Assembly: GCF_024296925.1 (NCBI RefSeq)
Contig: NZ_CP101125.1
Span: forward strand, 5,024,501-5,088,500
Reading direction: 5' to 3'
Origin: Pseudomonas nunensis
Lineage (GTDB): Bacteria; Pseudomonadota; Gammaproteobacteria; Pseudomonadales; Pseudomonadaceae
DNA: 64,000 nt
The position numbers were made by a program, and so were the translations under genes. Positions 1-64,000 of this stretch are shown piece by piece. Every line of letters begins with the position of its first letter. Within the stretch, counting starts at the first letter, position 1. Under the pieces are notes generated by a model, which ran no database searches, had not been told where the DNA came from, and saw nothing but the letters and a program-made list of their open reading frames with translations.

Positions 1-483
1 CCGCATAAATGGATCGCCTTCGTCGGCAGTGCCCACACCAACAACAACCTCGGTGTGCCGGGGCTGGCCGAGATGCTGGGCGCGGTCGGCCTGCATGTCA
101 GCGATGTGGCCCCGGCAATGGCCAGGAATATTCACGCCGGTTCATGGGAAGCATTTAGCTCGGGTACCCCGTGGAGGGCACTGCGTGGCGACTTTAAACT
201 GCAAGTCGGTACGCTCGGGATGCCAGTGCCTGCGCCGTTTCTCGCTGTCGAACGGTCAAGGCTGACCCACACCGGGTATTTCCTGATCGAACGGCCTTCC
301 GCCGCCGAGACTCGACTGGTGCACCGTTCCAACACCGGAGAAATTATTGCCACGCCCATCCAAGTGGACGATAGCGGGCTGTTCTATATCGATCGCTGGG
401 GCAAGAAGGACCTGCGCTTCGAGTATCAGGACAGCTTGATTGCCATGCTGAGTGCGGAGGTCAACCTGACCCCTGTGCCGTAA
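1..483 (+). CDS. C-terminal end of a probable large membrane-targeted toxin/effector (5' end outside window)
   Basis: The frame is open from base 1 and stops at 481-483, giving the last 160 residues of a longer protein. The visible start, KWIAFVGSAHTNNNLGVPGL, resembles the segment that follows the GEAH-type motif in the large dermonecrotic-like toxins of fluorescent pseudomonads (Tiki/ChaN-like fold). This is remembered family resemblance, not a search result. The rest has no motif I can name; it contains alternating hydrophobic and charged stretches compatible with beta structure. A hairpin terminator follows directly. The family assignment is tentative, but coding status is well supported by the long open frame and high third-position GC. 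Confidence 0.5.
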   Translation, partial: PHKWIAFVGSAHTNNNLGVPGLAEMLGAVGLHVSDVAPAMARNIHAGSWEAFSSGTPWRALRGDFKLQVGTLGMPVPAPFLAVERSRLTHTGYFLIERPSAAETRLVHRSNTGEIIATPIQVDDSGLFYIDRWGKKDLRFEYQDSLIAMLSAEVNLTPVP

Positions 484-502
484 CGTCACGATCACGCCCA
501 AC

Positions 503-541
503 AAAAAACCCGCTGGCCCTGATGGCCCAGCGGGTTTCTTG
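503..541. terminator. Bidirectional Rho-independent terminator
   Basis: AAACCCGCTGG (506-516) pairs with CCAGCGGGTTT (527-537), with A-rich and T-rich flanks. It sits between two converging genes and can serve both. Confidence 0.85.
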
Positions 542-558
542 TTAAAGCAGCTGTCGGA

Positions 559-870
559 TCAGAAATCCTCCAGCTGCCACACTTCATAAGCCGGCGTCTC
601 GTAGGGGTGACTGAGTTTCAACGCAGCCACTGCGGCCACGATCAACTCATCCGCCACCACCAGTTCTACTTTCCATTCTTCAACCTGCTCGACCTGCCCC
701 GCTTCGCCAATAAACGGCTGACTGCCGTCAAGTGGACGAAACTGACCCAGGCCCAACACCTGCCATGCGCAGTGATCATAAGCGCCTATCCGTCCGCCAC
801 CGGCGGCGAATACGGCGCTTTTGACCTGTTCCACATGACTGGCCGGAACAAAAAAGCAGAGCTTGTACAC
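559..870 (-). CDS. NIF3/YqfO-family small domain protein
   Basis: This 103-residue protein matches the small alpha/beta (CutA-like) domain found as an insert or stand-alone form in NIF3/YqfO proteins. The opening YKLCFFVPASHVEQVKSAVF and the glycine-rich AAGGGRIGAYDHC turn are typical, as is the C-terminal HPYETPAYEVWQLEDF. The function of the family is unclear; full-length members bind two metals, but the metal-binding domain is absent here. The start is GTG at 868-870, five bases after the purL stop, so it is probably cotranscribed with purL. Confidence 0.8.
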   Translation of the reverse strand: MYKLCFFVPASHVEQVKSAVFAAGGGRIGAYDHCAWQVLGLGQFRPLDGSQPFIGEAGQVEQVEEWKVELVVADELIVAAVAALKLSHPYETPAYEVWQLEDF

Positions 871-875
871 AGCTA

Positions 876-3800
876 TCAGTTAACCCAGACGCGCGCATTA
901 CGGAACATACGCATCCAAGGTGCGTCTTCGTTCCAGTCTTCCGAGCGCCACGAGTTCTGCACGGCGCGGAACACACGTTCCGGGTGCGGCATCATGATGG
1001 TTACGCGACCGTCGCGGCTGGTCAAACCGGTGATCCCGCGCGGCGAGCCGTTCGGGTTGGCCGGGTATTTCTCGGTGACCTTGCCGTGGTTGTCGACGAA
1101 ACGCATGGCCACGCAACCCGACAGATCGGCTTCCAGCAACGCTTCTTCGCTGGCGAACTCGGCGTGACCTTCACCGTGAGCGATGGCGATCGGCATGCGC
1201 GAACCGGCCATGCCTTGCAGGAAGATCGAATTCGATTCCTGAACCTGAACCATGGCGACGCGGGCTTCGAACTGCTCGGAACGGTTGCGCACGAAGTGCG
1301 GCCAGAACTCGCTGCCCGGGATCAGCTCGTGCAGGTTGGACATCATCTGGCAACCGTTGCACACGCCGAGGGTGAAGCTGTCGTTACGTTCGAAGAAGCC
1401 CTGGAACGCATCGCGAGCACGGCTGTTGAACAGTGCGGATTTGGCCCAGCCTTCACCGGCACCCAATACGTCGCCGTAGGAGAAACCGCCGCAAGCGACC
1501 ATGCCCTTGAAGTCGTTCAGGTCGACACGGCCGGCCAGAATGTCGCTCATGTGCACGTCGATCGCGTTGAAACCGGCGCGGTCGAAGGCAGCAGCCATTT
1601 CCACCTGACCGTTGACGCCCTGCTCACGCAGTACGGCAACCTGTGGGCGGATGTTTTTCTTGATGTAAGGCGCGGCGACGTCCTGGTTGACGTCGTAGCT
1701 CAGCTTGACGCTCAGGCCTGGGTTGTCTTCTTCCAGCAGCACGTCGAACTCTTGCTCGGCGCAGTCGGCGTTGTCACGCAGACGCTGGATCTGGTAGCTG
1801 GTTTCAGCCCAGGTACGTTGCAGCAGACGACGCTGGCCTTCGAAAACGGTTTCGCCGTTGAAGGTGATGTTGATCTGGCCGTTGTTCATCGGCTGACCGA
1901 TCACCGACACGCAGTCACCCAGACCGGCCGCGCTGAATTGCGCGAGGATGTCTGGAGTAGCGTCCTGGCGAACCTGGATCACCGCGCCGAGTTCTTCGTT
2001 GAACAGAATCGCAGCGATGTCGGCGGACGTTTCCGCCAGGCCATCGAGGTTCAGGCTCAGACCGCAGTGACCGGCGAAGGCCATTTCCACGGTGCTGGTC
2101 AGCAAACCACCGTCGGAACGGTCGTGGTAAGCCAGCAGGTGACCGTCGGCGTTGAGGCCCTGGATCACGGCGAAGAAGGCTTTCAGGTCTTCGGCATCAT
2201 CGACGTCCGGCGCTTGCGAGCCGAGCTTGCCGTGAACCTGGGCCAGGATCGAGGCACCCATGCGGTTCTGGCCACGGCCCAGGTCGATCAGGATCAGGTC
2301 GGTGGTGCCCTTGTCCATGCGCAGTTCCGGGGTCAGGGTCTGACGGATGTCAGCCACTGGCGCGAAACCGGTCACGATCAGGGACATTGGCGAAGTGACA
2401 GTCTTGTCGACGCCTTCATCGTTCCAGCGCGTGGCCATGGACATCGAGTCCTTGCCCACCGGAATGGTAATGCCCAGGTCCGGGCACAATTCCATGCCGA
2501 CTGCTTTCACGGTGTCGTACAGACGCGCGTCTTCACCCGGGTGACCGGCGGCGGACATCCAGTTCGCCGACAGCTTGATGTCGGAGATCTTGTTGATGCG
2601 CGACGCAGCGATGTTGGTCAGGGTTTCGCCGATGGCCATGCGGCCCGACGCCGGAGCGTCCAGCAGGGCCAGCGGAGTGCGCTCGCCCATGGCCATGGCT
2701 TCACCGGTGTAGACGTCGAAGCTGGTGGCGGTGACGGCAACGTCGGCCACCGGAACCTGCCACGGGCCGACCATTTGGTCACGGGCCACGAGGCCGGTGA
2801 TGGTGCGGTCGCCGATGGTGATCAGGAAGCTTTTGCTTGCGACAGCCGGGTGATGCAGAACGCGTTCAACGCAGTCGGCAATCTCCAGCGTCGACGGATC
2901 GAAGTCGTCGCCCAGTTCGTTTTCACGAACGGCAGAACGGTGCATACGCGGGGCTTTGCCCAGCAGCACTTCGAGGGGCATGTCCACCGGGCTGTTGCCG
3001 AAGTGGCTGTCGGTGACCGTCAGTTGCGGCTCGGCAGTGGCTTCGCCGACGACGGCAAACGGGCAGCGCTCACGTTCGCAGATCGCCTGGAAGCGTTCGA
3101 AGTCCGCCGGGCCAACCGCCAGAACGTAGCGTTCCTGGGATTCGTTACTCCAGATTTCGTGCGGGGCCATGCCCGGCTCGTCGTTTGGAATGTTGCGCAG
3201 TTCGAAGCGGCCACCACGGTTGCCGTCGTTGACCAGTTCCGGGAAGGCGTTGGACAGACCGCCCGCACCCACGTCGTGGATGAAGCTGATCGGGTTGTTT
3301 TCACCCAGTTGCCAGCAACGGTCGATGACTTCCTGGCAGCGGCGTTCCATTTCAGGGTTTTCGCGCTGTACGGATGCAAAGTCCAGGTCCGCCGAGCTAG
3401 TGCCGGTGGCCATGGAGGAAGCCGCGCCGCCGCCCAGGCCGATCAGCATCGCCGGGCCACCAAGAACGATCAGCTTGGAGCCGACGGTGATCTCGCCTTT
3501 CTGTACGTGTTCGGCACGGATGTTACCCATGCCGCCAGCCAGCATGATCGGCTTGTGGTAACCGCGAACTTCGTCGCCACGCGGGGTGGTGATCGACTGT
3601 TCGAAGGTACGGAAGTAACCGGTCAGGGCTGGACGACCGAATTCGTTGTTGAACGCGGCGCCACCCAGTGGGCCTTCGATCATGATGTCCAGCGCGGTGA
3701 CGATACGCTCAGGTTTGCCGTACGGCACTTCCCACGGCTGTTCGAAGCCCGGGATCTGCAGGTTGGATACGGTGAAACCGGTCAGGCCAGCCTTTGGCTT

Positions 3801-4772
3801 GGCGCCACGACCGGTAGCGCCTTCGTCGCGAATCTCGCCACCGGAACCGGTGGATGCACCCGGGAACGGGGCAATCGCGGTCGGGTGGTTGTGAGTCTCG
3901 ACTTTCATCAGGATGTGCACCGGTTCCTGCACCGCGCCGTACTGGCGGGTTTCAGGGTCCGGGAAGAAACGGCCGGCAACGTTGCCGACGATCACAGAAG
4001 CGTTGTCCTTATAAGCCGACAGAACGCCTTCGCTGTGCATCACGTAGGTGTTCTTGATCATGCCGAACAGGCTTTTTTCCTGGCTCTGGCCGTCGATGTC
4101 CCAACTGGCGTTGAAGATCTTGTGACGGCAGTGCTCGGAGTTCGCCTGGGCGAACATCATCAGTTCGATGTCGTGCGGGTTGCGCTTCAAGCCGACGAAG
4201 GCGTTGACCAGGTAATCGATCTCGTCTTCGGCCAGGGCCAGGCCCAGCTCGGTGTTGGCTTTTTCCAGCGCGGCGCGGCCGCCACCCAACACGTCGATCG
4301 CGGTCAGGGGCTTGGGCTCGGCATGGCTGAACAGGCCGGCAGCCTGTTCGAGGTTGCCCAATACGATCTGGGTCATGCGGTCGTGCAGCACATCGGCAAT
4401 CAGCTGCGCGTCGGCGTCGCTGAACTGGCCAGCCACGTAGAACGCGATGCCGCGTTCCAGGCGCTGGATTTTGCTCAGGCCGCAGTTGCGAGCGATGTCG
4501 CTGGCTTTACTGGACCATGGCGAAATGGTGCCGAAACGCGGCAACACCAGGAAAAGACGTCCGGTCGGTTCTTGCACCGGGACACTTGGGCCGTACTTCA
4601 GAAGGCGCGCAAGCACCTGCTGTTCGTCGCCGGTCAGGACGCCGGTGACTTCGGCGAAGTGAGCGAATTCAGCATACAAGCCGCTGACAGCCGAAACTTT
4701 CTGGCTCAGTTGCTCAAGGAGTTTGCTGTGGCGAAAGGCAGAAAGGGCAGGAGCGCCGCGCAGGATCAACAT
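876..4772 (-). CDS. purL: Phosphoribosylformylglycinamidine synthase
   Basis: PurL converts FGAR, glutamine and ATP to FGAM in step 4 of purine synthesis in the cytoplasm. The 1298 residues are the usual length of the single-chain gammaproteobacterial enzyme. The order is an N-terminal PurS-like region, a linker, two AIR-synthase-like halves ([17 protein letters not shown] is clear in the first), and a C-terminal class-I glutaminase with nucleophile Cys1138 in [10 protein letters not shown] and the His of AHGEGHAEF. It is divergent from mltF with a 274-bp gap. The very long ORF on the opposite strand is a GC-driven shadow. Confidence 0.98.
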
Positions 4773-4866
4773 CTTCGGGACAGCCTCGGGAAGGGGTGTG
4801 CTTTGAGGCCGTGCATTCTAGCCTAAACAGCTCGCGACATCACCCGAAACGGTACGGGCGGCATGA

Positions 4867-6507
<1,641 letters not shown>

Positions 6508-6524
6508 CAGTCACCACAAACCAA

Positions 6525-6614
6525 TGCGGGAGCGGACTTGCTCGCGAATACGGTTCAACATTCAACATCGTCGTTGACTGTCACACCGCTTTCGCGAGCA
6601 AGCCCGCTCCCACA
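6525..6614. repeat. REP inverted pair between mltF and pdxJ
   Basis: A diverged left arm (TGCGGGAGCGGACTTGCTCG) faces TTCGCGAGCAAGCCCGCTCC on the right. It lies between the convergent genes mltF and pdxJ, where it may help end transcripts. Confidence 0.9.
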
Positions 6615-6635
6615 TTTTGGTTTTGTGTTTGGCTT

Positions 6636-7382
6636 TTAAGCTTTTGCGGCGGCAGCCAGAATCAATGCCTTCATTTCCGACACCGCCGACTTGAACCCGA
6701 CAAACAGCGCATGCGCCACCAGCGCGTGGCCGATGTTCAGTTCATTGATGCCCTTGATCGCGGCCACGGCTTCGACGTTGTGGTAATGCAGGCCATGGCC
6801 GGCATTTACGATCAAGCCTTGAGTCATGCCAAACGCCACGCCATCCGCTACGCGCTTCAGTTCCTCAGCCACGTCGGTCGGCGTCTCGGCATCCGCGTAA
6901 CGGCCGGTGTGCAGTTCGATGGCCGGCGCGCCCACACGTTTGGACGCCGCGATCTGCCGCTCATCGGCATCGATAAACAGCGACACTTCGCAACCGATCT
7001 TCGACAGGCGCTCCACCGCGGCCTTGATCCGCGCTTCCTGCCCGGCCACGTCCAGGCCACCTTCGGTGGTCAGTTCCTGGCGGGTTTCCGGCACCAGGCA
7101 AATGTGCGCCGGGCGGATGCGTTCGGCGAACGCCATCATTTCTTCGGTGACGCCCATTTCGAAGTTCATGCGGGTTTGCAGCACATCCTTGAGCAGCAGC
7201 ACGTCGCGCTCCTGGATGTGTCGGCGGTCTTCGCGCAGGTGCACGGTGATGCCGTCAGCGCCCGCCTCTTCCGCGTCCAGTGCTGCCTTGACCGGATCCG
7301 GGTAACGCGTGCCCCGGGCCTGGCGCAGGGTGGCAACGTGGTCGATGTTCACGCCAAGAAGAATGCGATTGCTGGTGGTCAC
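6636..7382 (-). CDS. pdxJ: Pyridoxine 5'-phosphate synthase
   Basis: PdxJ condenses 3-amino-1-hydroxyacetone phosphate with deoxyxylulose phosphate to form pyridoxine phosphate, the last ring-closing step of vitamin B6 synthesis. The 248-residue TIM barrel carries the family motifs [17 protein letters not shown] near the N-terminus and [12 protein letters not shown], and ends with HGLHYHNV and [15 protein letters not shown]. The start codon is GTG (7380-7382). It is the last gene of the lepA-to-pdxJ minus-strand group, 51 bp after recO. Confidence 0.98.
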
Positions 7383-7433
7383 GGAAGCGCTCCTGAAGAA
7401 GAGGAAATTCGGTGCACAGCATACACGGGGATT

Positions 7434-8117
7434 TTACGGCTTTCGAAACAACTCTCGGGAAACCAGCGGCCGACCGCCCAGATGCACGGCCAACGCCTGA
7501 CGCATCAGACGCTTAGCGGCCGATAGCGCGCCAGGGGCCGACCAATCGGCCTCGGCCATGGCCAGCAACTCGGTGCCGTTGAACAGACCGGGTTGCAGCA
7601 GGTAGACGCGCTCCAGACCCGCATCCACCTGCAAACGATAGAGCCCGTCTGGGGCGATGGGCTCACCGTTGATGTCGGTGTTCAGCGCGAAGCCGTAGCC
7701 GAGATCGTCCAGCAGTCGCCATTCGAAGGAGCGCAGCAACGGTTCCAGCGGACGACCTTCAGCCAACGCAAGCAGGGTCGCGGCGTAGTGATCGAACACG
7801 CCGGGGTGCGGATCTTCAGCCGGCAACAGGCGAATCAGCAGTTCATTGAGGTAGAGACCGCTGAACAGCGCCTCGCCGATAAGCCATGTAGAAGTCCCCG
7901 AGCTTTCCATGCGCCCGACATTCTTCAGCTCACCCCGCCCACGGAATTCGACTTCCAGCGGCACAAACGGCCGCGCCAGTGTCCCGGCCTTGCCCCGCGC
8001 ACTGCGCAACACCGCCCGCAGCCGACCTTGCGGCGTGAGGAAATCCAACAGCGCACTGGTTTCACGGTAGGCGCGGCTGTGGAGCACGTAGGCGAGTTGG
8101 CCGATTGGCTGGGACAT
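7434..8117 (-). CDS. recO: DNA repair protein RecO
   Basis: RecO anneals DNA strands and, with RecR, loads RecA on SSB-coated gaps. The 227 residues start with an OB fold ([20 protein letters not shown]) followed by a helical domain with the [20 protein letters not shown] segment typical of the family. The zinc-finger cysteines seen in some RecO proteins are not present, as is usual in gammaproteobacteria. A REP pair separates it from era, so it may be expressed at a different level from the upstream genes. Confidence 0.95.
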
Positions 8118-8166
8118 GGAGCTCTCAATGGCGGAACGCAGTTTTTACAAACAACCCAAAACCAAA

Positions 8167-8256
8167 TGTGGGAGCGGGCTTGCTCGCGAAAGTGGTGTGA
8201 CAGTCAACATCAATGCTGAATGTTACATCGTCTTCGCGAGCAAGCCCGCTCCCACA
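8167..8256. repeat. REP inverted pair between era and recO
   Basis: TGTGGGAGCGGGCTTGCTCG and its inverted copy flank a centre containing GTGTGACAGTCAACAT. It sits in the 169-bp era-recO gap, inside an otherwise tightly packed operon. Confidence 0.93.
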
Positions 8257-8286
8257 GGGGTTCACTGGTATAGCTGGAACCGGGTG

Positions 8287-9189
8287 TTACAGGTCGCCAT
8301 ACCCCAGCGAACGCAGGGCGCGTTCGTCGTCGGACCAGCCGCCTTTCACTTTCACCCAGAGGTTGAGCATGATCTTGGAGTCGAACAGCAGCTCCATGTC
8401 CTTGCGCGCCTCGGTGCCGATACGCTTGATGCGCTCGCCCTTGTCGCCAATGATGATCTTCTTCTGGCCGTCACGTTCGACGAGGATCAAGGCATGGATG
8501 TGCAGGGTTTTACCCTGCTGCTTGAACTCTTCGATTTCGACGGTGATCTGGTACGGCAGCTCGGCGCCCATCTGGCGCATGATTTTTTCGCGCACCAGTT
8601 CAGCGGCGAGGAAACGGCTGCTGCGGTCGGTGATCTGGTCTTCCGGGAAAAAGTGCTCGTTCTCCGGCAGGTAACCAGCGATCACGCGCTCCAGTGCTTC
8701 GAGGTTGTGCCCGTGCTGGGCCGAGATCGGCATGATCTGCGCGTTCGGCAGCTGTTCCTGCAACCAGCTCAGGTGTGGCATCAGCTCGGCTTTGTCTTCG
8801 ATGCGGTCAGTCTTGTTCAGCGCCACGATCAAAGGACCGGTGACGTACTGGACGCGCTCGAGGACCATCTGGTCTTCGTCGGTCCACTTGGTACGGTCAA
8901 CCACGAAGATCACCACGTCGACGTCTTTCAACGCCGCCGAAGCGGTCTTGTTCATGTAGCGGTTCAGGGCTTTCTCGCCACCTTTGTGCATGCCCGGGGT
9001 ATCGACGTAGACGGCCTGGATGGCGCCTTCGGTCTTGATGCCCAGCATGTTGTGACGGGTGGTTTGCGGTTTGCGCGAGGTGATCGCCAGTTTCTGACCC
9101 AGGATGTGGTTCAGCAGCGTGGACTTGCCCACGTTGGGACGGCCGACGATGGCAACATAGCCACAGCGTGTTGCGGTTGTATCAGTCAT
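8287..9189 (-). CDS. era: GTPase Era
   Basis: Era is an essential Ras-like GTPase that binds the 3' end of 16S rRNA and assists 30S maturation at the inner membrane. The chosen ATG (9187-9189) gives 300 residues beginning [16 protein letters not shown], with P-loop GRPNVGKST at 16-24, DTPGMH (G3), NKTD (G4) and a C-terminal KH domain ending at SLGYGDL. This start overlaps the rnc stop in ATGACTGA, indicating translational coupling. An in-frame ATG 24 bp upstream lies inside rnc and is less likely. Confidence 0.97.
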
Positions 9190-9871
9190 TGCCATTCTCC
9201 ACACCCAGGGCAATCAGTGCTGCGGCGGCCGCTACCTGTTCGGCAATACGACGACTCACACCCTGACCTCGGCTTTTTTCATTCAATAAGGTGATTTCGC
9301 ATTCGACGAAGAAGACTCGGCAATGCGGTTCACCCTGGATATCCACCACTTCGTAACGTGGCAGCTCACAGCCCCGGGACTGCAGGAATTCCTGCAGGCG
9401 GGTTTTCGGATCTTTGTTGGTGTCGACCAGGGTCAGGCCCTCGAACTCCCCGGTCAGCCAGGCCAGCACGCGTTCGCGCGCCATGTCCATGCCGGCATCC
9501 AGGTAGATCGCACCAATCAACGCTTCCAGGGCATCGGCCAGAATCGACTCGCGACGGAAACCGCCACTCTTCAATTCACCGGAACCCAGACGCAGGTAAT
9601 CGCCCAGATCAAAACCACGGGCCAGTACGGCCAGGGTCTCACCTTTCACCAGGCGTGCGCGCAAACGCGACAACTGGCCTTCGCGGGCCAGCGGGAAGCG
9701 ATCGAACAACGCCTCGCCGGCAACGAAGTTGAGGATGGCATCACCGAGGAATTCCAGGCGTTCGTTGTTGCGCCCGGCAAAGCTGCGGTGAGTCAGGGCC
9801 AGGACCATCAGTTCCTGATCCTTGAAGGTGTAGCCGAGCTGACGCTCTAGACGACTTAAGGAGACGCTCAC
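9182..9871 (-). CDS. rnc: Ribonuclease III
   Basis: RNase III cuts double-stranded RNA, including rRNA precursors. The protein has 229 residues: the RNase III domain with signature [15 protein letters not shown] (near residue 35) and [15 protein letters not shown], then a dsRBD beginning at [14 protein letters not shown] and ending with [16 protein letters not shown]. The start codon is GTG (9869-9871), overlapping by GTGA with the stop of the short ORF upstream. A strong hairpin lies between lepB and this gene; in E. coli RNase III cleaves a hairpin in its own leader, so similar control is possible here. Confidence 0.97.
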
Positions 9872-9987
9872 GGTTTACCCACGCTGAGTTCGTGGTTGGA
9901 TTCCACCGCCATCGCCTTGATGCGGCGCAGGCTTGGGACAATTAACGCTGTGTTCAAAAATAACGTCCTGAATATCATTGGCTTCAT
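9868..9987 (-). CDS. 39-codon ORF between lepB and rnc, possible remnant of the DUF4845 gene
   Basis: The frame starts at ATG 9985-9987 with GAAGG just before it and stops at 9868-9870, overlapping the GTG of rnc. The product would be a 39-residue peptide starting [20 protein letters not shown] and ending [11 protein letters not shown]. Most pseudomonads have a gene of about 120 codons (DUF4845, PA0769-type) in this position. Only 184 bp remain here. The tail HELSVGKP is loosely like the DHEFRVRMP ending I recall for that family, so this may be a deletion remnant. Whether it is translated is unknown. Confidence 0.35.
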
Positions 9988-10025
9988 GCCTTCGGGGTCG
10001 ATTGTGGCGACTCCAGAAATGCATT

Positions 10026-10048
10026 CGGCGCTGTGTTCAACAGCGCCG
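10026..10048 (-). promoter_or_regulatory. Strong hairpin in the lepB-rnc spacer
   Basis: CGGCGCTG (10026-10033) pairs perfectly with CAGCGCCG (10041-10048) around a 7-base loop. There is no T-run after it on the minus strand, so it is not a classic terminator. Its place upstream of rnc makes it a candidate RNase III processing or attenuation site (inference). Confidence 0.5.
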
Positions 10049-10055
10049 TGTGTGA

Positions 10056-10910
10056 TTACTTGATCAGGCCAACCCGCGAGAAATTCGGCAGGTGACTGAG
10101 TTTAGGTTCCGGCCAGCTCATCCAGACTGCGAAGGCCTTGCCGACGATATTCTTGTCGGGAACCATGCCCAGCAGATCCTTGGGAATCGTTGGATCATCC
10201 CAGTAGCGACTGTCGTTGGAGTTGTCGCGGTTGTCGCCCATCATGAAGTAGTGCCCGGCAGGCACGGTCCAGGTATGGTCCGGCGTTGCGCGGTAGCGGC
10301 TCATTTCCTTGCGGATCAAGTGCTCGGCCGCGCCGAGTTTTTCCTTGTAGAGCTCGGCGCTGCCCAACGTGCCCGGCTCGGAGCCGACCAGTTGCTCGGC
10401 GATCGACTCGCCGTTGACGAACAGGCGCTTGTCGGCGGTGTAGCGAATTTGGTCACCCGGCAGGCCCACTACACGCTTGATGTAGTTGACGTTCGGATCA
10501 CTCGGATAGCGGAACACCATCACATCGCCGCGTTGCGGATCACCGACTTCGATGACTTTCTTGTCCATCACCGGCAAGCGGATCCCATAGGAAAACTTGT
10601 TCACCAGGATGAAATCGCCAACGTCCAGGGTCGGTTTCATCGAGCCGGAAGGAATCTGGAACGGTTCCACAAGGAACGAACGCAGCACCAGCACGATGAA
10701 CAACACCGGGAAGAACGACTTGCCGTATTCAACCAGCAGCGGCTCTTTGTTCAGTTTCTCGACCACCACCCCATCAGGCTGGCTGACGCTGCCCTGATAG
10801 GAGGCAATGGCGGCACGCCGACGCGGCGCCAGGAAAACCAGATCGAGCAACGCCAACAGGCCGCAGACGAACACGGCGATGACCAGCAACAGCGGGAAAT
10901 TTAGTGACAT
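10056..10910 (-). CDS. lepB: Signal peptidase I
   Basis: LepB is an inner-membrane serine protease that removes signal peptides from exported proteins. The 284 residues show two N-terminal membrane segments (about 5-27 and 62-80), box B with nucleophile Ser90 in IPSGSMKPTL, the general base Lys145 in NYIKRVVGLPGD, and the GDNRDNSNDSRYWG box E. Ser90 and Lys145 match E. coli numbering. The gene starts 5 bp after the lepA stop, so the two are cotranscribed. Confidence 0.98.
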   Translation of the reverse strand: MSLNFPLLLVIAVFVCGLLALLDLVFLAPRRRAAIASYQGSVSQPDGVVVEKLNKEPLLVEYGKSFFPVLFIVLVLRSFLVEPFQIPSGSMKPTLDVGDFILVNKFSYGIRLPVMDKKVIEVGDPQRGDVMVFRYPSDPNVNYIKRVVGLPGDQIRYTADKRLFVNGESIAEQLVGSEPGTLGSAELYKEKLGAAEHLIRKEMSRYRATPDHTWTVPAGHYFMMGDNRDNSNDSRYWDDPTIPKDLLGMVPDKNIVGKAFAVWMSWPEPKLSHLPNFSRVGLIK

Positions 10911-10915
10911 AGGAC

Positions 10916-12715
10916 CTAACTATCCAACCTGAGCACTGCAAGGAAGGCTTCTTGTGGAATTTCCACGTTACCGACTTGCTTCATGCGTTTCTTACCGGCC
11001 TTTTGCTTTTCCAGCAGTTTTTTCTTACGGCTAACGTCACCGCCGTAGCATTTGGCCAATACGTTCTTTCTGAGAGCCTTGACGGAGGTCCGCGCAATGA
11101 TCTGCCCGCCAATGGCGGCCTGGATCGCGACGTCGAACATCTGGCGCGGAATCAGTTCTTTCATCTTCTCGGTCAACTGGCGACCTTTGTAGTGCGCGTT
11201 ATCCTTGTGCACGATCAGCGCCAGGGCGTCGACCTTGTCACCGTTGATCAGCACATCCAGTTTCACCAGATTAGCTGATTGATAACGATCGAAATGGTAG
11301 TCCAGCGAAGCATAGCCGCGACTGGTGGACTTCAGACGGTCGAAGAAGTCCAGGACCACTTCGTTCATCGGAATATCGTAGGTCACCTGGACCTGAGACC
11401 CGAGGAACAGCATGTCGTGCTGCACGCCACGCTTCTCGATGCACAGGGTAATGACGTTGCCCAAGTGCTCTTGCGGCACAAGAATATTGGCCCGCACGAT
11501 CGGTTCACGCATGTCTTCGATCGAGGACAGGTCTGGAAGCTTCGACGGGTTATCGACGTAAATCGTTTCACCGGTTTTCAGCAACAGCTCGAAAATAACC
11601 GTCGGCGCCGTGGTGATCAGGTCCAGGTCGTACTCGCGCTCGAGGCGCTCCTGGATGATTTCCATGTGCAGCATGCCGAGGAACCCGCAACGGAAGCCGA
11701 AGCCCAGTGCGTCGGAGCTTTCCGGGGTGTACTGCAGCGACGAATCGTTGAGGGTGAGCTTTTGCAGGGCTTCACGGAAATCTTCGAAGTCGTCGGAGCT
11801 GACCGGGAACAGACCGGCGTAAACCTGCGGCTGAATGCGTTTGAAGCCGGGCAGCACGTCAACGTCGGGAGTGGAGCTCAAGGTCAGGGTGTCACCAACC
11901 GGTGCACCGTGGATGTCCTTGATACCGGCGATGATGAAGCCCACTTCGCCGGCCTTCAGGTCAACGGTGGCGGTGTGTTTCGGGTTGAAGACACCGACGC
12001 TGTCCACCAGGTGGATCTTGCCGGTGGACTTGACCAGGATCTTGTCGCCCTTACGCACGCGACCGTGGCGCACACGTACCAGGGAAACAACGCCCAGGTA
12101 GTTGTCGAACCAGGAGTCGATGATCAACGCTTGCAGCGGATCTTCGTAGTTGCCGGTCGGCGCAGGAATGGTGTGAACCAGGCGCTCGAGTACTTCGTCG
12201 ACGCCCAGGCCAGTCTTGGCGCTGCACTCGACCGCATCGGTGGCGTCGATGCCGATGATTTTTTCGATTTCTTCTTTGACGCGGTCCGGATCAGCCTGTG
12301 GCAGGTCGATCTTGTTCAGGACCGGCATGACTTCCAGGCCCTGCTCGATCGCCGTGTAGCAGTTGGCAACCGACTGCGCTTCAACGCCCTGACCGGCATC
12401 GACCACCAGCAATGCACCTTCACAGGCCGCCAGCGACCGGCTGACTTCATAGGTGAAGTCAACGTGGCCCGGGGTGTCAATGAAGTTCAGCTGGTACTTG
12501 ATGCCATCGCGAGCGGTGTAATAAAGGGTGACGCTGTGGGCCTTGATGGTGATCCCGCGTTCACGTTCCAGGTCCATGGAGTCCAGCACTTGGGCTTCCA
12601 TTTCGCGCTCGGCAAGGCCGCCGCACATCTGGATGAAGCGATCGGCCAGCGTCGACTTGCCATGGTCAATGTGGGCGATGATGGAGAAATTGCGGATATG
12701 ACTCAAATCACTCAC
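10916..12715 (-). CDS. lepA: Elongation factor 4 (LepA)
   Basis: LepA is a ribosome-associated translational GTPase related to EF-G. The 599 residues are the normal length: GTPase domain with [13 protein letters not shown] (about 15-27), DTPGHVDF and [12 protein letters not shown]-like domains II, III and V, then the LepA-specific C-terminal domain with [20 protein letters not shown] and [14 protein letters not shown]. The start is GTG (12713-12715). It is the first gene of the minus-strand group that continues to pdxJ. Confidence 0.99.
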
Positions 12716-12821
12716 GGATCAACACTCAAAAAGGCTGCAGGCATAGCCCGCCGAAAAATAGCCGGGAATTGTACCTGATCCACGGCGCAAGCGTCACGTT
12801 CGCAGGTCAGACGGCTAATAC

Positions 12822-12856
12822 AAAAACGCCCCGGTCTTGCGACAAGGGCGTTTTTT
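12822..12856. terminator. Terminator after lptG
   Basis: AAAAACGCCC (12822-12831) pairs with GGGCGTTTTT starting at 12846, flanked by A and T runs on both sides. It ends the lptF-lptG transcript on the minus strand just upstream of lepA. Confidence 0.88.
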
Positions 12857-12886
12857 ACGAGCGGCAAGGTCAGGAAAACCCCGGAA

Positions 12887-13948
12887 TCAACCGGCCCGAC
12901 GCAACAACCAGACCCCGGCCAAGGCACAGACCCCGGCCGGCACCAGCACCGCAAACAGCGGCGAGAAACCGAACACCAGGCTCGAAGGCCCGAGCAAATC
13001 CTGGACGATACGGAAGGTGAAGCCCACCAACACACCGGTAAACACCCGCTGACCCAGGGTCACCGAACGCAACGGACCGAAGATGAAGGAAATCGCCATC
13101 AGCACCAACGCGGCGGTCACCAGCGGTTGCAACACCTTGACCCAAAATGCCAGCCAGTAGCGACCGTTGGCCAGACCCTGGTCAGCCAGGTAATGGATGT
13201 AGCCCCACAAGCCGCTGATCGACAGCGACTCTGGCGCCATTACCACGGTGCTCAGCAACTGCGGGCTCAAGGCCACTTCCCAGCGCTCGACCGGCGTGTT
13301 GACCACTTCAGTATTCTTTTCATGGAACAGCGTGGTCGTCACTTCGCTCAGTTGCCAGTGATCCTTGTCGAACTCCGCGCGCTTGGCGAAGCTCGCCGAC
13401 AGCATGTGGCGCTCTTTGTCGAAGTGGTAACGGGTCACGCCATACAACAGGCCATTAGGCTGCACGGAGTTGACGTGAATGAACTCGTCACCCTGGCGGT
13501 GCCACAGGCCGTGTTTGGCGCTTTGCGCATCACCACTGCCCTGGGCCAGCGAACGGTTGGCCTGGGCGGTGACTTCGGTGGCCGGCGCCACGTACTCGCC
13601 AATCAGCACACCGACAACCATCAGGATCAGCATCGGCTTCATGACCGCCCAGACAATCCGACCGATCGACACGCCAGCGGCGCGCATGATGGTCAGTTCG
13701 CTGTTGCTGGCCAGGCTGCCGAGGCCGATCAGGCAACCGATCAGCGCCGCCATCGGCAACATGTCGTAAAGACGCCGTGGTGCGGTGAGCAGCACGTAGC
13801 TCAGGACATCAATCAAGGTGTAGGTGTCGCTGGCGTCGCCCATTTCATCGATGAAGGCAAACAGTGTCGCCAGACCGAGAATAATCCCCAGCACCGCCAG
13901 GATCGCGACAAATACGCTGCTACCAATGTAGCGATCGAGCTTAACCAC
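12887..13948 (-). CDS. lptG: LPS export ABC transporter permease LptG
   Basis: LptG forms with LptF and LptB the inner-membrane ABC transporter that extracts lipopolysaccharide and feeds the Lpt bridge. I chose GTG at 13946-13948, giving the usual start VVKLDRYIGSSVF (353 residues) and an 8-bp overlap GTGGTTAA with the lptF stop. The ORF could extend six codons further to an ATG. Three membrane helices lie near each end, with a periplasmic beta-jellyroll domain between them. Confidence 0.96.
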   Translation of the reverse strand: MVKLDRYIGSSVFVAILAVLGIILGLATLFAFIDEMGDASDTYTLIDVLSYVLLTAPRRLYDMLPMAALIGCLIGLGSLASNSELTIMRAAGVSIGRIVWAVMKPMLILMVVGVLIGEYVAPATEVTAQANRSLAQGSGDAQSAKHGLWHRQGDEFIHVNSVQPNGLLYGVTRYHFDKERHMLSASFAKRAEFDKDHWQLSEVTTTLFHEKNTEVVNTPVERWEVALSPQLLSTVVMAPESLSISGLWGYIHYLADQGLANGRYWLAFWVKVLQPLVTAALVLMAISFIFGPLRSVTLGQRVFTGVLVGFTFRIVQDLLGPSSLVFGFSPLFAVLVPAGVCALAGVWLLRRAG

Positions 13949-15068
13949 GAGCCACCTCCAGCGCATCGCGGCGACTCGCCAGTTTCAAGCGCATCGGCTC
14001 CCAGTAGAGCAAGCCCAGGCCAATAACCAGGAAGATCCCGTGCACCCACCACAGGCCCAGCGCAGCCGGGATCTTGCCCTTCTCGAGGGCGCCGCGAGCG
14101 GCAATCAGGATGGTCAGGTAAGCCATATAAAGAAGAATCGCCGGCAACAGCTTGAGGAAACGGCCCTGGCGCGGGTTGACGCGCGACAGCGGCACCGCCA
14201 TCAGGGTCACGATGAAGACCAGCAACGGCAGGGACAGGCGCCATTGCAGCTCGGTGCTTGAGCGGATGTCATCACTGCCCACCAGGGAGCTGGTGGGCAT
14301 GGCATCACGGTCGGTCACTTCGTCACTGACGTCAGGCTTGGGCAGCAAAACGCCGTACTCGTCGTACTTGATCTTCCGGTAGTCGGCCTGCCCCGGATTA
14401 CCGTCGTAGCGGTAGCCATTGTCGAGAATCAGGTAGCGGTTGCCGTCAGGGCGGATTTCCTGACGGCCCTTTTGGGCCACCAACACGGAAATCCCGCGAT
14501 CCTTCTGGTCGGACGAAATATTCTTTTGCGAAATGAACACGCCACCCAGATTGACGCGGTCATCGGTCAGGGTTTCGGTGTAGGTCACCCGCGTACCGTC
14601 GCGCAATGCCTGGAAGCGACCGGGCTCCAGAGTATCGAATTCGGTCAGGGCGTCCTGCTTGTTCAGCAGCAACTGGAACTGATTGGCCCCTTGTGGCGCC
14701 AGGCTCAGGCTCAGCCACGCAACCACCAGCGCCACCAGGGTGGCCGGAAACAGGGTGATACGAAACAGACGCTGCTGGCTCATGCCGGTGGCCGACAGCA
14801 CGGTCATTTCGCTTTCCAGGTACAACCGGCCATACGACAACAGGATCCCGAGGAACAGGCCCAATGGCAGGATCAACTGCAGGAAGCCCGGCAGGCGAAA
14901 GCCCATGATCAGGAACAAAGAACCCGGATCCAGTTGGCCCGAAGCCGCCTGCGCGAGGTATTTGATGAAGCGACCGCTCATGATGATGACCAGCAGCACG
15001 GCGCTGACGGCGCTCAAGGTCAACAGGACTTCGCGGGATAGATAACGGAAGACGATCAAACCAGACAC
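13941..15068 (-). CDS. lptF: LPS export ABC transporter permease LptF
   Basis: The partner permease of LptG. The 375 residues begin with MSGLIVFRYLSREVLLTL, have membrane helices near 15-35, 60-80 and 100-120, a periplasmic domain, and helices again near 280-350. The coupling helix segment with SEMTVLSATGMSQQRLF is typical of LptF. It is translationally coupled to lptG and divergent from pepA, an arrangement conserved in Pseudomonas. Confidence 0.97.
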   Translation of the reverse strand: MSGLIVFRYLSREVLLTLSAVSAVLLVIIMSGRFIKYLAQAASGQLDPGSLFLIMGFRLPGFLQLILPLGLFLGILLSYGRLYLESEMTVLSATGMSQQRLFRITLFPATLVALVVAWLSLSLAPQGANQFQLLLNKQDALTEFDTLEPGRFQALRDGTRVTYTETLTDDRVNLGGVFISQKNISSDQKDRGISVLVAQKGRQEIRPDGNRYLILDNGYRYDGNPGQADYRKIKYDEYGVLLPKPDVSDEVTDRDAMPTSSLVGSDDIRSSTELQWRLSLPLLVFIVTLMAVPLSRVNPRQGRFLKLLPAILLYMAYLTILIAARGALEKGKIPAALGLWWVHGIFLVIGLGLLYWEPMRLKLASRRDALEVARG

Positions 15069-16857
<1,789 letters not shown>

Positions 16858-16872
16858 AACCGATGACCCTGG

Positions 16873-16898
16873 GCGGCGTTGCTTTCGGGCAACGCCGC
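16873..16898 (+). promoter_or_regulatory. Intercistronic hairpin pepA-holC
   Basis: GCGGCGTTGC (16873-16882) pairs perfectly with GCAACGCCGC (16889-16898) around TTTCGG. There is no T-run, so it is more likely an mRNA-stabilising or attenuating structure than a full terminator. Confidence 0.55.
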
Positions 16899-16917
16899 TC
16901 ATGGCTCAGGAACCGCA

Positions 16918-17346
16918 ATGACCAAAGTCGACTTCTATATCCTGCCCAGCGCCGATCCGTCAGCGCGGCTGGACTTTGCCTGCAAGCTCACCGAAAAAGC
17001 CTGGCGCATGGGCCACCGCATCTACCTGCATTGCAGCGATGTCGCCCAGCGTGAGGACCTCGATGCGCGGCTGTGGGCGTTCAAGGGTGAAAGTTTCGTG
17101 CCCCACGGTCCCGCCGAAAGCGAACCGGATAGCTTGATTGTCCTGGGCCTGGGTGATGACTGCGGTCCGCATCAGGACCTGCTGGTCAATCTGGACCTGA
17201 AAGTCCCGGCCTTCGCCAACAAATTCGCCCGGGTGGCGGAAGTGGTGGTGGAAGATCCGACGATCCGGGCGGCTGCGCGGGAGAGTTTCCGTTTCTACCG
17301 CGAACAGGGCTATCCTCTGCAAGATCACCGTTTACAGCGACTCTGA
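16918..17346 (+). CDS. holC: DNA polymerase III subunit chi
   Basis: HolC belongs to the clamp-loader complex and links it to SSB. The 142-residue protein starts MTKVDFYILPSADPSARLDF and contains KAWRMGHRIYLHC and the F(V)PHG loop, typical of chi. The conserved order pepA-holC-(small protein)-valS supports the call. An ATG 39 bp upstream is in frame but lies next to the hairpin and is not needed. Confidence 0.95.
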   Translation: MTKVDFYILPSADPSARLDFACKLTEKAWRMGHRIYLHCSDVAQREDLDARLWAFKGESFVPHGPAESEPDSLIVLGLGDDCGPHQDLLVNLDLKVPAFANKFARVAEVVVEDPTIRAAARESFRFYREQGYPLQDHRLQRL

Positions 17347-17354
17347 GCATTCCG

Positions 17355-17738
17355 ATGGACACTCCAAAACCGCCACAAAAGTCCGCGCACCTGCTGGATG
17401 ACCTTGAGTCGATCCGCCAACTGCTCGGTGATGACAACCTGCAACCGCCATTGCTGACCGACACGGTCAATGAAGACGAACAAGAACAGATTCCGATGCT
17501 GTTCGAAACGGCAGGCGCCACGCCTGACGCCGTCGATCCGCCTCACGCCCCTGCCGTCCAACCGGCAGCGGCCGCCAGCAAGGGCCCCGACGCCCTGCTG
17601 CACCTGGACAGCGAACTGCGCGCCGCCGCGCAACTGATCATGCAAGACGTGATCGACGACTTCGCCCCGCACATCGAAACCGAGATCAAGCGTCGCCTTG
17701 ATGCGCGGATGGAACGGTTACTCAGTCAGTACGAATAA
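17355..17738 (+). CDS. Conserved small acidic protein between holC and valS
   Basis: The 127-residue product has an acidic N-terminal half (LLDDLESIRQLLGDDN, NEDEQEQIPML), a proline/alanine-rich linker at about 55-75, and a C-terminal amphipathic helix (DDFAPHIETEIKRRLDARME). No catalytic motif is visible. It starts 8 bp after holC and keeps this position in other pseudomonads. The function is unknown; a link to the replisome is only suggested by location. Confidence 0.85.
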   Translation: MDTPKPPQKSAHLLDDLESIRQLLGDDNLQPPLLTDTVNEDEQEQIPMLFETAGATPDAVDPPHAPAVQPAAAASKGPDALLHLDSELRAAAQLIMQDVIDDFAPHIETEIKRRLDARMERLLSQYE

Positions 17739-17743
17739 ATCCC

Positions 17744-17833
17744 TGTGGGAGCGGGCTTGCTCGCGAAAGCGGTATATCAGTCGACTTAAATGGTGACTGA
17801 CACGCCCTCTTCGCGAGCAAGCCCGCTCCCACA
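17744..17833. repeat. REP inverted pair upstream of valS
   Basis: The two arms match the main REP consensus of this window. The pair lies between the small holC-linked gene and valS, about 100 bp before the valS ATG. Confidence 0.93.
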
Positions 17834-17932
17834 TTTGATGTGTGCCCGGTCTGGCCCTGCTCGCCCTCGGCCCCATGCCCCGCTATACTCGTCGGCTTTT
17901 CCTGAATTGATGCCAATAGGGTCCCGCCGCGC

Positions 17933-20779
17933 ATGGATAAGACCTACCAGCCGCACGCCATTGAAACTTCCTGGTACAACACCTGGGAGTCCGAGAACTA
18001 CTTCGCCCCGCAAGGCGCGGGCGAGTCCTACACCATCATGATCCCGCCGCCGAACGTCACCGGCAGCCTGCACATGGGTCACGGCTTCAACAACGCGATC
18101 ATGGACGCCCTGATCCGTTTCCGCCGCATGCAGGGTCGCAACACCCTGTGGCAGCCGGGCACCGACCACGCCGGTATCGCCACGCAAATGCTGGTGGAAC
18201 GCCAACTTGAAGCCCAGGGCCAGAGTCGTCACGACCTGGGCCGCGAGAAATTCCTCGAGAAAATCTGGGAATGGAAGGATCAGTCCGGCGGCAACATCAG
18301 CCGTCAAATCCGCCGCCTCGGCTCCTCCGTCGACTGGAGCCGCGAGCGCTTCACCATGGACGACGGCCTGTCGGAATCGGTGAAAGAAGCCTTCGTGCGC
18401 CTGCATGAAGACGGCTTGATCTACCGCGGCAAGCGCTTGGTGAACTGGGACACCAAGTTGCACACGGCGATTTCCGACCTCGAAGTGGAAAACCACGACG
18501 AGAAAGGTTTCCTGTGGAACCTGAAGTACCCGCTGGCCGACGGCGCCAAGACCGCTGAAGGCAACGATTACCTGATCGTCGCGACCACTCGCCCGGAAAC
18601 CATGCTCGGCGACGCCGCCGTGGCCGTTAACCCGAACGATGAACGCTACAAAGCCCTGATCGGCAAATTCGTCGAGCTGCCGCTGGTCGGCCGCCGCATT
18701 CCGATCATCGCCGACGATTATTGCGATCCTGAATTCGGCACCGGCTGCGTGAAAATCACCCCGGCCCACGATTTCAACGACTACGAAGTCGGCAAGCGCC
18801 ACAACCTGCCGCTGCTGAACATCTTCGACAAAAATGCCGCCGTATTGCCGGCCTGTCAGGTGTTCAACCTCGACGGCACGCTGAACGAAAGCATCGACGG
18901 CAAGATCCCGGCCGAATACGCCGGTCTCGACCGTTTCGAAGCACGCAAGCAAATCGTTGCTGCATTCGATGCTGCCGGCCTGCTGGTCAGCGTTGACGAT
19001 CACGGCCTGAAAGTGCCGAAGGGCGATCGCTCCGGCACCATCATCGAGCCGTGGCTGACCGACCAGTGGTACGTATCGACCAAGCCATTGGCCGAGCCTG
19101 CGATTGCAGCCGTTGAAGACGGCCGTATCCAGTTCGTGCCGAAACAGTACGAAAACATGTACTTCTCGTGGATGCGCGACATCCAGGATTGGTGCATTAG
19201 CCGTCAGTTGTGGTGGGGCCACCGGATTCCGGCCTGGTACGACGAGTCGGGCAAAGTCTACGTCGGTCGCGACGAAGCCGAAGTGCGCGCCAAGCACAAC
19301 CTCGGCCCGGACGTTGCGCTGCAACAGGACAACGACGTTCTCGACACCTGGTTCAGTTCGGGTCTGTGGACGTTCTCCACCCTGGGCTGGCCTGAGCAGA
19401 CCGAATTCCTGAAGAAATTCCACTCCACCGACGTGCTGGTGACCGGTTTCGACATCATTTTCTTCTGGGTCGCCCGGATGATCATGCTCACCATGCATTT
19501 GGTGAAGAACGAAGACGGCACGCCGCAGGTTCCGTTCAAGACCGTGTACGTACACGGTCTGGTGCGTGATGGCCAAGGCCAGAAGATGTCCAAGTCCAAG
19601 GGCAACGTCCTGGACCCACTGGACATCATCGACGGCATCGAGCTGGAAGAATTGGTGCAGAAACGCACCTCCGGCATGATGCAGCCGAAACTGGCGAAGA
19701 AGATCGAGAAGCAGACCCGCGACGAGTTCGCCGACGGTATCGCCAGCTATGGCACCGACGCCCTGCGCTTTACCTTCTGCTCGCTGGCGTCCACCGGTCG
19801 CGACATCAAGTTCGACATGGGCCGCGTCGAAGGCTATCGCAACTTCTGCAACAAGATCTGGAACGCCGCGCGTTACGTTCTGGACAAGGGCGAAGACTGC
19901 GGCCAGAACGGCGAAGCCTACGAGCTGTCGCTGGCGGATCGCTGGATCATCTCGCAACTGCAACGCACTGAAGCCGAAGTCACCCGTCAACTCGACCAGT
20001 TCCGTTTCGACCTGGCGGCGCAAGCCTTGTACGAGTTCATCTGGAACCAGTATTGCGACTGGTACCTGGAACTGTCCAAGCCTGTGCTGTGGGACGAAAA
20101 CGCGCCGGTTGAACGTCAGCGCGGCACTCGCCGCACGCTGGTTCGGGTGCTGGAAGTCGCATTGCGCCTGGCGCACCCGTTCATGCCGTTCATCACCGAA
20201 GAAATCTGGCAGCGTATCGCGCCGCTGGCCGGTATCGAAGGCAAGACGATCATGCTGCAACCTTGGCCAGTGGCCAATGAAGCGCGCATCGATCAGGGCG
20301 CCGAAGATGACATCGAGTGGCTGAAGACGCTGATGCTCGGCACGCGCAACATTCGCGCCGAGATGAACATAGGCCCAGGCAAACCGCTGAACCTGTTCCT
20401 GAAAAACGTCAGCGCCGAAGACCAGCGTCGTCTCACCGAGAACGAAGCGCTGCTGAAGAAGCTGGCGCGTCTGGAGTCGATCACCGTGTTGGCCGCTGGC
20501 CAAGAAGCACCGCTGTCCGCCACCGCGCTGGTTGGCGAGATGGAAGTGCTGGTGCCGATGGCCGGTCTGATCGATAAAGATGCCGAACTGGCTCGTCTGG
20601 ACAAGGAAATCCTGCGTCTGCAGGGTGAAGTCCAGCGCGTTGGCGGCAAGCTGTCGAACGCCGGTTTCGTTGACAAGGCCCCGGCCGAAGTCATCGACAA
20701 GGAACGCGCCAAACTGGCTGAAGCTGAACAGGCTTTGGGCAAGTTGGCCGAGCAGCATGCGCGGATTGCCAGTCTGTAA
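17933..20779 (+). CDS. valS: Valyl-tRNA synthetase
   Basis: ValS attaches valine to its tRNA and edits mischarged threonine. The 948 residues carry the class-I HIGH motif as HMGH in [13 protein letters not shown] near residue 45, the KMSKS motif at 551-555, the CP1 editing domain between them, and a C-terminal coiled-coil ([19 protein letters not shown] region) that holds the tRNA. The length and start [19 protein letters not shown] are normal. Confidence 0.99.
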
Positions 20780-20797
20780 CGGCACATCGCAATGAAA

Positions 20798-20827
20798 AAG
20801 GGAGGCCAGATGGCCTCCCTTTTTTTG
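20798..20827 (+). terminator. Terminator after valS
   Basis: AAAGGGAGGCC and GGCCTCCCTTT form a stem followed by a T-run, directly downstream of the valS stop. Confidence 0.9.
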
Positions 20828-20844
20828 TGCCACTGTCCCGTCCT

Positions 20845-20943
20845 GTAGGAGCTGTCGAGTGAAACGAGGCTGCGATCTTTTGATTTTGTTTTTAAAAAGC
20901 AAAGTCAAAAGATCGCAGCCTCGTTTCACTCGACAGCTCCTAC
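20845..20943. repeat. Long perfect inverted repeat, second repeat family
   Basis: A 39-base arm (20845-20883, starting GTAGGAGCTGTCGAGTG) is repeated exactly in inverse at 20905-20943 around a 21-base AT-rich loop. The core GCTGCGATCTTTTGA is the other common extragenic palindrome of P. fluorescens, distinct from the GTGGGAGCGGG type. It lies upstream of rlmF. Confidence 0.93.
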
Positions 20944-21019
20944 GGGGGATATGCGTCATCGGGGAGCTAATGTGGGACAATGCCCCCCACTTTCAGCCAT
21001 ACCCGAATCGATCACACCC

Positions 21020-22039
21020 ATGAACGCCCCCCGCACACCCCGCCCTGCGCGCAAGAAGCCTGACTCCGCCACCCCGGCCAAAGCCGTGGAACCACGTCCG
21101 AAGGCCAGCCTGCACCCGCGCAACCGCCACCAGGGTCGCTACGACTTCCCGGAGCTGATCAAGAGCACGCCGGAACTGGCGAAGTTTGTGATCCTCAACC
21201 CGTACGGCAAGGAAAGCATCGACTTCGCCAGCCCCGACGCGGTGCGGGTGTTCAACCGGGCGTTGCTCAAATCGTTCTACGGCGTGGCTCACTGGGACAT
21301 TCCGGCTGATTACCTCTGCCCGCCAGTTCCGGGGCGTGCCGACTACGTGCACTTCCTGGCTGACCTGCTGGCCAGCGTCAACGATGGCGAAATCCCGCGC
21401 GGCGCACCGGTCAAGGTGCTCGACATCGGCATGGGCGCCAACTGCGTTTATCCGCTAATCGGCTACAGCGACTACCGCTGGCACTTCCTCGGTTCGGAAA
21501 TCGATCCGACTGCCGTGGCCGCCGCCAAAGCCATCGTCCAGTCCAACGGGCTGAACAAGGCCATCCAGTTGCGCCAGCAGAGCAACCCCAAGCACATTCT
21601 GTTGGGCCTGCTGGAGCCGGGCGAACGCTTTGACCTGACCATGTGCAACCCGCCGTTCCACGCTTCGATGGATGAAGCGACCAAGGGCAGCGAGCGTAAA
21701 TGGCGCGCCTTGGGCCGTGCCGACCCGAAACGCAAACTGCCAGTGCTGAACTTTGGCGGGCAATCGGCGGAATTGTGGTGTGAAGGCGGCGAAGCTCGCT
21801 TTGTGACGCAACTGATCGCCGAGAGCGCGCACTTCCAGCACAAAGTGCTGTGGTTCAGCACCCTGGTGTCGAAAGCCTCGAACTTGCCGGCGATCCAGAC
21901 TGCGCTGAAAAAGGCTGGCGTGCTGGAAAGCCAGGTCGTGGAAATGTCCCAGGGGCAGAAGCAAAGCCGCTTCGTAGCTTGGACCTTCCAGACCAAGTCA
22001 GAACAGCAAGTGTGGCGTGAACGTTGGGCTCGCAAGTAA
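21020..22039 (+). CDS. rlmF: 23S rRNA (adenine-1618-N6)-methyltransferase
   Basis: RlmF methylates A1618 of 23S rRNA using SAM. From ATG 21020 the protein has 339 residues: a basic N-terminal tail ([15 protein letters not shown]), the SAM-binding [16 protein letters not shown], and the adenine-N6 catalytic motif NPPF in [14 protein letters not shown]. The C-terminal TRFVAWTF-type strand ([10 protein letters not shown]) fits. An ATG 69 bp upstream is in frame but has poor codon context. Confidence 0.95.
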
Positions 22040-22061
22040 CTGATAGATACAGATCAAAAAA

Positions 22062-22151
22062 TGTGGGAGCGGGCTTGCTCGCGAATGCAGTGTCCCAGTC
22101 AACTTAAATGGTGACTGATACACCGCTTTCGCGAGCAAGCCCGCTCCCACA
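22062..22151. repeat. REP inverted pair between rlmF and the HU gene
   Basis: Full-length REP pair of the main family between two convergent genes. Confidence 0.93.
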
Positions 22152-22189
22152 TTGGTTTCGAGGTGCCTGAAAGACCAAATCACAGACAC

Positions 22190-22229
22190 AAAAAAGCCGT
22201 GCCCGGATTGCTCCGGAGCACGGCTTTTT
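22190..22229 (-). terminator. Terminator of the HU gene
   Basis: AAAAAGCCGTGC and GCACGGCTTTTT form a strong stem with T-runs on both strands; it follows the HU stop on the minus strand. Confidence 0.92.
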
Positions 22230-22240
22230 GTTACTGCGTC

Positions 22241-22522
22241 TTACTTGTTAACAGCGTCGGTCAGGCCTTTGGCCACAACCAGCTTGATAACTTTCTTGGC
22301 AGCGATTTCGATGGCAGCGCCAGTCGAAGGGTTACGGCCGGTACGGGCAGGACGCTCGGTCACTTTCAGTTTGCCGATACCTGGCAGAGTGATTTCGCCG
22401 CCGTTTTCCAGCTGATCGGCAACGATTTGGCCCAGTTGGTCCAGAGCGTTACGCGCGGTGGTTTTTGGCGCGTCGATAGCTTCAGCGATGTCGGCGATCA
22501 GTTGGTCTTTAGTAAGAGCCAT
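22241..22522 (-). CDS. HU-family nucleoid DNA-binding protein
   Basis: The 93-residue protein is a small basic histone-like protein. It has the HU/IHF fold: helix-turn-helix body MALTKDQLIADIAEAIDAPK, then the DNA-binding arm ERPARTGRNPSTGAAIEIAA. It differs clearly from the canonical Pseudomonas HupA and HupB N-termini, so it is a third HU type; I do not assign a symbol. ATG at 22520-22522 is preceded by GGAAGGAACACTAC, a good ribosome site. Confidence 0.95.
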   Translation of the reverse strand: MALTKDQLIADIAEAIDAPKTTARNALDQLGQIVADQLENGGEITLPGIGKLKVTERPARTGRNPSTGAAIEIAAKKVIKLVVAKGLTDAVNK

Positions 22523-22917
22523 GTAGTGTTCCTTCCCTATCAAATTCATATGGATTGCAGAGTGCAGTGTCAGCCATCGAGCCCGATCTTCTGGATCTGG
22601 CACCCTCGGCCATAACCGCGACGAGTCGGGGTAATAGATACCGAAATCAGGGTTTGGTTCGACCTGACAAATGCTGAATGCACGCTTAACGCAGTGACTT
22701 CGCGTAAGACCGGGCAAAACTAGCACAGAGACGGGGAAATATCCGCCTCTAGCTACCCATTTGGTCAGCTTTATTGCTCTAAACCTGGAAAAAACTGCAT
22801 AAGGGCCGTTCTGAACTCGGGATTTACCCTTCGAGCCGCGCCAAAACCAGTGGTTGCGGTACACTTGGCACTTTTTGGGGGAGCACGCCCTCCTCTCTTC
22901 AATCAGCCGAGAAGCCC
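22523..22917. other. Intergenic region HU gene / yejK
   Basis: These 395 bp carry the divergent promoters of the HU gene and yejK. I see no repeat, no ORF with coding character and no clear operator. Confidence 0.5.
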
Positions 22918-23922
22918 ATGCCGATCCGTCATTGCATCGTCCACCTGATCGACAAAAAACCCGACGGCACACCTGCGGTTCTTCACGCTCGCGACTCCGA
23001 ACTGGCGGAGTCCACGGCCATCGAGAACATGCTCGCCGACCTCAACGAGAGCTACAACGCCAAACAAGGCAAGGCCTGGGGTTTCTTCCATGCCGAGTCC
23101 GGGGCGCATCCGTTCAGCGGCTGGCTGAAGGAATACCTCGACGGCGGCAAGGATTTCACGGCGTTCAGCCGTGTGGCGGTGGAACACCTGCAAAAGCTGA
23201 TGGAAGAGTCGAATCTCTCTGTGGGCGGCCACGTGCTGTTCGCGCATTACCAGCAGGGCATGACCGATTACCTGGCCATCGCCCTCCTGCACCACAGTGA
23301 AGGGGTTGCCGTGACGGAGGAGCTGGACGTGACAGCCTCGCGCCACCTGGACCTCGGCCAGTTGCACCTCGCGGCGCGGATCAACGTGTCCGAGTGGCAG
23401 AACAACAAGCAGTCCAAGCAGTACATTTCGTTTATCAAAGGCAAGAACGGGAAAAAGGTTTCGGAGTATTTCCGCGACTTCATCGGCTGCCAGGAAGGTG
23501 TCGACGGCCCCGGCGAAACCCGCACTTTGCTCAAGGCCTTCAGCGATTTCGTTGAAAGCGAAGATTTGCCGGAAGAATCCGCCCGCGAGAAGACCAAGAC
23601 CCTGGTGGATTACGCCAGCAGCCAGGCCAAACTCGGCGAGCCGATGGGCCTGGAAGAACTCTCGGAGTTGATCGACGAAGAACGCCCGAAGGCGTTCTAC
23701 GATCACATCCGCAACAAGGATTACGGCCTGTCCCCGGAGATTCCGGCGGATAAGCGCACCCTCAACCAGTTCCGTCGCTTCACCGGGCGCGCCGAAGGGC
23801 TGTCCATCAGCTTTGAAGCGCACCTGCTGGGCTCGAAGATCGAATACGACGAAGAAGCCGGCACGCTGATCATCAAGGGCTTGCCGACCCAACTCACCGA
23901 CCAGCTCAAGCGACGCAACTGA
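22918..23922 (+). CDS. yejK: Nucleoid-associated protein YejK
   Basis: YejK (NdpA) is a nucleoid-associated protein of poorly defined role. The 334 residues start [17 protein letters not shown] and contain the family segments [34 protein letters not shown] and the C-terminal [21 protein letters not shown]. The stop overlaps the next ATG (TGATG), so the following gene is translationally coupled. Confidence 0.96.
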
Positions 23923-24272
23923 TGCTCAACGGCATCCTGAAGAAATTCCTGCTGATCCTGCTGGTGGTCGTGGTTTACCAGAACTGGGGCAAGATCGAGC
24001 GCTACCTCCACCCGGCGCAAGTGGTGTCCGAGCAGACCCAGGCCAAGGCCAATGTCGTGCTCTACGCCACCGACTGGTGTGGCTACTGCAAGCTGACACG
24101 GCGCTTTCTCGACCAGAAAGGCATTCCGTACAAGGAATTCGATATCGAGAAGGATGCCGTGGCGCGCAAGGCCTATGAAGCGCTAGGCGGGCGTGGGATA
24201 CCGTTGATCGATGTGAACGGGACGTTGATTCGCGGCTATGACCCCGACGAAATCCTTGCCGCACTGAAATAA
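23922..24272 (+). CDS. Membrane-anchored glutaredoxin-like protein
   Basis: The 116-residue protein has an N-terminal hydrophobic helix (LLILLVVVVYQNW, about 9-22) and a glutaredoxin fold with the redox motif CGYC in ATDWCGYCKLTRRFL and the cis-proline segment RGIPLIDVNG. It would reduce disulfides or carry thiols, probably anchored in the inner membrane; which face it occupies cannot be told. It overlaps yejK by one base. Confidence 0.9.
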   Translation: MLNGILKKFLLILLVVVVYQNWGKIERYLHPAQVVSEQTQAKANVVLYATDWCGYCKLTRRFLDQKGIPYKEFDIEKDAVARKAYEALGGRGIPLIDVNGTLIRGYDPDEILAALK

Positions 24273-24276
24273 CTAC

Positions 24277-24366
24277 TGTGGGAGCGGGCTTGCTCGCGAA
24301 AGCGGTGTGTCAGGCAACATTTATATCGACTGATACGCCGCCTTCGCGAGCAAGCCCGCTCCCACA
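24277..24366. repeat. REP inverted pair between convergent genes
   Basis: Main-family REP pair in the gap between the glutaredoxin-like gene and the GST gene. Confidence 0.93.
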
Positions 24367-24374
24367 TTTGAAGA

Positions 24375-25310
24375 TCAGCGTTTTTCGATACGGAACCCAA
24401 ACCGCGGAAAGTGCACATGCACCACACCCGCACGCTCATCTTCGCGCCGCAAAATCAATTCCTCACGTCCCGCAAACACCAGCTCACCGACCACCGGATC
24501 ACAGCCATAATCGGTCGCCGCAATCACCACCTGCTGGCCCGCCTCAAAGCCGTTAGGCTCGTCGAACGCTTCATCCGGCAACGCAGAGGGCGTGGCATTG
24601 CGCGACACCTCCAGTGCCTCCTCGGCCGTCATCTCGCTGAACGCGCCATGACCAAACCCCATCACCCGCCCGAACCACGCCGACACCGCCGGATACGCAT
24701 CAACCAATGGCGCAGTGACAGGTGTGGCCTTGAGAAACCACAAACAATGCGCCAGTGAAAAATCGGCAATCGATGGCTCGCCGAACAGAAAATCACCCTG
24801 CTCACGCTGAAGCTGCAATTCCAGGCGTCCCATGATCGTCGGCCACTGGTGCAGCGCCTGTTCCGCCGACAACTTCCTCGCACTGCCACCGCTGAACAAC
24901 CCGGCGCGATCGGCCAGGAAGGCCTTGATCGCTTCCGGCGGCAACTTGCCGAAGCGCACCGCGACTGATTCCGGCTGGAACACCAGGCTCACCGCATGTT
25001 GGAAAACCACCGAATCGACCCACGTGGCGAAGGTCGCGGCGATCATTTCCTGACCTTCCGGGAAAAACGCCGGCAAGGCTTTTTCCTGTTCCAGACGCCG
25101 GGCGATCAATGCGGTATCGCAATAAATATCGGCACCGATCTGCAACACCGGCGTCTTGCGATAGCCACCGGTCAGCGCGGTCAGGTCAGGTTTCGGCATC
25201 ACCGGCGAGATCTTCACCGAGCGCCACGACAGCCCTTTGAAACCCAGCAGCAGGCGGGCCTTTTCGGCGAAGGGGGAAGTCGGGTAGTTGTGAAGAATCA
25301 GCTCTGACAT
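24375..25310 (-). CDS. Glutathione S-transferase family protein with C-terminal extension
   Basis: The 311-residue protein begins with a thioredoxin-like GST N-domain (MSELILHNYPTSPFAEKARL, then KTPVLQIG with the cis-Pro) followed by an all-helical C-domain with FLFGEPSIADFSLAHCLWF. Residues from about 235 on form an additional beta-rich tail (GQQVVIAATDYGCDPVVGELV) not found in ordinary GSTs of about 210 residues. The substrate is unknown. Confidence 0.9.
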   Translation of the reverse strand: MSELILHNYPTSPFAEKARLLLGFKGLSWRSVKISPVMPKPDLTALTGGYRKTPVLQIGADIYCDTALIARRLEQEKALPAFFPEGQEMIAATFATWVDSVVFQHAVSLVFQPESVAVRFGKLPPEAIKAFLADRAGLFSGGSARKLSAEQALHQWPTIMGRLELQLQREQGDFLFGEPSIADFSLAHCLWFLKATPVTAPLVDAYPAVSAWFGRVMGFGHGAFSEMTAEEALEVSRNATPSALPDEAFDEPNGFEAGQQVVIAATDYGCDPVVGELVFAGREELILRREDERAGVVHVHFPRFGFRIEKR

Positions 25311-25394
25311 GCTCGGCTCCGCCGCTCGGATAAGGAGCTGGCAGCTTAGCGCGCAATCGGCGGGCGGCCTACGGCTGCGCCTGATGGGAACTTA

Positions 25395-25703
25395 TCAGTC
25401 AGATTGATAAGTCAGCACCAGGCATTCCTTGGCGCTTTTCTTGAGCTTCTTGATCAACCGTTCCTGGCGCAGCGCTTCGCTTTTATCGCGACAGAGTTCG
25501 GTGTAGACCAGCGCCATGGCCGGGCTGGAAAGGAAAAACCGCGCGCCCTTGCCGCTTTGGTGCTTGGCAAAGCGGCGCACCGGATCGTCGCTGATCCCGC
25601 AGTAGAGCGAACCATTGGCCGCGCGAACGAGGTAGACGAACCAGGGTTTGCTGGCAGGCATCAGTTCGACGGCAAGGACGGGAGATTCGCTCAGGGTGTT
25701 CAC
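25395..25703 (-). CDS. GIY-YIG nuclease-like protein (UPF0213 type)
   Basis: The 102-residue protein has the GIY-YIG half-motifs as VYLVR and [17 protein letters not shown] and the basic [17 protein letters not shown] stretch. UvrC-like nuclease fold is expected; the cellular role of these small family members is unknown. The start is GTG (25701-25703) unless translation begins at ATG codon 15 ([12 protein letters not shown]). Confidence 0.9.
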
Positions 25704-25743
25704 GTGACGATCAAGGCTTGAAAGGAAACAAGCCGCGATCTTA

Positions 25744-26214
25744 TCAGCGACTGGCCTGGAATGCCTTCAGCCCCTTCAAGGCCTGGGCGCGAACGGCGTT
25801 GCGCACCAGCGGCGTCCAGCCCAACAACAGGCCTTTGGTGCCCAGCGCCTGACGCGACCAACGCCACAGGTCGAAGCTGTCGTGGTGCTCGCAAATCTTG
25901 CCATCGCGAAACACAAAGCGCGCCTGGATGTCGTTGACCACGGTGTTGCCGGTCTGGCTGAACAGATACGTCGCCACCCAATGGGCGCCGCCCGTACGCT
26001 CATCGCTGCGCACGTTATCGAAGGTCAGGGAAAAGTCTTTCGCACGGGTCGTGAGCATGCGCCACATGTCACCGGCATCGCGGCCGCGCAACTCACCGAA
26101 CGCCGGATCACTGAACACCACATCGTCGGTGTAGCAAGCGGCCATCGCCTCGGCATCCAGCCGCTGGAAGGCCTGGTAGAAACGGGTGATCAAGGCGTTG
26201 TGGGCATCGCTCAT
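25744..26214 (-). CDS. NTF2-like (SnoaL/nuclear transport factor 2 family) protein
   Basis: From ATG 26212-26214, preceded by GCAGGGAGCC, the protein has 156 residues. It is a cone-shaped NTF2-like fold: [51 protein letters not shown] and [16 protein letters not shown]. Such proteins are enzymes or ligand carriers of many kinds; no specific reaction can be inferred. An upstream in-frame start adds 20 residues without a ribosome site. Confidence 0.9.
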
Positions 26215-26325
26215 GGGCAGGCTCCCTGCATTATCAAAATGGCTACAAAAGATTGCCTGCACGATAGTCTGCAAATACTCACAAGACCACTGGCATTCGT
26301 GGGCCGAATGCCAGCAGTGCGTAAA

Positions 26326-27633
26326 TCAGACTTTTTCGCTGTTCACCTGAACGTACAGCGAACGCCCGGCGCCGAGGCCGGCGATGATCGCGCCGAGACC
26401 GATGATGCCGAAGATCCAGCCCAGCGCATTCCAGCCGCCGGTCAAGTCGTGGACGATGCCGACGGCAAACGGCCCCATGGACGCCAGTGTGTAACCGAAA
26501 CCCTGGGCCATGCTCGACAGGTTGGCGGCCACGTGGGAATCCCGCGAGCGCAACACGATCAGGGTCAGCGCCAGACTGAACGTGCCGCCCTGCCCCAGGC
26601 CCAGCAGGATTGCCCAGCCCCACAGACCTTCGATCGGCGCGTAGAGACAGCCGAACAAGCCGCCGAGGGTCAGCAACATCACGATGACAATCGCCAGTCG
26701 CTGGTCTTTACCGCGCGTTGCAAGCCACGGCGCAGCCAACGAACTGGCCAACTGGATGATTACCGAGCCCGAAAGTACGAGACCTGCCTGGGTCGGCGTC
26801 AGTCCACGGCCGATCAGGATCGACGGCAACCAGCCGAACACGATGTAGGCCAGGGACGATTGCAGGCCCATATAAAGCGTCACTTGCCAAGCCAATGGAT
26901 CGCGCAACAGGCCGCGAACCCGATAGGCGACGTTATGCGAGCCGTGTTTCTGCCCCACTTGCGGCAACCAGAAAATCGCCGCGACCACTGCCGGCACCGC
27001 CCAGAAACCCAGACCCAGCACCCAGCTCTTGTCGAAATGTTCACTCAACGGCACGGTCGCCCCCGCCGCCATCGCCGCGCCCAGGCACAGGGCCATGGTG
27101 TAGACGCCGGTCATGGTGCCGGCCTGTTTCGGGAAGTCGCGTTTGACGATGCCGGGCAGCAACACGCCAATCACACCGATGCTGGCCCCGGCCAACACAC
27201 TGCCGGCAAACAGGCCGATTTCACCGAAGGAACTGCGCAGGATGATCCCGCCAGCCAACACCAGCAAAATCCCCAGCACCACGCGCTCAGCGCCAAAGCG
27301 CCGGGCCAGGAGCGGCGCCAGTGGCGCGAACAAGCCTAGGCAGAGCACCGGCAACGTGGTCAGCAAACCGGCTTCAGCCGCCGATAAACCGAGGGTCTTC
27401 GACACCTCGCTGAGCATCGGCGCCATGCTCGACAGCGCCGGACGCAGGTTCAGCGCCACCAGGATCAGCCCCAGCAGCAACAGCCATGGCCGGCGCAGAA
27501 TCGGGTGACTTTGCTGGACCTGTTCGTCATCGGCCTCGGCATCGATCAGCAGCTCTTCGAGCTCCGACGTGCGCTTGGGTTGTGGGAGGTTGCTGGGATT
27601 GGCAGGCATGGAATTCTCGGTTTCAAGGTTCAT
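26326..27633 (-). CDS. MFS transporter, CynX/NimT family
   Basis: The 435 residues comprise a hydrophilic N-terminal tail of about 45 residues and 12 predicted membrane segments of the major facilitator superfamily. RPALSSMAPMLSEVS and FAPLAPLLARRFGAERVV resemble the CynX/NimT (cyanate/2-nitroimidazole) branch. The substrate cannot be read from sequence. The first ATG lies 11 bp inside the GntR gene; a second at 27607-27609 would avoid overlap. Coexpression with the GntR regulator is likely. Confidence 0.92.
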   Translation of the reverse strand: MNLETENSMPANPSNLPQPKRTSELEELLIDAEADDEQVQQSHPILRRPWLLLLGLILVALNLRPALSSMAPMLSEVSKTLGLSAAEAGLLTTLPVLCLGLFAPLAPLLARRFGAERVVLGILLVLAGGIILRSSFGEIGLFAGSVLAGASIGVIGVLLPGIVKRDFPKQAGTMTGVYTMALCLGAAMAAGATVPLSEHFDKSWVLGLGFWAVPAVVAAIFWLPQVGQKHGSHNVAYRVRGLLRDPLAWQVTLYMGLQSSLAYIVFGWLPSILIGRGLTPTQAGLVLSGSVIIQLASSLAAPWLATRGKDQRLAIVIVMLLTLGGLFGCLYAPIEGLWGWAILLGLGQGGTFSLALTLIVLRSRDSHVAANLSSMAQGFGYTLASMGPFAVGIVHDLTGGWNALGWIFGIIGLGAIIAGLGAGRSLYVQVNSEKV

Positions 27634-28282
27634 TGATCAACTGCCTCGACAGGGCTTTGGCCCGTTCCGGGTCGCGTTGCTCGACGGCATCCAGCAGTTC
27701 GATATGCAGATCGAACACCTCTTGGCGTCGCGGGAAAATGTTCAGGCTCTGGCGCAATTGCGCGCCGACGATGCTGGAGAAATAGCGATACAGCTCGCTG
27801 AGGGTCGGGTTGTGCGCGGCGTCCACCAGACGGCGGTGGAACACCAGGTCGCAGGCGATGTAGCTATCGAGATCGCCATGGTAATGACTGCCGCTGACGC
27901 CCAAGGCTTCGCGCAATGCGACCAAGTCTTCATCAGTGCGGCGCAAGGCAGCCAGGCCAATGGCCTCGACTTCCAGAATGTGCCGGGTTTCCCGGGCCTG
28001 TTCATGCGTGCATTGCGACAAGGCTTTCATGGTGTCGAGCGGATCGATCACCGCCCGCAGGTAACTGCCGTCGCCCTGGCGGATCTCGATCAACCCGGAA
28101 AACGCCAACACGCGCATGGCTTCACGCACGGTGTTGCGGCTGATGCCCAGCTCGGCGGACAGCTCGGGCTCGGTGGGTAAACGCTGGCCAACGGTCCAGA
28201 CGCCTCGGGTAATGCGCAGGCGCAACTGGTCCAGGGCCTGATCGACCAGGGATCGCTTAACGAGTGGAGAAATGTCTGACAT
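27623..28282 (-). CDS. GntR-family regulator, FadR subfamily (FCD domain)
   Basis: The ATG at 28280-28282 gives 219 residues (MSDISPLVKRSLVDQALDQL). The winged helix is clear in VGQRLPTEPELSAELGISRN and TVREAMRVLAFSGLIEIRQG, followed by an all-helical FCD ligand domain from about residue 90. Members respond to small organic acids. It abuts the MFS transporter gene and probably controls it; no operator was identified. A start 21 bp upstream is possible. Confidence 0.93.
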   Translation of the reverse strand: MSDISPLVKRSLVDQALDQLRLRITRGVWTVGQRLPTEPELSAELGISRNTVREAMRVLAFSGLIEIRQGDGSYLRAVIDPLDTMKALSQCTHEQARETRHILEVEAIGLAALRRTDEDLVALREALGVSGSHYHGDLDSYIACDLVFHRRLVDAAHNPTLSELYRYFSSIVGAQLRQSLNIFPRRQEVFDLHIELLDAVEQRDPERAKALSRQLINEP

Positions 28283-28401
28283 AGGATTCGCCCTTTCATC
28301 CAATCATAGGATGAATTTTCTGACATGTTAGTCAGCTCCGTGTAGGACGGCAACCGCCTACCGTCAAAGCAGCAACATTCAGAGGGATTTTCGATTGGTC
28401 A

Positions 28402-28424
28402 AAATTACCCTTTAAGGGTAATTT
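28402..28424. promoter_or_regulatory. Perfect 11+1+11 palindrome, probable MqsA operator
   Basis: AAATTACCCTT (28402-28412) is exactly complementary to AAGGGTAATTT (28414-28424) with one centre base. E. coli MqsA binds palindromes of the form TAACCT-N3-AGGTTA; the present TTACCCTTTAAGGGTAA is close in form. It lies 24 bp before mqsR and may overlap a promoter (TTGGTC at 28395, GTAATT at 28418). Confidence 0.7.
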
Positions 28425-28448
28425 CAGGGATAGGGTTTACCGCTTCTT

Positions 28449-28760
28449 ATGGAAAAGAACACGCCCCACTACGCCTTGTCCGTCATTAAGGATGAGGTCC
28501 GCAGGCAAGGAGCCAAAGCGTTTACACACGTCGCATTGAGTTCCGGCAAGCGAATGGGATTGGCCCTGCGAGATATGGAGTCAGTCATTTGTTCGCTGGA
28601 GCGCCGGATGCTCTACAAGTCGATGACGTGCTACACCGATCACCGAAACTGGCAAGACGTCTACCACACAAACTTTCACGACATGGAGCTCTACATCAAA
28701 GTGACCTACTGCTCCAACGGAGGGCCCCCTGTGATCTCTTTCAAGGAGAAACAAGTATGA
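28449..28760 (+). CDS. mqsR: MqsR-type mRNA interferase toxin
   Basis: MqsR is a RelE-fold endoribonuclease that cuts mRNA at GCU/GCA sites in E. coli. The 103-residue protein keeps the family pattern MEKNTPHYALSVIKDEVR, MLYKSMTCYTDHRNWQDVY and the terminal VISFKEK. Lys57, Gln69 and Tyr82 correspond to the catalytic K56, Q68 and Y81 of E. coli MqsR. Toxin precedes antitoxin, as in E. coli. No strong ribosome site is visible before ATG 28449. The stop overlaps the mqsA start (ATGA). Confidence 0.93.
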   Translation: MEKNTPHYALSVIKDEVRRQGAKAFTHVALSSGKRMGLALRDMESVICSLERRMLYKSMTCYTDHRNWQDVYHTNFHDMELYIKVTYCSNGGPPVISFKEKQV

Positions 28761-29245
28761 ACACGCGGCAATGCATGAGTTGTGGCGCTCACGACGCAAT
28801 GCAACATTTCGAAGGTCGCAGTCTCAGTGTCGACTACAAGAACGTTTCACGATGGGTGCACGATATAGCCGGCTGGGAGTGCAAGGTCTGCAGTGAAATC
28901 ATTTTTGATAACGATACCGACAGCGCCGAGCGCTACTCCGACGTTGGCGACAAATTGCTCAAAGATTGTTTTCAGATCATGGGCACCGAGATGAAACGCA
29001 TCCGACGCAAACTGCACCTCACGCAAAAGGAAGCGGTGAAACTGCTTTCCGGCGCTGGGCACAACGCGTTTTCACGATACGAGCGCGGCGAACTGCAACC
29101 GCCTCAAGCGTTGTTTACGCTGATGCGCTTGCTGGATCGTCATCCTCACTTGCTGGTTGAAATACAAGCGATGAACGAAGGCACTGACTTGAAACGGCTA
29201 CTGGCCGCACGCTTTCCGGAACAGGAAACGGTGTTGGCGTCCTGA
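28757..29245 (+). CDS. mqsA: MqsA-type antitoxin and autorepressor
   Basis: MqsA binds and neutralises MqsR and represses the operon. The 162 residues contain an N-terminal zinc domain with Cys6, Cys9, Cys42 and Cys45 and a C-terminal HTH (LTQKEAVKLLSGAGHNAFSR), with NAFSRYE at 103-109 matching the DNA-contact segment of E. coli MqsA. It is longer than E. coli MqsA (131), mainly through a C-terminal tail after HPHLLVEIQ. AAGGAGAAACAAGT precedes the start. A terminator follows. Confidence 0.94.
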   Translation: MNTRQCMSCGAHDAMQHFEGRSLSVDYKNVSRWVHDIAGWECKVCSEIIFDNDTDSAERYSDVGDKLLKDCFQIMGTEMKRIRRKLHLTQKEAVKLLSGAGHNAFSRYERGELQPPQALFTLMRLLDRHPHLLVEIQAMNEGTDLKRLLAARFPEQETVLAS

Positions 29246-29265
29246 CCCTAAACACCAGACAAAAC

Positions 29266-29289
29266 AAACCCGGAGCTCAGTCCGGGTTT
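29266..29289. terminator. Terminator between mqsA and aapP
   Basis: AAACCCGGA (29266-29274) pairs with TCCGGGTTT (29281-29289); it can serve both converging transcripts. Confidence 0.82.
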
Positions 29290-29309
29290 ATTTCACTGCC
29301 TGACTTCGA

Positions 29310-30074
29310 TCAATGCAAAATCTGGCTCAAGAACAACTTGGTCCGATCATTCTGCGGATTATCGAAGAAGTCGTTCGGCGCTGCCTGCTCAACAATCTCC
29401 CCTTTGTCCATGAAGATCACGCGATTCGCCACGGTACGAGCGAAGCCCATTTCGTGGGTTACGCAAAGCATGGTCATGCCGTCTTCGGCCAGGCCGATCA
29501 TGGTGTCCAACACCTCTTTCACCATCTCAGGGTCGAGTGCCGAAGTCGGTTCGTCGAACAGCATGATTTTCGGTTTCATGCACAGCGCACGGGCAATCGC
29601 CACACGCTGTTGCTGACCGCCGGACAGTTGCCCCGGGAATTTATGCGCCTGCTCCGGAATGCGTACGCGTTCCAGGTAGTGCATGGCGATTTCTTCGGCC
29701 TTGCGTTTCGGCATCTTGCGCACCCACATCGGCGCCAACGTGCAGTTCTGCAGGATGGTCAGGTGCGGGAACAGGTTGAAGTGCTGGAACACCATGCCGA
29801 CTTCACGGCGGATCGCTTCGATCTGCTTGAGGTCGTTGGTCAGTTCCACGCCATCGACCACGATGCGACCCTGCTGGTGTTCTTCCAGGCGATTAAGGCA
29901 ACGGATGGTGGTGGATTTGCCGGAACCCGACGGGCCGCACAGGACGATACGCTCGCCCTGCTTGACGTTCAGGTTGATGTCTTTCAACACGTGGAACTGG
30001 CCGTACCACTTGTTTACACCCTGCATCTGAATAATGCCTTCAGGGCTCACAGGCTGTTTGATCGCTTCGCTCAT
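29310..30074 (-). CDS. aapP: General amino-acid ABC transporter, ATP-binding subunit
   Basis: The 254-residue ATPase powers the AapJQMP importer at the inner membrane. It shows Walker [11 protein letters not shown]-loop [12 protein letters not shown], the signature [15 protein letters not shown] and Walker [15 protein letters not shown]. The ATG at 30072-30074 is preferred to the GTG one codon earlier. It is the last gene of the operon, starting 10 bp after aapM. Confidence 0.96.
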
Positions 30075-30084
30075 CACTTAACTC

Positions 30085-31182
30085 CTAACGCTTGTGGCCA
30101 GTGTCCAGCTTACGTTCCAAATGCATGGAGTAGCGGGACATACCAAAACAGAAAATCCAGAACACCAGGGCCGCGAACACGTAGCCTTCGGTCGCCATGC
30201 CCAACCATTTCGGGTCGGCGGCGGCTTGCTTGACGCTGTTGAGCAGGTCGAACAGGCCGATGATGATCACCAGGCTGGTGTCCTTGAACAGCGCAATGAA
30301 GGTGTTGACGATGCCAGGAATCACCAGCTTCAGGGCTTGCGGCAGAATCACCAGGCCCATGCTGCGCCAGTAACCGAGGCCCATCGCTGCGGCCGCTTCG
30401 TACTGACCTTTAGGGATCGCTTGCAGACCACCGCGCACCACTTCGGCCACGTAGGCGGACTGGAACAGGATCACGCCGATCAGGGCCCGCAGCAGTTTGT
30501 CGAAGTTCATGCCTTCAGGCAGGAACAACGGCAGCATCACCGAGGACATGAACAGCACCGTGATCAACGGCACGCCGCGCCAGAATTCGATGAAGGTCAC
30601 GCAGACCACCCGAATCGCCGGCATGTTGGAACGACGACCCAGCGCCAGGACGATCCCCAGCGGCAACGCACCGGCAATACCGACGGTGGCGATCACCAGG
30701 GTCAGCATCAGGCCGCCCCATTGGCTGGTCGCCACGTTGGTCATGCCGAAGATGCCGCCATGCAACAGGAAGTAGGCAATGATCGGGTAGGCCACCAGGA
30801 AGCTCAGCCCGTACACCGCTTTACGGTGGAAACGCGAGATGAACAACGGTGCCACGCCAATGACCGCCAGCCACACGGTCAGGTCCACACGCCAGCGCAG
30901 TTCCGGCGGGTAGTAGCCGTACATGAACTGGCCGAAACGCTGCTGGATGAACACCCAGCAGGCGCCTTCCTTGGTGCAGTCGGCGCGGGTGGTGCCGACC
31001 CAGTTGGCGTCCAGGATCGCCCAATGCAGCAGCGGCGGAACCACCAGGTAGATCAGGTAGAACGCGAACAGGGTCAGCAGCGTGTTGATCCAGCTGGAGA
31101 ACATGTTGGCGCGCATCCATGCCACGACACCGATGCTACTGCTCGGTGGAGGCATGTCAGGCTTGAAAGTATGAGTACTCAT
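30085..31182 (-). CDS. aapM: General amino-acid ABC transporter permease AapM
   Basis: The 365-residue inner-membrane permease has about eight membrane segments. The C-terminal half holds the HisMQ-type permease domain with the ATPase contact loop (GLQAIPKGQYEAAAAMGLGY). The N-terminal half has extra helices and a periplasmic loop with RADCTKEGACWVFIQQRFGQ, typical of AapM. It pairs with AapQ. Confidence 0.95.
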   Translation of the reverse strand: MSTHTFKPDMPPPSSSIGVVAWMRANMFSSWINTLLTLFAFYLIYLVVPPLLHWAILDANWVGTTRADCTKEGACWVFIQQRFGQFMYGYYPPELRWRVDLTVWLAVIGVAPLFISRFHRKAVYGLSFLVAYPIIAYFLLHGGIFGMTNVATSQWGGLMLTLVIATVGIAGALPLGIVLALGRRSNMPAIRVVCVTFIEFWRGVPLITVLFMSSVMLPLFLPEGMNFDKLLRALIGVILFQSAYVAEVVRGGLQAIPKGQYEAAAAMGLGYWRSMGLVILPQALKLVIPGIVNTFIALFKDTSLVIIIGLFDLLNSVKQAAADPKWLGMATEGYVFAALVFWIFCFGMSRYSMHLERKLDTGHKR

Positions 31183-31192
31183 GCGCTTTTCC

Positions 31193-32374
31193 TTACCGCT
31201 CGATCAGCGCAATGCGCTTGTTGTACCAGTTCATCAGCAGGGAAATGCTGATACTGATCGCCAGGTACACGCTCATGGTGATCGCAATCACCTCGATCGC
31301 CTGCCCGGTCTGGTTCAGCACCGTACCGGCAAACAACGAGACCATTTCCGGATAACCGATACCGGCCGCCAGCGAGGAGTTCTTCGCCAGGTTCAGGTAT
31401 TGGCTGGTCAGTGGCGGGATGATCACGCGCAGGGCTTGCGGGATGATCACCTTGCGCAGGGTCGGACCGTTGCGCAGCCCCAGGGAGCGCGCCGCTTCGG
31501 TCTGGCCGTGGCTGACCGACTTGATGCCCGAACGCACGATCTCGGCGATAAACGCCGCGGTGTACACGGTCAGGGCCAGGGTCAACGCCAGCAGTTCCGG
31601 GATCAGTACCCAGCCACCGACAAAGTTGAAGCCTTGCAGCTTCGGCAGTTCCCAGTGCAGCGGAGCACCGAAGACCAGCGCGCACAGCGCCGGGATCACC
31701 AGGAACAGCGCCAGGCCGACCCAGAACTTGTGGAACGGTACGCCGGTCGCTTCGAAGCGTTTGTTGGCCCAGCGAGCCATCAGCACGATAGCGACGATGG
31801 CCACCACGACACTGACCACGAACGCCCAGAACCCGTCCGCCATTTGCGCGGCCGGCATGTTCAGGCCACGGCTGCTGACGAAGAAGGTGTCGCCGAAGTT
31901 ATGGCTGGCACGCGGCCCAGGCATGGTCAGGAACACCGCGAAGTACCAGAACAGGATTTGCAGCAGCGGCGGAATATTACGGAAGACTTCCACGTAAACC
32001 GTCGCCAGCTTGCTGATGATCCAGTTCGGCGACAGCCGTGCCACGCCGACGATGAAGCCGAGGATGGTCGCCAGGACCACGCCGATGACAGTTACCAGCA
32101 GGGTGTTGAGCAGACCGATGACAAACACCCGGGCATACGTGTCCGATTCGGTGTAGTCGATCAGGTGTTGAGCGATGCCGAACCCGGCACTGCGATCCAG
32201 AAAACTGAAGCCGGAGGTAATGCCCCGGTGTTGCAGGTTGGTTTGCGTATTGTCGAACAGATACCAGCCCATCGCGACGACCGCGACAATCGTGATGATC
32301 TGAAATAGCCACGCACGCACTTTCGGATCGCTGAGGCTGAGCCTCTGCTTTGGTGCGCCGATTGATTTTTGCAT
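31193..32374 (-). CDS. aapQ: General amino-acid ABC transporter permease AapQ
   Basis: The 393-residue permease carries membrane segments near 27-45 and 85-110 and a C-terminal permease domain with the EAA-like loop SVSHGQTEAARSLGLRNGPT. The large periplasmic segment and length are as expected for AapQ. It starts 65 bp after aapJ, with a perfect hairpin in that gap, and lies 10 bp before aapM. Confidence 0.95.
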   Translation of the reverse strand: MQKSIGAPKQRLSLSDPKVRAWLFQIITIVAVVAMGWYLFDNTQTNLQHRGITSGFSFLDRSAGFGIAQHLIDYTESDTYARVFVIGLLNTLLVTVIGVVLATILGFIVGVARLSPNWIISKLATVYVEVFRNIPPLLQILFWYFAVFLTMPGPRASHNFGDTFFVSSRGLNMPAAQMADGFWAFVVSVVVAIVAIVLMARWANKRFEATGVPFHKFWVGLALFLVIPALCALVFGAPLHWELPKLQGFNFVGGWVLIPELLALTLALTVYTAAFIAEIVRSGIKSVSHGQTEAARSLGLRNGPTLRKVIIPQALRVIIPPLTSQYLNLAKNSSLAAGIGYPEMVSLFAGTVLNQTGQAIEVIAITMSVYLAISISISLLMNWYNKRIALIER

Positions 32375-32405
32375 GAAGTGCCCCGGAAATAATGGAACAG
32401 AACAT

Positions 32406-32430
32406 CACCCGGTGGTTGGCCCACCGGGTG
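32406..32430 (-). promoter_or_regulatory. Hairpin between aapJ and aapQ
   Basis: CACCCGGTGG (32406-32415) and CCACCGGGTG (32421-32430) form a perfect 10-bp stem with a 5-base loop and no T-run. In ABC operons such a structure usually protects the binding-protein mRNA and lowers permease expression. Confidence 0.7.
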
Positions 32431-32439
32431 ACAGAACCA

Positions 32440-33471
32440 TCAGCGCACTGGTGGTGCGTATTGAATGCCGCCGTTGGTCCACAGGGCGTTCAAGCCACGG
32501 TCGATTTCCAGCGGAGTGCCTTTGCCGAGGTTTTTCTCGAAGATTTCGCCGTAGTTACCGACTTGGGAAACGATCTTGACGACCCAATCCTTAGGCAGTT
32601 TCAGATCTTTGCCGTATTCGCCGTCAGCACCCAACATACGGGCAACGTCCGGGTTCTTGGTGGACTTGGCTTCAGCCAGAACGTTTTTCGAAGAGATACC
32701 GGCTTCTTCGGTGTTCAGCAGTGCGTAGCCAACCCAGCGAACGATCGCCAGCCACTCGTCGTCGCCGTTACGTACGACTGGACCCAGTGGTTCTTTGGAG
32801 ATGGTTTCTGGCAGAACCACGTAGTCTTTTGGCGAAGCCAGCTTGCTGCGTTGTGCGTACAGTTGCGATTTGTCGGAGGTCAGCACGTCGCAACGACCGG
32901 ATTCCAGCGACTTGGCGCTTTCATCGGAGGTGTCGAAAGTGATCGGGGTGTATTTCAGGTTGTTGGCGCGGAAGTAGTCGGAAACGTTCAGCTCGGTGGT
33001 GGTACCGGCTTGAATGCAGATGGTTGCACCGTCCAGTTCCTTGGCACTTTTCACGCCCAGCTTGCTGTTGGCCAGGAAGCCAACGCCGTCGTAGTAAGTA
33101 ATGAAGCCAGGGAATTTCAGGCCCATGCCCGCGTCACGGGAACTGGTCATGGTGGTGTTACGCGAAAGAATGTCGATTTCGCCAGACTGCAGCGCGGTGA
33201 AACGCTCCTTGGCGTTCAACTGGCTGAACTTGACCTTGGTAGCGTCGCCGAACACAGCGGCTGCCACAGCGCGGCAGACGTCAGCGTCGATCCCGAGGAT
33301 CTTGCCGGTGGAGTCCGGAACCGAGAAACCCGGCAGACCGTCACTCACGCCGCACTGAATGAAACCTTTTTTCTGCACTGCATCCAGGGTTGCACCCGCC
33401 TGAGCGAACCCACTGACACCGAGCACTGCGGCTGCAGTCACGATAGCCAGGGTGGATTTCAACATTTTCAT
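32440..33471 (-). CDS. aapJ: General amino-acid ABC transporter, periplasmic binding protein
   Basis: The 343-residue protein captures L-amino acids in the periplasm for AapQMP. A signal peptide (MKMLKSTLAIVTAAAVLGVS, cleavage near AQA/G) precedes a family-3 binding domain with DGLPGFSVPDSTGKILGIDA and LSRNTTMTSSRDAGMG. The first gene of the operon, transcribed from the 468-bp gap upstream. Confidence 0.96.
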   Translation of the reverse strand: MKMLKSTLAIVTAAAVLGVSGFAQAGATLDAVQKKGFIQCGVSDGLPGFSVPDSTGKILGIDADVCRAVAAAVFGDATKVKFSQLNAKERFTALQSGEIDILSRNTTMTSSRDAGMGLKFPGFITYYDGVGFLANSKLGVKSAKELDGATICIQAGTTTELNVSDYFRANNLKYTPITFDTSDESAKSLESGRCDVLTSDKSQLYAQRSKLASPKDYVVLPETISKEPLGPVVRNGDDEWLAIVRWVGYALLNTEEAGISSKNVLAEAKSTKNPDVARMLGADGEYGKDLKLPKDWVVKIVSQVGNYGEIFEKNLGKGTPLEIDRGLNALWTNGGIQYAPPVR

Positions 33472-34596
<1,125 letters not shown>

Positions 34597-34680
34597 TACC
34601 TATCCTTTGATCATCCCGCTACGCCGCGCCTGATTCTTGCATTACACTGGCCGGCGTACATTCCTTAACCAATTGATGAG

Positions 34681-36168
34681 ATGACCGTGCTCAAAGCACT
34701 CAAAAAAATGTTCGGTAAAAGCGAGACTGAGCAGCTCGCGCCAGTCGCCAGCGCTCCGTCTCACACCCCCAGCCACCGCACCGACGGTCGTCAGCCTGGC
34801 CGGACCGCAGCCGCAGCGGCACCGAAACAAGAGCCCGTGACCACACCGGCCGCCCTACCTGTCGAGCCAATCGCTGCCGAGCAACCGCTCAGCGAAGCGC
34901 CGAAACCTGCAAAACCGCGTCGCGAACCGAAGCCAAAGGCGCCGGTTATTCCCTGGAAGCTCGAAGATTTCGCCGTCGAGCCGCTGGAAGGCAAAACCCG
35001 TTTCCACGATTTCAAGCTTGCCCCTGAACTGATGCACGCCATCCAGGACCTGGGCTTTCCGTACTGCACGCCGATCCAGGCGCAAGTCCTCGGTTTCACC
35101 CTGGCCGGCAAAGACGCCATCGGTCGTGCCCAGACCGGCACCGGCAAAACCGCCGCGTTCCTGATTTCGATCATCACCCAGTTGCTGGAAACCCCGCCGC
35201 CCAAGGAACGCTACATGGGTGAACCGCGGGCGCTGATCATCGCGCCGACCCGCGAACTGGTAGTGCAGATCGCCAAGGACGCCGCCGACCTGACCAAGTA
35301 CACCGGCCTCAATGTCATGACATTTGTCGGCGGCATGGACTTCGACAAGCAGCTCAAGCACCTCGAAGCCCGTCACTGCGACATCCTCGTCGCCACCCCG
35401 GGCCGACTGCTGGACTTCAACCAGCGCGGCGACGTGCACCTGGACATGGTCGAAGTCATGGTCCTGGACGAAGCCGACCGCATGCTCGACATGGGTTTCA
35501 TCCCACAAGTGCGTCAGATCATTCGCCAGACCCCGCCGAAGAACGAGCGTCAGACGCTGCTGTTCTCCGCGACTTTCACCGAAGACGTGATGAACCTCGC
35601 CAAGCAATGGACCACCGACCCGTCGATCGTCGAGATCGAGTCGCAGAACGTGGCCAGCGAAAACGTCGAGCAACACATCTACGCCGTGGCCGGTGCCGAC
35701 AAATACAAGCTGCTCTACAACCTGGTCACCGACAATGGTTGGGAGCGGGTGATGGTCTTCGCCAACCGCAAGGATGAAGTGCGCCGCATCGAAGAACGCC
35801 TGGTGCGCGATGGCGTCAACGCCGCGCAACTGTCCGGCGACGTGCCGCAGCACAAGCGTATCAAGACCCTGGAAGGTTTCCGCGAAGGCAAGATCCGCGT
35901 GCTGGTGGCTACCGATGTTGCCGGTCGTGGTATCCACATCGACGGCATCAGCCACGTGATCAACTTCACCCTGCCGGAAGTGCCGGACGACTACGTGCAC
36001 CGCATCGGTCGTACCGGTCGCGCGGGCGCCGATGGCGTGTCCATCAGCTTCGCCGGTGAAGACGATTCCTACCAGCTACCGTCTATCGAGGCGCTGCTGG
36101 GTCGCAAAATCAGTTGTGAAACGCCACCGACGCATCTACTGCGGGCGGTTGAGCGCAAGCGCCCTTAA
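34681..36168 (+). CDS. rhlB: ATP-dependent RNA helicase RhlB
   Basis: RhlB is a DEAD-box helicase that unwinds RNA, in enterobacteria as part of the degradosome. After an unusual low-complexity N-terminus rich in Pro, Ala and Lys (to about residue 90) come the Q motif ([13 protein letters not shown]), [36 protein letters not shown] and [10 protein letters not shown]. The 495 residues exceed the 421 of E. coli because of the N-terminal extension. It lies upstream of dauB, as in P. aeruginosa. Confidence 0.95.
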
Positions 36169-36180
36169 CTCAGGCGCATC

Positions 36181-36218
36181 AAAAAGAGGCGCAGCCGGCA
36201 ACGGACTGCGCTTTTTTT
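36181..36218 (+). terminator. Terminator after rhlB
   Basis: GCGCAG (36189-36194) pairs with CTGCGC (36206-36211), preceded by A5GAG and followed by seven T. Confidence 0.8.
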
Positions 36219-36240
36219 ACGTCTGGAGATTGCTCAAGAC

Positions 36241-36270
36241 AACTAAATGTCCATAATAGACAAATTAGTT
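36241..36270 (+). promoter_or_regulatory. Dyad upstream of dauB, candidate DauR operator
   Basis: AACTAAATGTC-CATAATA-GACAAATTAGTT is an imperfect inverted repeat: AACTAA/TTAGTT outside, TGTC/GACA inside, one base out of register. It ends 24 bp before the dauB ATG. DauR is the known regulator of dauBAR; assignment of this site to it is inference. Confidence 0.5.
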
Positions 36271-36294
36271 TACTTTCAGCGCCCGGAGCCGAAC

Positions 36295-37242
36295 ATGTCC
36301 AGTACGCCTTACGTGATCAATCAACTTCAGGCCCGCGAGTTGCTGGCACAGGTCGATGTACCGCAGATCCTGCGCAAGCTGTTCCGAGACCTGGCCGCCG
36401 GGCAAGCGGTACAACCGGCGCAGCAACTGGTGGAGTTCCCTCAGGGCGCTGGCGACTTCATCAACTACTTGGGTGTGCTGGCTGAGGACGGCGTGTATGG
36501 GGTCAAGACTTCGCCTTATATCGTGCGCGAGCAAGGTCCGCTGGTGACGGCGTGGACGCTGTTGATGTCGATGCAAACCGGCCAGCCGTTGTTGCTCTGT
36601 GATGCCGGCGAGCTGACCACCGCCCGCACCGCCGCGACCACCGCTGTGGCGGTCGATGCCCTCGCCCCGTTGAACGCCCGGCGCCTGGCGATTATTGGCA
36701 GCGGCAAAGTGGCCCAAGCGCACTTGCACTACGTCAAGAATCTGCGGGAGTGGCAGAGCATCAGCCTGTACTCGCCAAGCCTGAGCGAACTGGCCCCCGA
36801 AGCGTTGGCCCAACTCACAAGCCTCGACTCACGCCTGACCCTCGTCGACAGTCGCGAAGCGGCGATTCAGGACGCGGACGTGATCATGCTCTGCACCTCG
36901 TCCGCAGGGCCTGTGATTGATCCAGCGACGCTGACCAAACCGGCACTCATTACCTCGATCAGCACCAACGCGCCACGGGCCCACGAAGTACCGCCCCAGA
37001 GCCTCAACGACATGCAGGTGTTCTGCGACTATCGTCAGACCACCCCGGGCTCGGCAGGTGAAATGCTGATCGCTGTCGAACAACATGGCTGGGACAAGGA
37101 CGCCATTGTTGGCGACCTGCCCGATCTGCTCAGCGAAAAAGTGCAACGTCCCGGTTATGACCGCCACGTATTCTTCCGCTCTATTGGCCTGGGCCTGGAA
37201 GACATTGCGCTGGCGAATGCCCTCTATCGCCTACAGCCCTGA
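36295..37242 (+). CDS. dauB: NAD(P)-dependent L-arginine dehydrogenase (ornithine cyclodeaminase fold)
   Basis: In P. aeruginosa DauB reduces 2-ketoarginine with ammonia to L-arginine, completing racemisation of D-arginine begun by DauA. The 315-residue protein has the ornithine cyclodeaminase/mu-crystallin fold: YGVKTSPYIVREQGP near residue 70, GELTTARTAATTAVA, and the Rossmann motif LAIIGSGKVAQAH. The call rests on the adjacent dauA and dauR homologues. The start at 36295 follows CCCGGAGCCGAAC. Confidence 0.88.
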   Translation: MSSTPYVINQLQARELLAQVDVPQILRKLFRDLAAGQAVQPAQQLVEFPQGAGDFINYLGVLAEDGVYGVKTSPYIVREQGPLVTAWTLLMSMQTGQPLLLCDAGELTTARTAATTAVAVDALAPLNARRLAIIGSGKVAQAHLHYVKNLREWQSISLYSPSLSELAPEALAQLTSLDSRLTLVDSREAAIQDADVIMLCTSSAGPVIDPATLTKPALITSISTNAPRAHEVPPQSLNDMQVFCDYRQTTPGSAGEMLIAVEQHGWDKDAIVGDLPDLLSEKVQRPGYDRHVFFRSIGLGLEDIALANALYRLQP

Positions 37243-38520
<1,278 letters not shown>

Positions 38521-38609
38521 GCGCGGACTTGGGTGACGTGCCGCCACGATTGCGGCAAACTTCCAGCGCCCTGCCTGATGGGGCGCTGACGTTGCCTGGA
38601 GCTCCCTGT

Positions 38610-39236
38610 ATGAATGCACCTGAAAAAGACCCGGCGCTGGACAACTTCCGAGCGATCGCCGACGCCATCGCCACACTGTTCTTTCCTCACGCCGAGGTGG
38701 TGCTGCACGATCTGCGCACGCAAAAAATCGACTACATCGCCAACAACCTGTCGAAGCGGGAAATCGGCGATGACGCGGCGCTGGAGGACATGCTCAGCGA
38801 CGATGTCAGCGAACGAAATATCGGACCGTACGAAAAGCTCAATTGGGACGGTCAGAAGATTCGCAGCCTCAGCAGCGTGCTGCGCGACAGCGACGGCCAT
38901 CCGCTGGCCGTGCTGTGCATCAACCTGAATATTTCGCTGTTCGAGAATGCCAAGGCTGCGCTGGATCTGTTCCTGTCGCCGACCAAGCTGATCCCGCAAC
39001 CGGACTCACTGTTCCGCGATGACTGGCAGGAGCGGATCAACACGTTCCTGCATGCCTGGCTGCGCGAACGTCAGTTGAGCCTGAATGTGCTGAGCCGTGA
39101 CCACAAACGCGAACTGGTGCTGGCGCTGCACGCTGAAGGCGCGTTCAAAGGCAAAAGCGCCTCCAACTATGTGGCCAACGTGCTGAACATGGGGCGGGCG
39201 ACGGTGTACAAGCATTTGAAGGAATTGAAGGGCTAG
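38610..39236 (+). CDS. dauR: Transcriptional regulator DauR (YheO-like PAS plus HTH)
   Basis: The 208-residue protein has an N-terminal YheO-like PAS domain (FFPHAEVVLHDLRTQKIDYI, VLCINLNISLFENAK) and a C-terminal helix-turn-helix ending SNYVANVLNMGRATVYKHLK. In P. aeruginosa DauR controls dauBAR in response to D-arginine/D-lysine or the keto acid. It lies 89 bp after dauA. The in-frame ATG 93 bp upstream has no ribosome site. Confidence 0.92.
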   Translation: MNAPEKDPALDNFRAIADAIATLFFPHAEVVLHDLRTQKIDYIANNLSKREIGDDAALEDMLSDDVSERNIGPYEKLNWDGQKIRSLSSVLRDSDGHPLAVLCINLNISLFENAKAALDLFLSPTKLIPQPDSLFRDDWQERINTFLHAWLRERQLSLNVLSRDHKRELVLALHAEGAFKGKSASNYVANVLNMGRATVYKHLKELKG

Positions 39237-39268
39237 GCTTTTAGATGTGTGTTGGTTGATCGGGCCTC

Positions 39269-39335
39269 TTCGCGGGCAAGCCTCGCTCCTACAGGGGAAA
39301 CGCATTCCCATGTAGGAGCGAGGCTTGCCCGCGAA
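39269..39335. repeat. REP inverted pair, GTAGGAGCGAGGC variant
   Basis: TTCGCGGGCAAGCCTCGCTC faces its inverse after a short centre. The arms differ from the main family (AGGAGCGAGGCTTGCCCGCG). It lies between convergent dauR and the binding-protein gene. Confidence 0.92.
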
Positions 39336-39344
39336 GGCGATTGA

Positions 39345-40121
39345 TCAGTCGCCGTAGATGTCGGACTTGAAATACTTGTCGGAAATCTTCTGGTATTCGC
39401 CACTCGCGCGAATGCCATCAATGGCTGTGTTCAGCTCACTGACCAACTCTGTATTGCCCTTGCGCACCGCAATCCCGGCGCCCTCGCCCACGTATTTCGG
39501 GTCCTTGAGCTCCGGACCGACAAACGCATAACCGGCGCCACGCGGCATCGACAGGAAATCATTCAGCGGAATGGTGTCGGCAAAAATCGCATCGAGGCGA
39601 CCGGCGGCCAGGTCCATGTAGATTTCTTCGTTGTTGCCGTAGCGCTTGACGTTGATGCCCTTCGGTTCGAAAACCTCAGTGGCGTAACGGTCAGTGGTGG
39701 TGGCGCGCTGCACGCCAATGGTCTTGCCCTTGAGGCTGGCGTACTGGTCATCCACCACCGCGCCTTGCTTCATGACCAGGCGTGACGAGGTGAAGTAATA
39801 CTTGTGGGTAAAATCCACCGACTTCTTGCGGTCTTCGTTGATGGTCATGGACGACAGCGCCATGTCGATTTTCTTCACTTTCAGGGAAGGAATCAGGCCA
39901 TCGAACTCACCTTCGACCCAGACGCACTTGACCTTCATCTGCGCACACAGGGCATTGCCGATGTCGTAGTCGAAACCGACGATCTCGCCCTTGTCGGTCT
40001 TGGAGGCGAACGGCGGATACGCTGCTTCGATGCCGATGCGCAGGGTTTTATCGGCGGCGAACGCTGAGCTGCACGCTAACAGGCTCAGGGCCAGACCGGT
40101 GATGAGGGGGAATTTCTTCAT
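39345..40121 (-). CDS. Periplasmic amino-acid binding protein, probably basic amino acids (orphan)
   Basis: The 258-residue protein has a signal peptide ([20 protein letters not shown], cleavage near AFA/AD) and a family-3 binding domain with [40 protein letters not shown] and [19 protein letters not shown], close to ArgT/HisJ/AotJ proteins. No permease or ATPase gene is adjacent. Its place beside dauR, as in P. aeruginosa, suggests binding of arginine or lysine, possibly D-forms. Confidence 0.9.
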
Positions 40122-40204
40122 GTTCGTTTTCTCGCGGTTGTTGTTGGTTTGGCAAGACAGAAGAAAGAACGGAAACGTGGGGAACGCCTTTTTTGTACTT
40201 ATAA

Positions 40205-40217
40205 TTCCATACTGGAC
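40205..40217 (-). promoter_or_regulatory. Site resembling the dauB dyad core, upstream of the binding-protein gene
   Basis: On the minus strand GTCCAGTATGGAA shares GTCCA-NN-AT-N-GA with GTCCATAATAGAC upstream of dauB. It lies 84-96 bp before the ATG. Possible common regulator site; short, so chance cannot be excluded. Confidence 0.3.
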
Positions 40218-40312
40218 TTTTATGTATAAATCGTCAATCGGGCAAGCGGCATCATACCCGGCCGATGGTCGGGTGCTCAGTCAGTAGATTATTGGGTGAA
40301 GCGAAGGGCCTC

Positions 40313-40378
40313 TTCGCGAGCAAGCCCGCTCCCACAGGGGAATGCGTTTCCCTTGTGGGAGCGGGCTTGCTCGCGAAG
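40313..40378. repeat. REP inverted pair between moaE and the binding-protein gene
   Basis: Arms of the main family in tail-out orientation (TTCGCGAGCAAGCCCGCTCC first) with the short centre GGGAATGCGTTTCCC. The rest of the 293-bp gap around it is AT-richer and shows only the site near 40205. Confidence 0.93.
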
Positions 40379-40414
40379 GCGGCAGAGCGGACAACAAAGA
40401 AACAACAGGCTGAC

Positions 40415-40867
40415 TTACTTCTTCCAGCGATCCGCCGCCGCATGATCACTGTCCCGCCCTTCCACCCAACGCGGGCCGTCGCTGGTGTTTTCTTTCTTCC
40501 AGAACGGTGCGCGGGTTTTCAGGTAGTCCATGACAAACGCGCAGGCATCGAACGCGGCCTGGCGGTGGGCGCTGGCGGCGCCGACGAAGACGATCGGCTC
40601 ACCCGGCTCCAGCGCGCCGATGCGGTGCAGCACTTCAAGCTTGAGCAGCGGCCAGCGCTGTTCGGCCTCGAGTGCGATCTTGCCCAAGGCCTTTTCGGTC
40701 ATGCCCGGATAATGCTCGAGAAACATCCCGGCGACGTCGAGTCCGTCATTGAAGTCGCGCACGTAGCCGACAAAACTCACCACCGCGCCAACGCCGACAT
40801 TGGCAGCGTGCATGGCGTTGACTTCAGCACCTGGATCGAATGCCGTGGACTGCACGCGAATCGCCAT
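40415..40867 (-). CDS. moaE: Molybdopterin synthase catalytic subunit
   Basis: MoaE transfers sulfur from MoaD to precursor Z (cPMP) to form molybdopterin. The 150 residues contain VGAVVSFVGYVRDFNDG, LEHYPGMTEKAL, FVGAASAHRQAAFDACAFVM and the catalytic lysines in YLKTRAPFWKKE. It starts 3 bp after moaD. Confidence 0.97.
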   Translation of the reverse strand: MAIRVQSTAFDPGAEVNAMHAANVGVGAVVSFVGYVRDFNDGLDVAGMFLEHYPGMTEKALGKIALEAEQRWPLLKLEVLHRIGALEPGEPIVFVGAASAHRQAAFDACAFVMDYLKTRAPFWKKENTSDGPRWVEGRDSDHAAADRWKK

Positions 40868-40870
40868 GGC

Positions 40871-41113
40871 TCAGCCCCCGGTCACGGTCGGAAAGAACGC
40901 CACTTCATCACCATCGACCACTGGCTCGTCGAGCTGGCAGAGGTCTTCGTTGCGCGCGCACATCAGGTTCTGTTCGCTCAGGACATCAGCGCCATCGCGC
41001 TGGGCCAGCAACGCCCGCACGTCATCCACGGTGGCGAAATTGCCTTCGACCTTGATGGAGTCCACGCCCAGCGCTTCACGGTAGCGGGCAAAAAACTTAA
41101 CCGTAATGTTCAT
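40871..41113 (-). CDS. moaD: Molybdopterin synthase sulfur carrier subunit
   Basis: MoaD is an 80-residue ubiquitin-like protein whose C-terminal Gly-Gly (VTGG) is thiocarboxylated. ATG at 41111-41113 overlaps the moaC stop in ATGA, so translation is coupled. The N-terminus [16 protein letters not shown] is typical. Confidence 0.96.
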
Positions 41114-41583
41114 GACGGGTCTGCCTGAAAATGCCCGCTCTTGCCGCCGAGTTTCTCCAGCAAGCGCACGCTTTCGATGGTCATGCCGCGATCCACAGCC
41201 TTGCACATGTCGTAGATGGTCAGCGCGGCGACGCTGGCAGCGGTCAGGGCTTCCATCTCAACGCCGGTCTGCCCGGACAGCTTGCACTTCGCGACGATGC
41301 GCACGGTGTCGTCGCCTTCGGCACTGAGCTCGACTTTGACGCCGGTGAGCATCAGCGGGTGGCACAGGGGAATCAGGTCGCTGGTTTTCTTCGCGGCCTG
41401 GATACCGGCAATGCGCGCCACGGCGAACACATCACCTTTTGGGTGACCGCCACTGACGATCATCTGCAGGGTTTCGGGCAGCATGCGCACCAGCGCTTGG
41501 GCCGTCGCCTCACGGAACGTCACGGCTTTTTCAGTGACGTCGACCATGTTGGCGCGACCTTGGGAATCGAGATGAGTCAGCAC
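41110..41583 (-). CDS. moaC: Cyclic pyranopterin monophosphate synthase
   Basis: MoaC completes the rearrangement of GTP to cyclic pyranopterin monophosphate. The 157 residues show [54 protein letters not shown], and [20 protein letters not shown] with the conserved E-M-E-A-L. First gene of moaC-moaD-moaE. Confidence 0.98.
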
Positions 41584-41670
41584 AGGTTTACTCCTGATCA
41601 GGAGCGTCGATTGTAAACCTGCGGGTCAATTTTCCGCACGTTTGATTATCGGGTCACCACGATCCAAAAA

Positions 41671-41760
41671 TGTGGGAGCGGGCTTGCTCGCGAAAGCGGT
41701 GTGTCAGTCGGCACACGTATTGACTGACACACCGTATTCGCGAGCAAGCCCGCTCCCACA
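41671..41760. repeat. REP inverted pair between phoH and moaC
   Basis: Main-family REP pair with near-identical arms and a centre that is itself dyadic (GTGTGTCAGTCGG and TTGACTGACACACC). Confidence 0.95.
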
Positions 41761-41784
41761 GGGGATTTTGGTTGGGGCATAAAA

Positions 41785-41815
41785 AAACCGGGCGGCTTTT
41801 AGGGCCGCCCGGTTT
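41785..41815 (-). terminator. Terminator of the phoH-type gene
   Basis: AAACCGGGCGGC (41785-41796) pairs with GCCGCCCGGTTT (41804-41815); a T-run follows on the minus strand. Confidence 0.92.
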
Positions 41816-41826
41816 GTCTGATGCGG

Positions 41827-43221
41827 TTACAGATGCGTTTCGGCGTATTCGGCCAGGATCGAGCGAGGCACCCCTTGCAGGGTGATGTGCACACCATTAG
41901 GGAAATCTTTGAAGCGTTCGGTCAGGTACGTCAGCCCGGAGCTGGTCGCGGACAGGTAAGGGGTGTCGATCTGCGCCAGGTTGCCCAGGCACACCACTTT
42001 GGAACCGGCGCCGGCACGGGTGATGATGGTTTTCATCTGGTGCGGCGTAAGGTTCTGGCATTCATCGATCAAAATCAGGCTCTGCTGGAAGCTGCGACCC
42101 CGGATGTAGTTGAGGGATTTGAACTGCAACGGCACTTTGCTGAGGATGTAGTCGACGCTGCCATGGGTGTTTTCGTCATCCATGTGCAAGGCTTCGAGGT
42201 TGTCGGTGATGGCGCCCAGCCAAGGCTCCATTTTTTCCGCTTCGGTGCCGGGCAGGAAGCCGATTTCCTGATCCAGGCCCTGCACGCTGCGGGTAGCGAT
42301 GATGCGGCGATAGCGTTTGCTGACCATGGTCTGCTCGATCGCAGCGGCCAGGGCCAGGATGGTTTTACCGGAACCGGCCGCGCCGGACAGGTTGACCAGG
42401 TGAATGTCCGGATCAAGCAAGGCGTAAAGCGCCAGGCTCTGATAGATGTCACGCGGTTTCAGGCCCCAGGCTTCCTGGTGCAACAGGGGCTCCTGATGCA
42501 GGTCGAGAATCAGCAGACGGTCTTCTTCAATCTCCTTGATCCAGCCGACAAACCCTTGTTCGTCGATGATGAATTCGTTGATGTGCACCGCCGGCAGGTT
42601 GTCGATCAGCTTCACCTGGTGCCAGGTGCGGCCGTGGTCCTGACGGGTTTCGACCTTGCTCACGAGGTCCCAGAAGGAGCCGGTCATGTTGTGGTAGCCG
42701 TTAGGCAGCAGCGAAACGTCGTCGACCAGTTGGTCGGTGCTGTAATCCTCGGCCGCAATCCCGCACGCCCGGGCCTTGAGGCGCATGTTGATGTCTTTGG
42801 TCACCAGCACCACGGGCAATTTTGGTTCGCGCGCGTGCAGGTCGATCAACTGGTTGATGATGATGTTGTCGTTCAGGTGCTCGGGCAGAATGATGTTCGG
42901 CTCAGCGCGCTTGCTCATCAGAATTGACAGCAAACCCTTGGGCCCACTCTTGCCGCGCTGGATCGGCACACCGAGTTCGACATCCTCGGGGCTGGCATCG
43001 CCCAGGGTCTTGTCGATCAGGCGGATCGCCTGACGGCATTCGGCCGCAACGCTGTGATGCCCGCTCTTGAGCTTGTCCAGCTCCTCAAGCACGGTCATCG
43101 GGATCGCAACGTGGTGTTCTTCGAAGTTAAGCAGGGCGTTTGGATCGTGAATCAATACGTTGGTATCGAGTACATAAAGGATTGGCTGGTTGGAAGAAGA
43201 ACTACGTCCGTGATCATCCAT
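41827..43221 (-). CDS. PIN domain plus PhoH-type ATPase (YlaK/PhoH2-like)
   Basis: The 464 residues fuse an N-terminal PIN nuclease domain (YVLDTNVLIHDPNALLNFEE, residues about 15-140) to a C-terminal PhoH helicase-like ATPase with Walker A GAAGSGKTILALAAA and Walker B LILIDECQNLTPHQMK. Proteins of this PhoH2 architecture unwind and cut RNA in other bacteria. It is monocistronic with its own terminator. Confidence 0.93.
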   Translation of the reverse strand: MDDHGRSSSSNQPILYVLDTNVLIHDPNALLNFEEHHVAIPMTVLEELDKLKSGHHSVAAECRQAIRLIDKTLGDASPEDVELGVPIQRGKSGPKGLLSILMSKRAEPNIILPEHLNDNIIINQLIDLHAREPKLPVVLVTKDINMRLKARACGIAAEDYSTDQLVDDVSLLPNGYHNMTGSFWDLVSKVETRQDHGRTWHQVKLIDNLPAVHINEFIIDEQGFVGWIKEIEEDRLLILDLHQEPLLHQEAWGLKPRDIYQSLALYALLDPDIHLVNLSGAAGSGKTILALAAAIEQTMVSKRYRRIIATRSVQGLDQEIGFLPGTEAEKMEPWLGAITDNLEALHMDDENTHGSVDYILSKVPLQFKSLNYIRGRSFQQSLILIDECQNLTPHQMKTIITRAGAGSKVVCLGNLAQIDTPYLSATSSGLTYLTERFKDFPNGVHITLQGVPRSILAEYAETHL

Positions 43222-43567
43222 ACTCGGTCACCTTTGTGGGAGCCATTCGACGCAATACCGTGACAGTGCTGCGCCTCGAAGTGGCCACCGAATTCACCTG
43301 TTGGGACTCAAGTGAACTGCTCACAAATGGGTCTTGGAAGACGCCACCTGTGTTGCAGGTTTCGGCGGTCTGTCTTCGTAATACTCCAAAACCCATGACA
43401 GAAAAAAGTACTTTGACGTTTTTTTGAAGTTTATTTTTCAGAGTGACGAATAGCCCTTGGCGTGCAGGCATTGTGCCGTTAAAGTCGGAAGTCCGCCTGC
43501 ATCGAAATTCCTTTCAAATTCGCCCCGCCCTGCCCTCTGCCCCAATGATTGCGGGCTTTTGCGTATT
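43222..43567. other. Intergenic region upstream of the phoH-type gene
   Basis: These 346 bp carry the upstream region of the phoH-type gene. TTTTTTTGAAGTTTATTTTT (near 43419-43438) is AT-rich and might include promoter elements. No ORF with coding character and no REP is seen. Confidence 0.4.
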
Positions 43568-44692
43568 TCAGCGAAACGCCACCTGACAGTCCTCCCAACC
43601 GATCCCGCTTTGCGCCGTTTGGCCGATCAGCCAGGGCATCGAGGTTTTCACCGCGTCCTGCTTCACATTGAAATTGATCACACCGTGACGCCACAACAGC
43701 ATCAGCGTCAGCACTCGCTGGGCGCTCTGGCTGCCCTTGAGCTTGCCCGCGCCGTCCTGGGGATCGATGTCCCACAGCGCCACCTGCAAACCCTGCGACT
43801 CAAAGAAGCCCTGCGCATCGGAACGACGCTGGCCGTCCGGCGGGCGGAACAGCGGCACATAGTTTTCCGGCAGTTTGCTCTTCACCAGTTCGGCGCTGCG
43901 TTTGACCGAGTCCTGCCAGTCTTGCCAATGGCTGTGGGAGCGGAACTCCCAGCCCTGCACACCGAGGCATTGCTGTGAATACATCGCTTGCAGACTGGCC
44001 ACTGATCCTTCGACCAGACGCGCCTGGATGTCCTTGCCGAGCACGAAGAACGTGCCGCTGATGTTCGACTTGCGCAGGTACTCGGCGACCCACCCGGTGT
44101 TGTCCGGAATGGCATTGGCCGCACTGTCGAAGGTCAGCAGAAACAGGCGGTCATGCATCTCGTCGCCGTTGCGTTCATAGTCGCCGAAACGATCGACTTC
44201 GCTGCTGGTTTGCGGAAACAGCGCGGCTTTGCGCAATTGCTCGTCCAGGTACTGGGCGTGGAACAGGCGGCTCGGCTCCGACCACTTGATATAGAAGCTG
44301 TCGTCACTGACCTGAAACTTGGCCGCTTGCTCGCGCAAGGTCGGCAGGTCTTCGACCAGGAAACAGAACGACGCGTCCTGATCGCAGCTCTGCTGGGCGA
44401 AGTTGTAGTTGGTCAGCAGACGCTGCCACATCCGCTCGCGCAGGCTGTTGACCGCGTCCAGATTGATCGTGCGCAGGCCCAGGCGTCGTGCCAGGCTGGC
44501 TTCATCCAGGGACTCACTGGCCAGCAGGACGCGGGCAAACATGAGGATTTCGGCCCGCGACGCGACGTCGAACAGCGTCGGGCTGGTGAGTTGTTCCGGC
44601 CAAGTGCTGCGATCAAGGGTCGCGACATCGCCGGGCGCCGCCAGGGCACCGAAGCTCAAGAGCCAGGCCGAGAATAAAAAAACGATACGCAA
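43568..44692 (-). CDS. Exported polysaccharide deacetylase family protein
   Basis: The protein is a NodB-like fold carbohydrate esterase, probably periplasmic. The preferred start is TTG at 44690-44692, after GGAG eight bases upstream, giving the signal peptide MRIVFLFSAWLLSFGALA and 374 residues; the GTG at 44725 has no ribosome site. Visible are LFLLTFDSAANAIPDNTG, GTFFVLGKDIQ, the SHSHWQDW block and PLFRPPDGQRR. The D-D-H metal set is changed (TFDSAA), so activity is uncertain. The substrate is unknown. Confidence 0.8.
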   Translation of the reverse strand: MRIVFLFSAWLLSFGALAAPGDVATLDRSTWPEQLTSPTLFDVASRAEILMFARVLLASESLDEASLARRLGLRTINLDAVNSLRERMWQRLLTNYNFAQQSCDQDASFCFLVEDLPTLREQAAKFQVSDDSFYIKWSEPSRLFHAQYLDEQLRKAALFPQTSSEVDRFGDYERNGDEMHDRLFLLTFDSAANAIPDNTGWVAEYLRKSNISGTFFVLGKDIQARLVEGSVASLQAMYSQQCLGVQGWEFRSHSHWQDWQDSVKRSAELVKSKLPENYVPLFRPPDGQRRSDAQGFFESQGLQVALWDIDPQDGAGKLKGSQSAQRVLTLMLLWRHGVINFNVKQDAVKTSMPWLIGQTAQSGIGWEDCQVAFR

Positions 44693-44752
44693 AGGGATGT
44701 CTCCATAACAAAACCCGCGCGGCACTATATATCGCGATATCGCAGTGGGGCT

Positions 44753-44862
44753 AAAAGATCGCAGCCTCGTTTCACTCGACAGCTCCTACACAGCACCTAC
44801 AAATCCGATTTCGCGCCAACTCGGTCCGTAGGAGCTGTCGAGCGCAGCGAGGCTGCGATCTT
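44753..44862. repeat. Inverted repeat, second repeat family
   Basis: AAAAGATCGCAGCCTCGTTT at the left faces GTAGGAGCTGTCGAGCGC...GAGGCTGCGATCTT at the right. The arms are imperfect, unlike the copy at 20845. It lies between the deacetylase gene and yaaA. Confidence 0.88.
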
Positions 44863-44956
44863 GTTCCATGACACCACCGATCACCTATGACACCCATAGC
44901 TGGAGTCAACACCAACAACCCCCTAGAATCGCCGCACGATTAAAGGAGACGACTTC

Positions 44957-45736
44957 ATGCTGATGGTGATTTCCCCCGCCAAGACCCTCGATTACGAAAC
45001 ACCGCCGGCCACCCAGCGTTTCACCCAGCCGCAATACCTGGACCATTCCCAGGAGCTGATCATGCAGTTGCGCGACCTCACGCCGGCGCAGATCAGCGAG
45101 TTGATGCACGTCTCCGACAAGATCGGCGGGCTCAACGCCGCGCGTTTTGGCAGCTGGACACCCGCGTTCACCCCGGAAAACGCCAAGCAGGCGCTGCTGG
45201 CCTTCAAGGGTGACGTATACACCGGCCTGAATGCCCAAACCTTCACTGAAGCCGATTTCGATTACGCCCAGCAGCATTTGCGCATGCTCTCCGGTCTGTA
45301 TGGCCTGCTGCGTCCCCTGGACCTGATGCAGCCTTATCGGCTGGAAATGGGCACCAAACTGGCGAATGCCCGTGGCAAGGACCTGTACGCCTTCTGGGGC
45401 ACGCGGATCAGCGAATGGCTGAACGAAGCGCTGGCCGATCAAGGTGACGACGTGCTGCTGAACCTGGCCTCCAACGAGTACTTCTCGGCGGTCAAACGCG
45501 GCGCCTTGAACGCGCGCATCATCAATACCGAGTTCAAGGACCTGAAGAACGGCCAGTACAAAATCATCAGCTTCTACGCGAAGAAAGCGCGCGGGATGAT
45601 GAGCCGGTTCGTTATCGAAGAACGCATCAACGACCCGGACGCTCTCAAACAGTTTGATATCCAGGGTTATCGTTACAGTACCGAACAGTCCAAACCGGAC
45701 AACTTGGTATTCCTGCGCGATCACACTCCCGAGTAA
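44957..45736 (+). CDS. yaaA: Peroxide stress protein YaaA
   Basis: YaaA limits free iron and oxidative DNA damage in E. coli and binds DNA. The 259 residues keep the family marks [65 protein letters not shown] and [31 protein letters not shown] gives a strong ribosome site before ATG 44957. Confidence 0.97.
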
Positions 45737-45748
45737 CGCACTCATTCA

Positions 45749-45780
45749 GCGCACGACCGTCGGTCGTGCGCACTGTTTAA
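45749..45780 (+). terminator. Terminator after yaaA
   Basis: GCGCACGACC (45749-45758) pairs perfectly with GGTCGTGCGC (45762-45771) around a 3-base loop; only a short T-stretch follows (CTGTTTAAT). Confidence 0.65.
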
Positions 45781-46067
45781 TCGTCCGACAATTCCCCGCC
45801 TGTTTCGCCATTCTCTTGGCGCCAAAAATACATCATCCAACTTTCTAACTTTTCTTTCACTCGACATTCATGATTTTTTTCAGTAGTGGCACCGAAAATT
45901 TTTATCGGTAGTGGCACATACACATCCAATTCGATAATTACCCTATATATAAAGGGCCAAACGGTAAGTGCTATCAATCTGAAAGCAGTGCCATCTTTTT
46001 CAATATTTCAAGAAATTTCAGGATTCACGATGGGCGGACAGGAACTATGTCCAAATGCGTCGCTCAT
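45777..46067 (-). pseudogene. Possible decayed small gene in an AT-rich patch
   Basis: One minus-strand frame is open from before 46067 except for a TGA at 46008-46010. From ATG 46067 it reads MSDAFGHSSCPPIVNPEIS, stop, then NIEKDGTAFRLIALTVWPF and continues to ESWMMYFWRQENGETGGELS before TAA at 45777. The tail looks protein-like, but AT content is far above the neighbours and no family was recognised. A 10-base direct repeat GTAGTGGCAC (45883 and 45908) lies inside. It could equally be non-coding DNA. Confidence 0.25.
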
Positions 46068-46539
46068 ACCACCGGTAACTATTTTCCTTGAGGTTGTAGG
46101 AAATAACTTACGCAGAGACGACAACCATGTAGCGAAGTTGTCACACGAACTTCCGCTTAATGGCCTCTGATTCAGGCAGTACCAATAGGACAGGAGATAC
46201 GCACCATTACTATCCCCTATACGGCCAAGGCAGCGCCCCTATAAACGTGCTCAACCGAGCACCCAACCGCTTGATTTACGGGCCCTCAGCCTGACATTGA
46301 GCGCGCATGACCTTTGCACGATTGTCCTCTGAACAGGGGGCAGGATGCATAACAGGGCATACATAATAATAAGGCCTAGTTGCGCACATCTTGAGTGCAC
46401 CTATTTAGTCACTCGGAACTTTGTTTGCCTGCACGCTGCATTGTGGCGCCTGTAAGCACGCACTTGCGAGTGCACTACGACCGCTGAACACCATTAACTC
46501 CGGCCATTTAATGGCTTGATAATTACAGAGGTAAATGCG
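45781..46539. other. Long upstream region of the alginate operon
   Basis: About 760 bp separate yaaA from algD. The first half is AT-rich (about 37% GC in 45901-45960). The second half precedes algD. In P. aeruginosa algD needs regulatory sites several hundred bases upstream, so a long control region is expected. No exact AlgR box (CCGTTCGTC) was found. Confidence 0.5.
46415..46421 (+). promoter_or_regulatory. GGAACTT, candidate AlgU (sigma-22) -35 element of algD
   Basis: The heptamer equals the -35 of the P. aeruginosa algD promoter (GAACTT). It lies 119 bp before the ATG. The expected -10 about 17 bp on is poor (CATTGT at 46439), so the element is likely but not proven. Confidence 0.5.
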
Positions 46540-47856
46540 ATGCGCATCAGCATATTTGGTTTGGGTTACGTCGGTGCAGTATGTGCCGGTTGCCTGTCTG
46601 CACGTGGCCATGACGTCATTGGCGTCGATGTTGCCAAAGACAAGATCGATATGATCAACGCCGGCAAATCGCCAATCGTTGAACCGGGCCTGGGTGAACT
46701 TCTGCAGAAGGGTATCGAGACGGGCAAACTGCGCGGCACGACCAACTTCGCCGAAGCGATTCGTGACACCGACCTGTCGATGATCTGCGTCGGTACGCCA
46801 AGCAAGAAGAACGGCGACCTGGAACTGAACTACATCGAAGCCGTGTGCCGCGAGATCGGTTTTGTCCTGCGTGACAAGACCACCCGCCACACCATCGTGG
46901 TTCGCAGCACCGTTTTGCCGGGCACGGTCGCAAACGTTGTCATCCCGATTCTCGAAGACTGCTCGGGCAAGAAAGCCGGCGTCGACTTCGGCGTGGCGGT
47001 CAACCCTGAATTCCTGCGTGAAAGCACCGCGATCGCTGACTACGACTTGCCACCGATGACCGTCATCGGCGAGTTCGACACGGCCAGCGGCGACGTGCTG
47101 CAAGCCCTGTACGAAGAACTCGACGCGCCGATCATCCGCAAGGACATCGCCGTCGCCGAGATGATCAAGTACACCTGCAACGTGTGGCACGCCACCAAGG
47201 TGACCTTCGCCAACGAGATCGGCAACATCGCCAAGGCTGTCGGCGTCGATGGTCGTGAAGTGATGGAAGTGGTCTGCCAGGACAAAACCCTGAACCTGTC
47301 GCAGTACTACATGCGCCCAGGTTTCGCGTTTGGCGGCTCTTGCCTGCCGAAAGACGTGCGTGCACTGACCTTCCGTGCCGGTTCCCTGGACGTCGATGCG
47401 CCGCTGCTCAACTCGCTGATGCGCAGCAACGTGTCGCAAGTGCAGAACGCCTTCGACATCGTGTCCAGCCACGACAAACGCAAAGTCGCCCTGCTCGGCT
47501 TGAGCTTCAAGGCCGGCACCGATGACCTGCGCGAAAGCCCATTGGTTGATCTGGCGGAAATGCTGATCGGCAAGGGTTACGACCTGAGCATCTACGACAG
47601 CAACGTCGAGTACGCCCGTGTCCACGGCGCGAACAAGGACTACATCGAGTCGAAGATCCCGCACGTTTCATCGCTGCTCAACTCCGACTTCGACGATGTG
47701 ATCAACAACTCCGACGTGATCATCCTCGGTAACCGTGACGAGAAATTCCGCGCCCTGGCGGAACAGGCTCCACACGGCAAGCAAGTGATCGACCTGGTTG
47801 GCTTCATGTCTCAGGCCACCAGCGTTAAAGATCGCACCGAAGGTATCTGCTGGTAA
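46540..47856 (+). CDS. algD: GDP-mannose 6-dehydrogenase
   Basis: AlgD oxidises GDP-mannose to GDP-mannuronate with two NAD, the committed step of alginate synthesis. The 438 residues start with the Rossmann motif MRISIFGLGYVGAVCAGCL; catalytic Cys268 sits in FGGSCLPKD, matching P. aeruginosa numbering. NPEFLRES and LLGLSFKAGTDDLRESP are also conserved. GAGGTAA precedes the start. First gene of the alg operon. Confidence 0.98.
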   Translation: MRISIFGLGYVGAVCAGCLSARGHDVIGVDVAKDKIDMINAGKSPIVEPGLGELLQKGIETGKLRGTTNFAEAIRDTDLSMICVGTPSKKNGDLELNYIEAVCREIGFVLRDKTTRHTIVVRSTVLPGTVANVVIPILEDCSGKKAGVDFGVAVNPEFLRESTAIADYDLPPMTVIGEFDTASGDVLQALYEELDAPIIRKDIAVAEMIKYTCNVWHATKVTFANEIGNIAKAVGVDGREVMEVVCQDKTLNLSQYYMRPGFAFGGSCLPKDVRALTFRAGSLDVDAPLLNSLMRSNVSQVQNAFDIVSSHDKRKVALLGLSFKAGTDDLRESPLVDLAEMLIGKGYDLSIYDSNVEYARVHGANKDYIESKIPHVSSLLNSDFDDVINNSDVIILGNRDEKFRALAEQAPHGKQVIDLVGFMSQATSVKDRTEGICW

Positions 47857-47868
47857 CAAGCAGCCCTC

Positions 47869-47949
47869 TGTAGGAGCCAGGCTTGCCGGCGAACCAGACG
47901 ACGTGATGTGTCAGGTACGCCGTCTTCGCGGGCAAGCCTCGCGCCTACG
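47869..47949. repeat. REP inverted pair in the algD-alg8 junction
   Basis: A diverged copy of the GTAGGAGCGAGGC variant (TGTAGGAGCCAGGCTTGCCG ... CGGGCAAGCCTCGCGCCTAC) in the 174-bp gap between the first two genes of the operon. Confidence 0.88.
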
Positions 47950-48030
47950 GGTCCGAGGGAATTGACCTGGTTTTTTCGCCTGCCTTAACCCCATCGGGCC
48001 ACCCCACAGGCTCGCCCGAGATAGAGACGG

Positions 48031-49521
48031 ATGCAGATTATGCACAGGCTAAAGCACGGCCTTTTACAGGCCGCCGGTTGGCTGTTTTACCTAAGTTTAT
48101 TGATGGGCATCGCCATGGCGTTGCCTTCGTCCACATTCGACTCCGAGTCGAAGGACTTTATTTTCCTGATCGGTTTCATCGGGATCTGGCGTTACTCGAT
48201 GGGTGCCACGCACTTTCTGCGCGGCATGCTGTTCCTGTACGTGGTCTACCCGCACCTGCGGCGCAAAGTGCGCAAGCTGGGTAAAGCGGCAGACCCGTCG
48301 CATGTGTACCTGATGGTCACCAGTTTCCGTATCGACGCCCTGACCACTGCTCAGGTCTACGCCTCGGTGATTCGCGAAGCGATCGACTGCGGCCTGCCGA
48401 CCACCATGGTCTGCTCCATCGTGGAAATGTCCGATGAGAAGCTGGTGAAAAGCCTGTGGACCAAAATGAATCCACCGGCCCGCGTCAAGCTCGACTTCGT
48501 GCGCATTCCCGGCACCGGCAAGCGCGATGGCCTGGCCTACGGTTTCCGCGCCATCTCCCGCCACTTGCCGGATGACCGCGCAGTGGTTGCAGTGATCGAT
48601 GGCGATACCGTGCTCGCCCCTGGCGTCGTGCTCAAGACCGTGCCGTGGTTCCAGCTGTTCGGCAATGTCGGCGGCCTGACCACCAACGAGTTCTGCGAAG
48701 TACGCGGCGGCTACGTCATGGCTGAGTGGCACAAACTGCGCTTCGCCCAGCGCCACATCAACATGTGCTCGATGGCCCTGTCCAAACGCGTCCTGACCAT
48801 GACCGGCCGGATGTCGGTGTTTCGCGCAACCGTGGTGACCGACCCGGACTTCATCGCCGACGTGGAAAGCGACTCGCTGCAACACTGGCGCCTGGGCCGC
48901 TTCAAGTTCCTGACCGGTGACGACAAGTCGAGCTGGTTCAGCCTGATGCGCCTGGGCTACGACACCTTCTACGTACCGGACGCGGCGATCCACACCGTGG
49001 AACACCCGCCGGAAAAAAGCTTCATCAAGGCCAGCCGCAAACTGATGTTCCGCTGGTACGGCAACAACCTGCGTCAGAACTCCCGCGCCCTGGGCCTGGG
49101 GATGAAACGCCTTGGCCTGTTCACCTCGGTAGTGCTGTTCGACCAACGCGTGTCGATGTGGACTTCGTTGCTCGGCCTGACCGTAGCAATCATCGCCAGC
49201 TTCAAGTACGGCGGCGCGTTCATCCTCGCTTACCTGCTGTGGATCGGCATCACCCGCCTGATTCTGACCCTGCTGTTGTCCTGCTCCGGTCACCGCGTCG
49301 GCCCGGCCTATCCGATGATTCTCTATTACAACCAGATCGTCGGCGCGCTGGTGAAGATCTATGTGTTCTTCCGCCTCGACCAACAATCCTGGACTCGCCA
49401 GGACACCAAATTGACCCGTGATCTCGCCAGCTTTCAACGTTGGTTCAACACCTGGTCGTCTCGGACCATGACCTTCTCCGCCGGCAGCGTTTTCGTCGCC
49501 GTGCTGCTGATGATGGTCTGA
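48031..49521 (+). CDS. alg8: Mannuronan synthase (polymerase) subunit Alg8
   Basis: Alg8 is the inner-membrane family-2 glycosyltransferase that polymerises GDP-mannuronate. The 496 residues have N-terminal membrane helices, the catalytic domain with DGDT (Asp190 and Asp192), [13 protein letters not shown] and the acceptor motif [15 protein letters not shown], then C-terminal helices. A second start, MHRLKHG at 48040, is equally common in annotations; GAGACGG favours 48031. Confidence 0.97.
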
Positions 49522-49557
49522 CCGCCCCCTTATTGAATTAACCAGGAAATTGCCCCT

Positions 49558-50727
49558 ATGAATACCGCCGTCAATGCCAACGTAGTGCACGAATCCGAAG
49601 CCCAGCGCCAACACGCCCGAGTGAAAATCCCGGCCAAGCTGCGGTTCTTCGGTCCAGACCGTACGCCGGTCGAAGCCCGGGTCCTCGACCTGTCTGCTGG
49701 CGGCCTGGCGTTCAACGCCGGTCAGCTGCCGCTGAAGATCGGCGACGTGCACAAGGCTCGCCTGCAATTCGTCATCGATAACCTCGGCCTGGCCATGGAC
49801 GTGGAGTTGCAGATCCGCTCCTTCGATCGCCAGACCGGTCGCGCCGGTTGCCAGTTCCAGAACCTGGAAGCGCAAGACATCTCGACCCTGCGTCACCTGA
49901 TCACCTCTCACCTGTCCGGCGACATCGTCAGCATGGGTGAAGTGCTGGCGACCCTGCAGCGCGACAACTTCACCAAGGCGCGCAAGGTCAAGGATGGCGG
50001 CCACGGCATGACCCCGTTCGGTCGTCTGCGTGCAGTGACGTTCAGCTTCGCGATTTTCCTCGTCGGCCTCGCGGCGTTCGGTTTCATCTTCAAGTCGGTG
50101 TACGGCATGTACTTCGTCAGCCACGCCCAGGCCGGCATCGTCAGCGTACCGGGCATGAACATCACCATGCCGCGCGACGGCACCGTGCAGAGCCTGATCA
50201 AAGCTGACGGCATTGCCGCCAAAGGCGCGCCACTGGCGACCTTCAGCACCAGCATGCTCGACGTACTCAAGGGCCATCTGGACGAAGACCAGTTGCAACC
50301 GGCCAAGGTTGAAGAACTGTTCGGCAAGCAAATGACCGGCACCCTGACTTCGCCGTGCGATTGCACCGTGGCGCAGCAACTGGTTGGCAACGGTCAGTAC
50401 GCCAGCAAGGGCGACGTGATCTTCAATCTGGTGCCGCGTAACAGCGAAGCCAACATCGACGCGCGCTTCACTTATCGCCAGTTCGCCGACGTGCGTCCAG
50501 GCGCGCCAGTGACCTTCGAAATCGCCGGCGAAGACAAGGTCCGCACCGGCAAGATCGTCAGCAGCACCAGCCTGAAAAGCGCCGACCTGTCCTCCGACAT
50601 CCGCGTACAGATCAAGCCTGACGAGCCGCTGGACACCACCTTCGCCGGTCGCCCGGTGGAAGTGAACAGCGATCGTGGCCCGAGCTTGAACTGGCTGATC
50701 GACAAAGCCATGGCCGCCGGTATTTAA
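49558..50727 (+). CDS. alg44: Alginate synthesis c-di-GMP receptor Alg44
   Basis: Alg44 activates Alg8 on binding c-di-GMP. The 389 residues have an N-terminal PilZ domain with Arg17-x3-Arg21 (RQHAR) and Asp44-Leu-Ser46 (DLSAGG), the residues required in P. aeruginosa. One membrane helix follows (AIFLVGLAAFGFIFKSVYG, about 165-183) and then a periplasmic membrane-fusion-like domain that probably reaches AlgK/AlgX. Confidence 0.98.
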   Translation: MNTAVNANVVHESEAQRQHARVKIPAKLRFFGPDRTPVEARVLDLSAGGLAFNAGQLPLKIGDVHKARLQFVIDNLGLAMDVELQIRSFDRQTGRAGCQFQNLEAQDISTLRHLITSHLSGDIVSMGEVLATLQRDNFTKARKVKDGGHGMTPFGRLRAVTFSFAIFLVGLAAFGFIFKSVYGMYFVSHAQAGIVSVPGMNITMPRDGTVQSLIKADGIAAKGAPLATFSTSMLDVLKGHLDEDQLQPAKVEELFGKQMTGTLTSPCDCTVAQQLVGNGQYASKGDVIFNLVPRNSEANIDARFTYRQFADVRPGAPVTFEIAGEDKVRTGKIVSSTSLKSADLSSDIRVQIKPDEPLDTTFAGRPVEVNSDRGPSLNWLIDKAMAAGI

Positions 50728-50736
50728 GTCGAGGAC

Positions 50737-52248
50737 ATGCCTGTGACGATTATCAGTCTCCTGAAAACACCGCAAACCTTGTGGGAGCGGGCTTGCTCGC
50801 GAAGGGATCAGCGCGGTCTGCCTGATGCACCGCAGCGCCTGCTTCGCGAGCAAGCCCGCTCCCACATGGGTTTTGCATTCTGCTCGCTGGCCCTTGCCGT
50901 CAGCCTCAGCGGCTGCGCCGGCCTGCCCGACCAACGCCTGGCGAACGAAGCCCTGAAGCGCGGCGACACCGCGCTGGCGCAGCAGAACTACCAGCAACTG
51001 GCGGACCTGGGTTACAGCGAGGCCCAAGTGGGCCTGGCCGATATCCAGGTCGACAGCCGTGACCCGGCGCAGATGAAACAGGCCGAGGCGACTTACCGCG
51101 CCGCAGTCGGCGTTTCGCCGCGAGCCCAGGCTCGTCTCGGTCGCCTGCTGGTGGCCAAGCCCGGTTCCACTGAAGCCGAACAGCACGAAGCCGAAGGCCT
51201 GTTGAAAAAAGCCTCGGCCAATGGCGAAGGCAATACGCTGATCCCGCTGGCGATGCTGTACCTGCAATACCCGCACAGTTTCCCGAACATCAACGCCCAG
51301 CAGCAGATCAGCCAATGGCGCGCCGAAGGCAAACCGGAAGCGGGCCTGGCCCAAGTGCTGCTGTATCGCACCCAAGGCACTTACGACCAGCACCTGGACG
51401 AAGTCGAATCCATCTGCAAAGCCGCGTTGAACACCACCGACATCTGCTACGTCGAACTGGCCACGGTTTACCAGAAACAAGCCAAGCCAGAACAGACCGC
51501 CGAGCTGATCAAGCAGATGCAAGCCGCCCATGCGCGTGGCACTGTTTCCGCTCAACGCGTGGACAGCGTCGCTCGCGTTCTCGGTGATGCGACCCTGGGC
51601 AAGACTGACGAGAAAACCGCGCAGTCGCTGCTCGAAGACATCGCCCCTGGCTACCCTGCTTCCTGGGTCAGCCTGGCGCAATTGCTTTACGACTTCCCGG
51701 AACTCGGTGACGTCGACACGATGATGAAGTACCTGGACAACGGTCGCGCCGCCGACCAACCCCGCGCCGAACTGTTGCTGGGCAAGCTCTACTACGAAGG
51801 CAAATGGGTGCCGGCTGACGCCAAGGTCGCCGAAGAACACTTCCAGAAAGCCGTCGGCCGTGAAGTCGCCGCCGATTACTACCTCGGCCAGATCTACCGC
51901 CGTGGTTACCTGGGCAAGGTCTATTCGCAGAAAGCCCTGGATCACTTGCTGACCGCTGCGCGCAACGGCCAGAACAGCGCCGACTTCGCCATCGCCCAAC
52001 TGTTTTCCCAAGGCAAGGGCACCAAGCCCAACCCGGTTAACGCCTATGTCTTCAGCCAGCTCGCCAAGGCTCAGGACACCCCGCAAGCCAATGAGCTTGC
52101 GACAACACTCGAAGCCCAACTGCCGCCTGCCCAGCTCGCCGAGGCCCAACGCCTGTTGAAACAAGAACAGGCCGTTCGTGGTTCCTCGAGCCAGAACAAG
52201 CTGGATTTGCATGCCCTGCAAGAAGAAGACGGCGAGGAAACCCTATGA
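50737..52248 (+). CDS. algK: Alginate export lipoprotein AlgK (TPR scaffold) with a REP-encoded insert in the signal region
   Basis: AlgK is an outer-membrane lipoprotein with Sel1/TPR repeats that holds the periplasmic alginate complex and places AlgE. Mature sequence starts at Cys60 in [22 protein letters not shown] precedes ATG 50737. Residues 15-44 are translated from an 87-bp REP pair (WERACSR...REQARSH), so the ORF has 503 codons. Without it the protein would have 474, near the 475 of P. aeruginosa AlgK. Alternatively translation may start at the ATG formed at the REP border (50866), which has no ribosome site. TPR helices run from about 65 to 480. Confidence 0.93.
50780..50866. repeat. 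REP inverted pair inside the algK coding region
   Basis: TGTGGGAGCGGGCTTGCTCG to GAGCAAGCCCGCTCCCACA, 87 bp, exactly 29 codons, with no stop in the algK frame. It lies in the region coding for the lipoprotein signal peptide. All other REP pairs in the window are intergenic. Confidence 0.95.
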
Positions 52249-53732
52249 AGCTGAATCCATTCGTCAAGGCCGGTATTGGCCTGACATTCGCCCTGCTGTG
52301 GTCGTGTCCGACCCTGGCCGCGATGACCGAAGCCAAAAACTACGGCCTCGAAGTTAAAGTCACCGGCCAGTCCGAAGACGACGCCGACCTCGGCACCGCC
52401 AAGGGCGGCGACGTCAATGGCCTGGGCCTCGACCTGCGTCCATGGGTCTACGGCGAACGCGGCGCGTGGAGCGCCTATGCGATGGGTCAGGCGGTGACGT
52501 CCACCGACATCATCGAAACCGACACCCTGCAACAGTCCGACAGCGACGGCACCCAGGCCACCGACAACGGTGATCGCAAGTCCAAGAAAAACTACTTGGC
52601 CATGCGCGAATTCTGGGTCGGCTACAGCGGCCTCACGCCTTACCCGGGCGAGATGCTCAAGCTCGGTCGCCAACGCCTGCGCAATGACGACGGCCAATGG
52701 CGCGACACCAACATCGAAGCCCTGAACTGGACCTTCGACACCACCCTGTTGCGTGCCAACGCCGGTGTTGCCGAACGCTTCAGCGAGTACCGCACCGACT
52801 TGAAAGAGCTGGCGCCAAAAGACAAGGATCGCCTGCACGCTTACGCCGATGCAGCGTATCAGTGGACCCCGGGCAACTGGGTCGGCATTCGCGGTCATCA
52901 CACCCACGATGACGGCAAGCTCGACTACCCGGAACCGGGTGTGGCCGGCGATTCGCTGGACAAAAAACAGAATGGCGACATCAGCTGGCTCGGCCTGACC
53001 GCTGACAGCGATGCCTACAACTGGCGCAACACCAACACCGTCAACTACTGGGGCAGCATCACCGGTATGAGCGGCGACACCGACACAGTCAACGCGCTGA
53101 ATGCCGACGGCACCCGCCCGACCGAAGCCAAGACCGGTGAAGACCTCAACGGCTGGGCTACCGATGTCGGCGTGCGTCTGCGCCTCGATCCGCAATGGCA
53201 AGTCGGTGCAGCCTATGCCCGCGCCAGCGCCGATTACGAACAGAACGGCCTGGAAAGCAACCGCTCGAACTACACCGGTACTCGCTCGCGGGTTCACCGT
53301 TTCGGCGAAGCCTTCCGTGGCGAAATGAACAACATGCAAACCGCGACCCTGTTCGGCTCGTGGATGCTCAACGACGAATACGACGCCAGCCTCGTGTACC
53401 ACAAGTTCTGGCGCGTTGACGGCAGCAAACCGGTGGGCAGCAACGGTATAAACGCCGTCGAGAACAACACCGACGACGCCACTGGCGCGATCCTCTCCAG
53501 CACTTCGCTGCCGCTGCAGGATGGCAACAAGGACCTCGGTCAGGAAATGGACCTAGTGGTCACCAAGTACTTCAAGCAAGGGCTGTTGCCTGCCGCTTTG
53601 AGCCAGTCGATCGATGAGCCTTCGGCCCTGGTGCGTTTCCGTGGCGGTGTGTTCAAGCCCGGCGATGCCTATGGCAAAGAAGTCGATTCGTACATGCACC
53701 GCGCGTTTATCGACGTGATCTGGCGCTTCTGA
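52245..53732 (+). CDS. algE: Alginate outer-membrane porin AlgE
   Basis: AlgE is an 18-strand beta-barrel that exports the polyanionic polymer. The 495 residues have a signal peptide ([20 protein letters not shown], cleavage near LAA/M) and alternating barrel strands such as [16 protein letters not shown] and [16 protein letters not shown], ending with aromatic [12 protein letters not shown] overlap with algK indicates coupled translation. Confidence 0.97.
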
Positions 53733-53758
53733 TGCGAGCCGCGAAAGGAGTGCCCGAC

Positions 53759-55345
53759 ATGACCTATCCGAAGAGAGGTTCGATCACGTTGCTGGCCGGC
53801 GCCATGCTGCTGGCCAGCTCGGTCGCCTTCGCCAACGCGGAGCCGGTTGCGCCTGCACAAAAAGGCCAGCCGGCCACCCTGGCCAAAGGACTGCAACAAG
53901 CCAAGACCTACACCGTCACCAGCGCGCCGACCGCGCCGCTGGAGTTGGCCAAGCCGAAGCTGCCGGATACTTCCGGCTACACCGCCGAAGCCATCGCCGC
54001 GAAAATCGTGCGGACCAAACCGGGCAAGGTCAGCGTGCGCCGGATGATGCAGGAAGACGCCTTGAAGGACTTCATCGGCGGCGACAACAAGATGGCCGAG
54101 TGGGTAGTGCGTCAGCACGGTATCCCGCAGGCGATCTTCGTCGACGACGGCTACATGAACCTCAAAGACCTGGCGAAGAAAGAACCGAAGTACATCAGCG
54201 AAACTTCGCCAGGTGTATTCCTGGCGAAGCTGCCGATTGTGGTTGGCCGCAAGGGCATCCTCGAAATCGACAAGCAGACCCAGGAATTGCGCCTGTCCCA
54301 AGAGGCCGGCTCGTTCCTGGTCAACGACGGCCAGTTGTTTGTGCGTGACACCAAAATTACCGGGTGGAGCGAGAAGAACAATGGGCCGGCGCTGTTCAAG
54401 ACGCCGAAGGAATTCCGTCCGTTCCTGCTGTCCTGGGGCGGCACCGAGACCTACATCGCCAACAGCAAGATCGCCAGTTTCGGCTACGCCAACAGTAAGT
54501 CCTACGGCGTGAGTATTTCCCAGTACACGCCGAACATGGCCAAGGTGCTCAAGCGTTCTGAACCGACTGGCTGGATCGTCGGTTCCGAGTTCTCGGACAT
54601 GTGGTACGGCTTCTACTGCTACGAAGCCCGCGACTTCGTGGTCAAGGGCAACACCTACAAAGACAACATCGTCTACGGCATTGACCCGCATGACCGTTCC
54701 CACGGCCTGATCATCGCGGACAACACCGTATACGGGACCAAGAAGAAGCACGGGATCATCATTTCCCGTGAGGTCAACGACAGCTTCATCTTCAACAACC
54801 GCAGCTACGACAACCACCTCTCGGGGCTGGTGATCGACCGTAACAGCGTGAACAACCTGATCGCCTACAACGAGATCTACAAGAACCACACCGACGGCAT
54901 CACCCTCTATGAGAGTGGCGACAACCTGTTGTGGGGCAACAAAGTGATCAGCAACAAGCGCCACGGCATCCGGATTCGTAACAGCGTGAACATTCGCCTC
55001 TACGAAAACCTCGCCATGGCCAACGGCCTGACCGGTGTCTACGGGCACATCAAGGACCTGAGCGACACCGACCGGGACATCAAGCTCGACCCGTTCGACG
55101 CCCAGGTGTCGCTGATCGTGGTCGGCGGCGAACTGGCCGGCAATGGCAGCGGACCGCTGTCCATCGACTCGCCGCTGAGCGTCGAGTTGTACCGCGTGTC
55201 CATGCTCGCGCCGACCAAATCCAGTGGCATCAGCTTCAACGGGATTCTTGGCGAGCGCCAGGATGAAATTCTCGACCTGCTGGTACGCCAGCAGAAAGCC
55301 GTGCTGATCGACCCTGTCGAACGCCAGACCGAAATGCAGGACTGA
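53759..55345 (+). CDS. algG: Mannuronan C5-epimerase AlgG
   Basis: AlgG converts mannuronate to guluronate in the polymer in the periplasm. ATG 53759 follows GCGAAAGGAGTGCCCGAC and gives 528 residues with a signal peptide (GSITLLAGAMLLASSVAFAN). The right-handed beta-helix (CASH repeats) runs from about 230 to 480, with the catalytic DPHD at 309-312 in GIDPHDRSHGL. An upstream start at 53732 overlapping algE lacks this ribosome site. Confidence 0.96.
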   Translation: MTYPKRGSITLLAGAMLLASSVAFANAEPVAPAQKGQPATLAKGLQQAKTYTVTSAPTAPLELAKPKLPDTSGYTAEAIAAKIVRTKPGKVSVRRMMQEDALKDFIGGDNKMAEWVVRQHGIPQAIFVDDGYMNLKDLAKKEPKYISETSPGVFLAKLPIVVGRKGILEIDKQTQELRLSQEAGSFLVNDGQLFVRDTKITGWSEKNNGPALFKTPKEFRPFLLSWGGTETYIANSKIASFGYANSKSYGVSISQYTPNMAKVLKRSEPTGWIVGSEFSDMWYGFYCYEARDFVVKGNTYKDNIVYGIDPHDRSHGLIIADNTVYGTKKKHGIIISREVNDSFIFNNRSYDNHLSGLVIDRNSVNNLIAYNEIYKNHTDGITLYESGDNLLWGNKVISNKRHGIRIRNSVNIRLYENLAMANGLTGVYGHIKDLSDTDRDIKLDPFDAQVSLIVVGGELAGNGSGPLSIDSPLSVELYRVSMLAPTKSSGISFNGILGERQDEILDLLVRQQKAVLIDPVERQTEMQD

Positions 55346-55355
55346 GGATAATTTT

Positions 55356-56816
55356 ATGCACCCACACTTGATCAAATTACTCAGCCTGTCGGGCCTGACA
55401 CTCGGGATTCTCGCGGCCAGCGCTGGCGCCCGTGCCGACGATGCAACTGCCAGTGCAACTGCGCCGAAGTTCACCGCCGACCCGTGCTGCAACCTGTGCC
55501 CGGAAGCCCACGACGCGAAGAATTACACCACGCGCTATCAGCAGAACTTCACCACGCTGGTGCAGGCCCAGGGCGATTGGTTGTTCCGTACGCAAGAAGA
55601 CTTGCGCACCGAGTTCGACACCTCCCCTGCCGGCTACAAACGCATGAAAGAACTGCACGATGCGTTCAAGAGCAAAGGCGTGGAACTGGTGGTCGTCTAC
55701 CAGCCGACCCGTGGCCTGGTGAACCGCAACAAGCTGAATCCGGAAGACAAGGCCAAGTACGATTTCGACAAGGCCCTGAAGAACTACAAGACCATGCTCG
55801 GCCGCTTCGCCGCCATGGGCTACACCGTGCCGGACCTGTCGCCGCTGACCAACGAGACGCTGCCCGACACCCTGCCGGCCCACGATTTCTACTTCCGCGG
55901 TGACCAACACTGGACGCCATACGGCGCCCAGCGCACAGCGAAAATCGTTGGTGAGCAAATCAAGAAAATGCCGGCCTTCGCCGACGTGCCGAAGCGCGAA
56001 TTCGAGAGCCATAAGTCGGGTCGCATGGGCAAGACCGGAACATTACACAACATGGCCGGTCAACTCTGTGGCACGAGCTACGCGATCCAGTACATGGATC
56101 AGTTCACCACTGAGCCAAAAGGCGAAGCGGCCGATGGCGACCTGTTCAGTGACTCCGGCAATCCGGAGATCACCCTGGTCGGCACCAGCCACAGTGGCAA
56201 GAACTACAACTTCGCCGGTTTCCTCGAAGAGGCAATCGGTGCCGACATCCTCAACGTGGCATTCCCTGGCGGTGGCCTGGAAGGTTCGATGCTGCAGTAC
56301 CTGGGCAGCGACGAGTTCCAGAAGAAGCCGCCGAAAATCCTCATCTGGGAATTCTCGCCGCTCTATCGCCTCGACCAGGAAACCATCTACCGCCAGATGA
56401 TGGCGCTGCTGGACAACGGTTGCGAAGGCAAGGAAACACAAATGACCGGTAGCACCACATTGAAGCCGGGCAAAAACGAATTAATGGTCAACAGCAAGAA
56501 CCTGAACCTGCAAAACGGCAGTCACCAGGTCGACATCCAGTTCGCCGATGCGTCGGTGAAAGTCCTGCAAGCCACCCTCTGGTACATGAACGGTCGCCAC
56601 GAGGACATCAAAATCGAAAAACCGGAAACCTCCGACACCGACGGGCGTTTTGCCTTTGAGTTGCGTACGGACGAAGACTGGGCCACGCAGAACCTGCTGG
56701 CCGTTGAAGTCCAGGGCCCTGAAGCGGGTGCCGCGCCACAAAAAGTCGAAGCGAAAATCTGCAAACGCAACGTGTTCTCCGGCAATGAGCAGCGCACCGC
56801 TCAAGCCGGACAATGA
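55356..56816 (+). CDS. algX: Alginate O-acetyltransferase AlgX
   Basis: AlgX binds the polymer and transfers acetyl groups to mannuronate in the periplasm. The 486 residues have a signal peptide (ending GARA/DD), an SGNH-like domain with the Asp183-x-His185 pair in GDQHWTPYG and Ser278 in [11 protein letters not shown] (P. aeruginosa D174, H176, S269), then a carbohydrate-binding module from about residue 355. Confidence 0.97.
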
Positions 56817-57961
56817 GGCTACCTCTTATGACATGCATGCAAACCCGAACTTTGAAAAAGTTGCTCGCTCCTTCCCTGCTGACGCTGGCGATGTTCGCCG
56901 GCGCCACCCAGGCCGCCGCGCCACTGCGTCCGCCCCAGGGCTACTTCGCGCCGATTGAAAAAGTCAAAACCGGCGACAACAGCGAAGGCTGTGACGCGAT
57001 GCCGACGCCTTACACCGGCGCCCTGCAATTTCGCAGCAAATACGAAGGTTCCGACAAGGCCCGTTCGACCCTGAACGTGCAATCGGAAAAAGCCTTCCGC
57101 GACACCACCGCCGACATCACCAAACTGGAACGCGGCACCAGCAAGCGCGTTATGCAGTACATGCGTGACGGTCGCCCGGAACAACTCGAATGCACGCTCA
57201 ACTGGCTGACGGCCTGGGCCAAGGCCGATGCCTTGATGTCCAAGGACTTCAACCACACCGGCAAATCGATGCGCAAATGGGCGTTGGGCAGCATGGCGTC
57301 GGCGTACATTCGCCTGAAGTTCTCCGACTCGCATCCGTTGGCCAATCACCAGCAAGAGTCGCAGTTGATCGAAGCCTGGTTCAGCAAAATGGCAGACCAG
57401 GTCGTCAGCGATTGGGACAACCTGCCACTCGAGAAAACCAACAATCACTCGTACTGGTCCGCCTGGTCGGTGATGGCAACGTCCATCGCCACCAACCGCC
57501 GCGATCTGTTCGACTGGTCGGTGAAGGAATACAAAGTCGGCGCCAACCAGATTGACGCCGATGGCTTCCTGCCGAACGAACTCAAGCGCCAGCAACGCGC
57601 ACTCGCCTATCACAACTACGCCCTGCCGCCGCTGTCGATGATCGCCAGTTTTGCGTTGGTCAACGGTGTGGATTTGCGTCAGGAAAACAACGGCGCGCTG
57701 AAACGCCTGGGTGATCGAGTGCTGTCCGGTGTGAAAGATCCGGAGGAATTCGAGAAGAAGAACGGCAAGGAACAGGACATGAAAGACCTCAAGGTCGATT
57801 CGAAATTTGCCTGGCTTGAACCGTTCTGCACGCTCTACACCTGCTCGCCGGATGTGCTGGCGCAGAAGCACAAGATGCAGCCGTTCAAAACCTTCCGCCT
57901 CGGCGGGGATTTGACCAAGGTCTACGACCCGGCCAATGAAAAAGGCAACAAGGGGAGCTAG
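56813..57961 (+). CDS. algL: Poly(beta-D-mannuronate) lyase AlgL
   Basis: AlgL degrades alginate left in the periplasm by beta-elimination (PL5 alpha/alpha barrel). Up to 382 residues; ATG 56813 overlaps the algX stop (ATGA), though ATGs at 56828 and 56837 give better signal peptides ([20 protein letters not shown]). Conserved are [10 protein letters not shown] (Asn211, His212 from the first ATG) and [18 protein letters not shown] with the catalytic Arg and Tyr. Confidence 0.96.
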
Positions 57962-57971
57962 CCCCCACACC

Positions 57972-58063
57972 TGTAGGAGCGAGGCTTGCCCGCGAATTCG
58001 GTCTGACATTCACCAAGGATGTCGACTGATACATCGCCTTCGCGGGCAAGCCTCGCTCCTACA
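57972..58063. repeat. REP inverted pair in the algL-algI junction
   Basis: Full GTAGGAGCGAGGC-type pair starting 10 bp after the algL stop. It is followed by a C6/G6 hairpin at 58092-58115. The gap of 204 bp is the largest inside the operon. Confidence 0.93.
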
Positions 58064-58091
58064 GGGAACGCAGCGGGTTTGAATGCAATAC

Positions 58092-58115
58092 ACCCCCCGT
58101 TTTTTCGTGGGGGGT
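58092..58115 (+). promoter_or_regulatory. C6/G6 hairpin in the algL-algI gap
   Basis: ACCCCCC pairs with GGGGGGT around GTTTTTTCGT. No T-run follows on the plus strand. It may stall RNA polymerase or protect the 3' end of the upstream mRNA. Confidence 0.4.
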
Positions 58116-58165
58116 TTGGGGGGGCCGTTGGCCCTTGACTGTTGGTTAAACATGGAGAGACCGGG

Positions 58166-59731
58166 ATGGTATTTTCATCCAACGTATTCCTGTTTTTGTT
58201 CCTGCCGATCTTTCTCGGCATGTACTACTTGAGCGGAATACGCTATCGCAACCTGCTGCTGCTGATCGCCAGTTATGTGTTCTATGCCTGGTGGCGCGTC
58301 GACTTCCTTGCGCTGTTCGCCGCTGTCACGCTGTGGAACTACTGGATCGGCCTCAAAGTCGGCGCGGCAGGCGTTCGGACCAAACCGGCCCAGCGCTGGT
58401 TGCTCCTGGGCGTGGCCGTCGACTTGTGCATTCTCGGCTACTTCAAGTACGCCAACTTCGGTGTCGACAGCATCAACGCGATGATGACTTCGGTCGGTCT
58501 GTCGCCGTTCATCCTGACCCACGTGCTGTTGCCGATCGGGATCTCGTTCTACATCTTCGAGTCCATCAGCTACATCATCGACGTCTACCGGGGCGATACC
58601 CCGGCGACCCGCAACCTGATCGACTTTGCTGCATTCGTCGCGATCTTCCCGCACCTGATTGCCGGCCCGGTCTTGCGTTTCCGCGACCTCGCCGACCAGT
58701 TCAACAACCGCACCCACACCCTCGACAAGTTCTCCGAAGGTGCCACGCGGTTCATGCAGGGTTTCATCAAGAAAGTGTTCATCGCCGACACCCTCGCGGT
58801 GGTGGCCGACCATTGCTTCGCCCTGCAAGCCCCGACCACCGGTGACGCCTGGCTTGGCGCCCTGGCCTACACCGCGCAACTGTATTTCGACTTCTCCGGC
58901 TACAGCGACATGGCCATCGGCCTGGGCTTGATGATGGGTTTCCGCTTCATGGAAAACTTCAAGCAGCCGTACATCAGCCAGTCGATCACCGAGTTCTGGC
59001 GTCGCTGGCACATCAGCCTGTCCACCTGGTTGCGTGACTACCTGTACATCACGCTGGGCGGTAACCGCAAAGGCACGTTGATGACCTATCGCAACCTGTT
59101 CCTGACCATGCTGCTCGGTGGTCTGTGGCACGGCGCGAACATCACCTACATCGTCTGGGGTGCATGGCACGGCATGTGGCTGGCGATCGAGAAGGCCCTG
59201 GGCCTGAACACCTCGCCACGCAGCATCAACCCGATCCGCTGGGCACTGACCTTCCTGCTCGTCGTCATGGGCTGGGTGATCTTCCGCTCGGAAAACCTGC
59301 ACGTTGCCGGCCGCATGTACGGCGCGATGTTCAGCTTCGGCGAATGGTCGTTGTCGGAACTCAACCAGGCCAGCCTGACCGGCCTGCAAGTGGCGACCCT
59401 GGTGGTGGCTTACATGACCCTGGCGTTCTTCGGCATCCGCGATTTCTACACCAATCGTCCGCCGGAAAAAACCAAGCCTGTGGTGAACGTCGAGGCCGAT
59501 GGCCCGGCCACCGCAACGCCTGGAATGATCAAAGCCGTACCGGGCGATAACCCGGGCAGCATCCATCAGCCGGGTTACACCGTGGGCGTTGAAGCCACCG
59601 TGCAACCGGCCTACTGGTCCGCTGACTGGCCGCGCTACCTGATGCGCACGCTGGTGCTGGTGTTGTTCATCGCCTCGATTTTCAAACTCTCGGCGCAAAG
59701 CTTCTCGCCGTTCCTTTACTTCCAGTTCTGA
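58166..59731 (+). CDS. algI: Alginate O-acetylation protein AlgI (MBOAT)
   Basis: AlgI is a polytopic inner-membrane MBOAT protein that passes acetyl groups to the periplasm for AlgJ/AlgX. ATG 58166 gives 521 residues (MVFSSNVFLFLFLPIFLGMY). MBOAT motifs FPHLIAGPVLRF, EFWRRWHISLSTWLRDYLY and GGLWHG are present with catalytic His322, the number known in P. aeruginosa. An upstream start adds eight residues. Confidence 0.98.
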   Translation: MVFSSNVFLFLFLPIFLGMYYLSGIRYRNLLLLIASYVFYAWWRVDFLALFAAVTLWNYWIGLKVGAAGVRTKPAQRWLLLGVAVDLCILGYFKYANFGVDSINAMMTSVGLSPFILTHVLLPIGISFYIFESISYIIDVYRGDTPATRNLIDFAAFVAIFPHLIAGPVLRFRDLADQFNNRTHTLDKFSEGATRFMQGFIKKVFIADTLAVVADHCFALQAPTTGDAWLGALAYTAQLYFDFSGYSDMAIGLGLMMGFRFMENFKQPYISQSITEFWRRWHISLSTWLRDYLYITLGGNRKGTLMTYRNLFLTMLLGGLWHGANITYIVWGAWHGMWLAIEKALGLNTSPRSINPIRWALTFLLVVMGWVIFRSENLHVAGRMYGAMFSFGEWSLSELNQASLTGLQVATLVVAYMTLAFFGIRDFYTNRPPEKTKPVVNVEADGPATATPGMIKAVPGDNPGSIHQPGYTVGVEATVQPAYWSADWPRYLMRTLVLVLFIASIFKLSAQSFSPFLYFQF

Positions 59732-59742
59732 GGGATCTGACC

Positions 59743-60918
59743 ATGACCCGCTCATTACGCATCCTCTACATCGCCCTATTCCTGGTGACGCTGTTGGTCC
59801 TGGGCCTGTGGTCTACGCGCAGCTTCTTGGGCTTCAGCACCAGCGCTGAAACCACGGTGCTGAATGGCCGTTGGACCAAAGCCGTGGAGACGCATTACGA
59901 CGCCGAGTTCCCGATCAAGCGCCTGGGCACCAACCTCTGGGCCGCGCTGGATTTCAAACTGTTCAACGAAGGTCGTCCGGGCGTCGTGCTCGGTCGCGAT
60001 CAGTGGTTGTACAGCGATGAAGAATTCAACCCGATCGTCAACGAAGAGCTGAACCTGCAAGGCAACTACGCGCTGGTCGAAGGCGTGCGCCAGGAACTGA
60101 AAGCCAAAGGCGTGAAACTGGTCATGGCCATCGTGCCGGCCAAGACTCGCCTGTACCCGGAACACCTGGGCGAAGTGAAGCCTTCGAGCATTCACGCCAA
60201 CCTCTATGAAGACTTCCACGCTCGTGTGGCAGCCGACAAGATCCTCGCCCCCGACCTGTACGGCCCGATGCTGAAAGCCAAGCTGGACGGTCAGCAAGTG
60301 TTCCTGCGCACCGACACTCACTGGACTCCGGAAGGCGCGCAAATCGCCGCCGAAACCCTGGCCAAGACCATTGCCGAGAAAACCCCGCTCAGCGGCGAAC
60401 CGCAAAACTTCGTCACTGCCCCAGCGGAAAAAGTCACCCACAAAGGCGACCTGCGACTGTTCCTGCCGCTGGACCCGCTGTTCGAAAACATGATGCCGGC
60501 CACCGAGCCGCTGCAGAAGCGCAACACCGTGGCGGCTGATGACCAGCCTGCCGCTGACGACGCGCTGTTCGCCAACAACGAAGTGCCGGTGGCCCTGATC
60601 GGCACCAGCTACAGCGCCAACCCGAACTGGAACTTCGTCGGTGCGCTGAAACAAGCGCTGAAAAGCGACGTGGTCAATTACGCCGAAGACGGCCACGGCC
60701 CGATTCTGCCGATGCTCAGCTACCTGAAAAGCGATGCTTTCAAGAACAGCCCGCCACAAGTGCTGATCTGGGAGTTTCCTGAACGTTATCTGCCTGTGAA
60801 CAACGAAATCGGTGACGCCGACCCGCAGTGGGTCGCAGAGCTCAAAGAAGCTGGCGTGCGCCAACAAAACGTAGCCGCAAACACTAAATCCGAGACGCCC
60901 GACCGGGCGCAAAACTGA
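59743..60918 (+). CDS. algJ: Alginate O-acetyltransferase AlgJ
   Basis: AlgJ is an AlgX-like SGNH protein anchored by its N-terminal helix (LRILYIALFLVTLLVLGLW) and acts in the periplasm with AlgI and AlgF. The 391 residues show Asp191-x-His193 in RTDTHWTPEGA and Ser289 in GTSYSANPNWNFVGAL. It starts 11 bp after algI. Confidence 0.97.
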   Translation: MTRSLRILYIALFLVTLLVLGLWSTRSFLGFSTSAETTVLNGRWTKAVETHYDAEFPIKRLGTNLWAALDFKLFNEGRPGVVLGRDQWLYSDEEFNPIVNEELNLQGNYALVEGVRQELKAKGVKLVMAIVPAKTRLYPEHLGEVKPSSIHANLYEDFHARVAADKILAPDLYGPMLKAKLDGQQVFLRTDTHWTPEGAQIAAETLAKTIAEKTPLSGEPQNFVTAPAEKVTHKGDLRLFLPLDPLFENMMPATEPLQKRNTVAADDQPAADDALFANNEVPVALIGTSYSANPNWNFVGALKQALKSDVVNYAEDGHGPILPMLSYLKSDAFKNSPPQVLIWEFPERYLPVNNEIGDADPQWVAELKEAGVRQQNVAANTKSETPDRAQN

Positions 60919-60935
60919 AAGAGAGAGGTACTACC

Positions 60936-61601
60936 ATGACTTTCACTACTACTCCTCGCCGTCTCGCCGCTCGCTCCTTAAAAGCAGTCGCACTCGTTGC
61001 AGGCATGAGCGTGTTGTCGATGTCCGCCTTCGCTGGCGACGCCGCACTCTATGGCCCGACCGCACCGAAAGGCTCGTCCTTCGTACGGATCTACAACGCC
61101 GGTAATGCTGAAGTCAGCGCCACCGTCGGCACCACCAACCTGAGCGATGTTGCGCCACTGGCCAGCAGCGACTTCAGCTTCATGCCGGGCGGCGACTACA
61201 GCGCCAAGGTCGGCAGCCAGACCCTGCCGGTCAAACTCGCCGGCGACCACTATTACACCCTGGTCAACAACGCCAGCGGCGCGCCACAACTGATCGAAGA
61301 GCCGCCGTTCAAGAACAAGCAGAAGTCCCTGGTTCGCGTACAGAACCTGAGCGACAAGGCCCTGACCCTGAAAACCGCCGATGGCAAGACCGAAGTGGTT
61401 CCGTCGGTAGCGGCCAAGGGTCGTGGCGAGCGTGAAATCAACCCGGTGAAAGTCAGCCTAGCCCTGTATGACGGCGCGACCAAAGTCGGCGACGTGAAAC
61501 CGGTTGCCCTGGAACGCGGCGAAGCGGCCGTGCTGTACGTCACCGGCAAAGGCAGCAGCCTGTCGCCAGTGTGGGTGAAACGTCCGGTTTCGACGCGCTA
61601 A
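60936..61601 (+). CDS. algF: Alginate O-acetylation adaptor AlgF
   Basis: AlgF is a periplasmic protein needed for acetylation; it has two beta-sandwich domains and is thought to link AlgJ and AlgX. The 221 residues have a long signal peptide (AVALVAGMSVLSMSAFAGDA region) and the segments LYGPTAPKGSSFVRIYNAG and LVRVQNLSDKALTLKTADGK. GAGAGAGGTACTACC precedes the ATG. Confidence 0.96.
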   Translation: MTFTTTPRRLAARSLKAVALVAGMSVLSMSAFAGDAALYGPTAPKGSSFVRIYNAGNAEVSATVGTTNLSDVAPLASSDFSFMPGGDYSAKVGSQTLPVKLAGDHYYTLVNNASGAPQLIEEPPFKNKQKSLVRVQNLSDKALTLKTADGKTEVVPSVAAKGRGEREINPVKVSLALYDGATKVGDVKPVALERGEAAVLYVTGKGSSLSPVWVKRPVSTR

Positions 61602-61628
61602 TAATTTTTCTGGATTGACCCGTTTCCA

Positions 61629-61718
61629 TGTGGGAGCGGGCTTGCTCGCGAAAGCGGTCTGACATCCACCCATGATGTCGACTGATACACCGCCTTCGCG
61701 AGCAAGCCCGCTCCCACA
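61629..61718. repeat. REP inverted pair in the algF-algA junction
   Basis: Main-family REP pair in the 210-bp gap before the last gene of the operon. Confidence 0.94.
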
Positions 61719-61811
61719 GTGGACCGAGGTGTCATCCGGATACGGAACAAGAACAAGAGTGAAACGACAGAACGCAGTAGCTCTAACCAATCGATTTTAA
61801 GGAGTAACAAC

Positions 61812-63263
61812 ATGATTCCGGTAATCTTGTCAGGTGGTAGCGGCTCACGTCTTTGGCCGCTTTCGCGCAAACAGTTTCCTAAACAGTTCCTGGCCTTGAC
61901 CGGCGAACACACCCTGTTCCAGCAAACCCTGGAACGCCTGGTGTTCGAAGGCATGGACTCCCCGATCGTGGTCTGCAACAAGGACCACCGCTTCATCGTC
62001 AACGAGCAACTGAACAATCGTAAGCTCGAAGTTCAGCGCATCCTGATGGAACCGTTCGGCCGCAACACCGCGCCGGCCGTGGCCCTGACCGCGATGATGC
62101 TGGTCAATGAAGGTCGCGACGAGTTGATGCTGGTGCTGCCAGCCGACCACGTCCTCGAAGACCAGAAAGCCCTGCAACGCGCGTTGGCCCTGGCCACCGT
62201 TGCGGCCGAAAACGGCGAGATGGTGCTGTTCGGCGTACCGGCCACCAAACCGGAAACCGGCTACGGCTACATCAAGTCGACCAATGACTCGCTGCTGCCT
62301 GAAGGCGTCAGCCGTGTTTCGCACTTCGTCGAAAAACCTGACGTCAAGCGCGCCACCGAATACGTCGAGTCCGGCGGTTATTTCTGGAACAGCGGCATGT
62401 TCCTGTTCCGCGCCAGCCGCTTCCTCGAAGAACTGAAAAAGCACGATCCGGACATCTACGACACCTGCCTGCTGACCCTTGAGCGCAGCGAGCAAGATGC
62501 CGACACCATCACCTTCGACGAAGCCACTTTCGCCTGCTGCCCGGACAATTCCATCGACTACGCCGTGATGGAAAAAACCCAGCGCGCCTGCGTCGTACCG
62601 TTGACCGCTGGCTGGAGCGATGTCGGTTGCTGGGCGTCGTTGTGGGAAGTGAATGAAAAAGACGCCAACGGCAACGTGTCCAAAGGCGACGTGGTCATCC
62701 AGGACAGCAGAAACTGCATGATCCACGGCAACGGCAAACTGGTGTCGGTGATTGGCCTGGAAAACATCGTGGTCGTCGAAACCAAGGACGCCATGATGAT
62801 CGCCCACAAGGACTCGGTCCAAGGCGTGAAACAGATGGTCAACACCCTCAACGAACAGGGCCGCAGCGAAACCCAGAACCACTGCGAAGTCTATCGTCCG
62901 TGGGGTTCCTACGACTCGGTGGACATGGGCGGCCGCTTCCAGGTCAAGCACATCTCGGTCAAGCCGGGCGCGTGCCTGTCGCTGCAAATGCACCACCACC
63001 GCGCCGAACACTGGATCGTGGTCAGCGGCACGGCTGAAGTGACCTGCGACGAGAACGTGTTCCTGCTTTGCGAAAACCAGTCGACCTACATCCCGATCGC
63101 CTCGGTCCACCGTCTGCGCAACCCGGGCAAGATTCCACTCGAGATCATCGAAGTGCAATCGGGCAGCTACCTGGGTGAAGACGATATCGAGCGCTTCGAA
63201 GATATCTACGGTCGCTCGACCCCGATCGAACGCGGCGTGTCGGTGAAAACCATCGCGCAGTGA
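61812..63263 (+). CDS. algA: Bifunctional mannose-6-phosphate isomerase / GDP-mannose pyrophosphorylase
   Basis: AlgA makes mannose-6-P from fructose-6-P and GDP-mannose from mannose-1-P, supplying AlgD. The 483 residues have the pyrophosphorylase domain with GGSGSRLWPLSRKQFPKQ and VEKPD, and a C-terminal type-II isomerase cupin with QMHHHRAEHWIVVSGTAEV. ATG 61812 follows TAAGGAGTAACAAC. Last gene of the operon. Confidence 0.98.
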   Translation: MIPVILSGGSGSRLWPLSRKQFPKQFLALTGEHTLFQQTLERLVFEGMDSPIVVCNKDHRFIVNEQLNNRKLEVQRILMEPFGRNTAPAVALTAMMLVNEGRDELMLVLPADHVLEDQKALQRALALATVAAENGEMVLFGVPATKPETGYGYIKSTNDSLLPEGVSRVSHFVEKPDVKRATEYVESGGYFWNSGMFLFRASRFLEELKKHDPDIYDTCLLTLERSEQDADTITFDEATFACCPDNSIDYAVMEKTQRACVVPLTAGWSDVGCWASLWEVNEKDANGNVSKGDVVIQDSRNCMIHGNGKLVSVIGLENIVVVETKDAMMIAHKDSVQGVKQMVNTLNEQGRSETQNHCEVYRPWGSYDSVDMGGRFQVKHISVKPGACLSLQMHHHRAEHWIVVSGTAEVTCDENVFLLCENQSTYIPIASVHRLRNPGKIPLEIIEVQSGSYLGEDDIERFEDIYGRSTPIERGVSVKTIAQ

Positions 63264-63280
63264 TTGATCTGTAAAACAAG

Positions 63281-63345
63281 AAGCCCCCGTCCAGCCCGCT
63301 GCGTTTTCCCTATCCGCAGCGGGTTGGGCGGGGGCTTTTTTTTGT
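63281..63345 (+). terminator. Strong terminator of the alginate operon
   Basis: AAGCCCCCG-tcca-GCCCGCTGCG pairs with CGCAGCGGG-ttgg-GCGGGGGCTT, an almost continuous stem with a small internal loop, followed by a T-run. Confidence 0.93.
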
Positions 63346-63373
63346 CCAGATTTTCGCTGCCTGACAGGGCCCC

Positions 63374-63436
63374 TTCGCGAGCAAGCTCGCTCCCACAGGT
63401 GACCGCGTTTCAATGTGGGAGCGAGCCTGCTCGCGA
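63374..63436. repeat. REP inverted pair after the alginate operon
   Basis: A variant with GAGCTCGCTCCC-type arms (TTCGCGAGCAAGCTCGCTCC) in the 266-bp gap between algA and the last gene. Confidence 0.9.
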
Positions 63437-63529
63437 AGAGGCCCGACGAACCGCTGAAAATTAATCCCCATCGCCAACCGCACCCACGCTTAGGTAGGAT
63501 GACCCTCTCCCCTCCCGAGGTTGTGCGAC

Positions 63530-63994
63530 ATGTTCATCGGCGTCCTGCTGGTCATTACCTGGCTGATCCTGTTGCTGCGCTACCCGGCCAAAGCCTTGCC
63601 GGTCTCCGTGGCTGCCGCCATCGGTCTGGGCCTGGTCGCCACGTGGGTAATCTGGCTGGACAACCGCGAGGTCAAGCAACTGGCGCGCCTTGAATTGCGC
63701 ATCACCTACGCGCCGGAACAGTGCCCGGCGGATCGCCCGTTGCAGTTGACGATGAACAACGGCAACGACGTGCCGCTCACCGAATTGCGCTGGCGCATCG
63801 CCGCTTACGCGCCCGGCGACACAGTCAACCTGGCCGACAATCAATACGCCGCCCCGCGTTATCGTGGCCCTGGCGAATTGCAGGCTGGCGCCAATTGGGA
63901 AGATTGCTTGCCGCTGCCACCACTGCGTCCCGGTTATCGCCCGCAAACGCTGGAGTTTCGCGCCGAGCGTTTGCAGGGTAGTTTCTCCGACTGA
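63530..63994 (+). CDS. Small membrane-anchored protein of unknown function
   Basis: The 154 residues begin with two hydrophobic segments (MFIGVLLVITWLILLLRYP and PVSVAAAIGLGLVATWVIWL), then a soluble beta-rich domain with LELRITYAPEQCPADRPLQL and ELRWRIAAYAPGDTVNLA. Two cysteines (CPADR and EDCLPLPP) could form a disulfide if it faces the periplasm. No catalytic motif was recognised. ATG 63530 is preferred to an ATG three codons earlier. Confidence 0.8.
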   Translation: MFIGVLLVITWLILLLRYPAKALPVSVAAAIGLGLVATWVIWLDNREVKQLARLELRITYAPEQCPADRPLQLTMNNGNDVPLTELRWRIAAYAPGDTVNLADNQYAAPRYRGPGELQAGANWEDCLPLPPLRPGYRPQTLEFRAERLQGSFSD

Positions 63995-64000
63995 TCCCCC

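Follow-up and report, generated by a model that had tools for sequence, protein, structure and literature searches.

REPINs are held to avoid genes. In the window analysed here, a stretch of 64,000 nucleotides from Pseudomonas nunensis, one such element lies within the reading frame of the alginate gene algK, which raises the question of whether it is translated, how it came to be there and whether it serves the protein or its mRNA.

The algK REPIN and its surroundings

The algK open reading frame (50,737–52,248, + strand) encodes a product of 503 amino acids, the alginate biosynthesis TPR lipoprotein AlgK, as identified from the list of open reading frames, public AlgK-named proteins and the AlgK structural chains 3e4b and 7ula, which align with the product from residues 61 and 60, respectively. 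The preceding gene, alg44, ends at 50,727 and is followed by an SD-like stretch, GAGGAC, and by ATG CCT GTG at 50,737–50,745 (together 50,731–50,745, + strand), in which the ATG at 50,737 or the GTG at 50,743 is the possible start. Residues 1–15 form the stretch before a REP 5′ arm of A type (50,781–50,802, + strand), which is read as (L)WERACSR (residues 16–22). A loop of 14 residues (23–36; 50,803–50,843, + strand) separates it from a REP 3′ arm, also of A type but on the − strand (50,844–50,865), whose + strand reading is REQARSH (residues 37–43). The hydrophobic region and the lipobox LSGC follow directly (residues 44–60; 50,866–50,916, + strand), with the lipobox Cys as residue 60. Both strict arms are exact matches to GTGGGAGCGGGCTTGCTCGCGA, and the REPIN measures 85 bp, or 87 bp (50,780–50,866) when the outer T and A are included. 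The preliminary description, which reported an 87-bp REP pair in frame within the algK signal peptide and WERACSR and REQARSH as encoded by its arms, is thus borne out; the 474-residue precursor given there is a plain subtraction, 503 minus 29.

The element consists of two opposed REPs with a short spacer and is hairpin-capable, as in a REPIN doublet. The 21-mer core of the A-type arm has 1,352 exact copies in the P. nunensis genome against 0 for the backwards control, so the algK arm is no chance match, and many REP copies genome-wide are what is expected of a REPIN. Extragenic placement is usual for REPINs, although it is no part of the doublet definition; here the REPIN sits inside the algK frame. 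The genome has four Y1_Tnp genes, one of which carries A-type REPs on both sides and is, judging by its Y1_Tnp match and its REP flanks, a putative RAYT-type transposase gene flanked by REPs. The window holds eight further head-to-head REPINs, with an arm offset of 66 bp (88 bp in all) as against 63 bp (85 bp) in algK, and two outward-facing REP pairs. The earlier statement that all the other REPs are intergenic needs qualification: five of these 10 pairs fall within stop-to-stop frames of at least 240 codons. Four of these, in a check that consisted of inspecting the translations, look like extensions that are either upstream or antisense, and the fifth runs antisense to the algA frame.

Distribution among relatives

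Among the named loci, which are the best 80 of 237 confirmed and form a biased set because they were ranked by likeness to the query, 79 have REP-derived codons at the algK site, the exception being L080. Both arms are present in 75 of these loci, and in L092, L099, L103 and L104 the 3′ arm is broken or shortened. The genus sample comprised handles G001–G144 of 398 genus genomes, of which 132 have algK and 12 lack it at E ≤ 1e-30. REP-derived codons were found in 66 of the 132 algK-bearing genomes, and no REP was recognised in the other 66. Element classes R1–R10 were defined by peptide patterns, part of them being inspected as DNA; by this assignment the 66 REP-bearing genomes comprise 41 with R1 (the window's kind), 8 with R2, 5 with R3 and 12 with others, including two remnants. 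Two rows scored as having no element, L151 and L232, may hold remnants; L154, L155 and L264, which have long n-regions of unassigned source, are among the rows without a REP, and the distant AlgK rows L139, L262, L263 and L269 were scored as lacking the element within the 132 and were omitted from the tree described below. The named and handle sets overlap, so that many rows represent one genome met twice. In other genera, no REP-derived codons were present at this place in any of the 16 algK loci examined.

Among the 120 public AlgK proteins listed, of 517 found, the 5′ arm peptide is R1-like in 49 and R2-like in 4, and 58 have none; a further nine match through the 3′-arm peptide alone and may include other REP arrangements. 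The preliminary description had regarded the algK insertion as unusual, a view that does not survive its occurrence in 66 of 132 genus genomes, and with 79 of 80 named loci also carrying REP codons we dismissed the single-case status of this REPIN. It had further asked whether close relatives might all carry an unrelated 29-codon segment at this place; the near relatives hold related REPINs.

Two minor observations concern this protein set and genome sample. The AlgK N-termini of P0058 (named P. protegens), P0061 and P0065 contain REP-like peptides in another order, REQAR.. and then RSELARE. A second AlgK-like open reading frame, of about 48–49% identity, is present in G058, G046, G060 and G027, which suggests a second related cluster.

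Reading frame and translation start

An ATGnnnGTG following GAGGA(C/T) is found in 150 of 168 REP-bearing rows. For the frame count, 151 R1 and R2 rows were used, and L092, L093, L163 and L210 lack the start motif; in all 147 rows that have it (127 of them distinct, with 12 lengths), the distance from the start to the lipobox Cys is a multiple of three. In the translated frame, none of the 115 distinct REPIN segments contains a stop, compared with 76 and 23 stop-free segments in the two remaining forward frames. Of 121 REPINs from other places, both orientations counted, 29 are stop-free in the window's frame.

The REPIN in the algF–algA spacer of the same operon (61,630–61,717, + strand) served as a comparison, and no frame rule applies there. 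Among 29 readable spacers of 30 fetched, lengths of 0, 1 and 2 modulo 3 occur 11, 9 and 9 times; of these 29, which include the window's own, 22 have both REP arms, five have one and two have none. Stops also appear to restrict the type of arm at algK. GTAG-type arms make up 12 of 115 distinct 3′ arms but 0 of 102 distinct 5′ arms in the WERACSR frame, in which a GTAG-type 5′ arm would give TTG TAG, and the one GTAG-type 5′ arm present is in a different frame (L224). Inserts of the RPE-like kind are palindromes translated in frame within conserved proteins; at algK, frame and stop-free reading are kept, and the REPIN may be such an insert. The algK REPIN is in all likelihood translated as part of the signal peptide, and the conservation of frame and of freedom from stops makes translation from the upstream start most likely.

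If translation of algK started after the REPIN, the element would be extragenic and its place in the frame a mis-annotation, of the sort that PMC3733652 suspects in N-terminal REPs. An ATG does stand immediately 3′ of the REP 3′ arm in the window. When 126 distinct tails are searched for a first possible start lying 14 or more codons ahead of the Cys, 50 give an ATG and eight more a TTG or GTG, and across 147 arm-bearing rows, the window included, an ATG after the 3′ arm and at least 14 codons before the Cys is available in 57 and a GTG or TTG in nine more. However, 68 of the 126 distinct tails offer no ATG, GTG or TTG after the REPIN at least 14 codons before the Cys, and a downstream start would enforce neither multiples of three nor stop-free loops. 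Moreover, the downstream start of the window would leave 16 residues before the Cys with no Lys or Arg, and it is without an SD-like stretch. On the frame, the stops and the absent downstream starts, we judged an extragenic REP with a wrongly assigned start to be very unlikely; initiation downstream of the REP codons, raised as a counter-case in the preliminary description, is contradicted by the conservation of frame and stops.

In L189 (G034), the N-terminal and later parts of algK are in different frames, which reflects a frameshift or an assembly error.

Arm types and elements at the site

The clades differ in the REP family that they carry at the algK site and in how it is read, and all three frames are used: among the 115 distinct segments, the arm is at offset 1 (WERACSR) in 102, at offset 0 (VGAGLARD and others) in 10 and at offset 2 (CGSRLAGD) in three. 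The arms stand in outward order in L229, L234 and L238. Nested elements also occur, L059 and L192 each being a REPIN within the arm remnants of another, and L163 and L166 having an R2 element between R1-like remnants. The nested and multi-frame elements suggest that the algK REPIN is mobile. Small in-frame inserts recur as well, namely VGSPHR within the 3′ arm in L092, L188 and L212, and SSATPA(D/N) ahead of the 3′ arm in L025, L072, L075, L081, L180, L200 and L203.

Five arm types were counted in 80 genomes and compared with the algK arms of the 63 R1-bearing ones, of which 44 5′ arms and 42 3′ arms were typed exactly, while 19 5′ and 21 3′ arms were omitted as matching none of the types. Each of the five types is commoner in genomes whose algK has it (Mann–Whitney p 2e-5 to 7e-5); for type E, the median is 424.5 copies in genomes with an E arm in algK and 0 otherwise. 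Every exactly typed arm is also present elsewhere in its own genome, usually abundantly, the lowest resident count being one further C copy in G158. For either arm, 0 of 5,000 shuffles, which ignore relatedness, reached the observed fit between arms and residents. Many genomes also contain REP types that their algK does not use. In the algF–algA spacer, where 27 of 29 sequences have at least one REP arm, the types change too and hybrids such as A2/E2 and D/B are found, so arm changes and hybrids are not special to algK.

History of the signal segment

A FastTree tree of 247 rows, in which some genomes appear twice, requires no fewer than 22 changes of occupancy and 31 of element class, counts that do not tell the direction of change. 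Natural REP-free algK genes (for example, L158 and L156) are interspersed with REP-bearing rows. Gain and loss are not separable in this pattern, and an exchange of whole signal alleles would look alike.

Distances between loops correlate weakly with those between mature algK sequences (rho 0.095, a value reached in 2 of 199 permutations). Whole alg44 stretches gave rho 0.61 against mature algK, and runs of 41 variable third-position alg44 sites gave 0.30–0.54, above the loop. With 41 contiguous bases, the range was 0.09 to 0.56 for alg44 and 0.02 to 0.61 for mature algK against alg44, so that the loop is at the low edge of the contiguous-41-base range and not clearly beyond it. This is a hint of possibly faster turnover or recombination in the signal segment than in the flanking sequence. 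Given the weak tracking of mature algK by the loop, recombination among strains may be as important as transposition. The simple vertical descent of one old insert is unsupported in view of this weak tracking and of the at least 22 occupancy and 31 class changes.

A near-identical REP-free signal allele (TSPLRILPVPLTLAMAIALAGC and close forms) is shared by L080, L149, L150, L152, L153, L159 and L160; its occurrence at several separate positions in the algK tree looks like an exchange of entire signal alleles.

The encoded peptide and the hairpin

In 110 equal-length R1 rows (85 distinct), the loop has diversities of 0.300, 0.281 and 0.235 at the first, second and third codon positions. The corresponding values are 0.074, 0.042 and 0.293 for the first 150 codons of mature algK and 0.069, 0.050 and 0.218 for the end of alg44. 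The three codon positions of the loop vary alike, and by this test its peptide is therefore not conserved; variation in the arms is mostly at few sites, namely those that separate the REP types. What persists is thus the reading frame and, at the DNA level, the identity as a REP, and not the residues. The preliminary description had spoken of a domesticated REP, but neither the loop, with no third-position excess, nor the 66 of 132 genomes without a recognised REP speaks for it, and domestication of the peptide is unsupported by codon-position diversity. It is accordingly very doubtful that the REP-coded peptide was recruited as a functional extended n-region that, for example, slows export. 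Such recruitment would be in keeping with the positive charge of the added n-region (median net +3) and with the preserved frame; against this, no purifying selection is seen on the amino acids, and the different frames used in different clades give unrelated peptides.

A function of the RNA is somewhat easier to entertain, namely that the mRNA hairpin delays the ribosome or adjusts either translation or mRNA stability in the alg operon. The hairpin, of at least 22 bp, starts 44 nt after the A of the ATG and is predicted to be very stable (z −4.78; 0 of 200 shuffles equally stable). The arms are identical over 22 bp in 81 of 147 elements, the distances of the two arms correlate (rho 0.53), and conservation of the arms at the DNA level would also be expected from a hairpin function. 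On the other hand, 57 of 138 elements have one to seven arm mismatches in 22 (the 138 being the 147 minus eight R2 rows and L059, in which the arm match was off by one base or wrong), and half of the sampled genus genomes have no recognised REP at algK. The algF–algA REPIN has the same paired and hybrid arms; arm pairing is therefore general to REPINs, and a hairpin function specific to algK was rejected on this control. Overall, we regard the hairpin reading as improbable. A role of the element in export or translation, as proposed in the preliminary description, would be possible but is not indicated by these sequence comparisons.

Interpretation of the site

The arms match the cell's own repeats and algK remains an open frame, which points to the signal as a landing site that tolerates insertion, and less to a newly acquired function. 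We consider it quite probable that the algK site is an ordinary, living REPIN site within coding sequence, where an unconstrained n-region tolerates the elements and frame and stops act as a filter on them. RAYT-type transposase activity, recombination or both would bring REPINs into the alg44–algK junction and renew their arms. Added residues, which are mostly positively charged, would be tolerated in the n-region since the signal requires no more than its hydrophobic core and lipobox; selection would then act just against copies that cause a frameshift or introduce a stop. The number of residues to the Cys is 52–71 in arm-bearing rows and 27 in the REP-free L158. Translation would include the REP-coded peptide, which would then be lost along with the signal peptide.

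A broader proposal, which we put forward tentatively and at somewhat less than even odds, is that the algK n-region is a safe harbour for REPINs across a Pseudomonas genus, translated and repeatedly recolonised, in which the frame filters REP types and lengths and the arms co-evolve with the transposase while being translated in an export signal. The three reading frames, both arm orders and the REPINs inside REPINs are its basis. What distinguishes the locus is an in-frame site occupied in half of the sampled genus, with the algF–algA spacer as a control in the same operon. A comparison of the two sites would measure the effect of a coding frame on a mobile element, in terms of the types, lengths and indels that survive, and arms at an orthologous site that match the REP types of their own genome bear on how REPIN populations stay uniform. 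The locus is also a warning that signal-peptide annotations in Pseudomonas can contain translated repeats.

Relation to known elements

No paper on REPs in algK was found among the titles and abstract beginnings of the open-licence PMC papers listed, and a supplementary file may yet name the gene. The algK REPIN resembles the Pseudomonas REPINs and GTAG-1 REPs described in the available text of PMC3116915 and PMC3733652 in its arms, its head-to-head doublet form, its hundreds of copies and its own-genome types; the difference is that the algK copy is intragenic, whereas in SBW25 a gene overlap is given for just 14 of 1,067 REP 16-mers (PMC3116915). Intragenic REPs of other bacteria are listed in PMC3733652, likewise inside open reading frames and often of 20–30 residues, with the remark that N-terminal ones are often extragenic through wrong starts. 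According to the portions of that article that deal with them, the N-terminal REPs of P. putida, C. koseri and S. maltophilia were mostly judged noncoding, whereas the conservation of frame and stops at algK favours translation. Unlike those intragenic REPs, algK is one gene with REPs in three frames.

Palindromic elements of Rickettsia and MITE fusions of enterobacteria are likewise mobile palindromes joined in frame to proteins of the host, and among the in-frame MITE fusions reviewed in PMC2229807, as far as its available text goes, one makes part of a signal peptide, that of Yersinia YPO1552. The likeness to algK is drawn at the level of description, and algK differs from these cases in that its site is recurrent and its arms vary between genomes with the resident repeats.
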